A DNA stretch of 64,000 nt from Sisyra terminalis (Eukaryota; Arthropoda; Insecta; Neuroptera; Sisyridae): positions 8,122,001 through 8,186,000 of the forward strand of contig OY292275.1 in the NCBI GenBank assembly GCA_958496175.1, given 5' to 3'. The notes under the pieces were generated by a model. It was not told the DNA's origin and did no database searches. It saw only the letters and a list, made by a program, of their open reading frames with translations. Positions 1 through 64,000 of the stretch are shown piece by piece (the stretch's first letter is position 1; each line of letters starts with the position of its first letter). The position numbers and the translations under genes were made by a program.

Positions 1-3000
1 TGTGTCGTTGGTGTTTGTGCGGAAATAGAGCGTGTTGCTGCTGATGCAGCCAATGCAACTGCATTAAATGCATAAAAGAGCAATAGCACAAATAGTTGCA
101 ACGCTGATATCACCGCCACCGCCACCCACCCGTTATCCACCCCAACGCTCATTCTCCCAAACTTGCACTTGCTACAATTTTCATTTTTTTTTTCTCTCGA
201 AATTTAAATCTCATTCAATTTCATTCCATCTATTCAAAACCTAAATGAAAATTGAAATATCTTCATACTTTCAAAAGCAATTGTTTTAAATATTTTTACA
301 CTCGCCAACCACCTGTTTTTTTTCCGATTTTCCAAAAAGAATGCAGTTAAAATGTTTTCAAAACTCGCGCAATTTATATGCTAAAACATCGCGTCGGTAT
401 TTTTGCTATGTTTTTTTCGTAATGTAGTTATTATTAAATTTAATATCAAACTTTTTCTTGGTGAACTTTGAAATCAAATTGAAACGGCGTTATATGAATA
501 ATTAATAGAGTTGAGACGATTCTAGACAAATTTAAATAATATTAAATTTTTCGAAGTTATTGATAGGAATTTCTGTCGTAAACTTTTACTTTCGCGTAAT
601 TTTCCCGCTTCGTTTAGGCCGAAGAAAATATTTAATTGGCCAATTTTTGATACTGGTCATATTTCTTTCTTAAATTCTATGGCATAAATTTCAACCGAGG
701 ATATTCTTGTAATACTCCTCTAAATAAATTCACCTTTTTTGGATGCTTAATTTAAAGAAAATTACTCCCAAAAAAATCAACTTTTCCGATTAAAAAGTAG
801 TATGCAAATCTACTACTATATAAATAAAGAATTTCAATATATAGAATCTCTCATAATAAAACGCTTGGCATATGGCATAATTTTGGAAACTAAAAAAGTT
901 TTGTTATTTTTTCTCCATTATCAAACTTATAAATGAATAAGTTAATGGATAAGATACTTATTAGAAGTTATAAATATTGACACATTCAAGGTCCAAGCAT
1001 TGACCAAGTAAAATTTTACGGAAGAAATATATAAGTTAATCTCGACCCCAAATCATTGATATAAGACATCGAAGTATCAAGGAAAAATCATGCAAATCCA
1101 CATATATTCTCAAAACCAAACTCAAAAAAAAATCATTCTTAATTATTTCCTGCATCAATTGAATGCGTAACGCGCGTGATAAACGATGGGTACTACGTAT
1201 AGTAGCGCAAATAAGGGATGGGTTTACGTGAGGAGACTTTACGGAAAGTATAGGTGGGATGCTAGTACGGCAAAGGGTTTACATTTGATTTATTATTGAG
1301 ATACATCATTGTAATTAATGCGCTAATTACTAAAGTCTATTTGAACTAAACAGTCTTGTAATTATTTGAATTTACTCGTTAGAGTTTGCGTTTAATTAAT
1401 TATAGTTAAACTTTTGACAGCGAAATTGTTTTACGTTAAGGTACACCCGTCACAGAGCCACACCGTCGTTTATATTAATGAATTATTATTGATTTCATAT
1501 CGAAATACTAATAATATTGGAATTTACTTGCCCTTAATGTCAGTATAAATAATGATATAGGTAACCAATATAAACGTGTTGCTCCCTTCGTTTCTTAATC
1601 AAAGTAAAATTGTTTTTCGTAAAATATATATTTTTTATGAATTCTCTTGGCAATTTTTAATTTTTAATTAGATCAGTCTGGTAGATATCTTTTCACCCCT
1701 CTAAAGACGACGCAATTAAATTATCGGGGATATTTAATATTTACCAAAAATGTTATCGTAGAACAAACCGACGTTTTGGCAGTCCTGAGAGGGTTGTCCG
1801 ACGACTATCCTGCTTTTATCTTGAATAAAACGATGAGTTAGGCATTCACATAGTTTTCACATTGAATTAAAAAGAGAAATATTTTTTTTTAGGGTTCTGG
1901 TAGAATTTTGGAGAGTTTGATTTTCGTTTTTGTTATTGGAGATAAAAGTTGACATTATGTATTTTTATGGACGATTTTTTTGTTGTAAAATAATAAGAAA
2001 AACCGATCCTCTACTCAATATGTTTAAGTGTTTGTCTTTTATATTTGATATTTATCAGAAAGCCAGTAAGTTTTATGTGTTTCCAATATATGGAGTTGTG
2101 TCCTAAAAGCGATGGAAGAGGAAAAAAAAATGGCTTACGTTTCAAAATATGAAATATGTTTTTATAAATTATTTCGATGAAAAGATGCCTATGAAAACGT
2201 TTCTGAAGCTTTAATTATAAGACTAGCTGAGGAAAAAAAATTATAAACATTTCGTTTTTTTTATGTGTAAGATTCTCTTTACAATGCATTTGAGATATAT
2301 GGACGGATATTAAAAAGTAGCTTGAATAATAAAAATTGCCGAGTCATGAGAATGTTATGAGAGACGTAGGCGAAGTTTTCTGCGGCACGAGTTGGGGATG
2401 AAGGATTTAGGTTTTTGAGGAATGGTTCGCTACGTAGGTATATACCTTCCTTATACATACGGAATTCTCGATGGGGGTACAATAAGTAAGTACTTAAAAC
2501 TAGCTATGAAGAGAGACAAGAGTGCGCGCCTCCATTCGGGGGTGGTTTTTGAAGAATGTGGTGGATGTGTAAGTGTTTACCAGGGGGTGTGAGGGTTGCT
2601 GTGCTCAAGAGCGCGTCTCGCGCCAAACTAATAAGCCACTCAGCGGCGAGCAGTGAGATATTTGCCGTCACATCTGAATACTATTATTCCACCCGGATTC
2701 AGCCAAGAATGTCAGCCACCATCCCCCAAACCAATCTTCCCGTTTTTATGCCCCAAAGTCTATCTATTGTCATGAAAATGTAACATAGGAGGAAAAAAAA
2801 ACTTTGTTATTCGTTACAATAAAAAGCCTCTTCCGGCATTATCGCGCTACAAGAAGTTGCTATGTTCCAAAATTAACGCCCAACTAAAAATGAGGAATTC
2901 AGAAAGGTAATTTCATTACAATACTAAACTTGAGGATTTGAATATTTCTTTAATTGGAAGAATAATAAGAATGATCCCAACTTTTGGACATTAAAACAAT

Positions 3001-3046
3001 TGGAAAAGGAAAAGCTCTTTATATGAAGCACTGTTTATCAATAGGA
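1..3046. other. Non-coding AT-rich stretch with two GC-richer islands
   Basis: No ORF here resembles a known protein and no transposon ends were found. Bases 1-170 (CA-, CCGCCACC- and GCTGCTGATG-type runs) and 2500-2790 are clearly GC-richer than the flanks. The second island has an open frame at 2556-2783 with no recognisable domain. These islands could be regulatory DNA; cross-species conservation would decide. The rest is ordinary A/T-rich DNA with short homopolymers. Confidence 0.5.
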
Positions 3047-3239
3047 GAAATAAAGTTCAAAGTATAAAATAGAGAAGTAGATATGGGTTGGTAGGAATAC
3101 ATGGGGGAAATTTTATTGAAGTTGGTATGTTTTTGCGTCTTATTTACTCGTTTACAAAACAACGTTATTTTCACCACGTTTTGATATTTATCATATTTGA
3201 AATTGAAAGAAATAACATTTACTGGAAATATTAAAAGAA

Positions 3240-3479
3240 ATGGATATAATTCATGATTTTATGCCAAAAAATAAAATAAAAATACAAAAAAAACTATTAA
3301 ACAATACTGGTATTAATTACTTTATTTTTTTCTTACTATTGCTAATAACTTTATCATTTTTGCAGAAATTTCCAAAGCAATTCTCTTTAGATAAAAGATA
3401 TTTCCCGTCAATGTACAAAGTAATATATTCAACTGAAGAAATGTCCCAAAGATGTGGTAGTAGAGGTGGAGGCCAGTGA
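3240..3479 (+). CDS. Short ORF in the left arm of the long-TIR element (79 aa, function unknown)
   Basis: The ORF starts MDIIHDFMPKNKIKIQ, inside the terminal inverted repeat, and runs into the unique part of the element. A related ORF starts at the matching place in the other arm (minus strand, 4416-4198). A hydrophobic run (residues about 28-42) is followed by FLQKFPKQFS. The codons for that segment begin just after a TTTTTGCAG string that could be a splice acceptor, so the hydrophobic run may really be intron. The ORF ends in a Gly/Arg-rich tail. I recognise no family. Either it is a real element-encoded exon or its conservation only reflects the inverted-repeat DNA. Confidence 0.25.
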   Translation: MDIIHDFMPKNKIKIQKKLLNNTGINYFIFFLLLLITLSFLQKFPKQFSLDKRYFPSMYKVIYSTEEMSQRCGSRGGGQ

Positions 3480-4197
3480 ATTTAAAAATATATATAATAA
3501 GAAGCGAAGAAAATGGTTTTAGTTAAATACGTTATAAAGTAAATAATATTTGTGTTTTAGAACATATATTATAAATATATAATTTTTATTTAATAAATAT
3601 TTCATGATTTGGTACAAGTAGTTTTTCTACAAGGCACTTTATGGTAACATCTCACTCTCTACTTCGTTTTTTTAAAAATTCGCAAACTTTTTCCAATCGC
3701 AAATTTGTTAATAGTTCAATTTTGGTTAATAATTGATCTTTTGTCGCTACATATTAATCACGGCTGTTTAATTCGCGAATTGAAATAAAAACAGATTAGA
3801 AAATGAGACATTGAGTTAGTGGTATGTACAAAAGCTACTTTTACCAATGCTTTTATAAAATATTGTCTTCTTTCATCCCAATTATGCTTTGCATATTTAG
3901 ACATTTGTACATATGGTCAATATTAAATTCATAAATGCGTTAATTTTAACCAATTTTGGTTAATTTTTGTTAAAAAACAATATTGGTATACTTTCTTTTA
4001 CCATCGAAAGTTTGTGATCAACCATTTAAATAATTGTACTAAGATTTATTAAATTTTATTATTTAGTACATCAACTATTACTAAAAATACTTATAAGCAC
4101 ATATTTAAACTTAAGAACCTATGAAATCTAAAAATAAAACATGTTTCAATAAAATTTTCTCCAATTGTTAGCATTACATAAATGGCTTGACATTTTT

Positions 4198-4416
4198 TCA
4201 CTGGTTGATTTCGCTTCGCCATAAAAACTCATCAATAATAAGAAAAAAAATATCAGACGAAAACTTCTTTGGAAATGTCTGCAAAAATTTTGACGTTAAC
4301 CGCAAAAATAATAAAATATGAAGTAATTGTATCAATTTCAGTATACCTGTATTGTTTATTATTTTAATTTGGCCTTTTATTTTATTTTTGGGTACAAGAT
4401 CATGAATTATATTCAT
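4198..4416 (-). CDS. Mirror short ORF in the right arm of the long-TIR element (72 aa)
   Basis: Read on the minus strand it starts MNIIHDLVPKNKIKGQ, matching the left-arm ORF (MDIIHDFMPKNKIKIQ). It then diverges and meets again at FLQTFPKKFSSD, which aligns with FLQKFPKQFSLD of the other arm and again follows a TTTTGCAG string. The two ORFs therefore point toward each other from the two ends of one element. No domain is recognised. The same start recurs in copy 2 (MDIIHDLVPKNKIKGQ at 56924). Confidence 0.25.
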   Translation of the reverse strand: MNIIHDLVPKNKIKGQIKIINNTGILKLIQLLHILLFLRLTSKFLQTFPKKFSSDIFFLIIDEFLWRSEINQ

Positions 4417-4637
4417 TCTTTTTAATATTTCCAGTTATTTTTTTATTTCCACGTTGAATATTTATTTCTGAAAATTTTTAAATATGGCGGTAGATGTCAA
4501 CACGTGATGAAAATAACGATATTTCGCAAACGAGTATATAAGGCGCAAAAACATACCAACTTGAACAAAATTTCCCCCATGCATTCCTACCAACCCATTT
4601 CTAGTACTTGTCTATTCTATACTTTGACCGAAATAAA

Positions 4638-6236
4638 GTATTGAGTAGTTTTCCCCCAACAAATGGGTGGTTGATTGTTACGCAGTAAAGAAAAATTATA
4701 ATATTTTCACAATAAATCAGAATGGCAACAATAGTGCTAAATTTTTTGCCGAGATTTTTTCTTTTTTGTAAATAAAAAAAAATGGAGAAAATATTTAAGA
4801 AGGTTTCCCGAAGCTTTTCTTTTCTAAAAATCATATTTTATCTTCTTTTTTTTGTATTAGTATGAAAAAATCAATCAATCTTTGAATCATAGTCGCGTCC
4901 AATTCCTTTGTTGAAATGACAACATAACTCGATTGGCGTTTAAGTTCTTTCAGGAATCGCTCTAGGGGTTGTCAGTTACGATTATTTCTCGGTCCGTTTA
5001 TCTCAGACATCCTATCATCACAATCACGTGTTCCTCTGTTCATCCAACGTGTGTTATTATTGTTTTCAATTGCCTCCTTCTCTATTCTTAGATTTTATTT
5101 GAACCAATCGACTCCGGTCCGGTCCAGGCATGTTTTACAGGAACAAACTCTTCGACAGAAGAATATTACATTTTACGGGAGAAAAAGCCACATGGCTGCA
5201 AAGCATTTGATTTCCCTCCCAATTCCGCCACCAGCACATGCCTTTAATACCTGCGATTTGTTTGTGCAAAAAAGAAATCTAATAAAACGATTTTTTAAAT
5301 CAAACTAAATCGTTTAATTTTAACGGTCGTTGTCGGTGTGTAATTTGATAAAGTTTTCATTTCCTTATTTCAATCCAATAAAAACAAATAATTTTATAAT
5401 AATTTCGAGAAATCCCTCTTTAACGTCATTTAGTGTTCCATCGTTTCGAAAGGACATTCGAGTGTAATTAAAAGTTATATGTAGCAAATCTATTTTCTGA
5501 TAACCGGGCACATCCCCAACTTCCTGTCTCCAAGTCGAGCGACGCATATGTTCATTTCCGGTCTTTATCGATAGGAAAATTAATGAATTTATCATCAAAC
5601 AAGTCAATGCAGACACATGCAGACCCAATAAGTTTCACCTCGAATAAAATCAAATCGAAACGTGAATGTATTTTAATTCCTAAGTGAACATATTTTCGCA
5701 TATTTGTGCAAATTTTCCAATTAATTTCACCCGATGATGCAAGCTCAGCGAAAAATTCAATGCGTTAGGGAAGCGCATAAATCGCAGTTTGGTACAGAGA
5801 AAAAAATATATGATGAAAGATGTGACAATGTGGAGGAGTATTAAATGAGAAAAGATAGAAACGGGATAACAATCTGTTGTCACATTGCTCTTTCCCTATA
5901 ATAATCAACGATCGCGGTCCATTTCTCCTTTACATCGTTCGGTTGAAATCAACACATATTTGCCCCATTCCACAATTGTAAAACCCTCTTAATAGTTATG
6001 AATGTGTCACGTGCAAGATGCGACATTATCGTTTGATGGCCGTCCCATAGTTCTACTTCAATGTGAATTTTCGTTACGGTGAACTACGTTTAGAAACTTG
6101 ATTTGAATTTTGGTCGGAAATTATAGAAATTTTTATTGATCTAGACTCTAATTACAAAATGCTTTGTCTTGAATGTTTCATCAATCGTAAAGGGATTATC
6201 AGTTAGTAAAGAATAACGAAAAATATATTTAACCCT
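4638..6236. other. No gene found
   Basis: Short open frames at 4601-4834 (minus), 5051-5308 (plus), 5365-5628 (minus) and 5680-5883 (minus) have no recognisable domain and look like chance ORFs. No clear repeat ends were seen. Confidence 0.5.
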
Positions 6237-6614
6237 TATATTGCGGTCCAATATATGTAGTATAATTTAATATAATAATGTATACAAATCATACGATAAA
6301 CATAAATTTGAACAGAAGTTCAAACAAAAATATTTGTGACATATTGCCCAGATACGTATTTCGATTGCCAAGCAATCTTCCTCAATGGTCATAAAGTAGT
6401 TAGGATTACTCCGTAACTGTTTTGTGATGATTCACTTGATGATTAACCAAACTACTTGCTGACCACTGAGGAAGATTGCTTGGCAATCGAAATACGTATC
6501 TGGGCAATATGTCACGAATATTTTTGTTTGAACTTCTGTTCAAATTTATATTTATCGTATGATTTTTATATATTATTATATTAAATTATACTATATAAAT
6601 TGGACCGCAATATA
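6237..6614. mobile_element. Fold-back element with ~165-bp inverted arms
   Basis: The sequence starting TATATTGCGGTCCAAT at 6237 returns as its reverse complement, ending at about 6614. The arms match closely to about 6404 on the left and from about 6440 on the right, leaving a loop of roughly 35 bp. Each arm holds a hairpin word, CTGAGGAAGATTGCTTGG followed by CAATCGAAAT on the plus strand at 6466-6493, with its mirror at 6358-6384. A degenerate relative lies at 42766-43006. There is no coding capacity. The target duplication is unclear because the ends are TATA-rich. Confidence 0.85.
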
Positions 6615-7173
6615 TCCTATATATTGTATACACAGTATAACTGTTCAGAGTCAGCGAAAAAATCTTATATTGCTTATGATCCTATCATTTATTATTACAG
6701 TAGGATTTCTCAATCAGAGCGAAATAAACACTGAGGTATACTTTGGGAGGTATACAGGGAAACATAGAGCTATATGTATCGACTTTCATAAGTTATTAAC
6801 TCAATTAATTAAAGTTTAAATTTAAGTAATCAAAAAAATTTTTATTTAGATTTGCCGATTGCCCTATATCCTACATTAAAACAGTTTAAAGATTTGAAAC
6901 TCATTTGGTACAATATTTAATAATGCAAAAATTTCGTAAGTAATCTTTGAACCAATTTGAAATAAAATTGGCAATTGCATTGTAATTTGAAAACTGTTGC
7001 AATTTTCACCTTCTTAAAATAATGTCCATATCTTCAAACCACGACTTTTACATCAGCAAATGCATGCGCACATTGCGAAAATTATTAATTCCATAAAAAT
7101 TTTGCACTTATTTCTAATTTTTAAAAGCTGATCCATTCTTCTTCTTTATTTCGGGGGGTCACTTTTCCTTATT

Positions 7174-7549
7174 AGGGCTAGTTTCAGAAACTAATTATTG
7201 AACAATGCCCTTACGTGAAATATAATGTGAACATTTTTTTGTCCTGTGTGCAAAAGGACACCCGCAATATCATTTCAAAGTTTCAAAAAGGACATTTTTC
7301 AAGTGCATATAAAGGATATATGTGATGGTAATTTTCGCTTAAACTGAGCACAATATTTAAGATTAAATCAGCCTCAATGGTATTGCATAAAAACAATTAG
7401 TAAATATTTGCTAGATCCTTGGGAAATCGAAACGGAAGTTGAGGAGGTGAAAAAGCATGTACCAAATTTGCCCTAAAATTTTCGGGAGCTAAAATTTTAG
7501 AGCTAGTTTTAGAAACGGTTTATTGAACAATGCCCTTACTTGAAATATA
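7174..7549. repeat. Pair of ~51-bp direct repeats about 325 bp apart
   Basis: Bases 7174-7224 (gggctagtttcagaaacta, then ttgaacaatgcccttac) recur at 7499-7549 (gagctagttttagaaacgg, then ttgaacaatgcccttac) in the same orientation with only a few changes. The right copy lies beside the 3' end of the minus-strand RTE-like fragment. It may be a local duplication or the two ends of a small unrecognised element. The sequence between them has no ORF. Confidence 0.6.
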
Positions 7550-8330
7550 TTTATGCCCCTCCAACGTTGAAAATCGGTAATAATCAGTATAATAATTTTG
7601 ATATTTGATACAGCAGCGTGGATAAGTCCTCTAGCGCTTTTTCAAAGAAGTCACGAAGGTTGGCTAGCCAGGATGTTTTTCTTCTTTCCAAAGCTTTTTA
7701 TCCTTCAATTCGACATTAAATGGTAAGCTGGTGTAAATGATATCTGTTGTTATGCATGCCGTAGCCGAAGTACATTAATTTTATCTTCTTCATAAATACA
7801 ATAAAAAATTTCGTGACATTAAGTCTTGTTAACTATTCTTCATCACAACGTGATTCCTCCAAGCTACCATCAGGAATTGGCGATATTACCACATTTCAAA
7901 TGCGGTAACTCTATCTTCCAGTCTATGAGTAAGAGTCCATCCTTCCATTTCGTATAAAACAGTAAGGAACATTTAGCACTTGGCCATTTTTAGCCGCAGT
8001 TCCATAGATAAAATTCGACCCACAAAGATTTTTCTCATCTTAAGGAAGATTCTTTCGGCATGTTTAATGCAGATGTGCATTTTCAGCTCCATATCCCACT
8101 TCTCATTGATAAGATATCAGAGGTATGTGAAGTACTCCATTCTTTCTACAGCCTTTCCATTAAGGTATAGACATGTGGGAGTTTGGTCTCGTTTGGATAT
8201 TAATATGAATTTGGTTTTTTATTTTACTTATTTTCATCCCGTATTTAAAGTTTGTGAGGTTAAAATTATCCAAAATCACTTGAAAATCCTCCACAGTAAA
8301 TGCAATGAGGTCTAATCCCACATACTTGTA
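7545..8330 (-). pseudogene. Decayed LINE ORF2, RTE/BovB-like, C-terminal half
   Basis: Read on the minus strand from about 8330 down to 7545, frames give in order: IAFTVEDFQVILDNF and KYGMKISKIKNQ (the region after reverse-transcriptase motif C, normally ADD...KYGMKIN.KKTK); LINEKWDMELKMHICI; MRKIFVGRILSMELRLKMAKC; VLYEMEGWTLTHRLEDRVTAFEMW; and RRKTSWLANLRDFFEKALEDL. This is the usual order in the C-terminal part of insect LINE ORF2 proteins of the endonuclease-reverse transcriptase type (SALYGSETWTL...AFEMW...RRTSWL.NLR). Frames change repeatedly and stops interrupt (for example after MAKC), so it is dead. The upstream endonuclease and palm domains are absent. The plus-strand 111-codon ORF at 7980-8315 is only its shadow. 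Confidence 0.85.
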
Positions 8331-10882
8331 AGAGTTATCATTATTTTTCTTTCGTATTACATTCTAAAGATACTCCTAAAAATTAAAGCTCACCTAAATT
8401 TGTTTTGCTGGTCTTAATTTACAAGAAAAGAACCAATTTGTTATCCTGGAAACACTTTTTCAAGTTTTTATTTCATTTTATAATTGATTCTTTTTTATTT
8501 GGAAAAGATACAAAATTTGGTTTACTTTTTAATTGATAACAACTACTCTTTGTATGTTTAAACCGTGAATTTAAGCAACTTAAACGACAAAAAGTCATTC
8601 GAAACCATCGCCAAACTATTCGAAGCCGATATAAATATTCAATGTGCATAATTAAATCCCCAAAATTGATACTAATTAAAAGTGAGTTAAGCTTTTAATT
8701 TCTCTTATTTGAAATTTATTTTTATTGCAGTGGAAGTGCTTTCGGGTTTTATTCTAGTAAACAAGAAGACAAAAAAAGAGCTTTGAGGCTATTGAATATC
8801 ATAATAGTGATAAGATGTGATGCCATTGAAGCAAAACGAACTATACGAAGACAACTCGACTGTTGTGTTGAGCTTTAATTAAAATCAAGTGACAACACTT
8901 GAAGTTGGAATCTAACAATCCTGACGCAGACCTGTAACTACATGTAAAATACAAACACGGTTATTTTATTATAAGGTGAGTCGGGCCAGGTTTAAGCACG
9001 TAATATTCTAGGCCGGGATTATGGGGGGGTGGATCCCATTCACCTTCCAGGTGGATCTCGTCCGTTCTCAGATGGAGTACGGAAAGACAGCTACGCTCTT
9101 CTCCATGTAAGTAAGTGGAAGGCATTCAGCCGGGCAGGAATATAATGTCGTAAATTACACAAACATCATCCATGAAAATTCCTTTCCTCCATACATACGT
9201 GAAGTTCGCGCTTACCTATATGCTAAGACATACATTGTCCCAACATATAAAATATCACACAACGTCTCCAGGCCGCCTTCTTCAACATTCTTCTTGTCTG
9301 CATCATTCTAAAGAATTTCACCTGCACACATTCAACCCATTCCCGTGTATTTTGCGCAAATTTTACGTAATGCTTACAATGAAAATAAAACTGTATGAAG
9401 AAAAAAGAACTTGGGCGCCACTGACAAACGACGCCCTGTTCTTAATAAAACGAGCAATTTTCTTTACGATTATTTACGATTTGCTTTTATGAATTTACTT
9501 GGAATTACATTCGTGATTTTATCAAAGAAATTGTGACAATCATTCATTGGGTGACACGGAAAAATCGCATACATTTACCTACATATATCGAAGACGGGGC
9601 GAAATGGAAAATTAAATTAGTAGTCAAGAATACAAAACATTTTCTTATGATGAATTCATGCGAATGTGTAGCTCAATTTGATAGTCCAAAAAAAAAAGAA
9701 CGAGGAATGTTGGAAAAATTTCGAAAAAATTCAATTTGCATTTGTCGAGAGAAATTTCAAAAATGTGGCACAAAACCGGGCGATTGGATTGCTTTTGTAA
9801 CACTTACGGCCATGGACAATTTGCTCAAACAATTTTGCATTATATGAAGGATATAATACGCGAGTGTAAGGTGCTGCCGTTGTGCCATATTCTCTCATAC
9901 AGAACAAATGGCGTTTAATAAATTACATGGAAATTCAACTTTAATATACGTAGAGAAAACGTGCACCAAACCAACCCCCGTTGTCCCATTCCCACATCCA
10001 TTACTCAAGTCCCTAGAATCCGTCTCTCGCCTAAGCACCAACTTATTCCCATCTCTATTCCATTTGCTGCACACCAAATCCAAATTTTCCAGTCGTCTCA
10101 TTCCCGCACAATGTCTCTAGTATTGTGATAAACTTCAGAGGAACTTCAACTATTGCACACTTTCTTAGTATTCACGTTTGAGAAAATATGAATTATTAAT
10201 TCATTTTCTGAAAAATTAATCACAACGGTTGAATTAGTGATAGCTGATTATGGAGAGAGAGAGTTCAGTGGAAATTTATATTGTGTGCATTCCGAATTAA
10301 ATTGAAATACTTATTAAAATGGGAAGAAACGACTTCATAATTTAATCTCGACAGCTCCATCAAAGCTGAGGAATTTCTGATTTATTTTAGTGGTTTCTTT
10401 CTAAATATGTACACATTTCACATTTATTAAAGACGATCGTAAATTTTAAAATTCTCATACTTTACTACCAGCATATTCTGCTTGTATTTTTTTTCGATTG
10501 TATCTTGCTTTATTGAGCTTTTTGTGTACTCCCATCACAATTATTATAATCAATTGAATCAATTTTATTGCTTTCTGTACAAGTATTGATGTATCCATAT
10601 ATCAAAAGGATTTTTTAATAAAATAAAATTAACTATAGGCAATAAAACTTTCCTATGAAACTATGACTTGTCTTTTTCGTTTTTAGATTTTTTTTAAATT
10701 TGGAATTGATAGTATAGATAGTAGAAAGGTTTGATAAATGTAATCTTTAGTTCATTTTACAAAAATTAGTTTAAAGCCAAAAGATTTTTTTTTAATAAAG
10801 ATGTTAAATTTGTTGTTTTCGTATTAAAGTAATAAAAATTAATATGAAGTAAAATTGAATCATAGTTTTAATATACCTAGAT
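8331..10882. other. No gene proven; one GC-rich exon-like island
   Basis: Apart from the island at 9012-9106 (listed separately), ORFs at 9172-9492, 9533-9847 and 9908-10120 have no recognisable domains. Bases 9960-10110 are C-rich and pyrimidine-biased on the plus strand. Confidence 0.45.
9012..9106 (+). other. Exon-like GC-rich segment between splice-like signals (unproven)
   Basis: A 95-bp segment well above local GC content sits between ttctag (ending at 9011) and gtaagtaag (from 9107), a strong donor-like string. The plus-strand frame from 9012 is open and includes GGWIPFTFQVDLVRSQ and MEYGKTATLFS. Other frames are also open over this short stretch, and I do not recognise the peptide. 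It could be a missed exon, a conserved regulatory island or a remnant of a mobile element. Only conservation or RNA data would tell. Confidence 0.15.
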
Positions 10883-11110
10883 CAGTGGTTCCCACAGTTG
10901 ACCGGGTTCCACTCCATCTAACAAAAATTTCTTATCTTGGAACCCACTTCTTAACTGTTTTAGAGAAAAAAGGGCACAAATATTGGTATTGCCATTGAAA
11001 ATATCAAAATTTTCACTTCCAATGTTCTTTATTCAAGTCTTATACAGTGGTGAATCGCCCATTATGACACACTAAATATTCGTTCGCGACTCATAGTTTG
11101 GGAAATACTG
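10883..11110. mobile_element. hAT-type MITE, 228 bp
   Basis: The left end is CAGTGGTTCCCACAGTTGA. The right end, reverse-complemented, is CAGTATTTCCCAAACTATGA. Both fit the common hAT terminal form CAGNGGTTCCCAAACT. The flanking octamers, acctagat on the left and atatagac on the right, are only partly alike, so the target duplication has decayed or is misplaced. There is no coding capacity; a non-autonomous element moved by a hAT transposase in trans is inferred. Confidence 0.75.
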
Positions 11111-11459
11111 ATATAGACAATGATTTAATTTTTAAATAATAAGAAAAAAATCTATGACTTAAAGTCTTTTACATAATAAGTAGGCAAAAGTTCCAAAAGA
11201 ACAGAGTAAAAAAAACAAATACGAAAATCCATAATGTCTTCTTTCCTAATTTTACAAAGCAACTATATAAAGAACAATGTACTTTACTGTTATAGCCATG
11301 AGGGAATCTTGGAAATTATAACACCATTGGCACTATGAAAATTCCTCCCTTAGTTTAAATTTTTGCAGCTCACCCAATTCGTCCAATTTTGAAAGATATC
11401 CATCATTGTTTCTTTTCCGGATTTTTTGCATTATTGACCAAATTTATTTCAACTATTGT

Positions 11460-11624
11460 TCTAAAATTTAATAGATGATAAAATTCAGATCTCAGCTTTT
11501 ATTAAATAAGAAGACAATTCAGGTTATTAAATAACGAATCGTAGCTAATTAGAATATTAAAAAATATTAAATAAAAAAACCGATCTTAAACAACCTGAAT
11601 TGTCTTTTTATCTAAAATTTAATA
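11460..11624. repeat. Small inverted repeat flanked by a 14-bp direct repeat
   Basis: A stem of AAGACAATTCAGGTT (about 11509-11525) pairs with AACCTGAATTGTCTT (about 11592-11606) around a ~65-bp AT-rich loop. The string tctaaaatttaata occurs outside both arms at 11460-11473 and 11611-11624, which could be an old target duplication or chance in AT-rich DNA. No superfamily can be assigned. Confidence 0.45.
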
Positions 11625-14600
11625 TTAAGTTTTGTCGGTAGGAAAATATACCAAATGTTAGTATTTATCAGCAAAATTTTAAGAACAAAAAAAGCTTAAA
11701 GTTTATCAACATTTTACTGAAAATATTTTTTCCATAAAAGCTTCTTAATCCATTTAATCATGTATTGCAAATATATAGGACCAAATTCTGATTAGAGAAG
11801 ATATGTATTTATCAGGAAGGATATTAATTTCATTTTCCATCAATATTGATGATTTTACTCCCAAAGGCCATTGACTAACATAAGTAGAGGAATTTTATCA
11901 ACAAAAATATTTCCAAGCATATTTCTCAAAAACAATGGAAATAATGAAACCAAAGATTCAATCGCAAAAAACTTTTGATTGCCATGAATGAATATATAGA
12001 ATTAATTTTTCAGAACATTCTTCTAATTGAAAATTGAAGAATTTTTTTTCTAGAACTTGACAGTGCGCCTGCGTATGACATACCAATCCCTAGACAATTG
12101 AAGTATTTAAAGATTTTGGAAGTTTTACGAAAGATGTAGGTGATTTTTTTCAACTCCTTTTTTTGACGTCTTAGAATAAGGAAAATAAATATAATAGAAA
12201 GCAAAAACCTACAAAGAGTAATAAAATTTTCACTAAGGAAATTGACTTCTATGTGCCAACACTTTGAGAATGAATTTAAAAGTTATTTCTTCATCTAAAT
12301 ATTTTTTTTTGTATCCCCAGTAGATAAGAGTTAGATTAACTGTCTTTTTTTTAGCAATGGTAAAAAAATAAAATAGCACATATTTTTTAAATAAATTTTT
12401 TTAAATTTTTTTAAATTAATTTCTAACAAGTTAAAAGAAAGAAGACTGTCGACATTTATGGTACAGAAAAAAATTCTAAAATGAATAAAAAATTAACAAA
12501 TCTTAAATCAGTTGTTATACTTGAACAAATTTGATTAGACCATTTCTATTCAAACGCGTTTTACTTGGACGATTTTCATCCCCAAGTACCAGTAAGTCAT
12601 TAAAAAAAAATGATTCAATTTATCAAGTCGAAAAATTTGATTTATCATTAAAAAAAAAATGTGCGTAAAAATAAAATGTCTCTCTAATTTCATCCAAACG
12701 TTCCACCCTTTTGCGTTAAAAATTTTATTCGAGTTTAATTCCACAATTTAAATACAAACGAGTGTTAAATTGAGGCAAGAGGCGTCACGTTCTATTATAA
12801 AATGTATGCCATGCACGCAATTGCCTAAATTAGGGGGTGGTCCAGGCCTACTTTTCTACTCTCCAAAATTATAACCGCTCTCGCTGAAATGCAATAAGGT
12901 GCGGTAACATTTTCCGTACCGGGAAAAATCTTCTGCTTGACTAATGCTAGAACCGAAATCTAACTTTTTAATTAGTCGTATCCCGTAAGCTGAATGTTTC
13001 TTTAATGAATTCCTTTAGATCTTTGATCGAATTTGTGTGTGGCACGGTGACTGGGTCATACCCGTAAGAGCTTTTAATGCGATAAAGACGCCAAACAAGT
13101 TTGTTATTATAGTACGATACGAAATCATCAACCAGCTTTTGCCATATTGTAAAGCATTCATCTCATAACAGATAATATAACAATCGTTCAAGTGGAGCAG
13201 ACAAATGTGTTTGGAAATTAATTAAAGTTGGATTCAGTCTTGGAAATTAGTAGAATCAATACTTTAAATTGATACAACAATTTAATTTTTATGATGCACA
13301 TGCATGAATTTATTTCCCAAGAAAATTACCAATAAAATTTTGATTAGATATATTATCCCACAACAAAATAATACTTCTTAATCAAGAAACAGTTTTCCGG
13401 TTTGTTTTTTTTTCTCCTTAATTGAACGAATAATTCTTAATCGATCTTTTCCAATAAATGAATACTATTCATACAATACAATTGATACCGCATTTGTGAA
13501 AAATTCAGTTTTGGATTTATCGAAAGAGATATTCAGTAAGCTTATGAAATATTACGTTATCCTCCTTGTGTGAATGTATATACCTCTATATGAGTTTAAT
13601 TTCCCGTTGTTGGGATATTAACAGAAATCTATTGTATAAATCCCATGAGAAAAATTATATTTTGCAACGTTTTGCGAGAACTGCATTTATTTCCCATTAT
13701 CCATTTAAACAGAGTATTAAATTCTGAAATGGTTTTAAAATATAAACCGTAAGTAGAAAATGTTATTACTTTGCGTTTTACCATTTTTGTATGTGTATGT
13801 GTTTGTTTGTTCAGGAGGAGTGTGCTTTTTTCCTATACGTAAAGCTATACACCGCTTTACAGCAAAAAAATGGAATGACTTTATCGAATTTATATTTTTG
13901 TGTGCAAGTTTTGCAAATTCAATATTAAGAAAATGCTTATGTGACGTTTGTATTGTGCAGTTTGTTGCCAATAAATGTCATAATATTGTGTATTGTGTAA
14001 GTCCGGGGTATTGTATTTGAAAATAGAGAAATAAAAGAATAGATATTCGTACATACAGTGGAGAATGTACGCGGATTCCCATTCATGGTTGAGTCATGAA
14101 CGAAAATAAAGTTTGTTGAAAGTTTGTGTCGCTATTTGGAGCGGTGTGAGGGGTTGGAAAAGTGGGTGGAAATGCGTTCGCATCGATGAGTGAGATAAAA
14201 ACTTAAGTGATAAGTTTTCGAAACGTAATTACTGGAATTAGTTTTCGTTTTTAGATCTTTTCAATGTACAGGTAACTTGGAGTGAAACTATTTTCTCATC
14301 AGACGAGAATTTTCATTATTTTCTCGCAAATAAAATTCAAAAAGTTTTTCCACTGTCGTCAAAAATCTTACACTTTTTCATATTTTGTAAACTTTATTAA
14401 TTATTTTTTATAAGTATGGTGCGAGTATCCAATAAGGCCGGCAGTTATTTATACGAAACTTGAACAAATTGATAAAAAACATGTTTAGATATGCCGATCT
14501 TTAGTAATTAACCAAGGGTGTTTATTTGGATGGAAAATTAAAAGACTTAAACATTGGGAAATTGTCTATTGCAGCTTTAACTTCTTCGTTATTAACTCTT

Positions 14601-14770
14601 AATAAATTATCTTTGTTTTAGGAATTGATGTCCATTTTTATTGAAATCAAATTTTCTTTATTTGAATCGAAATACTGAAAGATTTTCAAATGAAATATCT
14701 TAAAGATAAACTAAAATTCACCAAAAGTGAAAAAAAGGTTCCAATAATATTCAAAAAATTAATAATAAAT
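11625..14770. other. No gene found
   Basis: AT-rich DNA with short ORFs on both strands (12010-12204, 12550-12744, 13735-14020) that overlap each other and have no domains. Bases 12775-12990 and 14040-14200 are slightly GC-richer and could be regulatory. No inverted-repeat ends were seen. Confidence 0.45.
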
Positions 14771-15452
14771 TCCTATCGGATGGATATATTTGACCATTTT
14801 AAAGAAACTAGAATATATGGATCTTTGAATAAGAGACATTGCCTATCCCGACTAGAAATTAATTAAGGTATGCCCAAAATATGCATCAGACCCTCATTGA
14901 GCTCCAATGTGGCAGGTTCTATAGGGAAAACTTTATTGAGTGCTCTGTGAGTCCACATTGGGCCCAAGTGTGAAATTAAAAATTTTATTGTTAGTTTTTC
15001 CCCATTGCGCCCTATGGAGGTCTACAGTGAAAAAGCCCAACGATTAAATTAAAAATTATTGAAAGTTTTTCCTCATTATTCATATCGTATGGAGATATTA
15101 AACCATTTTAAGAAAAGAAACTAGAATCAATAGATCTTTCAATAAGAGACATTGCGTATCCTGACTGGAAATTTATATGGGAATGCTCAAGGTATGTATC
15201 AGGTCCTCATTGGGCTTCAATGAGGCAGGCTCCAGTGGGAAAATCTTATTGGGCCCTTTGTGAGCCCACAGTGGGAAGCCTAACTGAGATATTAAAATTA
15301 TATTGCGAGTTTTTCCCCATTGGGCTTTATTGAGGTCCATAGTGAAAAAGTTCAACGATAAAATTCAAAATTATTGAAAAATTTTCCTCATTGAACCCTA
15401 TGTAGAACAATAGTGGAAAAGACCCAACAGTGAAATTAAAAATTATTGAAAT
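14771..15452. repeat. Tandem repeat, ~310-bp unit, two copies plus a partial third, with ~70-bp subrepeats
   Basis: The unit starting TCCTATCGGATGGA at 14771 returns at 15080 (TCATATCGTATGGA), and matching words keep an offset of about 309-315 bp throughout (gaaactagaat, gagacattgc, ctcattgRgct). Inside each unit a subrepeat of the form TTTTTCCYCATTG, CTATGGAGGTC, CAGTGAAAAAGCCCAAC, AAATTATTGAA occurs, with copies near 14994, 15309 and 15378. The many CATTGGGC/CAATGAGG words resemble the subterminal repeats of some DNA transposons. That link is inference. Confidence 0.75.
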
Positions 15453-15837
15453 TGCTTTACTTTAAAGTATAATCTTAATTCTAAATAAATAATTAACACC
15501 CGAATTTTTTAACGATGATAATCAGTTTTGAGTTTAAGTCTAAAATATTTTGAACTATATGAATTGAAGTTTAAAAAAACCACGCTATAACTGACTGCAT
15601 TGAAGTGAGATAACAGTTAGAAAGAGATAGGAACTCAGTTCTCTCGAGCTGTTGTCATCGGTGATGTTGAAAAAAAGTTTACATATTTTCTATTATATTT
15701 CACTGCTGTGGGGTTTACTGAATTTCTTATTTGCTATATGTGTAGCATATTGTTGCATCAGTTAATATTTGACTACGAAGTAATCTAATTATTAGTAGCG
15801 TAATTAATATGAGATTTATTTCTTAAGTTACTTAAAA

Positions 15838-16074
15838 ATGCTGAATACTAATAAGTCGAATACGACTCGCGAATTTTGGCATTTACAGGTCAGAAGAAGT
15901 CAAGAATCAATCCAACATTTTGTCAATGTACGAGCATCAAGTGACTTTCCAGAATCTTCAGATGCATCTAGTTATTCGGAAGAAGTATCAAATATAATCA
16001 ACAATGAACCTGCACTAGAAGATAATAATCAACAGATTGCCAACATCTGGGCTCAAGAGGAATTGCCCAATTGA
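15838..16074 (+). CDS. 78-codon Ser/Glu/Asn-rich ORF between two repeat clusters (unknown)
   Basis: The ORF starts MLNTNKSNTTREFWHLQVRR, then has a Ser/Asp/Glu-rich stretch (SSDFPESSDASSYSEE) and an Asn/Gln-rich end. It lies between the 310-bp tandem repeat and a cluster of GGATTGCCCAATTG words and reads into the latter. A basic start followed by an acidic low-complexity spacer is seen at the N-terminus of some transposon proteins, so it may be a first exon or fragment of one. I do not recognise a family, and a chance ORF remains possible. Confidence 0.2.
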   Translation: MLNTNKSNTTREFWHLQVRRSQESIQHFVNVRASSDFPESSDASSYSEEVSNIINNEPALEDNNQQIANIWAQEELPN

Positions 16075-16127
16075 GGCACAAAGAGGATTGCCTAGTTGTA
16101 GTCCAAAAGGGATTACCCAATTGGGGA
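16056..16127. repeat. Three short degenerate copies of a GGATTGCCCAATTG word
   Basis: Copies are gaggaattgcccaattgagg (from 16057), gaggattgcctagttgtag (from 16083) and agggattacccaattgggg (from 16108). Their spacing is about 25 bp. The words resemble, in reverse complement, the CAATGAGG/CATTGGGC words of the 14771-15452 array, suggesting both belong to one element. Confidence 0.5.
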
Positions 16128-18043
16128 TTCGCGTTACATCCAAAACTGGGACCCAATGAGGTAAATCCTGATTGTGCAACCCTCATAGGGGGCTCACTCG
16201 AAAATGTCTAATCCGAAAGTCGTGTAACTTTACCAATGCCAATGTTAAGGTTAAAAAATATTACATTGATTTATTATAAACTTCTTATCTAGTTTTCTAT
16301 GGTAGGAAAACATTTGTCGCCTTTTTTTTTTAACCAAAATTAGTAAAAATTGATCAACAACGAATAAAAGATCTATCTTCACAAAATGTTATTTCCTTAT
16401 CATTTCTACAATTTTAAATAAATTACATTCTTGAGAAAGTTTGATTGCCAAAATTTACCGAATTTGCCGAGAAATAAATAGACGACGCCATTTAAACAAA
16501 GAAGGTTGGCAATAGTACCCAAAAGTAACTAAGAAAAAAAAAGATCGAAAGAAGATAGTTTATTGAAATGCTACTCTTATTTTTGAAAGCGAAAGTTACG
16601 AAACAAACATTGAATAAACTATTTTGTGCAAATTTCCAAATAGTAGGATACCTGATAAAAGTTTTTCTTTATCAAAATTTGTATTCCTTTAAAGTGCATT
16701 ACGTCCAAATCATAATGCGAAAGTTTTGCCTCGTATTCGTAAGATATCCTTCTTTTTACCGAAATTTTGATTTTTTTTTTTTTAGAGAAATTTAAAAGAA
16801 AAACTTTTCGTTAATTCAAGAACCATTAGCATGAAAACAAATGAGATAAAATTACACTTTAAAAATAGCATGAATCTTCTACTACTGTTTTTAAATGTTG
16901 ATCATAACTCTTCCCGTAGTAAAGCAACAAGGAAAAAACGATTCCCTTTTAATGTGTTGGTATAGGCAGCATGTTTTTTTCAGTGCACACAGAATAATTT
17001 TTATTTAATGTCTGTTATTTCTTTAAATTTCTGTTTAGATAATGAACATTAGGGAAAATAAAAAATTACTAGCTCGAGACAAGTTATATATAGAAATGAT
17101 AAATGAAAATTGTTGCCTGGAAATGTGAGCATGTTGTACTTTATTAGCGTATAGAACGGAGTTATATGTCTGGCTTATGGAAGAGCTTTTGAACCCATCG
17201 ACCACGCGGTGGTGGCACCGAGGTGCAACGGAGAAAAGGGCAGAAGGCACAAGGTGGTGAGTCGCGTGGAAAGGTAGCCTCCGGCTTATTTATGACCAAA
17301 GAGCACGCAAAATGCCCTCATATATGTGAATCTAGTGACGTGAGACTTGGGGGTGGCTCGCCACACTGTATGCACCCTCTATCACTGATAAGTGTTTGAC
17401 TCATTCTAGGATGAAACACTCGTGGCGAAGCGCCGGGGGATGAGTCTCGGGGTTGTGCTCTCTTTCTTTTGGGTGTCATTACATTTTATAAGCCGTACAG
17501 ATAACGTAATTTATTTTCATGTGAAATAGAGTGGGGTTGCTGTGTAATTTTGCTGATAAAAATGAGAAATCTTCGATTAAAATGTAGTAAACGTCACGAG
17601 CGATGGCACCCGTTTCATGGTTCGGGCCGTATATTTTTCGATGGAACATTTTAACCATAAAATTGCTCTTAGTTGCTTTTTTGAATCACTTCATTGATAA
17701 CTGCTCGTTGATACCTAGTTACTTTTTATCAAACATCTCAATATTTTATAACTCGTGTAAATACAAGTTGCTGATACCCACGACTTCGTCTACAAAATAC
17801 TTTATTACTTCAACATCAAAAACTACATCCTGTTTAAAAAAAATAAACTTTTTTGCTATTTATGAATTTAATATTGTAAAACAACTGTAAAATATATAGT
17901 AAATCAGTGTAAAATATTCCTAAATCAAAATTTGTTGTCAACTATTTATGGAATTACATTCTGGTGTCCATTTTAGTCAATGCATTGTCAAGGGAGCATA
18001 ATTTAAAAAAGTTACCAAAAATAAGACTTTTTTGATCTATGTA
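16128..18043. other. No gene found; GC-rich island at 17140-17480
   Basis: The island at 17140-17480 holds blocks such as GACCACGCGGTGGTGGCACC and GAAGCGCCGGGGGATGAG, unlike the AT-rich flanks. It shows no sustained recognisable coding frame on either strand; the minus ORF at 17035-17250 ends within it. Conserved regulatory DNA or an untranslated exon is possible. ORFs at 16568-16795 and 17603-17890 have no domains. Confidence 0.4.
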
Positions 18044-19316
18044 GGAGGAAGTGGGACAAATTGATACATAAAAATTTAAAATCAAATAATAAGGGAACAA
18101 ACATACAAATTTTAATTTATTTTCAATTCAACGTTTAGTTAAAGTAATAAATATTATATGGTCAAGGAGAAAAATTGGTTAAGTAGTAAAAGGATTTTGA
18201 ATCATTCTGCCCCCCCAACGGGGCACTTAAATACATAACATGAGGTACTTTAATTCTTATTGGAAATTACAGGAAAGTGGTGAAATTATAACATTTTCAT
18301 GCTTTTATTTTCTTTTATTGTCAAGATATCGTAATGTCTCTAAAAAAAAGCTAGTTACTTAACCAAATTAACCATTTAATATAATAAAACTAGCTAAACC
18401 TGCGCGCGTTGCTAAACCACCGACTGAAATATCTTTGAGAACCAAATTTTGATCATAATTTTTACGACCGAAATTTGTCGTACCAAATTAGAAACTTTCG
18501 TGGGCTCATGCGCAACAGCTTTGCTAAGGATCTTCATTTGATTAAATTCATAGTTTACGATTCTATAAAAGACATTCATTTTTATATATATATAGATTAT
18601 TAATTATGAATTTTACTGCAAGTCAACTAATATTCAGTAAAGATTTTCTTTTGCTGGCTAGTAAAAATTTGAGCAACAGTAACTTTGAACCATTTAAATT
18701 GGAAGTTGATGATTGGTTTTCCTCATAAACTTTTTAAATCTTTTCAACATGATGTTGTAGAGTCATAGATTAATGTAATGATCTTTATCTTTCTTCATCT
18801 TTCAGCCTTTGATGTTTATATGCCCACCATTTTCTAATGACAGCAAAAAAATATTTAATTTCAACTTAAATCAATGGCTTACAAATTTTTTTTGGGGCAC
18901 CTTGATAGACTTAAAAGCCACAATGATGTGTAATATTGTGCCCCAAACTTTGGTGCATCTAAGTGCTCCAAAATACATTTTTCAAAATGCTATTTATACT
19001 GAAGACATTCAATTTTTTATTTAAGAAAAAGGACCAAATTGTTAATACTTAACGTTAAAATTTAACGTTAGTAACTAAAGATATTTTTAAGGAAATCAAA
19101 CATGTTAAAAATTAACGTATTTTTAGCTGTCGAGACTGAAAATATGTTGACTTTTAGAATGTTATCAGCTCTAAAGCTGTTTATGTATTTACAGTGAATG
19201 CTTTCAAACGTTTTATTGAGAATTCTTGAGAAATCACCATTTAAATACGATCAATCGATTGTTAAATACTAAAGGTGTATTATTGTGCATCTTGTATCAT
19301 TGTGCTCCACTTCCCC
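18044..19316. mobile_element. Putative DNA element with scattered GGRGCAC-type motifs
   Basis: A short inverted repeat bounds the region: AAGTGGGACAAATTGATACA (from about 18049) and, reverse-complemented from 19314, GGAAGTGGAGCACAATGATA. Seven or more copies of a related word, roughly GGRGCAC, A/T-rich triplet, GATACAYC, occur: plus strand at 18053-18067, 18220-18236 and 18894-18911; minus strand at 18928-18944, 18952-18969, 19274-19290 and 19293-19310. Repeated transposase-binding-like words in both orientations near the ends are typical of DNA transposons. No ORF is recognised (18809-19024 is unremarkable) and the target duplication is unclear. Confidence 0.5.
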
Positions 19317-22300
19317 ATTTCCCTTGTAGCTCCAGGAACCTTTTAAAATTATCTCTTTATTCCTGTTGAGTATGTTGAAGTAAGTAGTTATTTCGTGGAA
19401 GTAATTTCAATTTAAAAAAAAATAATAGTTTTCGTTCATGATAACATTTTTACTCTTGCAATAAAAACTATAACAAATAGTGTTATAACTTTTATAAAAA
19501 TGATCTTACTATTCAAAAACTGAGGGTAATCTTTAGCCAAATTCTACCCCTTTGCTACCGAGCAAAATACGTCATTAAAATATGCCTCAAAAAGCTTTAT
19601 TTTAATGTTAAAATTATAAAAAATTATATGGTAATCTATTGAAGTTGATAATGTGATAAGTGATAATTCTGTACAGCTTTTAGAAAGCGATTGATGGAAA
19701 AGCAAATGTACTATTTTAGAAGTATGTAGAGTAGAAAAGTAAGATAAATAGATTAAAATGTTTAAGTTGTAACGCAAACTTGGAAAGGAAAGTACATAAA
19801 ACGCTTATGAGTTGCTTGAAAATTTATTAAAATTCAAAATTAAATTAACGAAGATTATAGGCGCATATAAGACTCTTTGATTATTTAGTTCGTCGGTTAA
19901 TAAGTTGAAGAGAACATCTGCGGTCGTGGTGGCACGACGACTAGATTTTCGAGCGCAACTTTGATACTACAAGTTCGGTACGAAAATTACGCGAATATAA
20001 ATACAAATAAGTGGAAAAGCGGCACATGACAAGAACCGGATAAAATATCTAATGAGACACTGAACATGTTAAAACGAGACGGAAAATCCAGAACGATATT
20101 ATGTAAAATTAGTGTACATTGTTAAGAGGTAAGAAGTAAGAAGTGCGCAGCTTGCACGAGTGCATTTAACCATTAAACCTCAGAACGACCTCATTCCCAT
20201 CCCTGTGGATGCCAAGCTCAATATTATATTCTCATCCACTTGCCTCCAAAATGGTATTAATTCCACCGTATATGAGATTCTTAGAAACGTATCTTTATTT
20301 ACATATGAAATTATTAGTTTTCATATGTTTAAACTTTTGAAAAATTCTATGCACTTTTCGGGGGAGTTGAGTTGGTGGTGTGGAAAGATTAAAGCGGGTT
20401 TTTTTTTTTGCTGATGTTTTAAACATTTCACAATGGTCTAATCGCCAGAACCGTTTTATGCAGTTAATGGGTGGGTGAGTGAGGCAATAATAGATGGAAG
20501 TGCAGGCGATGTGTGTCACTTGCATGTGCTCTCACCTTATGCAACATAAAGTGCATATTAACTTGCCAGGAGATATGGATAATGATCCAATTTACCAACT
20601 GTAAAGTGGCCCTAAAGGAATTACATGGTATGAGTAATGTCATTTCGGCCCTCAATAGCATGTCTCTTCTAAACGATCAAACAACGACGAAGAGACGCAT
20701 TACACATTTCGATAACAAAGCAAAGTTAATTTGCTTGATCAAAACTGGCACAATTATAATTTGTTTGGCTTAATAAACTTCTAATCATCATAAAACAGTC
20801 AAGTAAAACTGAAAGATATAAAAAAATTACAAAGATCATTTCACATAAGTTAAATGAAACGAAAAACGAAAAAATGCGATAAAGTTTTTAGTGTTTAAGA
20901 CATTCCATGCGTTAATAATAAGACTTTCGGTAAACTGACGAGAAAAAAAATCGTCTCGATTTCTTCAACGTAAAAAGAGACGAAACGTATTAGAAACGTG
21001 TTCGTAACGTTTTAAACTTTTTGATTTATGAATCGCTTCGCTGAAAATAATGAAATTTTTGTAAATTTTCTATCATCGTTTCCATTTCTTGGACTCATAA
21101 ATAAAGAATTTATTAAGTTAAATTTACTGTTACGTGTTTGTGCACAGTCGCCAACGTTCTCACGCCTATTATTCCAATTAAGAACGTCGAAGACGAGATT
21201 TAAACTTTCCTGGATCGTGAATGTGACAATTTTCAACACAAATACATTGGACGAACTTTCGTTTCGTCGTGCACAGAGGATGGCCTCATTAAAATTGCAT
21301 CGTCATAAGGAAGAAAACGAATGAGATAATTTTCATTTTTCAGTCGCAAAGGCTCACTCGGAAAAATCAGACAGTGTAATAAGATAGAGAGCAATGACGT
21401 TACGGCCAATTTCATTCGCTACATTAAAAGTAAGTTGCAATGTAACTGGAGCGTTCACGCTCCCGTGGCTTCGTTACCGAAACTAACGACAATGGTTATA
21501 TATACTTTAGACAGTGTTACGTCTCGAAATCCTCCATAGTCCATACCCACAGGACATAGATGAACAGACAAACTGATATCAAGATACAGAGATCCCTTTT
21601 TTATTTGACCATTTCTCCTAATGGTGTCCACGTATTCTTTTTTTGTGCCCAGTCTAAGCCCAATAAAAGACAACACTTAACTGGTTTCAATGTTGAAAAT
21701 AATTTTATTAATTCAATATCCTAATGGCCACTCGACTAAAGACCCAACAATAAAAGTCGGGAAAAAAACTTTTAACACTTGAAAAATTAACAGTGGAAAA
21801 AGTTGCACAATTTGTATTTGTAATAGTATAGAGCATTTTATCATGTTTAACGATGGGGGTAGCGAGTAACCCACCCACAACTTGTATCAGGAGGGTGACA
21901 AAGCGACGTGTGTTGCTAAGCTTTTATTTACATGTTTAGTTAATTTGGAAACACGACTGGTATCGTGCAGTTGACATGCAAGTTATTTATATACATGCAA
22001 TGGAGAAAAAAAATTATACGTTGGTATGTGTAAAATTATGATTGATAATAAAAATTAAAGAAATTATAGTATGATTTACAAGGGGCGTTAATTTATGTGA
22101 CACTGTGCATGACAAAATGACCAAGTAAATTAATTAATGAAACGTTTAGTTTTATGAATTAATTTTTGTTAGATAACGCTTACGTTAATTGTTCATATTT
22201 TAATTAATATTTAAAAATGTCCAACTCTTGTCGCCGATGTTGGTAATAATTTTATTTGCTTTCAACACGTTTTTTTTTCTCCCCATAACATTTTCATTAA

Positions 22301-23640
22301 CAACTTTCACAGTTTCGAGTAAAATCAAGATAAAAACACTTATTTTTCAAATGGCAAAGTTATATTGGCTTAATAAAAAGTGCAAACTTAAAATTTTCTA
22401 TTAAAAAGAATGTCAAGTTTTATCTCGTTTAACATGAAATAAATTATCTTTGTTCAAGTTAATTTAACTCTGGAGAATGTGTATCGGGGTTGTCGGCGTT
22501 TTCTATTTGAATTTATAAGAAATTGTACTGTTATAAATTCTGTCGTTGTAATTTATATGGCGAAAAGAACTTGCAATCGATCCTTTTTGTAATAATAAAT
22601 CGAAGGTAAATTGAACATTTTGGAGAGAGAAAATGTCGTCGCCCGCCACCAATGGTCAACATCGTTGCACCATTTTCCGTTTTCAATTAAACTCATAGAA
22701 CAGTCAATGCATTTGTCTATTAAACACTCCTTCAGATAACTGGACAGATTGTGTGCACTATTTTCCTCTAATGGCCAACACTTGCTTGCAAACATGACAA
22801 TTTATTTTCCTTGTGGACAACATTCACAATTCCCATGTTAAAGTGACCGTAACTTACAATTAAGTGTTCAATCTCTTTACTGTCGACAAAGAGTTTTTAT
22901 ATTCCTTTTTTTTTTGTTGGAAAATATCACACGATACGGTAATGGACAAATTGTCTGCTAAAAATTGTTTATTATCTGCAGTGATGCATTCAGAAACTGA
23001 GTTTCTAAGAGAAACAACGTTGAAACAATATTAAATTTTCTTGCTTTTTCATTTTCATTGAAATTGTTCATCAACAATTATTTTTTTGTTGTTTGACTTC
23101 AAAAAAAAATCAATCTCAAATGTTACAAAACGTAATTTTTTGACATTTAATTCTATTTTATACTTCTAAAGATTGAAAAATGATGGTATTTTTTCAGTTT
23201 ATTTTCTCAGACGCTTTATTACGTATTTCGCATATTTTTCTATCCAAATTTATAAAAAAATTAACTAAAGATATTTTTTCAGTGTCCAGTCGTAAGTTTC
23301 TGATTTACTAGATGGCGTTTTGGATGCATCTTGATTTAAAACTAAACTCTCGAAAACCAGCATAAGGTATATGAATTTCGTATTGTATCAATTTATGAGC
23401 AATCAAATCTAAAGGCATAAACATATGATGGGTCTCTAGGAGACGATTTTCGGCTATATTTTCTTATATTACTTGGAAAAAAAGTAAAATATATCATGGA
23501 AAAATATATTTTTTTTAATTCACTCTTATACTCGATACTTTGTCAATGATAACCATTGAAACATTTATTTTATTTTTACAAATTTGGGAGTAAACCATTT
23601 TGATGAGAGTTTCAAAAAGTATTTTAAATTTTATTTACTA
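19317..23640. other. No gene found in 4.3 kb
   Basis: Mixed AT-rich DNA with moderately GC-richer parts at 19900-20050, 20440-20660, 21130-21480 and 21860-21915. ORFs at 20160-20414, 20295-20525, 20513-20773, 21028-21324, 21455-21676 and 22553-22795 overlap on both strands without recognisable domains. No transposon ends were identified. Confidence 0.4.
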
Positions 23641-23649
23641 TTTGGTTAA

Positions 23650-24120
23650 CGATTGCGAAGAAGATGCAAATATTATATGCCAAGAAGCTAGGTCACTAGC
23701 ACCGAAGGATGTAGAGAAGAAAATAAACGAACTGTAGAAAAACCCAGAACAGCATTAGCAAAACTAACGAAGACTTGGAAAAGTATATTCATCTGGAAAA
23801 CAGCTAAAGAAAAACGAGCTAATGCGCTGATTTTTCCCATTGCCACATACTTCTGTGAAGTTTGGCCCCCAAAAAAATTTCATAGTAGAATCATAAGTAG
23901 AATAAACAAGGCATTCTTGTAGCACTTCTGTCTTATGGCTAGAAGAACTGAAGAAATGGAACTACTTATAGTTGAAGAAGAAGTGGAAGGTAAATATAAT
24001 AAAGAAAAATCTCTACACATCACCACACACATGATGGCCCAAAATTCACGAAAAGTCACGAAAATTTACCATGGAAAAATACAGCTCTTGACAACGCATC
24101 AAAATTGTTCAAACTTGCTT
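23650..24120 (+). pseudogene. Decayed LINE ORF2 fragment, RTE-like
   Basis: Plus-strand frames give EEDANIICQEARSL (a worn form of the reverse-transcriptase YADD motif region), then TALAKLTKTWKSIFIWKTAK, ALIFPIATYFCEVW and ARRTEEMELLIVEEE. This follows the usual order KLTKIWKDR..., LVFPIATYGCESW..., ARRTNKSVLEEI found after the palm domain of insect RTE-like LINEs. A stop separates the first block from the second, and about 80 residues expected between them are missing. No endonuclease domain remains. A broken mariner-like transposase follows ~300 bp downstream on the same strand. Confidence 0.72.
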
Positions 24121-24399
24121 TAAAACCACCAATCAATTGTAAGAAAGCGGAAAGTATAACGTCGTCATTTTGACATTAAAAATGCACCCTCGGAGGCAAT
24201 GATTCATTAATTAGAACAACAGAGTTTTGTAGGGGACCTTCTATATACTCAGAGATCAAAAACAGCTAAGACAAAAGAAAATTTGGATCTTATGAGGAGT
24301 AGTGGCAAAGAAGACCCAGAAGCGTTGGCTCGGAGGCGAGCTACTACAGTGAATTTGACATGGTTTAAATCTTAATCCGAACAAAACTTAAGTGGTGCA

Positions 24400-25105
24400 A
24401 TCTTAATCTGTAAATTACTCATGACGGCAGAAATATGCATCCAAACTTCAACAACTAGCAAGAGAGGAAAACAACATTTTGAATCGTTTGGTTATGCCTA
24501 ACGAATGTCATGTCCACCAAAATGAAATAATCAATAAACAAAAGTGCCAAGTCTGGACTACTGAAAATCCTACTGTATTATCCCAGAATGAATTGCACTC
24601 TGTTAAATGCACGATTCGGTGCAGATATCATCGGAGACATAATCGAATCTTTTATTTTCCAAAACGACAATGGTAATGTAAGTAATAGATTTTTAAAGAA
24701 AAACGATATAGAGGCAAGCTTCAAAAGTTTCTGAGACCTGTTGTGGAACGTTAACCAGGAATGTGGTTCCAGCAATTTGCGCTGCCTGCCGTACAGCTGA
24801 AGTCAAATTAGAAATTGTAAAACCCATTTTTGGGGATCAAATAATTTCGAGAAAATGTACCGTGGATAATCCACTGCAATATCCAAACCTGACGGTCCCT
24901 AATTTTTTATAGAGAAACCTAAAAATAAAAGTTTTCGGAAATAAACCACGAACAATTCCATAAATTGAGGAAAATATTCGTGTCGAAATAAGGGCAATAG
25001 AATGAAAGACATTTAGAAATGTAATGAGCCATGTTCTTCAAAGATCTCATTTGTGTAAAAAGTAAAATGGAAGACTTTAAAATAATTACGAATTTACGTA
25101 ATATT
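24400..25105 (+). pseudogene. Broken IS630/Tc1-mariner-like transposase (DDE_3 type)
   Basis: Successive plus-strand frames give NECHVHQNEIINKQKCQVW (family SDEAHFHLNG.VNKQNCRIW), HSVKCTIRC, FIFQNDNGNV (family FFFQNDNG), PGMWFQQ, IVKPIFGDQIISRKC, VFGNKPRTIP, IEENIRVEIRAIE and NVMSHVLQRSHLCKK. Order and spacing match the transposase type common in insects (QQDGATCHTA..., NKPRTI..LK.NIR.EI). The first catalytic Asp is Asn in NECHVH, the second is lost at WFQQFALP, and at least two frameshifts and several stops occur. The N-terminal DNA-binding half is not visible. Catalysis would need the DDE/D triad, so it is dead. Confidence 0.82.
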
Positions 25106-28100
25106 TAAGTACTATAAATACTTTTATTACGAATCTAAGTAATATAAGTAAATTTGTACTAAGTTTAAACAATATTCGAATATGTATTTTTTCTTTTTTT
25201 TTATGCTTTAAAGTAATTAATTATGCTTTAAAGTAATAAAAGGAACTAAACACCAAACATTTAGTGACCAATTTAAACTCTTTCGGGACTTTTAGACCTT
25301 TTTTTAAAGGACTCGTTTATCTAATATAGAAAGTTGTAGTTAATAATACAAAAAGCACAAATTTCAAAGAGATGTTTCTGCTTTGAAACTTATAAATAGG
25401 AATATGTGATGCTTATTTTTGATTGTATAAGGATTTTCAATAAAGCAACTTTGAATTGATCATTTTTGAATGATTTTATATTGAATTTCGAGTAAAAAAA
25501 ACTGTTTAGACCAAAATTTTTAATTACTTTTTAGAGTAAAAATCTAAGAAATCTATTATTTAATTTGCAACGATTTGCTCATATTTTACCTACAAAATTC
25601 AATAGTTAACATTGTTTTCAATTTATAGCATCAAATATCTCAAATGAAGAAATTAAAGCAAATAAATGTAATCAAGAAAGTTAATAAACTATAATGAAAT
25701 GTTGTAATTTAAATGATTATTTGCTTACATACAAACATGTATCCAATTTCTGTGATTCTTGCATTTGGGTTATTTCGTACAGTTTGTGTTGATACTACCG
25801 AATAGATCAATTGGAAAAATAAATCACGAAAATATGCTAAATATTCCATTTAGAAGAAGTCTGTTATTACTGTTGCCAGAATTTTAAGCTCAGTATTTAG
25901 CAGCAGTGTTTTTCACAGAGTTAGTAATATTTGGAGAGCTTTCTGCGATTTCATTGATTTAAAATTTACCAGATGCCTTTTTTAAAGACAAAGGTATTAA
26001 CAAAATAATTCATCTTAATATTGTGGATCAGTTTCACCATATGTTCGTCTAATGCATCGTTATTTTAATGGGAGCAAAAAAAAAAACGAAACTATTGTAT
26101 GAAAAGGTAATACAATCTGTCTAAAACTAACTCTTACGTTTTAAATAAATCCATTTCAAGGGTGAGTTAAACAACAAATACAATTCATAAAACACCACGC
26201 CATTAAAACATGTAGAAACCTGTGCTCAACATAAAATTCATGAAATGCATGAATAGAATTGCAACGATGCATTCAGTGAGGAAACTGTAAATAATATGCA
26301 GCAAGGATATTTAACTCACTTGACGTCTGAATACACAACTAACTAACAATTTCAACACAGTTGCCCACTATCTGTCTAGTTGTTAAATATCTTCACCGAA
26401 ATGTATTTATGTGTTTTAAGTATTGCATTATCTTACCAGGCAAGGGGGGAGGGGGTGGGAGGAGGACGAGTCCTGTGCTGTAATAGAACAGCACACATTT
26501 CCATTTAATGACAGTCAAAATAATTTAAATTCGAGATGGATGGCGCAGGATAAATAAGACAGGATGTGTATATATGCATTTGCATTTATTTTAAACGTGT
26601 TAACGATAGACAAAAGATATTTGTGTTGTCTCGATTCATACGAATTAATGTATATAATTTTGCACTTTGCTGATAATACTACCCGAATGGGTTTTTGTAA
26701 AACCTGTCGGTCGGTCGCTTAAATTCAAAGCAAAAATTTACATGTGATGTTTTTGCCTATGTTTAATTCGATTAATCAATGTGGGGTTGTTGTGTATGAA
26801 ATTAAATCGGAATTACATTGGTATTTTAGCTATGTTCATAGTTCATGTCGAGCACGTAACTCAGGTAAGCAAAGGTAAATACATTAATATAGATGAAATA
26901 CAAGCAATTTGGCTCGATTTGGAGCGTTACGATCATGCAAACAGTCTTCATGTCTGTTTATGTTTCGGTTCGGTAACGTGCGACCCATTATGCCAAGCAT
27001 TTCCAAACGAAAACGACCAAATCAATGTTTGTTTTCATTGTGTCGTTTAGCCGTAACACGTCACCCAAATCCAACAACGTCAACTCCCCCAGATTTCATC
27101 CCCCGTTAGCCACCGCACATAACGGCAATAATTGAAAATAATTAACAAGATTTCCAAATGGGGATGCTTCGCACAAAAACAGTTTGATTAAGATTACACA
27201 AGAAAGAAGTCATTTTGAAGTTTTGTACGATAAAGCTAAACTCTCTGGCGTTTTAAATTTCATGCTTGTCACAAGTTTTCACGGTATTCAAACGAGGGGA
27301 ATGTTTTTTTTTCTTTCGTTTTCCATTCGCTTTATGTGGAGGACGATGTTATTTTGACCGTCACAAGTATAACATTTCCTGACAGCTGTAAAGTACCAAC
27401 CAATGTTCACAATTTTCTTTGTCGTTTTCGCATTAATGAACATCAAGAAAAAATGGAATGAATGGATTTGAAAAATAACCAAGTAGAAGTAATATGACTT
27501 CTTGAAAGAATGGAATTTTCGTATCATATAAATTGTAATCTTGTCATTGATTTTTTTTTAATTATTTACTAATAAAGACATATTTTACTAACTTTTTAAA
27601 TCATTTAAAGTAAACATTTTATTCTATTTTCTTACCAAAATTATCAGCTTTTAGAGTAGTCACTAACTGTCATAACATACGGGATATTTTTATATTCTTC
27701 ATATTACAAACATATTCATATCTAAAAACACAATTTTAACGCCTTTAAAAGTATACATCTCATAAACTATTGCTTTAAGTAACAAAAATCTTTGGTAATG
27801 TTTAATCAATTTAAAGAAATAAGCGGTGATATTCCACAGGATTATGTAAATTATATGATGTATGACTACCGTGAATCAAATCACCCGCAAATCAATCAGC
27901 AATGCAAAAATAGTTCAAAGTTTTAAATTTGAACAATTGCACGGAATCCAATTCTTCCATAACTGCGGTTACATATTCATATAATACGATTAATCATAAT
28001 TACAAATTGAACAATATTTTAACCAGTTTATAGCTACATATCCATGCTAATATATTTCCAACCATTCTAAATACTGTATAGCATCAAAAAATTATTTTTT

Positions 28101-28128
28101 TTATTGACTTATATGACAAAAATTGCTC
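25106..28128. other. No gene found
   Basis: AT-rich with a 17-bp direct repeat (ttatgctttaaagtaat at about 25201 and 25219). A G-rich run occurs near 26443-26470. A GC-richer part at 26690-27120 holds overlapping ORFs (26781-27050, 26909-27109) without domains. Nothing else was recognised. Confidence 0.4.
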
Positions 28129-28399
28129 CCTAAATGCAAGGGCGAATTGGGGGGGGGCACGTCCCTCCAAGGAATTTTGTACTGTGGAGATTCCATAACA
28201 GTATATACTTAGAAGCAAATCAAATTATTAAAGTTGTTAAAACATATGAATAAAATAACAAAAAGAACATTAGTGAAACTCTTGTCTATTTTTGGCTAGA
28301 ATTGTGAATTTTTTTCCTGATCCCTTTCACGCACTTTCAAATGAAAGATGATATTATCCCCCCCCCAAAAAAAATCCTAAATCCGCCCTTGCCTAAATG
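28129..28399. mobile_element. hAT-type MITE, 255 bp, perfect 8-bp TSD
   Basis: The element at 28137-28391 is flanked by cctaaatg on both sides (28129-28136 and 28392-28399). The ends are CAAGGGCGAATTGGGGGG and, reverse-complemented on the right, CAAGGGCGGATTTAGG followed by T and G runs. The C/G-tract after the terminus is shared by both arms. Terminus CA(A/G)GGGCGGAT with an 8-bp duplication fits hAT non-autonomous elements. There is no coding capacity. The intact duplication suggests a fairly recent insertion. Confidence 0.9.
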
Positions 28400-29339
28400 T
28401 ATCATGATCAATAATCATTCATTACTACTTACAAAATTCAGATTTTAAAGAATTTGATTGTTGATAGTTAGGTTTGGATTTTTTATTTTTTCTGATATTT
28501 TTATTAGACAATCAAACAAAAACTCTAAATATTGCATTTTTTGGTATGAAACCATATTGGAGCCATTGATTTTGAAAGTACTCTAAATCCGTTGTAAAGG
28601 CAGTTCGTATGATAACTTTTGTAATTGAAATTAGGACAAATTTGGTTCATTACAAAAGCATTAAATTTCACAAATAATTAATTAAATACAAAAGTAATAA
28701 ATACTTTCATAATTAAACTTATGTTTTAATAATTTGAAAAAAAGAAAAGAATAAAGAAATCAACCTTGAAATGGACTTAAGCTACTTACAGTATAAACAG
28801 TTCATATAAATACATTCATAGTATCAAAATAAAATGCCTTGTTTAGTTGTAACAAAAACAGATATTTCATTTTATTTTATCAAAAAAAAGTTATTTTTTG
28901 GTATAATAAGTGGTAAAAATTGGTTAAACGGCACTTTGATTATAAAATTTAAAACTTTGATTGTTGATCAGAAACCACGTGTTATACCAAACAAACTTTC
29001 ATCACACCTTTATGCCCTTTTGGGGGAGGAATTTTGAAAATTTCCTTTCTACATTATAGACCAGAAGTCATAAAAGTATTTATTTTGATATAAGGATCAA
29101 TTTGTTACCTCGAAATGTGCATTACTTAGAAATAAATTATCATTTTTATTGTATTTATGGTTCACTATTTTGGCAATAATGCCATAAAAGATAGATATAT
29201 GTTGTTGTGGGCTTTTTTTAGGATTATTTAAGATAAAAATTTCCATTACACATTACATACGTGTAACTCTTATGGTTTTTGCAAATTACGCCAGAATAGC
29301 ACGAAGATGGCAGATTTTTTTCTACTTACTTGACACTTA
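28400..29339. other. No gene found
   Basis: AT-rich DNA; the ORF at 28834-29037 has no domain and is likely chance. Confidence 0.4.
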
Positions 29340-29520
29340 TCGTTGTATTTTTGACAATTCACATAATATTTTTGAAATTTTTTACCTATAGGTTATTGAA
29401 ATGAATGAGCTATACTTTTGTAAAGTTTCATTAAAATCCAATCGGTACTTTTTGTGCAAAAGAGTTACAAAGATACATATAAACTTTCGCGTTTGTAATA
29501 TTAATATGATTAAATAAGAT
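29340..29520 (+). repeat. Possible 3' end of a dispersed retroelement
   Basis: The string caaaagagttacaaagatac is followed by ATATAAACTTTCGCG and tttgtaatattaatatgat. Endings of this type (ACAAACTTTCGC, TTTATAATATTAGTA) are, as I recall, frequent at the 3' ends of dispersed insect repeats. Only one copy lies in this window, so the call rests on recalled similarity and needs a repeat-library search. Confidence 0.4.
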
Positions 29521-31745
29521 TTAGAATGAAAATTTGTACGATAACTATCGTACATAGGTCGGTGAATATAGAAATGTTTCCATTTTTACAGTTTATTTAT
29601 TAAAATGTAATCTTAGTAAAGTTTGAAACAGATCGTGAGACTCGAGAGTCCAAAGGGATCCAATGAAAATTGAATTTGCCCGTCCGATTCGTAGTGGAGA
29701 TCCATCAGAATTCTAGTGGATTAGTTTTGAAACTGTCTGGTCTAAAAGCCAATAATCTAATCAAGTGTTCCAGAATGGTTTCGTGTACAACAGGAATGTA
29801 TTCGTATATACGTTAACGACATACAGTAATTTGAGTACATTGGAGTAACGATATTAAGGTTTAAAACCGTTGAGGGATAAACTGTTGTCTCCATTTGTTC
29901 TAATGTGGTTATGTGTTCGAAATACATCAACGAGCATGGTTTATCATTGCTCCATAACTTGTTCGGTTTATCACAGAGCTTACTTAAGATTTGCTCTTAT
30001 CACCACATACGATAACGTTATATAGCCGCAAGCTTAATAAATTCGAAATTGTTACGATGAAGTTTTGAAAGTTTTTTTTTTTTTTTTTTAAATAGGATCG
30101 TAAAATGTTTCATCCAAATCACAAAACAAGTAGAATAATTTCACAGAAGAGCACACACCGAAAAAAAAGTAGGAGTAATAAACATTGATGATAATGAAAC
30201 CATGATGAGGATGTAAACACATTGTTGTTAACCTCAACAAACGGCGGTGGTACGTTTTAGCTTGTGGAGGCCGGCATCGCTCCCGGTTCCGGTGGCGTTA
30301 TGAGACGTCCCCCGGGACCAATAAATACAACTCTCCACTTTCCGGCGTGCTACAACCACTACGTAGCCCTCGTATACAGTCGACTCTATAGTTACTCGCC
30401 ACCTCCGACCGCTTTTCCAATGTTTGTGTAGGTGGGATTTTCCTAGTATGGCCCGCGTTATACTATCCTATCTATCCCTCAGACCATACCACATACTCTC
30501 CGCCCGTCAATGCATTCAGTCAGACTTTGCACAACTAAATACTGACATCAGAGATATTTTCCACTTTGATTTTATATACACTCCACTTCAATGTATTATA
30601 TTGCGATTATTGCACTTAGCCTTTTAGTGCGATTAAACTATCAAACATGCAACTGAAAATGCATTCAAGGACGAGCAAAATAAACTTCTGGCGCAAATGC
30701 TAAGTTTACAATCTCAACTTATAACTTTGCAGTTTTTATGTCTTCCTGCTATTTTAATTTACTTTTCTATTTTTCAAAAAATAAAATTTTACGATCCACA
30801 GATAAGATCCTAACATTTCTATTCTATTTTCTGTTTTATACAAATTAACAGTTGTAAAAGAAAAGTATAAAAAGAAACTTTTAATCAATTTAGTGAACAG
30901 AGAAGAAGCAAAAAGTTTCATCAATTAAGGTTTCACAATTTTCTAATAAAAAAGGTAAAATCTTGAAAAACAAACGATGATAAAACTGCATTCAGTCCAA
31001 TTGTTAATAAGTACAATTGGTACAAATTATAGTAGTAAGGTCATCATTACAAATTTTCAACATGAAGCATTGTTGACTAGTATTAACATATTTTTTTTTC
31101 GATTTGTGATATAAAAATGAGGAAAATTTTCTTTGCCCTATCCCAAAATTAACAAATTGGGACGCAACATCAGCACTCGAAAACCAAACATTGAAAATAA
31201 ATTATTATTCGACAGTTATTCATTTTTAAGAAAATATATAAAAGGAAAGTGTCAAGTTTTTTAAAGAAAATAACTAGTTAAGCAGTCTTGCTGTGACTAC
31301 TTTTGAATCTAATTGTTGAGGAGATCAATTGTTCTCTAATTTAAAGTAAAAGTCTAAGGGAATAGTAAAAAGTTTATAACAAAACATCTTATCATGGAAA
31401 AATAAGTCAAAACTTGAGATTTCTCAAAATTTCCATAAAACCCAAAGGTAAATGCTTACAACCACAGTTCCCCCATTTTTTTTAGGTTTAAAACCTATAA
31501 ACAAGGGGTCCAGGGGTGAAGCCTAAAAGTTAATTGTTACGGCTCATATCCATTTTACCAATATCAATATTAATAAAGGAAACGTTATATTTTCGATATT
31601 GTTATTAATTAAATTCATGAAAAAATTAGGCCATAATTTAAAAACATTTCTATCTTTAGATCAATCGAGAACATCTTTAGATAATCTCAACCCTTAGAAT
31701 CCTGTTTATAGTTTTTTAGCACAAATAATTGGTGGAGCTTTGGTG
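29521..31745. other. No gene found; GC-rich island at 30235-30435
   Basis: Bases 30235-30435 are strongly GC-rich for this window (GGAGGCCGGCATCGCTCCCG, CGTCCCCCGGGACC). No recognisable peptide was seen in any frame; the ORF starting at 30424 has no domain. It could be a conserved regulatory island or untranslated exon. An 18-T run lies at about 30072-30089. Confidence 0.4.
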
Positions 31746-31935
31746 GTAAGCTCTTAGTACCCACAGTTTTTCATGAAAAATCTGGAGAATAATCCATCTA
31801 AAAAAGTTATGTTTTAAATATCGATATCTCGTAAACTAAGCAAGATATCGAAAAAATTTATTCATTATTTTCGTTTTATTTTATCAAGATCCATAAGAAT
31901 CCGTCTTCAAATCGTGGCACCGGAAGAATCGTATT
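31746..31935 (+). repeat. Dispersed repeat, copy 1 (pairs with 38403-38640)
   Basis: The segment contains ATATCGATATCTCGTAAAC, then AAGATATCGAAAAAATT, and ends TTCAAATCGTGGCACCGGAA. The reverse complement of 38403-38640 has the same words in the same order (TATCGATATATCGTAAGG, GATATATCAAAAAAAA, TTAAATCGTAGCACCGGAAG). Identity is moderate, so the copies are old. No ORF or termini were recognised. Confidence 0.55.
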
Positions 31936-34443
31936 ATCCCCTTTTACTGGACTACGATTCTGATAGCGATTAAACAATTAATAAATATAAAAAAATGTTT
32001 TAGGTGTCAAATATAAAGAATTAATGAATTTAAATCTGTCAATGCACAAAACATTCCAATGCATTGTATGTATTCTTGCGAATACGTACTCGTATATTTT
32101 GCGTATGGCATTGAATTTGGGCGTGGCTTGTAAAATTTTTAAAATTTCAATAATCAAAACAAATGAAAACATTTAAATCTTGCTATTCCATTGGCTAGTT
32201 GCGTCTTGCATTGAGAAGTGTGTCTGCTGTTATCAGATATTAACAAGTTGCTCATGGCTGATTTCAGTGACCATAATATATGAACCTTATTGATAGAGCT
32301 ATGGAAAAATATTTTCCCAAAATATTTTTATAAACATTTAGGAAAACATTACAAAATATGTTTTGTATATATATTTTTTTTTGTAAATTTATCTTCATTT
32401 TTATGTGCAAAATCAAATAACATTCAGCGCGAAAATGGTTTTATTTATTTATTTTTTCAGTTTGTACTACTTATTCTTTCAAAATATCTGAAATTTTTTA
32501 ATCATTATAAGGAAAGTATATACAACGTAAGAAGAAATATTTTTTATAGATTTTATAAAACTATATACCTACTAGGTAAATGGATATTTATTTTTTTATT
32601 AAAAGCTCTTATCAACCCCTAAATTATATTATTGAAGTTTTGGACCAAATCATTTTTTTTTCTATTTCGTATTTATTTATTTTTTTTGATATAAAAGTTG
32701 ATTAAGTAAAGATCTTAAACTTCCAGAATCTTTGTATTTAATTAGCACCTATCTATATAATCTTAAGTATCATTACAATATCTTTCCTAGGCGGACTTAC
32801 TAAATGCTTATAGCTGTAGGCAGGCCCTTTAGTAGGCATTTTTGCAAAGAAATCACAAAATACTATTAATAGACAAGATGGAAGCAAAATTTATTAACCA
32901 CAAAATCATTTTTGATTCAATGTAAAAAAGGACAAATCTAAAACTTTCTATTATCCAGAATTACCAATAAGCATAATTGCATATTCAATATATATAACAC
33001 ATGTATATTGTAACGTTAATTCATTTTTCAAATGCTATACAATATAAAAAATTAAAAATATCAATATTCACAATTGACAATACATATAAAACTTACAAAA
33101 AGTTTTCTTTAAATTGATCAAATGCTTTTAATTTGCACTTATTTTTTAAAACATCGCATTTATTTTTATATTCATAACATTAAAAAATTCAATTATTAAA
33201 AATATCGATCTAATTTATTTAATGAAAAAGTGAAGTTTAATGCAAAGGAAAATAAACATTTAATTAAAACCCGAGACACTTATTGATTTCATAAATTATA
33301 ACGTAAATAGAACGCCTACACAGAAATATAAAACCAATCTTCAATTAAACTTTAAAAAATTTAATGCAAATTTTAATTTCATAAAACATAGTCGGAAAGA
33401 ACGTAAAATCAGAAATTGTTCCGTAAAATCGATTTGTAAAGAAAATAAATTATGGATGTAACGAATAATTATTTATTGTTAGAACTTTGATTTCAAATTT
33501 AGCACTAGGGTTTAATATACTTTTGTTCCAATTCTGAGGAGGGTAGTTATCCAATCGTGGAAAATGTAAGGGTGTTGTATATATGTGATATTATAACTCG
33601 TTCATGTTATAAGTTTCGACCCTGCGTATTCTATATTTATGAAAATGATCGCGATTCGCGTCTAATAACTAATTCCAGGAATATTGAATTATATAATTTA
33701 ATAACTAGCTTACAATTAAACTCATTGGAAATGTTCGGAATTAAAAGGTTGTCGAGGATAGTGAACTTGGCGGTAGTAGTAGTAGGAAAGTACCACGAGC
33801 AACTTGTTAACATGCGACGTTATTTCATGTCTTTGAACGGAAAAATACAAATGCATGTGCGAAAGAAAAAGAGGGAAATGAAAGAGAAATGTATAGAGAC
33901 GACCACTTTACAAAACTACGTGGCGTGTCCAATGCCATTTCCATTTTATTGGAAACAGGCTTGGACTTGTGGATGGTTTTATTCTTCGTCCTGGTTTTCC
34001 TCCCATTGCGTTTTTCACTGATTTTATAGTGAAACTTTTTTCATTTTTCTTTCGGTTGCCGTGGCATGTTTGATTTTCCCCGAGTGCATATCATAAATTT
34101 AATTTGTACCACTCTTTTATTAAAATTTACTCTCGAGCCGGGCATTCTTTGGATGAGCTTTGTAGTATAAAATATTTCTGAATTATTTCTTTAAAAAATG
34201 AAGAAAATTTGAAACTTAATTTTTTTCAAAGTGGTTTTTGTCATTAAATCATGAACGGTTCTGATGAATTCCTATCCATTTGCGACAAATTACTTCCAGA
34301 TTTGCTAATATTCAAAAATTTATGCATAAAAAATAGAATCTTGCAGGTATACATACAAATATTAGCGTAGTATGGATGTAGGAGGCCCATAGCCTCGAAT
34401 AATACATGAAAATGAGGTGAAATTTTGACATTGGTAATCCCAT
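31936..34443. other. No supported gene; contains the longest ORF of the window
   Basis: The plus-strand ORF at 33557-34021 (154 codons, starting MENVRVLYICDIITR) is the longest here. It has a Lys/Arg-rich stretch (KKKREMKEK) but no domain, signal peptide or neighbour that supports it. The ORF at 32290-32622 is Phe/Tyr/Ile-rich, as expected from AT-rich DNA. I see no exon structure. Confidence 0.35.
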
Positions 34444-35413
34444 GAATGAGGAGATGTTGGAACTCATTCGAAGGGTTGAAATCGTGAGCCAAGATTTTGG
34501 TTTAAAAATTAACGCCAATAAGACCAAAATAATGATCGTTGACCGTGCAATCGAACATTAAAATCAGCCGGAAAGAATAGGCCCCTTCTTGGTTGTGGAT
34601 AGCTTTGTTTATCTGGAATCGATGGTACATAAATCCGGATCATGTGAGGGCGAAATTAGACGACGCATTGAAATCTCTAGATCTGTCGTAACATAATTGT
34701 CCAAAATATGGAAGGACCGCAACATATTAAAACTACTAAAATCAGATTAGTTGGTACACTGATTTTTCCTATCTTCTCCTACGCTTCGGAAACGAGGACT
34801 ATCAGTGTAACTGATCGGCGACAAATTGATGCCTTCGAAATGTGGGTCTGGAGGAGAATGCTACGGAACCCATGGACGGCTAAAAGAACTAATGTCTCTG
34901 TCTTGAACGAAGTTAAACCAGTCCAAAGACTCTCTTCACTGACATATGGACGAATCCTCAGGTTTTTCGGTCATATCGCGCGCCACGAGACCATGGAAAA
35001 GCTAATGGTAAAAGGACAACCTGAAGGGAAAAAAAACGAGGACGATCGCCAACTCGTTGGACGGAAATGGTGGAAAAGCTCGTTGATTCGAGTTTCGCGT
35101 CTGCAACGCGACAGGCAAAAGAGCGTAATCGCTGAAGAAGGACCATCCAACAGGTTCTGAGAAATCTGGAACTCCCCAAGGTTTGTAAATTACACAGGTT
35201 GCTCCATTAGAAAAAAAAATGACGTCATACGAAGAATTTTGAAATTGATCAGTCTGAAGATATGTACGAATTTCTTCCGGATACGTCACGTATCCATCAC
35301 GTAGCCACCATGAGGCCACCTGTGTATTTTATAAACCTTGGAAACTTCCCACGTGACAGCCATTTTTTTAATCGCCATACATCGGCAGTGATGTTGGGTT
35401 AAGAAGAAGAAGA
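34444..35413 (+). pseudogene. Decayed RTE/BovB-like LINE 3' end, with a nested MITE
   Basis: In order: NEEMLELIRRV...QDFGLKINANKTKIM (reverse-transcriptase region after motif C), SFVYLESMV, LSKIWKDRN, then in another frame TKIRLVGTLIFPIFSYASET, RQIDAFEMWVWRRMLRNPWT, AKRTNVSVLNEV and RILRFFGHIARHETMEKLMV. This is the canonical C-terminal order of RTE-like ORF2 (FEMWCWRRMLRIPWTA.RTN...GHI.RH). A stop near 34559, another near 34693 and a frameshift near 34720 kill it. The ORF tail is interrupted at 35176 by a 166-bp MITE. The last element part (CGCCATACATCGGCAGTGAT, then an AAG run at 35401-35413) resumes after it and ends in the short-repeat tail usual for RTE elements. Confidence 0.88.
35176..35341. 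mobile_element. 166-bp palindromic MITE nested in the RTE-like 3' end
   Basis: The ends are CCAAGGTTTGTAAATTACAC and, reverse-complemented on the right, CCAAGGTTTATAAAATACAC, both leading into AGGTKGC. A looser palindrome continues inward and includes TGACGTCA against TGACGTATCC. The flanks aactcc and aacttcc may be a decayed target duplication. RTE-derived sequence continues on both sides, so this insertion is younger than the RTE copy. Confidence 0.8.
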
Positions 35414-38402
35414 ATCCTATGAAAGATTTCGTTATGAGAAAAGCACTAAAAGTATATTTTTAAAGCATAAAAGAATTTAAAGATGTTTGACCTATTCCAA
35501 TTTTCTTGACCAATGGTGACAATAAAGGGCGCCAAATTTCCGATCGGTCCTGCACAGTAAAATCTCATACTACGCCATTGTATATAAAACTACTTGTACT
35601 TAAGAATATGAACAAATTAAATGGAAAACTAAAACAGTTTTAACTTTATCGAAAGTTAATAGATTTTTTAATGTTAAATTTTTAATCTTTCCAAGTTGTT
35701 TTTCAACAGTTTTGCGTATTTAAAATTCAAATTGAAAAATTTATTTTCCAAAAAATGATTTGGTCAATAACATACGGCACGGTTGATTAAAAATATAGTC
35801 ACGCCAAAGCTTAATTGGCCAAAAATAATGAATATTTGTGTACCCAACATTGCGTAAATCGACAACGTTGTAACAAAATTATTATCAAAGCATATTTTTC
35901 ATGGAGACCGCGTGCATCCATCGCTCTTTTTCCCTTCGTTTTTTTTTTCGTTATTTTCAAATACCATAGCTCCAACAACGACTAAACCAATCGTTCCGAC
36001 AACAATTTTGTAAAACAATTATGGTGATACAAAGTAAAATCTAGTGAACTGTAAAAACAATATCGTTCTCGAAAACATGGTAGCGATGCGTAAAGGAATG
36101 TTAGAGATTTGAAAATACCGAACAGCAGAATCGAGGGGGGGCGTCTTTTGGAAATTACTGGATGATGAAAAGAATTGAATTTTTCTTTTAAGATTAGTGA
36201 TTTTTTAGGCTACGGTGAGACATTTCTTTTGGAATGAAATCGGGGGAAAATATGGGTGAATATATGGGGGATGGAAATATCCGATTTAATCATGATTTGC
36301 AAGTTGGTGATCGACGATGAAAGAACTTGAACACATCGGGATTCTTCCCAAAGCCTCATACTCGTCAATTGTGGCGTAACAAGTTCGCAACTTGATAAAG
36401 AAAAAGGGATATCACCTCCACTGATGCGCTAAACTAATCAACGGTTTTCTAATAACGTTTTAAGACTATAAAAATAAACGAGGAATCGCTCCACGACGTA
36501 TTGATTTCTCGGCGTGATTCTTCGACGATTTATAACAATTGTCTTCATTACCGACTGACTGAAGTTTTAATAATGTTTTTATCGCGTTTACTATCCCAAG
36601 TGCAAACGTAAATATAATTGTTTTATTGTAACATAAAAAATAGGGAAGATCAATCAAATGCGATGAGAACCAGTCGGTATTACAGTGTTTGTGTGGAAAG
36701 GCCGGAGATAATTCGAATGGAATGGAGTCGGAGGATTTCAACAATTGTGCACGTTTTGTCGGCTAAGTTAATAATTTAATCAGACTAACGAATCAGTTTA
36801 TAGAGCATTTGTGCATTGTTGACTGTCTGTCAAACAAGGCCTAGTGATGTCATAAGTTCATTCATTGATCACCGGAAGCATTATCACATTTAACAATAGA
36901 ATGCACATCACTTTTTCATTAAAGCCAATCTAATCCGAGCCTCTTGTTTTCACATACGTACGTATACCACCTATGCATTCGTGATTGCATTAATGCATTT
37001 GTTTTTTGTTTAAATGTTTGTGTGAAAATGAGAAACTGGAATAATCTATTTATGCTCTTTAGTGTAGTTCCAATTCAAAAATTTCGTAAAATTAATTATT
37101 TATTTTCAGTTTATAAATTCTATTTCCTCAGCATCAATTACCATGAAACTAATATTGCGAAATCAGTTCAACGAAATGTGACTCTAAAGTTTTTTTTTCT
37201 ACAAAACCAAACATTTGTACAATGTACAATCCAACTCTTTTTATTTGTAATTGCATTTAACAATTACTGCTTTAGTAACCCTCGGATTAATAATAGTTGG
37301 GAATTCGAGAAACGCGGCTAAATTGTTTGCTCGTCACGAGATTTGAATTTATGAATTCAAATTTTAATTGTTACAAAGTTATTATGACTACTAAAACATC
37401 AATTGATCTTATATTCTTTATAATTTATAATTTATAGTTTTATAATTTTCATTAATAAGAAAAAGGTACCAAAATAAGATCTCCAGAAGACAGCCTAGGC
37501 TTTGCCATTGTAGTTGCATATAAAATATCACAATGTAAATCAAGTATTACAATGAATATTAAAATAAAAATTCACAGATTTTTTTTAATGAACTCGAAAT
37601 TCCTACACCATTTTTTTTTTTGAAAAACAAACCTTAAACGATCATTTTGAATACTAAGATCTACGATTATTTATCCCTAAAAAAAATACTTCAATTTTCT
37701 GGTGATTGGAAAAAAATATTTACCTCATATAGTGACCACTTTAAATTTTCGAAAAGATTTTGGATATGCAATTCAATAAGACTTTTTAAAATACTCTTTA
37801 CTAATTTTTCCGTTAAATATAATCGTAACTTGTAAATGTATATCATTGCTTGATAGCTATGCATTCTCGATTGGCTAAAATTAGTCAAAGTTTTCATAGT
37901 ATCTATCTACAAATTGTAATTTCTCGATATACTTGCTAGAATTTTGTATTCTTATATCATGTTTTGCTAGGTTTTGTGGTTCAAAAAATGCTATGAAACT
38001 TCTATTAGTCCAAACGAATGTTTTTCTTTTTTCCAGAAAAATGAAGTGAAAGATTATAAAAATTATTGGCTTAGAAAAATATTTAAGACTCCTTTACCAA
38101 GAAAACGTTTTGAAAACCCATTCTTGGGAGCATATTTTCGAGGAATTTGAAAAATACTAAAATAGTTTCAAATTGTTATTTTAAGAAGCATTTTATGATC
38201 TTTAGAGTTTTATATTGCAAAAATCGACTTGACGTTTTTTAACGAATGAAATAATGGGGTTTATTCCAAATTCGGTTCTAAGATATTTAATCTTCCGAAA
38301 AAAATATCCTTGACAAAATCCACAAAATCTGCAGACCAAATGTTCTCAAGAAAAACATTCCCGGACAAAATATCCCAACAATGGAATCTTTGACAAGACT
38401 GT
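35414..38402. other. No gene found
   Basis: AT-rich DNA with somewhat GC-richer parts at 35880-36180, 36290-36440 and 36780-36990. ORFs at 36466-36744, 36944-37321 and 37647-37897 lack domains. No repeat ends were recognised. Confidence 0.4.
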
Positions 38403-38640
38403 GGCTCTTCCGGTGCTACGATTTAAAGTCAATTTTTTATAGATTTCGACTAAGTTAAACGAAGATAGATAGAATAGATTTAAAGAATTGATTTTTTTTT
38501 TGATATATCGGTTACCTTACGATATATCGATAATAAAATATTGAAAAATTAAAAAAAATTCTTGACAGATTTCTTTGGATTTTCGAAAAAGAGCTTATAA
38601 ATAATTTAACAATAGGGTCCAAGACAGGAGCAAAAACTGC
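38403..38640 (-). repeat. Dispersed repeat, copy 2 (inverted relative to 31746-31935)
   Basis: The reverse complement ends TTTAAATCGTAGCACCGGAA and contains TATCGATATATCGTAAGG, matching copy 1 in order and spacing with moderate divergence. It gives two members of one family 6.6 kb apart in opposite orientation. No coding frame. Confidence 0.55.
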
Positions 38641-39247
38641 TAAATGTCGCCTTTAGCAATTCATTAATATCTAACAACGTTCATTACCTATTTTATTATT
38701 AATTTAATTCACCCATTTATCGGGCCATAATAACATAAACATTTGAAATGTTTTTGTCTAAAATCGGAACTTGGGGGGTAATAGTCATAGAAAATGAAAA
38801 AAAATAGAGAAGAAAACGAAAAAATAATTAAAAATGTAGTTATCGATTGCATTTTTTGAAGATAATAGTGGTGAAAGAGGGAAATGGTCAAAAGAACTTC
38901 AAAATTTGGGTGCTTATTTCAGTAAAAAATCAAAGTATTAAAAAAATAAGTAGTTAATGATCGAAGAATCAATAGTCGGGGTTATTTTGTTCGGGATATT
39001 AAATGTTCGGGGGTATTTTGTGCGGAATGTTTAGGCAGGGGTTATTTTTGCTTTGATACCCGTTGATACCTCAAACTCAGTGTTAAAACAATCAAACAGG
39101 CTTTGTTTTTCTACCCTTAAAAGACGATTTGAATTTTCTTTAAATAGAACGATTATTTTTAAATTCAAAACCTCATATTTTCTTCGATTAAATTATATCT
39201 TACCATATATTAACATTATTGTAAAATTTCAGATCCTCAATGATAAA

Positions 39248-39449
39248 AGATTGATAAAATATTCAGAGGACTAGGATCAAAATTAATCGGTTAAAACTTT
39301 AATTATTACATGCGATGTTTCGGCTTCTTTACGAATGCCTGAGGAAGGCTCAATAAAGAAGCCGAAACTTCGCATGTAATAAATTAACCGATAGTAAATA
39401 ATTAACCGATTAGTTTTGATCCTAGTTCTCTGAATATTTTATCAATCTT
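39248..39449. mobile_element. Fold-back element with CTGAGGAAGGCT hairpin core
   Basis: The left arm AAGATTGATAAAATATTCAG (39248) returns as its reverse complement ending near 39449, and both arms include CTAGGATCAAAA and TAATCGGTTAA. The middle holds an inner palindrome (ATTACATGCGATGTTTCGGC against GCCGAAACTTCGCATGTAAT) around CTGAGGAAGGCT...AAGCCGAAAC at 39339-39368. The words tatattaaca at 39206 and 39449 might be an old duplication but are weak evidence. No ORF. Confidence 0.8.
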
Positions 39450-41690
39450 ATATTAACAATTTTTGTATAAACAAATTATTGATTATATTTAATTTGTTAC
39501 TTACGTTTCAAATAGTATGAAAGAATTTATTTAAAATATGAATTAGAAACAATTTAAATGTTTGAATTTTCGAATGACAAGGAAGCTCTAATTGAGCTTT
39601 GATCTTTAAAAAGAATTGTTTATTTAAAGTTAATTTTTCGGTGCCAATTTAAAACTCGGAAAATAAGTTGATCAACTGTGGAATTTCTATTGAATAATAG
39701 AGTTTACGCTCGACGTCCACATCGACTGCAAATCCACTTTAGTAGATGTTATGGTTTCATTAATTTTTGAGACATGTGATTGGTCAGGAGAGTTGTAAAG
39801 GTTTATTTAAATGTGAAATCATGATGATATTTTCCATTTGTAAATGAAAATGCAGTTGTTACTGTTAAACAATGTATGTTGTGCATAAAATTAGCATTTC
39901 TTTATCGGAATGAAGGCAAAAATGAATACGAAAAAAAAGAGGGAAACATTCAGGTGACTGACAAACAATACGGAAAATGGGAGATATAAAATTTTAATTT
40001 TCACTTATACCGATCCCGTTGCACATTTTCCTAGTATGTGTCGTTGCTACACACGAACATGGTCGACAGCTAATGTCACTGTGAATGAAATCCTACTGTA
40101 ATATACAATAAGTAATTACAAGGACGTGGATGTTTTGAGATAGAGAGGAAAACCTTGGCCTCGGAAAATGGCAATGCAACAGACGACGTTGGAACAACAA
40201 ACATTCATACAAATGATAAAGTTGACGCTAGAAATTGGAAGGTTGTGTGAGAGATCACAGATGGTGCATCAGCCAGCCCTCCGTCACATTCTCTTACCTC
40301 ATCCACCCACTGCTTAGTCGTCGTCTATATGTAAAAGATAAATTCATTTTAAAAGCATATGCAAATGCAAATTGTCACATTCTAACCGCGAACAGAAATA
40401 GTGTTAGCCACTATTGCTCTCTGCTATGCCCAACTCTCCACTGCAAGTTCTCCTCTCTTCTGATCATATCAACTTACATGTATTCTACATGCACCTTTAC
40501 AACATTGCACTTCTCATCTGCATATAGATACTTCAACGTAAGCGTAGCCCCGTGTTCCTATTTACAATTTACACGATGGTGATACGAAGCCAACAGGAAT
40601 CGAGAAATCCTCTCTCTTCCTGTTCCCAAGTCCCCGCGTCGCGTCACCTCGTGTCGTGGGCCCATTTTGCCGACAATATAATAATACTAATAATCATAAT
40701 GATAATATACTGTGTCGTTCACATAAAAATTTCTATTTACATAAATAATTTGCTTTTCCTAGATGGAATATATAAAACGTCACACTATCACTTCTATTCT
40801 CGCCATGTGTATTCTCGTCATCCACTTCATGGAATAAATAATATATTATTTTCAGAACAAACGTTCATAATACGAACGTAAAAAGACCAAGTTACAATTT
40901 CTTAAGTTCTTCGTTTACCATTTGAATAAATAAATTATTTTCATTCCATCACAAAAAAATTACTGGTTTTGTGACACAAAACTAGTGCCATTAACGTAGT
41001 AAGTGATAAGCTTCGGAATTCTGGAAGTAAAGCTTGGTTAACAAACGAATACCCAGAGGAGTTAATTCTAGTTTTTAAATTTTTCAACTATAACCAAAAC
41101 AAAGCATTCAAATTGATTAAACACCAAAAATCTTAGTTCTATTTTAAAAGAAAACTCGCATACCAAACCACAGGTTCTAGTTAAAGATTTTCCTACTTAA
41201 CCTACTTAAAATTTGATCGTTACTCAGCAAGATATTACTTGCTGGTATTACTTGGAATGTCAGAAGAACAACAGGTTAAATCATATCTTTTATGGGTTCA
41301 AACCAGTTATAGCCCCGCAGTAGTACATAACACTATGAAAGGTAGCCAAGTTGACTCAAAATGAGAAAATAAAATTTTCAAGAAAATTTTGGAAAATCAA
41401 AAAAAAAATCCGAAATTGGAAGTTTTGGTGGAAGTTCGAAAAATTTGAATTCTAGTTGGTGTGCTAATACCATACTGTAATCTAAAGAAATATTTCCAAA
41501 GTGTGAAGGTAAATATTGTAATATAAATACGAAAAGAGGGAGAAAGAGAGGAAAATGCCTCTTACGTCTTATTTAACGGTTCATCCCTGACTCGTAGCTA
41601 TCTTAGTTTCCTATTATAATCTAAGCATGAGATAGAAATACCCATAAAAAGTTATCTAGTTTTTAATATTTATTTCAGCAGTAGGTTTGA
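39450..41690. other. No gene found; GC-richer at 40100-40330
   Basis: The ORF at 40235-40582 (115 codons, Cys/Ser/Tyr-rich) overlaps the GC-richer block but has no recognisable domain. The downstream ORF 40552-40881 is likewise anonymous. Confidence 0.35.
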
Positions 41691-41694
41691 TCAT

Positions 41695-41760
41695 CCGGAA
41701 ATAGAAGCAACGTTGGGACACAATAGTGCTTCATGTATGTGGCGTGGAGGAGCTGGAGGA
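41695..41760 (+). repeat. LINE-related segment shared with 52989-53045
   Basis: The segment agaagcaacgttgggacaca, followed by atagtgcttc and a GGCG-GAGGAGCT block, matches agaaacaatgctgggccaca, atagttctttt at 52989 onward. In the second locus the segment directly follows a LINE ORF2 C-terminus, so it is probably LINE 3' region. Here it lies upstream of the RNase H fragment, suggesting two insertions or a rearrangement. Confidence 0.5.
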
Positions 41761-41989
41761 ACAAGAAACCTTTATAAATGATGAAAAGAAGACCAAAGAT
41801 TCTGTAATTACTTATACTTCTATTTCTGAAAAACTAATTTTCCAATAAATCACTTTCATTCACTAAAGCTAAAGGAGTCAGAATCATTTTGAGCATTGAT
41901 TCACCAGATGCCTAAAAATAATAGAGAAATACCTGGTGGAAGAGCAAGTAGCCATCTTCTTTGATTAGCAATTTTGTATAAGGGTCATA

Positions 41990-42480
41990 ATGAGTGAGAA
42001 AAATTAATGTTTGACAGTGATCCAGATATAAGGTAAGCTAAGAAAACTCAATAATAGGGGTATAGAAATAGTTTGGATCCTTAGGCAAAAGTAAATCGCT
42101 GGTAATGTCTTGGCAGACTTTGCAGCAAGAGACGCCACTACTGAAGTTCTCGAAAAAAATCAGGTAGCAGTAACTATTGAGGATGAACTAAGGCAGAGCA
42201 AGGAAAGAACAACAAAGCTGTAGAAAAGCTTTTAGCAATGAGAAGCACAGAAGCTAAGTAGCATCCAAACTTCCACCTCAGAAAATCTACCGAGGCAAGA
42301 ACTGCCAAGAAACCTGAGGCTAAGCCTTTGCAGATTGAGAGTGGGAAACCTGTTCAGGGGAACGACGAGATGCAGTAGATATAATCATGACATATCCGTA
42401 AAGCTGAAAATTAAGAGTACCAGAAAATTAAGAGCCTTAGACGGAAGTGGTCGGTGTCACGGGGTTTGAAAGAATGTCTA
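41990..42480 (+). pseudogene. Decayed LINE ORF2 RNase H region
   Basis: Plus-strand translation gives IEIVWILRQK, a stop, then IAGNVLADFAARDATTEVL. This matches the end of the LINE-encoded RNase H domain (V.WVPGHSGI.GNE.AD.LAR.GA), whose aspartate in the AD pair survives. Further on LRLSLCRLRVGNLFRGTTRC resembles the following (L)R.L.GLLTGH region. Stops occur at the RNase H motif and after RTTKL. RNase H domains are usual in the I, R1, Jockey and LOA groups, not in RTE elements, so this is a different LINE lineage from those at 7.5, 23.7 and 34.4 kb. Confidence 0.7.
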
Positions 42481-42765
42481 AATGCGGAGCAAGCATTGAA
42501 TGAACTATTTTTTTTATATATATCAGTCATCATGATCAAGGCCCTATTATTTGAACAAATGAACTATGAATGAAACATTTTGAACCATGGTTGCGCGAAA
42601 TTTAGTTGAAAGAGTGTAAAGAGGGCAGAAAAAGACAAAGGTGGTCAAGTAGCGGGATCCTTAGAACTTGAACAGTCGCTGATCTCAGCGACCTCAGAAG
42701 TTCCTCCTTAGATTTTTTTCCCCGCTGACTTTAAACAGTTATACTGTTGATAGAATATAAAAAAT

Positions 42766-43006
42766 ATATTTGTGTTCTTATTTATGTATTATAATAAAAT
42801 TTACAAAAGTAAAGTATAAACATAAATTTGAACAAAAAATCAAAAAAATGAATTATTTAAGTTCTGCCCAGATATGTATTTCGATTACTAAGCAATCTTC
42901 ACTCTGCACAATACGTAAGTAATTCATTTGTTTGAACATTTGTTCAAATTTATGTTTATAGTTTACTTTTATAAATTTAATTTTGTAAATAAGACCACAA
43001 ATTATT
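42766..43006. mobile_element. Degenerate fold-back relative of the 6237-6614 element
   Basis: The arms TTTGTGTTCTTATTTATG...TAAACATAAATTTGAAC and their reverse complement (GTTCAAATTTATGTTTATAG...AAGACCACAAA) face each other. Internal words GCCCAGATATGTATTTCGAT and AAGCAATCTTC match the arms of 6237-6614 (GCCCAGATACGTATTTCGAT, AAGCAATCTTC). The centre is mostly deleted, so only one worn copy of the hairpin word remains. Confidence 0.7.
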
Positions 43007-44230
43007 TTATATATTGTATAAACAGATTCACAGAAATTAATCAAAAATTACATTTGTAATCGTGACGAATTTGTTTGTTTAAATCATACAAATTTGAACC
43101 AAAAGGTCAATTTTTCAGGGATGAAAATAACTTTACAGCTCCCCATTAATTTATACTTATGTAATATGGAAATTATTTTCTTATTCTCTTTACCACATAT
43201 TTTATCTGGCCGTTTAAATGGTTAAAGTAATAAAGGAAATGGTTACAAAATATATTTTTACTAGTGACATAGTGACGAAGAAGATCAATGAAGTTCCATT
43301 AGATTTTGCGATTGAATTCTATGACGAACAAAATCTATTCAGAGTATTTTTCTGTAATAGATAGAAGACTAAAGAACTATTGAAAACGTATTCTAATTCA
43401 AATATATTAAAAAAAGATGTGAAAAACAGGAAAATGACTTTTTCAATAATATTATTTCTTAAAGAAAACGTAAGGAAGTGTGTTAATTTTTTGTTTGGTA
43501 AATAAAATAAAAAATCAACACAAGACTCTTGCTCTTTCAGTAGAAAATGCGATAAATGCGAGTACTTATCTACATAAAATTGTTGGAAGTATCAAAAAAA
43601 TGGGAGTGGGTATGAAGACATCAACTCAATGCAATCAAGGAATTGAGTGCGTCACATCATTTGATTCCTTTGATGTGATTGAGTCCTTAAAAGGGGACAA
43701 ATAGCTTTACACAAGACGTTTCCTATGAATGCTTAAGATGCTTTTCAATTGTAAATGACAATCAGACTATACGTGTGTCGTCTCTTTGTACTCGAACAGT
43801 ATTTGCAATATAAACTTTTCGTGTTCACCAAAAAAAAAAAAAAAAAAAAAATCGTATCAATTACTTGATGTGACTTATTTAAATTTTACTTGATTCCTTT
43901 GATTTTTCTCGTTTTCTCGATTTAATCAAGACGATTGTGTGCGGCAGTTATCGATTTCGTATGTAACGAATCGTTTCCCATTCCATGCAAATTCTATAAT
44001 CCCATTCACCTCGTACAATGCTTTTAGCATTTCGAGCATACAAATGAATTTAAGTTCAATTAATGCCAACCGTGAAAACAGATATATGCTGTATCTACAT
44101 ATATAATAATAAGCAGGATGTGGACGAGGGTTTATGTTTCAAGTACATTGAAACAGAATAAAATCCGACCACAACAGTCACAGAACACGGGGGCCTGAGA
44201 GGTCTCTCCATGTGGAAAGTGTAGTTTGAC
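43007..44230. other. Anonymous ORF region ending in a 22-A run
   Basis: The ORF at 43480-43704 (74 codons) has no domain. A perfect run of 22 A lies at 43830-43851, preceded by the A/T word aatataaac, which may mark the tail of a retroposed sequence. The words ttgattcctttgat (43661 and 43890) and ttgatgtga (43670 and 43865) occur on both sides of the tract. They do not abut it as clean duplications would. Confidence 0.35.
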
Positions 44231-44300
44231 CATTGGATATTTGCGCACAATACCGTTGGAGTCCAGCTTTCAAATGCTAATTTTGGGGGTGGAAAATGGT
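44231..44300 (+). repeat. 70-bp duplicated segment, copy A
   Basis: The sequence from cattggatatttgcgcacaa through caaatgctaattttgggggt to ggaaaatgg recurs at 46622-46690 with about four differences. Copy A lies in a GC-richer block (44140-44480) and copy B in AT-rich DNA next to a transposon-like end, so copy B may be the derived one. Confidence 0.75.
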
Positions 44301-46107
44301 GGCTACTTCTCTCGTATGTGTCTTGAACCGGGTCCGTCAGAAACCGACCGTTACCGAGAATTGATATTAGATTAATATTATGTTTTAGCTTTGAATTTCA
44401 TATCAATGAGGAGGCCGACTGTCGCCTACCTCTCGGGAAAACTATAGAATGGGGACATGAAGAATGGAGCATTGAGAAATTGTTAGATGACATTCGCTGG
44501 CGCTATTTCAACTAACAAAACAATTAAATTCCTCTAGAGCAGTTTGTAAAACAAGAATCTATTGTTCATTAAAGCTCCAACAATAAGCGTTTGATAAATA
44601 TTTGAATTTCCTCAATTGAATAATTTCATTGAGGTATTTATTAGTGATTAATTTTTAAGAATTAATTAGTGAATGAATAGTTCCGAGGCAAAACTATCTT
44701 ACAAAGTATTGATTTCCAAACTAAAGCCCTTCTATTCTACGTGAAGCTTAATTTTAAATGACTTTTCCTATTATGTCTTCATCGTATGAAGTCTTACGCG
44801 TCCAGATGCCTGTCTTTCAAGTGCTACTTCAATTTTCTATGAGGAAAAAAAGGCCGAAAAGAACTACGTAAAGGGAACGAAGATATGGAAAAATGGGGGT
44901 AGAAAGGTGGCAAAGCTTCCCACCTTAATGAATATGTAAAAGCTTTCAGCCGGTTTGAACTTGGTATCGGTGCATTCGCTACCCATTTCTAAGTTCTTCG
45001 GGATCGTCACGTCAGTGAAGAGATAGCGCACGATTTTACCAAAATGACACACACACACATACACATATATTATCTGGTATTCATTCAGGAAATAGCGTGA
45101 GCTTTCACATTGCTCTTATCGAGAAATAATAAAGTTTAACCACGGAAGTTAACAAATGATAGATTTAATATTTTTATCACAAAAAAACGAGGAAAAATAA
45201 AATGAACATAACGGCAAAAAAATAATTTAATAAATTAAAAGAAAAAGCCCTGGCATTATTAATTTATGAAACTAAACACGTTACGTATAAAGTAAATTTC
45301 GAAACGTGAAAAATTAAACTTGGAAAACATCTCATCATCAATTATAATTTTAATGAGGAAATTTAATACAACTGACTGGGTGCAGGTAACATCGAATAAT
45401 ATGATTAGGTTGGTAAACGTGATTAAGACCTGGGAATTGTGTCTGGACTACGGGAATTTCGTGGTGTGAGGGATAAATGTGTGGGATAACTACGTAAAAT
45501 GAGTCAGGTCAGCGAACTAAAGAGGCAACTTTCCGGGACACAAACCCACACGTCTATGAGGGTTTCTCAATGGTCTATTTGGCCATTATGTGGAACCTTT
45601 AGAGTTCCCATATCTTACATAATGCATCCCATAATCATGTTAAATTTATCGTACTGTAATAATCAGAAATGCAGTTGAGTTGAGAGTGAACGCCGCACGT
45701 GTTTGCGGAATATTTGCTGTTAATACTTGGCGAAATTAGATGATTGATTGGCTGTGGCTCTTGATTAGAGATATGGATCAATTCTCAGGAGATAAAGCTT
45801 TTTAAAGAACCAATCATGCTTGCAGATCAATCACGTAAAGTTGAAAATGCGGAAAGTTTATTGCAATCTAATATTTCGAGAATGTGGAAACAGTGTTTAC
45901 AGCGTTTGTGTTTTAGAGATGCATAGTTCAAGGGAAAACATAAAATCCATATTATTACAGTTGTTTTCTATTGGTCACTTTAACATTATGTACCGAAAGC
46001 TTATTTTTCTTTAGGCTATTAGCGCTGCGTTGATAAAATTTGAAATACTGGACCTGACCACTTATAGCATTGTTAATATGAAAAATTATTTAACTATTTC
46101 CAGCAAA
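44301..46107. other. No gene found; GC-richer at 44310-44480, 44860-45060 and 45360-45560
   Basis: ORFs at 44864-45064 (minus) and 45820-46014 (plus) have no domains. A short CA-type run (acacacacac) lies near 45049-45060. The GC-richer blocks might be regulatory DNA. Confidence 0.35.
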
Positions 46108-46345
46108 GAAAACTGGGCACAAGTGTACTTTAACACACCCACAATCTGGCAACGTTGTATTTCGACTTTTTTTTAAATTTAATTCGCGATTTTTTGATGA
46201 TTTAATTCTAATATGGTATAATTCTCTCTGTTGTGGCTAAATTTTCATTATGGATCGATTTAATCGGGAATTAAATTTAAAACAAAGTCGAAAATGCAAC
46301 ATTACCAGATTTGAGTGTGCTAAAGTACACATGAGCCGAAAACTG
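46108..46345. mobile_element. 222-bp MITE with GG terminus and perfect 8-bp TSD
   Basis: The element at 46116-46337 is flanked by gaaaactg on both sides (46108-46115 and 46338-46345). The ends are GGCACAAGTGTACTTTAACA and, reverse-complemented, GGCTCATGTGTACTTTAGCA. The inverted repeats run about 80 bp, through AATCTGGYAAYGTTG and TTTTAAATTTAATTC. There is no coding capacity. The GG terminus plus 8-bp duplication is shared with the 1.58-kb element, but the terminal sequence differs. Confidence 0.9.
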
Positions 46346-46544
46346 TATTTGTTCAAAAAATTTTAATTTTTGATCATAATGTTCCTATTACTTTTTTTAT
46401 GTGGACTATTATGTGTTTTGCACCAGTTCAGCGATGTGTCGCTATATCATGGTGGTGATGGCAGGCAATTGGTCTTTAGCGGCGTTTAAGACTATTACTA
46501 TAAAAACTGTAATCTTTGTGGTTATAAAAGAAGAAATTAATGGA

Positions 46545-46690
46545 TAATAATATAAGTCCTATGACTCAATTTTTTCTTTATTCCGACGCATTTCAACAGT
46601 TCTTGGCTGTCATCATCAAGTCATTGGATAATTGCGCACAATACCATTGGAGCCCAGCTTTCAAATGTTAATTTTGGGGGTGGAAAATGG
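46545..46690. repeat. Hairpin-word repeat end joined to duplicated segment copy B
   Basis: On the minus strand 46620-46581 reads CTTGATGATGACAGCCAAGA then ACTGTTGAAATGCGTCGG, followed by AATAAAG: a (C)TGATGA word, an ACAG/CTGT stem and TGAAA. Two bases further right (46622-46690) comes the 69-bp copy of 44231-44300. The junction looks like a mobile-element end next to captured or transposed unique sequence. Confidence 0.55.
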
Positions 46691-49316
46691 TTTTATAAAA
46701 TTTATAAAAGAAGGATATTTTCTATGTTTGTTCAAAATATGCGAAAGTTGTATCGTTTTTAAGCTCTTTAAACTTGCCTATCTATAATTCTTAGCACAAA
46801 CTGGAGGAAATTTTCTTTTGCTAGTAGTAAAGTAATGTTGGAGCAAAAAATGTATAACCAATAAATTTTTAAATCCAAAAAAGAAATTCTTTGGTATTAT
46901 CACTTTTTACTTTTGATTTCGAAGGAATTTAGTTGTTCATTCCGTGACAAAATGTTCCAATGTTAATAAATCTTAAACTTAGAATTGAATTTTTTTTCTT
47001 ATAAATAATTTAATAAGAAGTCATAAATAAAAAGATATAATTCATATTAAGTCTCTGAATAAATTGTTATGACATGAACAGGTAAACGTACACAAAAAAT
47101 TAATAAATTTTAATGCTAACGTTGGAAAAAGTGATGAGAATTTTAAAATGTATATTATTTAATGCAAGTTGACGGTTAAACCCATGAAATTTAACTAAGT
47201 TTGCCTGTTTTTTTTTTTCGAAAATAAAATAGAAATAATGTTGAAATGGATTTAACAAGTCATAAATATATGAGAGAGGCAAAACGGAATGGAATTTGAA
47301 CTCGGATGTAATATAAAAGTGCGTTTCTAACGTTCCTCCACTATTAATGTTTCATGACTGAAAACACGATGCTTTATGCTTTGTTTCCTTTTTCCATTCC
47401 CTTCATCATTTTTTTTTCTACTGTATACCATATCTGTATATGGTATGTGTGTATTTTTTGCACATTGAGTTTTACTCTTCTCATCAGAACGATGATGGGG
47501 CATGAATGTTACGGGCCCCGGACCTCACGTGATTCATATAACATTTATTAAGCTCTCTAAATTCTAAATTGGTTTTGTAACTCGTACCATCGTGTGTTTT
47601 CTAGGGCTCGGGCCACAAAATCCAGATTCATTATATTATTCTTTGTGCTTATGAGCTTGAAATATTGTAAAAAGAATATAATGCCTTGTTTTTAACAATA
47701 GTCAAGAGGAATACGTTTTTTTTTTTTTTTGAAAAGCCAGGGGTTTTGTGTTTAATATACGATTGGAAATAATGATGTAATTTTTTTCTTTAGCTACACG
47801 AAGGTGGTTGAATTGTAGGATTTTTTTAAAAAATCCTTTATTCAAAACAAGCTGATATCCGCAATTTAATCTTCGTGACGAACTATTACATTGACAATTT
47901 TTTTTCATTTGTATAAAGATAAACTGAATACGAAAATTTGCAAGCAAAAATAATTTTATTTAAATTTCCTCATTTTTTTCTTTGAAAAGATTAAAACCTT
48001 TACTTCTTTGTTCTATTTAAAAATAATTACAAATTTATGGTCCACTAAACTTAATTATAACTTTCAGACTAGTGAATCATTAAATTATAATAGTCCTTAT
48101 TGCAAAACGTTAACTTGAGAAAAATGCTTATAAATTCTTTACATGAGATTTTATTGACTATTTGAATCGCTTTATGCTGCAATCGCTATATGGTATATAC
48201 AAATTTAAAATTTTTGAGACCATCGAAAAATCGTACTTTTAATAGTTGAAGATTTATGAAAATTAGTCAAATTTACTGTCGACAGTCTCTAGATTGAGGC
48301 CTTTGAAAGTATCCTCAGGAAAGAGACGAAATAAAAAACCTGCTTTACGATGGAAAAATTATATCGGATAAAGTATAGTAGAGAAAGAACTAAGAGGGGG
48401 AAGTGGAGAAAATGGAAAATCGAGAATATGAAGGGTACGAACTTCGAATTTACAAAAAGAAAATTCCAAAGAAGAAGAAGAAGAGACCCTGAGATCGTTA
48501 TAGAGAGAATCCATTTAAAAAAATGAAGAAAATTATAGAAGACATTCTCATCCCGTGTAATTTTTATAGAATATAAAAGGGCCTCTGAACATTAATCCTT
48601 TCCTATCAATAAGGAAATTATCACTATGGAATTGAAATATTCTTATGAACATTCTAGAAATGTACTATACACCAATGACAATAGGCCGAAGGAATATGAT
48701 CTATAATAAAAATTCTAAGCTAATATAAAAACAAATTGTAGTTATTAATTTTGGAATTTACATGACTAATTTAAAAAATATTCACTTAAAAATCGCTTAA
48801 GTCAAAACGCCTTAAACAATCTCCTATTGGCCTGGCATTATAATGACGTCACTTTACGAAACTTTAAAATCTCATGGACGTTTTCCTATGACAAATGTAC
48901 ATTAACATGAAGATAAAAGCTGTTAAAATCGTTTAAAAATCATGCTAATAATTTAAATCATTGACAATCTACACATCTATTCTTAAGAACAAAATATATA
49001 GTAACTTTTAGGGTATAAATATGTTTTTATGGCGAAAAATTGCGAAAAGTATCAAAAGTTGTGAAAATTAACCGCTAAATAATAATCATTTAATGTTCTA
49101 TTTATATATCGGTTTTAACACGCGTACTGACGCGTACTGTGACGTCACAGAAAATCCATACGGGCACCCATCGTTTTGAGATCTTATTTGCTCATTAAAA
49201 TAAAAATATCCGCCAAAATACAAGTTTTTCATATGCAAAAATTGGGTTTCCTTATATAAATAATGTATTAAATTGATGAAAAAAAAATGCATTTGGCCTA
49301 TTGGAAGCTGTTAAGG
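46691..49316. other. No gene found
   Basis: AT-rich. A 15-T run lies at 47716-47730. CRE-type palindromes TGACGTCA occur at 48843-48850 and 49140-49147; with 35219-35226 these are three in the window, without a promoter context. Bases 48300-48500 are A/G-rich and contain an AAG run and the frame KRRNKKPALRWKNYI, weakly like LINE ORF2 tails, but too little to call. Confidence 0.35.
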
Positions 49317-49527
49317 TAATATAAAAGAAGGTATTCCAATTCTGCAATACATGTTGGAAAATGTGTTAAGATTTGGGGCCGCCAAATGGGTGTCTAGAAT
49401 ACTATCAAACCAAAACTATGTTCTTTTTTGCTAACTGCCATAGTAGTCTAAACACACTTGTGGCGGTGCTAAATCTTGAAACATTTTCCATCATGCATTG
49501 CAGAATTGGATCCTCTTTTTATATTAT
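49317..49527. mobile_element. ~210-bp fold-back MITE
   Basis: The left arm (AATATAAAAGAAGG, CCAATTCTGCAATACATG, TGGAAAATGT, AAGATTT) is mirrored by the right arm, which reverse-complements to AATATAAAAAGAGG, CCAATTCTGCAATGCATG, TGGAAAATGT, AAGATTT. The centre includes GTCTAGAATACTAT against GTTTAGACTACTAT. No ORF. The target duplication is not clear. Confidence 0.8.
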
Positions 49528-52118
49528 CTGATGTCCAAAAATATGACCACTCCATTGCGGAGATTATTTCATTTTTGTATTTCATCATTCAAGTAATCCA
49601 ATATTTTTGGAATTGGTTGAAACTTCCTCAAAGTATAAACAATTTGTGAAAGAAGAGAAAATAACAATGATAACACTAAACCTAATAAATTTGCTAAACT
49701 TGGCATCATAAAAAAAGGGATTAGATTGTTACAGTGTAGACTTTTAGACTGTCATTTCACACATGAACTCATAACTAAGATACTTTCCAGATGCAATATT
49801 ATTCGAAACTCATTAACCAGTGCAATTTCTCGTTGTTTTCTGCCTGACGGCAGATTCAGCAAGTCTACTCCTGACAAGGTCTCAAAATAGTTCACTCCTG
49901 TTTTTAAAAAAGTTCTGAATTTTAATTCGTCTTCTCCCTTATTTCTATGAGTCTTCCAGGTAACTTTCTACATCAAGAATGAACCATGTTGCCTAACGAC
50001 AAGATGATCCATCCTGTTACGATAAATCTTTTTTCGTTGATATATCTAAACACTATAGTAATTTGATATTCACTGAATTTCCTCAAATTTACCAATAAAG
50101 TACAATATTGAATCCTTGAAACTCTTTTTCTCGTACAAAAATTAAATCCCCAAATGGATAAATTCATTTTTGAACTTTTGTCCTTAATCAAGGTTTCTAT
50201 TATCTGTCTATCAAATTTCATCAAAATGTATTTTGATGAATAATTATGACAGTCAACAAATTACATAAGACGATTCAGGAAATGTAAAACATTTTGAGAC
50301 AAATCGATTTCCTGATTCTAATATCGTAATTGCAAAATCGAGTAGGCTTGTAAATAAAAATGTGTACGTAATAAAAGCGAAATAAATAAAATATCAATGA
50401 TAAATGATAGGAATTTTCATAAAAATACATTAGTGAAAACGATCGGCGAGCCTTTTGGCACCATTTTCCCAACCATTGCTGAGAATCAATACGAAAGGAC
50501 GAGTGAGGGTGGTTCGTTTTTTTCCCATAGTGTAGATAGGTATATATTTGTAGGGTAAAAAAGGGGCTGCGAATGACGCGATACGAAAGGTGGCTACGAA
50601 TAGGGGTGGTTGAGCTGAGTTGGGAATCAGAATGATCAGACTAATGTAGTCTGCAGAGGAGTGTCTACAGCGCATTCATCTGGCTGATGGGAAAGCAAAC
50701 TACCTCTCTCCGGTAACATCAGCAGTTTTCAATCACGCACCACATTTTTATGTTGTTTTACCTTCAACCACAATCCGCATGCCTTATCGACTGATGTCAC
50801 TACATACATAAACATATAATGGATCAACCCCAACGTTGACGCTCAATCCTTTCAATCTCTAAATTCACTAAAACCTTTCAAAACGTTCAAAATGACTTCG
50901 GAAAAAATGATGCCTCGGTTTTTACTCTATTTATTTTTTTTTTAAATTTTAATACTCGTAGAAACTTTATCCACAGATAAGTTCAAAGTTTAAAATGAAA
51001 ACTCAACATTAGCTGCTATCTATCTAGATCAGTTACTCGCGCTATTTATGTGTATTCGTGCGTAACTAAAATTAGTCCATCGAATCCTTTGCCCTTCATC
51101 TTTCATTTGTGTTGTGTCGTGTTACACCCCAAACCGTTTGTATAAGTTACATTGAAATTAACTTGCTATTAAATAGCTGCAATTAATTTGATCCTTCTCT
51201 AACTCACTTGACTTGTACTTGATGTACGTCTTCCACACTGTAAGCTCTAAGACCTCATATATTATAAACAGTGGGTGGTTACGCAAAGTAAATAAACTTA
51301 TGTTTGTGCTTAAACTACTCAAAGAGCTTAATGAGAACTTTTCACCATAGCAAACCGTTAGAAAGTTAAACGATATATTTTTCCAAATCTTCATTCCTAC
51401 CTTAAATATTAAATATAAGAATTGTGATTTCGCTAAAAATTTAATGTCAAATTTTCAACAATAACTTATGGTTTGAAATTGAAATACAGAAATCATGTTT
51501 CAAATGGATCTGTGTGTATTCAAGCCAATCAATTTTAAAACAAACAACCATTAAAAGCTTAAATTTGAATGGTTGACGACCAATCGAAAAATATCAAATG
51601 CAACATATCGTTGAAATGGTATTTCTACGTAATCCCAAAAATGGTAAGCAAAACAAAGTTCCTAGTAATGTACATATTTTGTTTCTTTTTATATGCTTTA
51701 AAATAAACAGTGACACTTTTTAAGTGGCAGTAGTAAAAACCAATTAAATTGTAGTCTTCGAGGCATTTTCCAATTGATTCAAATGACTAAAGGATAAAAA
51801 GGATTTGGAAATGTAGCATTACAAAAAAGCAGCAAACAATTTTAAGTAAATATAGTTTTGCACTTAAATGTAACAAGTGGGAATATTTTTAACTAAAAAT
51901 CGAAATTTTTAGTTGTAGTCAAAAATTGTAAAACCATTGATGATGGAAAAGAAATAGAAGATGTCGTTATTTAACTTCGGAGGGCTTCTACTAAAAAATT
52001 TTTTTCGATAAAATAAATTCATCTTAAATTCATTCTAGCCGAACGGACTCAAAATGCGTAATTAAAATCCTGGAATAATTGCTCAGGAGGCACGCTTTCC
52101 AAAGGTATGAGAAAGAAT
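49528..52118. other. No gene found
   Basis: ORFs at 49973-50224, 50275-50472, 50430-50675 and 51158-51394 (all minus) have no recognisable domains. Bases 50440-50700 and 50740-50860 are GC-richer. No repeat ends were seen. Confidence 0.35.
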
Positions 52119-52704
52119 CTCTAAAACAATGGTTTCTAACCAGTGGTTCGTGAACCACCAGTGGTCCACAAAAGCCAATATATGGTACACAAAGAGTTTT
52201 AAATTTACTTCCCAGAGTATACCGAAGAAACTAAAGTTAATCAAAAACTATATCATAACCTTCATAGCATGGACATTAATGAAGTTACATACTGAAGGAA
52301 TCCAGGAAGAACTCATTGAATTCCAAAATGACAGAAATTGCAAAGATGCTTTTGAATCGAATTCATTTAAATCGTTTTGGTGTTAAAAAGCAATTTCTTA
52401 TTAGTTTATGGATTCTCCAACGACTTGAAGTTTGAAGTAGCTTTGAATAACAATATAAGTCGTAGGATGGCCAAGCTCGTCAAGAGGATGTAAGTTCCGA
52501 AATCTTATTAATTCAATAATACTGAAGTTTATCCTTAAAATATTATAATTACGTTTTATGTTATTTCTTCCTGAGTTTTTTATTAAATTTTCTGTTTCAT
52601 TATTACAGTTTATTTCTATTTTACCTACATAGTGGTTTCTGCTAACAAGAATAATACAAAATTGGTCCCTAACCAAGACAAGCATGGGATCCCCTGCTCT
52701 AAAA
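52119..52704 (+). mobile_element. 570-bp hAT element with perfect 8-bp TSD and transposase remnant
   Basis: The element at 52127-52696 is flanked by ctctaaaa (52119-52126 and 52697-52704). The left end is CAATGGTTTCTAACCAGTGG. The right end reverse-complements to CAGGGGATCCCATGCTTG. Both are variants of the hAT form CAGNGGTTCCCAACC. The left part also has GGTTCGTGAACCACCAGTGG, a hairpin-rich hAT-type start. Inside is a fragment of the transposase C-terminus. It is a deletion derivative. Confidence 0.87.
52129..52386 (+). pseudogene. hAT transposase C-terminal fragment
   Basis: The 85-codon frame ends EGIQEELIEFQNDRNCKDAF followed by ESNSFKSFW. This matches the C-terminal segment of a hAT transposase group also seen in domesticated ZBED/SCAND3/FAM200-like proteins (LQEELIELQND..LK..F....L..FW). 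Its start codon lies in the terminal inverted repeat, so the ORF start is accidental. The N-terminal zinc finger and catalytic residues are absent. Stop at 52384-52386. Confidence 0.65.
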
Positions 52705-52779
52705 CAATATAATAAAAGACTTCTGAACCTAGGAAGAAAGGATATCAAATGCAAGTAGATCTAATAATGGAAAATTTTA

Positions 52780-53050
52780 ATTTGGAAAAGCATCTCGAAA
52801 CTATAGGGAAAATATAGAGTTAAGTGCATGTAAAAAATGTGGGGGGAAAGGAGACTGCCACCCACGTAAACTTTGACTGCCTGCCCAAGATTCAAAGTTA
52901 TCTCAGGTCTCTTGGGCCTTGAGAAATATTCACAAAGGTTCAATATATTGTCTGCTAAGATTTATTTCAAAACCAGACCAATTAGACCTAGAAACAATGC
53001 TGGGCCACAATAGTTCTTTTAGGATGTAACGCAGAGGAACTCCTATGAGA
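52780..53050 (+). pseudogene. LINE ORF2 C-terminal zinc-knuckle-like end and 3' region
   Basis: Plus-strand frames give SACKKCGGKGD, then (shifted) TATHVNFDCLPKIQSYLRSLG. This is the Cys-rich C-terminus found after RNase H in many insect LINEs (C.KCG.EDETA.HLLF.CP....R...LG). A frameshift lies within the Cys motif and stops follow. The segment from 52989 (agaaacaatgctgggccaca) is shared with 41695-41760. Confidence 0.68.
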
Positions 53051-53060
53051 AGCTCCAAGA

Positions 53061-56000
53061 ACAAAGACGAGGAAGTAACCAAATTATTCTTAAAGAAATA
53101 AGATTTATTTAAAGTTTTCTGAGCAACACATTTCCACGATAGAGTTCCAAGGCATAGTTTATAAATTTGAATCCTTACAGATCCATCTATCTAGTCTCCT
53201 CAAAGATATAAATTAAAGAAAAAACTAATTTTTCATAGTACTTGTATAATTTTACTAAAAAAATCCCAAAACACCGAAAATAAATCAAAGCGAAAAAGGA
53301 AGGGTCTTTTCGAAAAAAAAAATTGAAAACAAATTTTCTTTTTCACCATTTTTGGTTAAAATAAATTGTTAAAAAGCAAAAATAAACAAACGTTGGTATT
53401 ATATTCTACTAGAAAATATATTTTGAATAGAATGCAACAAAATTTTAGTGTAATTTGCAACAATTTTTAACTTTATCATGTTAATGATATTTTCAGCAAA
53501 ATTTTAATTATTTAACCAAGACGAATTTTGGCATGAAATTTTAAGACTACTAGTTTCATATGCTATTTTCAAATTTAAAAACTGGAAAACTGATAAATTT
53601 TTACTTATTAAAGATTGATATTGTGTACTTAAGCTTTAATTCTGTTCTGCATTTAACTTGGTTTTTTTGAAGCAAGGAAAGTCATTCTTAAATCAAATAA
53701 TTTATTTTGGCTGTTTATTATAAGTTGTAGCATTATTTGATGTAAAATATAAATGAAAAATTCTATGTAGATAGATAGTTGAATAAGAGAAAGTCGTGCG
53801 GCAATTTCACACCAGATTTTTATGCAAAAATATTGTTGATATGGTGGCAGACATAAGTAAGAAAATTCAATTCCATTCCATTTATGCAAATGGAAAAATT
53901 TATCTTGAAAAATATCTGAGAAATCTTGAATGCAATCGTGTAAAATCTCACAATATTTATTTCAATGTCCACTGAATTCCGATCACAATATGCACAATAT
54001 TCCCATATTATTATGCAGTCAATTCGTAAGCGAATGGATGTGACATAAACGATAGATAGAAACGGGAACGGACACGCAAATATTGCCAAAGTGCGGGGGT
54101 TGAATGCCGGAATCCCTCTCACATCCCTCACCACACTAAAGCTTTGCGTTTTGGGTTAATCAATTCCACATTGTCAGACGCTTGATATATGTTAACGACG
54201 TTGATCAATTGATTTAGATTGATACAGTGTGCCGTTTATCTATTGGTGTCTCGCACTGTACCTTCGTATTCAATTTGAAATTCGGTTACAATGGTTTTAA
54301 TTCATTCGAGTGATTTAAGTGAAATTTTCGCATTGTCAAAAGAATTCCGTCAGATAAATATGATATCAGAAGTTTAATAAAAAAGACGAGCAAAATAAAT
54401 TGACAAGCGAACAAGATGGGAAGGTCTTTTCAAGTCACTTTCGACATCCCCATGCTTTGTATTAACCCGTGAACAGTAACGGCGTTATCTGTTATGCTCC
54501 AATAGTGTTCCGTTTCTTCGAAACTGTCATCGTGTCACCGATATCACCTGGCTAGTATAACATATAGAGGCTACCACCCCATTCCTGATCCGACCGAAAT
54601 CCTTCAGATAACCTCGACACAATCCGTTAAACTAGTCGTTAAAACACTCGCAGCCATTCGGGTTTGATCCACTGATTTTCGTGTTACTTTTTCAAGTTTA
54701 ATTGAAATTGATTTTTCCCCATTTAATACGTATACATACATGGGAAGAATGAGGGTCGCAAATGTTAATAGAAATGGGAGTAAATGGATTATATAATGCG
54801 CACTGTGCGAGGGATTCTGTTCCAATTGATAACTATGTTGATAAGTGGTGAAAACAGGGTTGGCTAGAATGAGACGCAGTGAATTTTCTATAGTTTTGCC
54901 GGTCGCCTGTAATATCGAGAATGGTTCAGGGAGATCATTCGACCGGACGTAATACGTCTGGTCTAGTCTGACATCAACACGGCAATAATTCTATCACGTT
55001 CCTTCCCTTTTACGCTTATCCTTCAGATGTACCTTTAAACGTCTCCCCATTCCGAATGAAATACAACAAGAGATAATCAAAAATTTTCCTGTATATAACT
55101 AGGTCGCATTCGAATTGTTCTCGTGTGAACACACAAGAATCATGAAATTCAAACTTCAAATAGAAATTCTATTTAATTATTTCTACATTCTATAAAAATT
55201 GATACTTTTTTTGCTATATTTCTTCTATTGACCAAAAAATATATGTGCTGGTCATAAAAAAAAGCGTACGGCTCTTGTTCCCCAAAAAAAAAGCTACACT
55301 CATCCTGGAACTGTGGGGTTTTTATTGATATTTTGTGCCTGACAATGTGGTTATATAAACTGATGGGAATTGCATAGCGAATACGTGACAGGTAACTAAT
55401 AACGACGATCGTTTAAACGATTCCGATGGGAGTTATTTTTTATGTTTAATCAATATCCAAATGCAATGTACCCTCCACTAAATGTAACATAGTATTTGGT
55501 CTAAGTATAGGCGCATACAATTGGCTTTGTAAACTTCTGTTGTTTATCATAAACTACAAAAAAACACGTAAGGGGCTATAATAATGGAGAGAAACGGAAA
55601 CTTTGGAAATTAAGGGTGCCATAAAAGCATCTTGGGCTTGCGATTATTAAAATATAGAATGTGACCCAGTTTCAGCGCTTTTTTTTCGTGAAATTTTTTA
55701 AGCTCTAAATTCAAATTTTTAATACTTCCGGTTCTATACGAATTTTTATTAGGAAAAATGTCAAATAAATTTGGTATCAACACACGTATACCCTTTGTTC
55801 GTTAGTCTTTTGGTTTGGTAACATTTTTTATGCAGTCTTATGAAATGAGGGAAAAATCTTTCATAAAAGCTTACGTAACACTAAAAATTTAACTGCTTAA
55901 TCTACGCAATGAACAGAAACTAATGCTATAAAGATATTTAATAACTATAAAAAAATAATTTCCTTTCTAAGCAATTTGTAATTCTAATAAACCAAATCAA

Positions 56001-56704
56001 GTTAATAAAGAAAAATATTTCAAAAGATCGTTTATAATTGAAAAATGAAAGAGAATACATTGAATTTCAATTCTATAAGTTTTCAAGACTCATATTTTGC
56101 TTCCAAAGCGACGACTACAGCAAATTATCAGTAACTTCAATAAATCATTCAATACATTATTATTACCTGACAAAAAAAAAGAAGAAATTATAATTGAAAA
56201 GCGAGTCCCAACTGTTGAAAGTCTATAAAGCACTGAATACTGTAATAGAGACATTTTTTAAAAGATAGTACAATACAATTTTATTTCAAAAAAAAAACCC
56301 AAGTAAAATCTTCATTTTAACTAAGAAACGTGACAAATTTTACATTCAAGTTTCATAAAGACTTTGAATTTAATGGAACAGGCATTACGTTAATCGTCTT
56401 ATACATTTTTATAGAAAACAGTATGTCTTTGAAGAACGATTATAGCAAGCAAATATTTACATCGAGATTTAATGAGAGCTATTACTTAAAGTTTTAACTA
56501 TTTTTGCATTATCCGCAATGATAAGATGAGCACACTTATTCTGTAATCAATTATTTGTATTTAAAACGCTAAACGAGTTAATGATTGTTGCACTTATTCA
56601 TATTTTCCTATTACTTAATATTTAAGTAAATGACATTGCGAATTTTATGTAAATCGTTTCGTATGGTGTTTATTATTAACTGTAGAGTGATTTATGAGTT
56701 AATT
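53061..56704. other. No gene found in 3.6 kb; GC-richer at 54060-54620
   Basis: ORFs at 53653-53889, 53820-54134 and 54604-54825 (minus) have no domains. Bases 54060-54620 and 54840-55040 are GC-richer and may be regulatory. A perfect 14-bp palindrome, atcgtttaaacgat, lies at 55408-55421. Confidence 0.38.
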
Positions 56705-58308
56705 GAATCTTAGGTCAAAGTATAGAATAGACAAGTACTAGAAATGGGTTGGTAGGAATGCATGGGGGAAATTTTGTTAAAGTTGGTATGTTTTTGCGCT
56801 TTATATACTCGTTTACGAAATATCGTTATTTTCATCATGTGTTGACATCTACCGCCATATTTCAAATATTCAGAAATAAACATTCAACGTGGAAGTAAAA
56901 ATTAACAGCAAATATTAAAAGAAATGGATATAATTCATGATCTTGTACCCAAAAATAAAATAAAAGGCCAAAGTAAAATAATAAAAAATACAGGAATACT
57001 GAAAATGATACAACTACTCCATATTTTTATTTTTTGTGATTAACCCAAAAAATTTTGCAGACATTTCCATAGATGTTTTCGTCTGATAAATTTATTTTTC
57101 TTATTATTGATGCGTTTTTATGGCGAAGTGAAATCGACCAGAGAAAAAATGTCAAGCCATTTATGTAATGCTAGAAATTAGAGAAAATTTTAATGAAACC
57201 TTTTTTTATTTTTAGATTTCATAGATTTTTAAGTTTAAATATGTGTTTATAAATATTTTAAGTTATAGTTGCTGTACTAAATAATCAAATTTAATAAATC
57301 TTAGTACAATTATTCAAATGGTTGCTCACAAACTTTCGATGGTAAAAGAAAGTATATCAGTACTCTTTTTTAACAAAAATTAACCAAAATAGGTTTAACT
57401 TAACGTATGAATGAATTGAATATTAACCATTTGTACAAAGTCTAAATATGTAGAGCATAATTGGGAAGAAATAAGACAATATTTTATAAAAGCATGGGTA
57501 CAAGTAGCTTTTGTACATACCACTAACTCAACGTCTCATTTCCTATTCTGTTTTTAATTCAATTCGCGAATAAAACAGCCGTGATTAATATGTACCGGAT
57601 AAAGATAAATTATTAACCAAAATTGAACTATTAACAAATTTCCGAATGGAAAAAATTCGCGAATTTTTGAAAAAAACGAAGTAGAGAGTGAGAATTCACC
57701 AGAGAGTGCCTTGGAGAAAAATAACATGTACCAAATCATGAATATTTTACTTAAAGAAAAATTATGTTTTTATAATATATGTTCTTAAACACAAATATTA
57801 TTTACTATATAACGTATTTAACTAAAACCATCTTCATTTCTTATTATGTTTATAAATTCACTGGCCTCCACCTCTACTAGCACATCTTGGGGATAATTCT
57901 TCAGTTAAATATATTACTTTGTATATTGACGGGAAATATGTTTTATCTAAAGAAAATTGCTTTGAAAATTTCTGCAAATATGATAAAGTTATTAGCAATA
58001 GTAACAAAAAAATAAAGTAATTATTTCAGTATTCCATATACCAGCATTGTTTAATAGTTTATTTTGGCTTTTTACTTTATTTTTTGGCATAAAATCATGA
58101 ATTATATCAATTTCTTTTAATATTTTTAGTAAATGTTATTTCTTTCAATTTCAAATATGATAGATGTCGAAACGTGGTGAAAATAACGTTAATTTTGCAG
58201 ACGAGTAAATAAGACGCAAAAACATACCAACTTGAACAAAATTTCCCCCATGCATTCCTACCAACCCATTTCTAGTATTTGTCTATTCTATACTTTGACC
58301 GAATCTTG
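56705..58308 (-). mobile_element. 1.59-kb long-TIR DNA transposon, copy 2 (inverted)
   Basis: The element at 56713-58300 begins GGTCAAAGTATAGAATAGAC and ends with its exact reverse complement. The flanks gaatctta (56705-56712) and gaatcttg (58301-58308) match at 7 of 8 positions. The whole body aligns with copy 1 in reverse orientation; for example the block reading CACTGGCCTCCACCTCTACT at about 57860 is the complement of copy 1 at about 3458-3477. Relative to copy 1 the right-hand ORF start is lost (ATG to ATT). No transposase is visible. Confidence 0.9.
56924..57043 (+). CDS. 39-codon ORF in copy 2, homologous to arm ORFs of copy 1
   Basis: It starts MDIIHDLVPKNKIKGQSKII, nearly the same as the minus-strand ORF of copy 1 (MNIIHDLVPKNKIKGQIKII), and stops early in a hydrophobic run. 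The amino-terminal 16 residues are the most conserved part of three arm ORFs. Role unknown. Conservation may simply follow the inverted repeat. Confidence 0.22.
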   Translation: MDIIHDLVPKNKIKGQSKIIKNTGILKMIQLLHIFIFCD

Positions 58309-60055
58309 ATTTTCCATTTTGATGAATCCAAAGGTACAAACTGATCTAATTAAACAATAAATGAATTTCTTTTGGAATAAAAGAAAGTACAAAAAATGTT
58401 TTAAACTAGTAAAACAAACTAATAATTTAATTTCTTTACTTTCTTAAATTTTACTTTCATACTTCGGATAAGTTAGTGCCTTGATACACATTTTAAAGGT
58501 TTTACCCAAAAAACCTATTTAGATATTCCTAAATCAATTATTAGTGGATTTTGCAGAGACTACTGTAAGATTCAGAACTCTTTAAGGTGATATTTCACTT
58601 TCACAAAGAGTTGAAAAACAAAAATGAAGATAAATTCAAAAAAATGGGCTTTTCTTTTTAGAAAAATCATCTTTAGTAGAGCAAAAATATAAGCTAAAAT
58701 ATTTTTTACTTCAAAATCGATGCTATTAATTTCAAATAATGGGCTAAAACCGTGAAGAAATGGAGAACATTTAGTTTCAAAATTACGAATTAAGCATAAT
58801 AATTGGATACAAAATTCTGTCTCATATACTTTCCATGTTCTATGCTCATTGGCTATGAATTTATCACTAAAAATTGAAGGAAAATTTATCTTGAGAATCT
58901 TTTGTAATCAAATGGAAATAACATTAACGTTACAACGCTTCAAAATGATCAGGATTTCCTTTTTAAAAAAACACATTAGCCTTTCACGATTCCACTGCAC
59001 AATTTTTACTTCAACTGAGTTGATTTGCTTTTATTCAATTGAAAAAATTAATTAAATTCTATTTCCACCTTGAATAGAAAAATGTCAAACTTATTTTCAA
59101 AGTGTTCAACTTTCCTCTCTCTATATATATCGCAACTTGGGTTTTTATCTTTTTTATTTTCAACTTTGACAAGGGTTGATTTAGACGCCAAACAGATAAT
59201 TTTTTAACGAGCACTAAGAAATTGAAATTTTTTGGATCGTTTCAATTGGGAGAATGATATAATTTACAATAGTACCGAATGATAAGTTTGTTGTTTTTTT
59301 TTTTTTGAACAGAAACTTTGTGAAATATTTTTTTCTAAATTACTGATGATAGTTTTGTTTTGAAGCTTGACAAAACTTTGCAAAGCATAAATGGTAGTAT
59401 GTGAATGGTTTCGTATTGTAATAATGTAAAAAAACGTTGGAAGAAGATGGAGAATTCAACTTGAAAACGGAAATAATTTCAAGGATTCAAAACAACTTCC
59501 TAAAGCAGTTATGTAAGAACGTAGCAATCTACCTTAGCCTCGTCCCACTTTGTTGTCTCGGCTTTCATATGTGAAATAGCTTCGTATTTTTTAGGGGTTG
59601 AAAATGTAAACGACTTTTTTATCCACTAATAGTGTTTCGCATTATATTCGTTTCAAAAGCATTGCAAAGGTTGATGTAGGTTGAACGAAGACGACTTACT
59701 ACATACATCACTCACTGTCATGTCCTGCCCATATCCCTTACTATTCCTCCGCTAAGTTTCCTTCCAACAGGACGTATCACCGTAAGAAAAGGGATTTAAA
59801 TGACGCAGGTCATTTCAGCTTGATTGCCTGGCCTAGCCAACATATATTCTACACCTGTCCAATGAATTATCCGCTACCAACAAATATCTCCGACTACCCA
59901 GTGAAAAATCAGATTTTCGCAACATTGTTACGAAAATGTTTCAACTCTATGTTAATATTAAGCTCATAAAGCTCATTGAGAGATAGAGCGTTTTGCATAA
60001 AGAAAATTTAAGTGAGAGCTTTCGCCGTTTCACGCATCGTAAAGCAAACCACGTA
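58309..60055. other. No gene found
   Basis: AT-rich up to about 59500; the ORF at 58849-59055 has no domain. Bases 59510-59900 are somewhat GC-richer. No repeat ends were seen. Confidence 0.38.
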
Positions 60056-60059
60056 TTAG

Positions 60060-60235
60060 AGAGCGCCACGCGGTCTTCGGGCTAATGTTGAGCTTTGGGG
60101 TCTGAGGCGTCTCGAGCTTTCAGTTGGAGTTCGACCCCCGTAATTCTGCCAATTCCGACTCGGCGTATATGATTTTATGTGTAACGATATAGAGAGAAAA
60201 GCTCACTCAACCAACATAGCCTGATCTCTGGTACA
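60060..60235 (+). repeat. Possible tRNA-derived SINE remnant ending in a TA run
   Basis: The GC-rich block 60060-60175 contains GGAGTTCGACCCC (60126-60138), close to the RNA polymerase III B box (GGTTCGANNCC). It is preceded by GGGTCTGAGGCGTCTCGAGC, a tRNA-like variable region, though no convincing A box is visible. The ~200-bp length and simple-repeat tail immediately downstream (60236-60259) fit a SINE. It does not fold as an intact tRNA by eye. Confidence 0.35.
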
Positions 60236-60259
60236 ATATATATATATATATATATATAC
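60236..60259. repeat. (AT)12 microsatellite
   Basis: A perfect AT dinucleotide run of about 24 bp directly follows the putative SINE remnant and could be its tail. Confidence 0.9.
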
Positions 60260-61199
60260 ACTGAATAAAATGTCTGGTCGATGTCGAAGATGTTCATTAT
60301 AGGTTTATTCGATGAACAGATGTCCAATGAAAATTTACGCTGCAACAGCAGTAGTTTCGTCCTTTTAAGTTCCGTGTAATATTGAACACTTAAAATATAT
60401 TTTATGGGTTTTAATATGGGCGAATAATCAAATTATTCCGGCCATATATGATTTATTTTATCACATATAAATTGTAGTTTAATGTATTATGTAATCTAAT
60501 TTCAGAATGACGGTTTTCATTTTTCGATTTTACGATTTAATGACCTTTTTTCTGTACACAGTTTCTTACTTAAACAAATTTTCCGATGTTAAAAATAGGT
60601 TTTTTATTTTAAATTCAAATAAACAAAAATGATGAATAATTTTTATTATTTCGTAGGTTTTTATGACATTTAAAATTAAAATTTAATGGTTTGAACACAT
60701 AAATTTTTCTCAAGTTTATCAAATTACGGCTACGCTGCTATTTAAATTTCGCTTCAAGTGTTTTAAGCCTTAGATTAACGTCGACTTGGAGTTGAATTTA
60801 TACATTTATAGTTTATGTTCAAAAAATATTACAGAAAACATTTTCTAAAGTTGATAATAGTTAAAAGAATTGATCCAACAGAACGTTAATAATAAGATTA
60901 ACAAAATTACATCCCTCAGTATAATTCTATTGAAACTTAATGATTTTTCTTTAAAAGACAATATTTGTTTTCCTTATAAAAACAAATACCAAAACTAATA
61001 ACTCTTGAAAAATTGATGTTTAATTGTTTGAAATAAATTTAGGTAAATTTCGAATCAAATTGTCTTCAATGTAGAATTGACTTTTATACATAAACAAAAA
61101 GTAATTTTTGATAAATAAACAATAATTTTTCCTTATTAAAATGCACTTGGCCTGAAATATATGTTCTGCAATCACTATATTTTAACCTGCACTTAAGAG

Positions 61200-61980
61200 A
61201 TGTTGCAGCTATAATTATAGATGTGGACTTTTTAAATTTCTCGCAAATATTATACATAAGCGGATGTTGAGTTTTGTTGTAGAAATTTTTAAATTTAAAA
61301 TATATATAATTAAAAAAATCAAAGTTTTCTATAAGTATCCTCAATTAACAGCACATTTAAGGACAAAGTTTTAAAACTATTGACTTTACATTAAAACATT
61401 CACCTTTTTTCAAAACAATTAGATAATTTTCGCCAAAAATATAGCATTTAAACATAAAATAGACATTTTAAAAGAAATAGTGCGATTTTTTCATTGAGAT
61501 CATTAGCAAGATCACTTACTAAAGGTTATAATCTTTGGGCTGGATATTGGAGGTTCTTACAACTTTGTACAACCGCAAAATTCCATAATTGATTCTTACG
61601 CAAGTTTCTGGAATAAGGATGTTGTGTTTTGTTGGAGAAATTTTAATATATAAATATTTAAAACAATCAAAGTTTTCCATAACTACCCTTAATTTACAGT
61701 ACATTTAAGGACAAAGCTTTTAAATTTATTGATTTTAAATTAAAATATTCACCTTGCTTCAAAACTATTGGATTATATTCACAGAAAATGCAGCGCATAT
61801 ACATAAAATTTTCACCTTAAAAGGTAAAGTGTAGTTTTTTCATTGAAATCATTTACAGGATAGTTTACCATTCTCTAAAGATCACAATCTTTGCGCTGGA
61901 TATTGGAGGTTTTTACAACTTTGTACAACAACAAAATTCCATAATTGATTCTTAAAAAAGTTTCTGGAATGAAAATATCT
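61200..61980. repeat. Tandem repeat, ~356-bp unit, about two and a quarter copies
   Basis: Landmarks recur at a constant offset: GGATGTTGAGTTTTGTTG (61262) and GGATGTTGTGTTTTGTTG (61617); ATCTTTGGGCTGGATATTGG (61531) and ATCTTTGCGCTGGATATTGG (61887). Shared words also include CACATTTAAGGACAAAG/TACATTTAAGGACAAAG and TTCCATAATTGATTCTTA. The three minus-strand ORFs at 61084-61344, 61519-61704 and 61882-62097 are look-alikes because they are the same DNA repeated, not a gene family. It may be a small satellite array or part of one. Confidence 0.82.
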
Positions 61981-64000
61981 AATATTTGAAGTATAACCAT
62001 AAGAAAAAAGAAAGAAGTATGGAATCCTGTAATGGATGAAAAAAGATATAAACAACCTCAATCTGAAGCTTAAATAGTTCTGGAAGGACCAGTTCATAAT
62101 CTACCATACCAGAAAACAGGAAAATTAAATATTAGTTTTTTGGAAATCCCAATATTCTAGCATTTGTAACAACTCATATTGTTGTTAGTCGGAGAATAAT
62201 TTTTCAATCCTGAACTTTACCACTCCTGATTTGCAAGAAATTAGCAACAAAGGTGCTGTTTATGTTTTATATTAACAAACTTGCTGGATAACAAAAGACA
62301 TGACAACATACTATATAAGATGATATTGCCAAACCAAAAGGGGTGAAAGAACAAAAGAAATCAATTAATGAAGTATTTAAAATACGACTTTAAAATATTG
62401 GTAATGTTTATAAATTAAACAAAAATGTGAAAGACTTTTTCGGGATTCATTCCATAGTTAGAAGAAAAGAAAATATTCTTGATTTTTTTAATTTTGATTT
62501 AAATTGTTTGAAATATTAGCATTTACTACCTTCCTAGTTATGGTATAGTTTAAACAATAATCATCAAAAATTTCCAACGGCTTGGAGTTTTAAAAGGTAA
62601 CTGTTATATCGAGCAACTCAAGGATATAGTTATAGTTAAAGATCCTAGTTATTAATCACTTGTAGATTTAGTGTTTCTTTTATCAAATATTTAAATAATA
62701 CTTTCGCTTAAATTATGAGTATAAATCGAGTAATATTTTCATGTATAGTGAAATTTAATAAAAGTTATAAATGTGAAATATTATTTTTCAAAATAGTATA
62801 ATTTTATCATTTCTAAATAGTTTAACTTATATTTTCAACGGCAAAGGGATTGCGAAATTTAAAGCAAAGCGATCAATAGACATCAAACGAGTCATAATTA
62901 AACTTAAAACTAAATGAAAAAAATATATGAATCCCTCTGAAACTTTCTTGTTTTATTCTATGCATTTATTCAAGTGGAAATCTTTTTGATATTTCACACA
63001 TTATGAATATAGTAATACAAAATGTCACATGAGTCAAAAGGAAATAAAATGAAAAAAAAAACGTAGAGGTTTTTTCTGCACTTGTGTACGTAATAAAGAT
63101 GCATTTTCATTAAAAATAATTATTTACACAATTCGCAATTGCTCTTTGAAATAAAAAAATTGTTTTGATGGCAATTTTTTTGTTATTTGTTGAGAATATT
63201 TTAATTTACCAAGTGCAAATTACATTTGGGAAATTTTTAATTTCAAATTAGAGAAATATAATGTGCAAGTGTATGAAAGATTGAAGCAAAAGTCGGCAAG
63301 CCACTATTAATATATGCACCTAAGTGTTATTAATCCGAAACTATAAGTAAAATGTTTAATAATATACTATTATTCCGATAATAATTAATGTTTTATTGAT
63401 TATTTGAATAAAATTTAAACTGTGCTACAGAATGTGTTGGTTCTATATGGAATGAATTTTGGAAAGAAATGTTATGAAGGAAGAAATTTATAGTAAGTAC
63501 CTATCGTATTGCTATGATTCAAATATAGTACGACAGCTTTCAGGGATGCTTTAAGGATAATATATGAATATGACGTATTTATGTCTAAACATACGAAATG
63601 AAGAATCCCAAATTAAATATCGCTAGTTTTGATACTATTTATTTACATTTTAGAACTGTAGTTACAACTATTGGGTAGTATAGACTATTTTATTTAAACC
63701 GGCGTTTTGTTTATTAATATTGGTATAATATTTAAAGCTCTAAGCACGCACGGAAGTATGTACTTTAAGAAACCAAATTAAGGTTCTTTATTGCTGATTT
63801 ATCGAAAAAATTAAGTGAAGTTTTTTTAATTGGTTTTTATTTTAAATAAAATCGGTGGAAAAAATTTCATTTTCTCACGAATGCGCATACAAACCCATCG
63901 TGTGTACATGTGCAACAATTCAAATCCATTTGGAAAATATTGTTAAATTAACTCTTCGATCGACGAATAAAATTAGTTTTTGAACTTTCAGTGAAGCGCA
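61981..64000. other. No gene found to window end
   Basis: Strongly AT-rich DNA with no long ORF, no recognisable transposon end and no GC island apart from slight enrichment near 63860-63970. Confidence 0.45.

Follow-up and report, generated by a model that had tools for sequence, protein, structure and literature searches.

Among described transposons, two superfamilies come closest in layout to the element analysed here. Merlin elements (the eukaryotic relatives of IS1016/IS1595) have as hallmarks TIRs of 24-462 bp, a conserved terminal 5'-GG and a TSD of 8 or 9 bp, and excerpts of the same account describe highly imperfect TIRs as newly reported, for a single Merlin family (PMC8101967). 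For the Mutator-type elements (MULEs, Phantom and Spectre among them), the excerpted ranges are 14-500 bp for the TIRs and 8-11 bp for the TSDs, with an 8-bp TSD in Spectre of the aphid Myzus persicae (PMC6446971), whereas an extract of PMC3310237 gives the MULE TSD as 9-11 bp and describes MuDR as carrying two convergent genes driven by promoters in the TIRs. Two foldback elements were also considered, as far as extracts of their descriptions go: Tm1, a nematode Mutator/foldback element with 9-bp TSDs, which was not taken as a match (PMC3169594), and Tetris/DAIBAM of Drosophila virilis, a non-autonomous element with long TIRs and TSDs of 8-10 bp, whose superfamily was assigned by TSD length and foldback structure only, without a transposase (PMC4079207).

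We analysed a window of 64,000 nucleotides from Sisyra terminalis (assembly GCA_958496175.1, contig OY292275.1, positions 8,122,001 to 8,186,000), near the start of which a transposon with a peptide start encoded at both ends had been predicted. The element is best read as an ordinary non-autonomous DNA transposon with long TIRs. The original prediction knew of no family with this layout, but the excerpted descriptions give long TIRs, 8-bp TSDs and GG ends for Merlin, and long TIRs with 8-11-bp TSDs for Mutator-like elements (PMC8101967, PMC6446971). Outside repeat annotation the significance is small: it concerns a single family, of which the window holds two copies.

Boundaries, arms and copies of the element

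The predicted 1575-bp unit with a perfect 8-bp TSD was borne out, and its reading as a transposon is supported by the TSDs, the homologous arms and a second full-length copy in the window (56713-58300) that had been absent from the original prediction. The inverted repeats, predicted at about 300 bp, are present as well, but the real arms are longer (~340-380 bp in copy 1) and less perfect. The structural features are:

3055..4629, forward strand: transposon copy 1, 1575 bp, delimited by its TSD and TIR boundaries and with a full-length relative in the same window
3047..3054, no strand: left TSD of copy 1, GAAATAAA, same letters as 4630-4637
4630..4637, no strand: right TSD of copy 1, GAAATAAA, same letters as 3047-3054 (8/8 bases)
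3055..3393, forward strand: left TIR of copy 1, terminus GTTCAAAG
4251..4629, reverse strand: right TIR of copy 1, terminus GGTCAAAG
3411..4239, no strand: interior of copy 1, with no domain at cut-off and with two halves that are not homologous to each other
56713..58300, reverse strand: transposon copy 2, 1588 bp, inverted with respect to copy 1 (blastn and ungapped alignment to copy 1)
56705..56712, no strand: TSD of copy 2, GAATCTTA, sharing 7/8 bases with 58301-58308
58301..58308, no strand: TSD of copy 2, GAATCTTG, sharing 7/8 bases with 56705-56712

The two arms of copy 1 (3057-3393 versus the inverted 4251-4627) align with 73.5% identity over 378 columns (E 3e-64). Their outer parts (3073-3190 and 4491-4608) are 86% complementary over 118 bases without gaps, and neither for the outer arms nor for their ORF portion did any of 200 dinucleotide shuffles attain the observed alignment score. 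Across the four ends of the two copies the terminus GGTCAAAG is found three times and GTTCAAAG once, the terminal dinucleotide being GG in the former and GT in the latter.

Searched with 30 bases of the left TIR (≤ 3 mismatches), the window gave four matching sites, against a mean of 0.00 in shuffles (n = 100), and these four sites are both ends of copy 1 and both ends of copy 2. Beyond these copies, no further TIR elements were found in the window (at E 0.01, with low-complexity filtering and a distance below 6 kb between the arms). End to end, the copies show 89.2% identity over 1600 columns (blastn), and 1423 of the 1564 ungapped columns (91.0%) are the same; per bin of 150 bases the identity lies between 86 and 94%, with 98.7% in the final 75 columns. 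The 12 internal indels measure 1-14 bases and ten of them are not multiples of 3. TIRs with flanking TSDs (8/8 and 7/8) are present at more than one locus, and since the two copies lie in different targets, each with a duplication of its own, they have transposed. Copy 1 and copy 2 constitute a family of TIR (cut-and-paste) DNA transposons.

The left and right arms of both copies were then aligned together and identities were recounted per column range. Within columns 181-360 the left arms share 146/156 positions and the right arms 155/176, as compared to 122/155, 116/154, 128/168 and 123/167 for the left-right pairs. The inner arm columns are thus nearer to those of the same side, and therefore the arms split before the copies separated. 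The pattern fails at the outermost 60 columns, where the left-right pairs share 49/54, 49/54, 56/57 and 56/57 positions and the left-left pair does no better (48/54). Constraint on a binding site or gene conversion would either of them account for this likeness of the outer ends.

No protein domain was found at cut-off in the six frames of either copy, which includes the IS1595 transposase domain, the MULE transposase and zinc fingers. The scan yielded two matches below cut-off in all, to DUF485 (E 0.0087, 16.5 bits, cut-off 28) and to Nramp (E 0.042, 13.3 bits, cut-off 29.8), which were considered as hints of a hidden transposase and taken as chance. The exact 26-base TIR pattern gave 0 matches in collections of virus and prokaryote contigs (weak evidence), the element did not match any phage record, and scanning the window for Rfam families and tRNAs gave no match. 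Among the papers listed as containing TIR strings, none has a title or displayed abstract about a transposon.

Mirrored frames and a candidate exon in the arms

The inward ORFs from both ends with a common M(D/N)IIHD start are indeed there, and the string FLQ(K/T)FPK(Q/K)FS(L/S)D is common to both arms; the FLQ, predicted to follow TTTTTGCAG, is the translation of TTTTTGCAG and does not lie downstream of it. The relevant features are:

3240..3479, forward strand: left inward ORF, 79 aa, beginning MDIIHDFMPKNKIK; the unspliced frame in copy 2 stops after 39 codons
4198..4416, reverse strand: right inward ORF, 72 aa, beginning MNIIHDLVPKNKIK; the unspliced frame in copy 2 stops after 39 codons
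3088..3234, forward strand: mirrored control frame of the left arm, MVGIHGGNF... (frame comparison of the arms)
4462..4593, reverse strand: mirrored control frame of the right arm, MVGMHGGNF... (frame comparison of the arms)
3310..3365, forward strand: possible relic intron of the left arm, GTATTA...TTTTTGCAG, 56 bp (candidate by sequence)
4279..4346, reverse strand: possible relic intron of the right arm, GTATAC...TTTTTGCAG, 68 bp (candidate by sequence; the donor at this place in copy 2 is GA)

As a control, all open frames of at least 25 codons in the two arms of copy 1 were compared frame by frame (BLOSUM62, local alignment, scores above 50). The MDIIHD frame scored 160 arm against arm, and the (L/M)VG(I/M)HGGNF frame, which lies nearer to the ends, scored 163; two other inward frames scored 107 and 86, and three outward frames 165, 55 and 53. 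Two other arm frames, one of them on the opposite strand, are therefore mirrored as well as the MDIIHD frame. The same peptide occurs at both ends because the arms are homologous DNA, i.e. diverged copies of one inverted repeat, and an open frame in one arm is then likely to have an open counterpart in the second arm. The MDIIHD peptide is thus most simply taken as one among several mirrored frames, for which a special cause is unneeded. More generally, in a long-TIR element the homology of the TIRs leads one to expect a peptide shared by the two ends, and a frame-by-frame control is needed before a mirrored gene is called. Neither inward ORF matched a Pfam family, and homologues were found neither for the MDIIHD ORF nor for a 48-aa interior ORF in searches limited to proteins 0.55-1.75 times as long as the query, a range that excludes a full-length transposase.

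Copy 2 helps to judge the coding question. Its left arm has ATT in place of the ATG, its right arm has GA at the candidate donor versus GT in the other three arms, and both of its arms, read unspliced, run into the stop given above. The acceptor TTTGCAG is kept in all four arms and the candidate donor GT in three; the spans from donor to acceptor are 56, 68, 67 and 70 bases, and splicing at the candidate sites would give frames of 32, 31, 31 and 32 codons, of which one in copy 2 is without an ATG and the other without a donor. Between the copies, the synonymous and nonsynonymous differences over 23 codons amount to 0.5 and 5.5 (left arms) and to 0 and 3 (right arms), and there is, at these small counts, no sign of purifying selection between the two copies. 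A dN/dS near 1 together with the lack of a common frame, across many copies, had been named as speaking against the original prediction; the two copies at hand lean that way.

It is possible, going by sequence, that the arms hold a decayed first exon followed by a small intron. An older coding exon is weakly hinted at by the second codon positions, the kept acceptor and the lengths of the spliced frames. Of the 13 differences per left-right comparison, four comparisons in all, only 1 or 2 fall on second positions; a one-sided binomial test gives 0.039 or 0.139 per comparison, and the comparisons are not independent. The hints are weak because the left-right dN/dS of control frame 1 (0.24-0.50) is as low as or lower than that of the MDIIHD frame (0.43-0.88), and because arms of the same side have their stop by descent. 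An RNA fold of 3240-3420 did not exceed shuffles in stability (z 1.55; 189 of 200 shuffled sequences folded equally well or better).

Explanations for the element and its superfamily

Very probably, the element is a non-autonomous cut-and-paste transposon with long, imperfect TIRs, whose end peptide stems from the homology of the arms. It would be moved in trans by a transposase encoded at another genomic locus, most likely a Merlin- or Mutator-type enzyme, which would bind the outermost ~60 bp at either end, where the sequence is well kept, cut the element out and reinsert it, duplicating 8 bp of target. We infer this mobilisation in trans, as well as the superfamily, and the outer part of the arms would then be the region recognised by the transposase. 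The original prediction also offered a non-autonomous derivative in which both repeats retain the 5' end of a transposase gene; non-autonomous fits, as no domain was found at cut-off, and that the peptide was a transposase start is possible, though it has neither a Pfam match nor a homologue within the length range searched. At most, the arms would keep a decayed first exon and a small intron of an ancestor with a gene starting inside its TIR. An autonomous parent of that sort, both TIRs of which carried a promoter, the same first coding exon and the small intron, and either end of which supplied the N-terminus to inward transcripts, with the present copies as its decayed derivatives, is improbable in our estimate; if true, it would show how a transposase gene is able to start inside a TIR. 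A search by terms recovered no published account of coding sequence inside TIRs.

That both arms carry a mini-gene that is still used and under selection, for a small peptide, spliced or not, is quite unlikely. The open frames of copy 1 (79 and 72 aa), the near-equal lengths of the four spliced frames (32, 31, 31 and 32 codons) and the few second-position differences between arms would agree with it, but copy 2 has lost one arm's ATG and the other arm's donor GT, the differences between copies are mostly nonsynonymous (0.5 to 5.5 and 0 to 3, synonymous to nonsynonymous), no homologous protein was found among those 0.55-1.75 times as long as the query, and other frames of the arms are equally mirrored; it was on the decay of the copy 2 frames and on the mirrored control frames that we judged the mini-gene unlikely. 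Least credible of all is a palindrome over the whole length, made of two head-to-head copies of one unit, which would at most be an old unit with inner parts diverged past recognition. The inverted arms are homologous, as it demands, but beyond the arms the two halves of the interior match each other no better than shuffles do (score reached by 39 of 200 dinucleotide shuffles in copy 1 and by 46 of 200 in copy 2), which leaves both this palindrome and the predicted origin from two diverged copies of a mini-gene unsupported.

For the non-autonomous element thus preferred, two sources of the transposase were weighed. A derivative of Merlin, moved by a DDE_Tnp_IS1595 transposase, is possible, with a likelihood not far short of even: the TIRs of ~340-380 bp lie within the 24-462 bp excerpted for Merlin, the TSD has 8 bp and GG is found at three of the four ends (PMC8101967). 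Against it stand the GT at the remaining end, the absence of an IS1595 transposase domain from both copies, and the imperfection of the arms (73.5% identity overall), which would be unusual going by the same excerpts, though the outer ends agree well. That the element is a non-autonomous MULE is possible too, and we would put this somewhat below an even chance: its two TIRs could carry inward promoters as those of MuDR do, in keeping with genes starting from both ends, and the arm length and the 8-bp TSD lie within the MULE ranges, the latter being as in Spectre (PMC6446971, in extract). Neither copy, however, has a MULE transposase or zinc finger, and 8 bp falls outside the 9-11 bp that PMC3310237 gives in the part consulted. 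Tetris/DAIBAM is alike in being non-autonomous and in having long TIRs and a comparable TSD length, and differs, according to the excerpted description, by the ~220-bp tandem repeats in its TIRs, the present element being without an array of period above 20 (PMC4079207).

As no transposase was seen between the same ends, the element was filed in neither Merlin nor Mutator. The P and hAT superfamilies share the 8-bp TSD and have termini beginning with CA. The termini are GG or GT here, at odds with P and hAT.

Other features of the window

An open frame of 159 codons at 34681-35160 looks like the end of an ORF for a non-LTR reverse transcriptase. In a protein search with 34708-35157, 10 of the 16 candidates matched at E ≤ 0.001, one of the ten being a 'hypothetical protein'; against Pfam the frame gave no match at E 0.1. 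The window further holds a tandem duplication of ~353 bp (61262-61970; 79% identity between its two copies), one of ~313 bp (14769-15392; about 79-80% identity), a dispersed repeat at 6265-6665 and 42710-43025 (71-76% identity in pieces, both strands) and a direct repeat of 70 bp at 44231-44300 and 46622-46691 (94% identity, spacing 2.4 kb).
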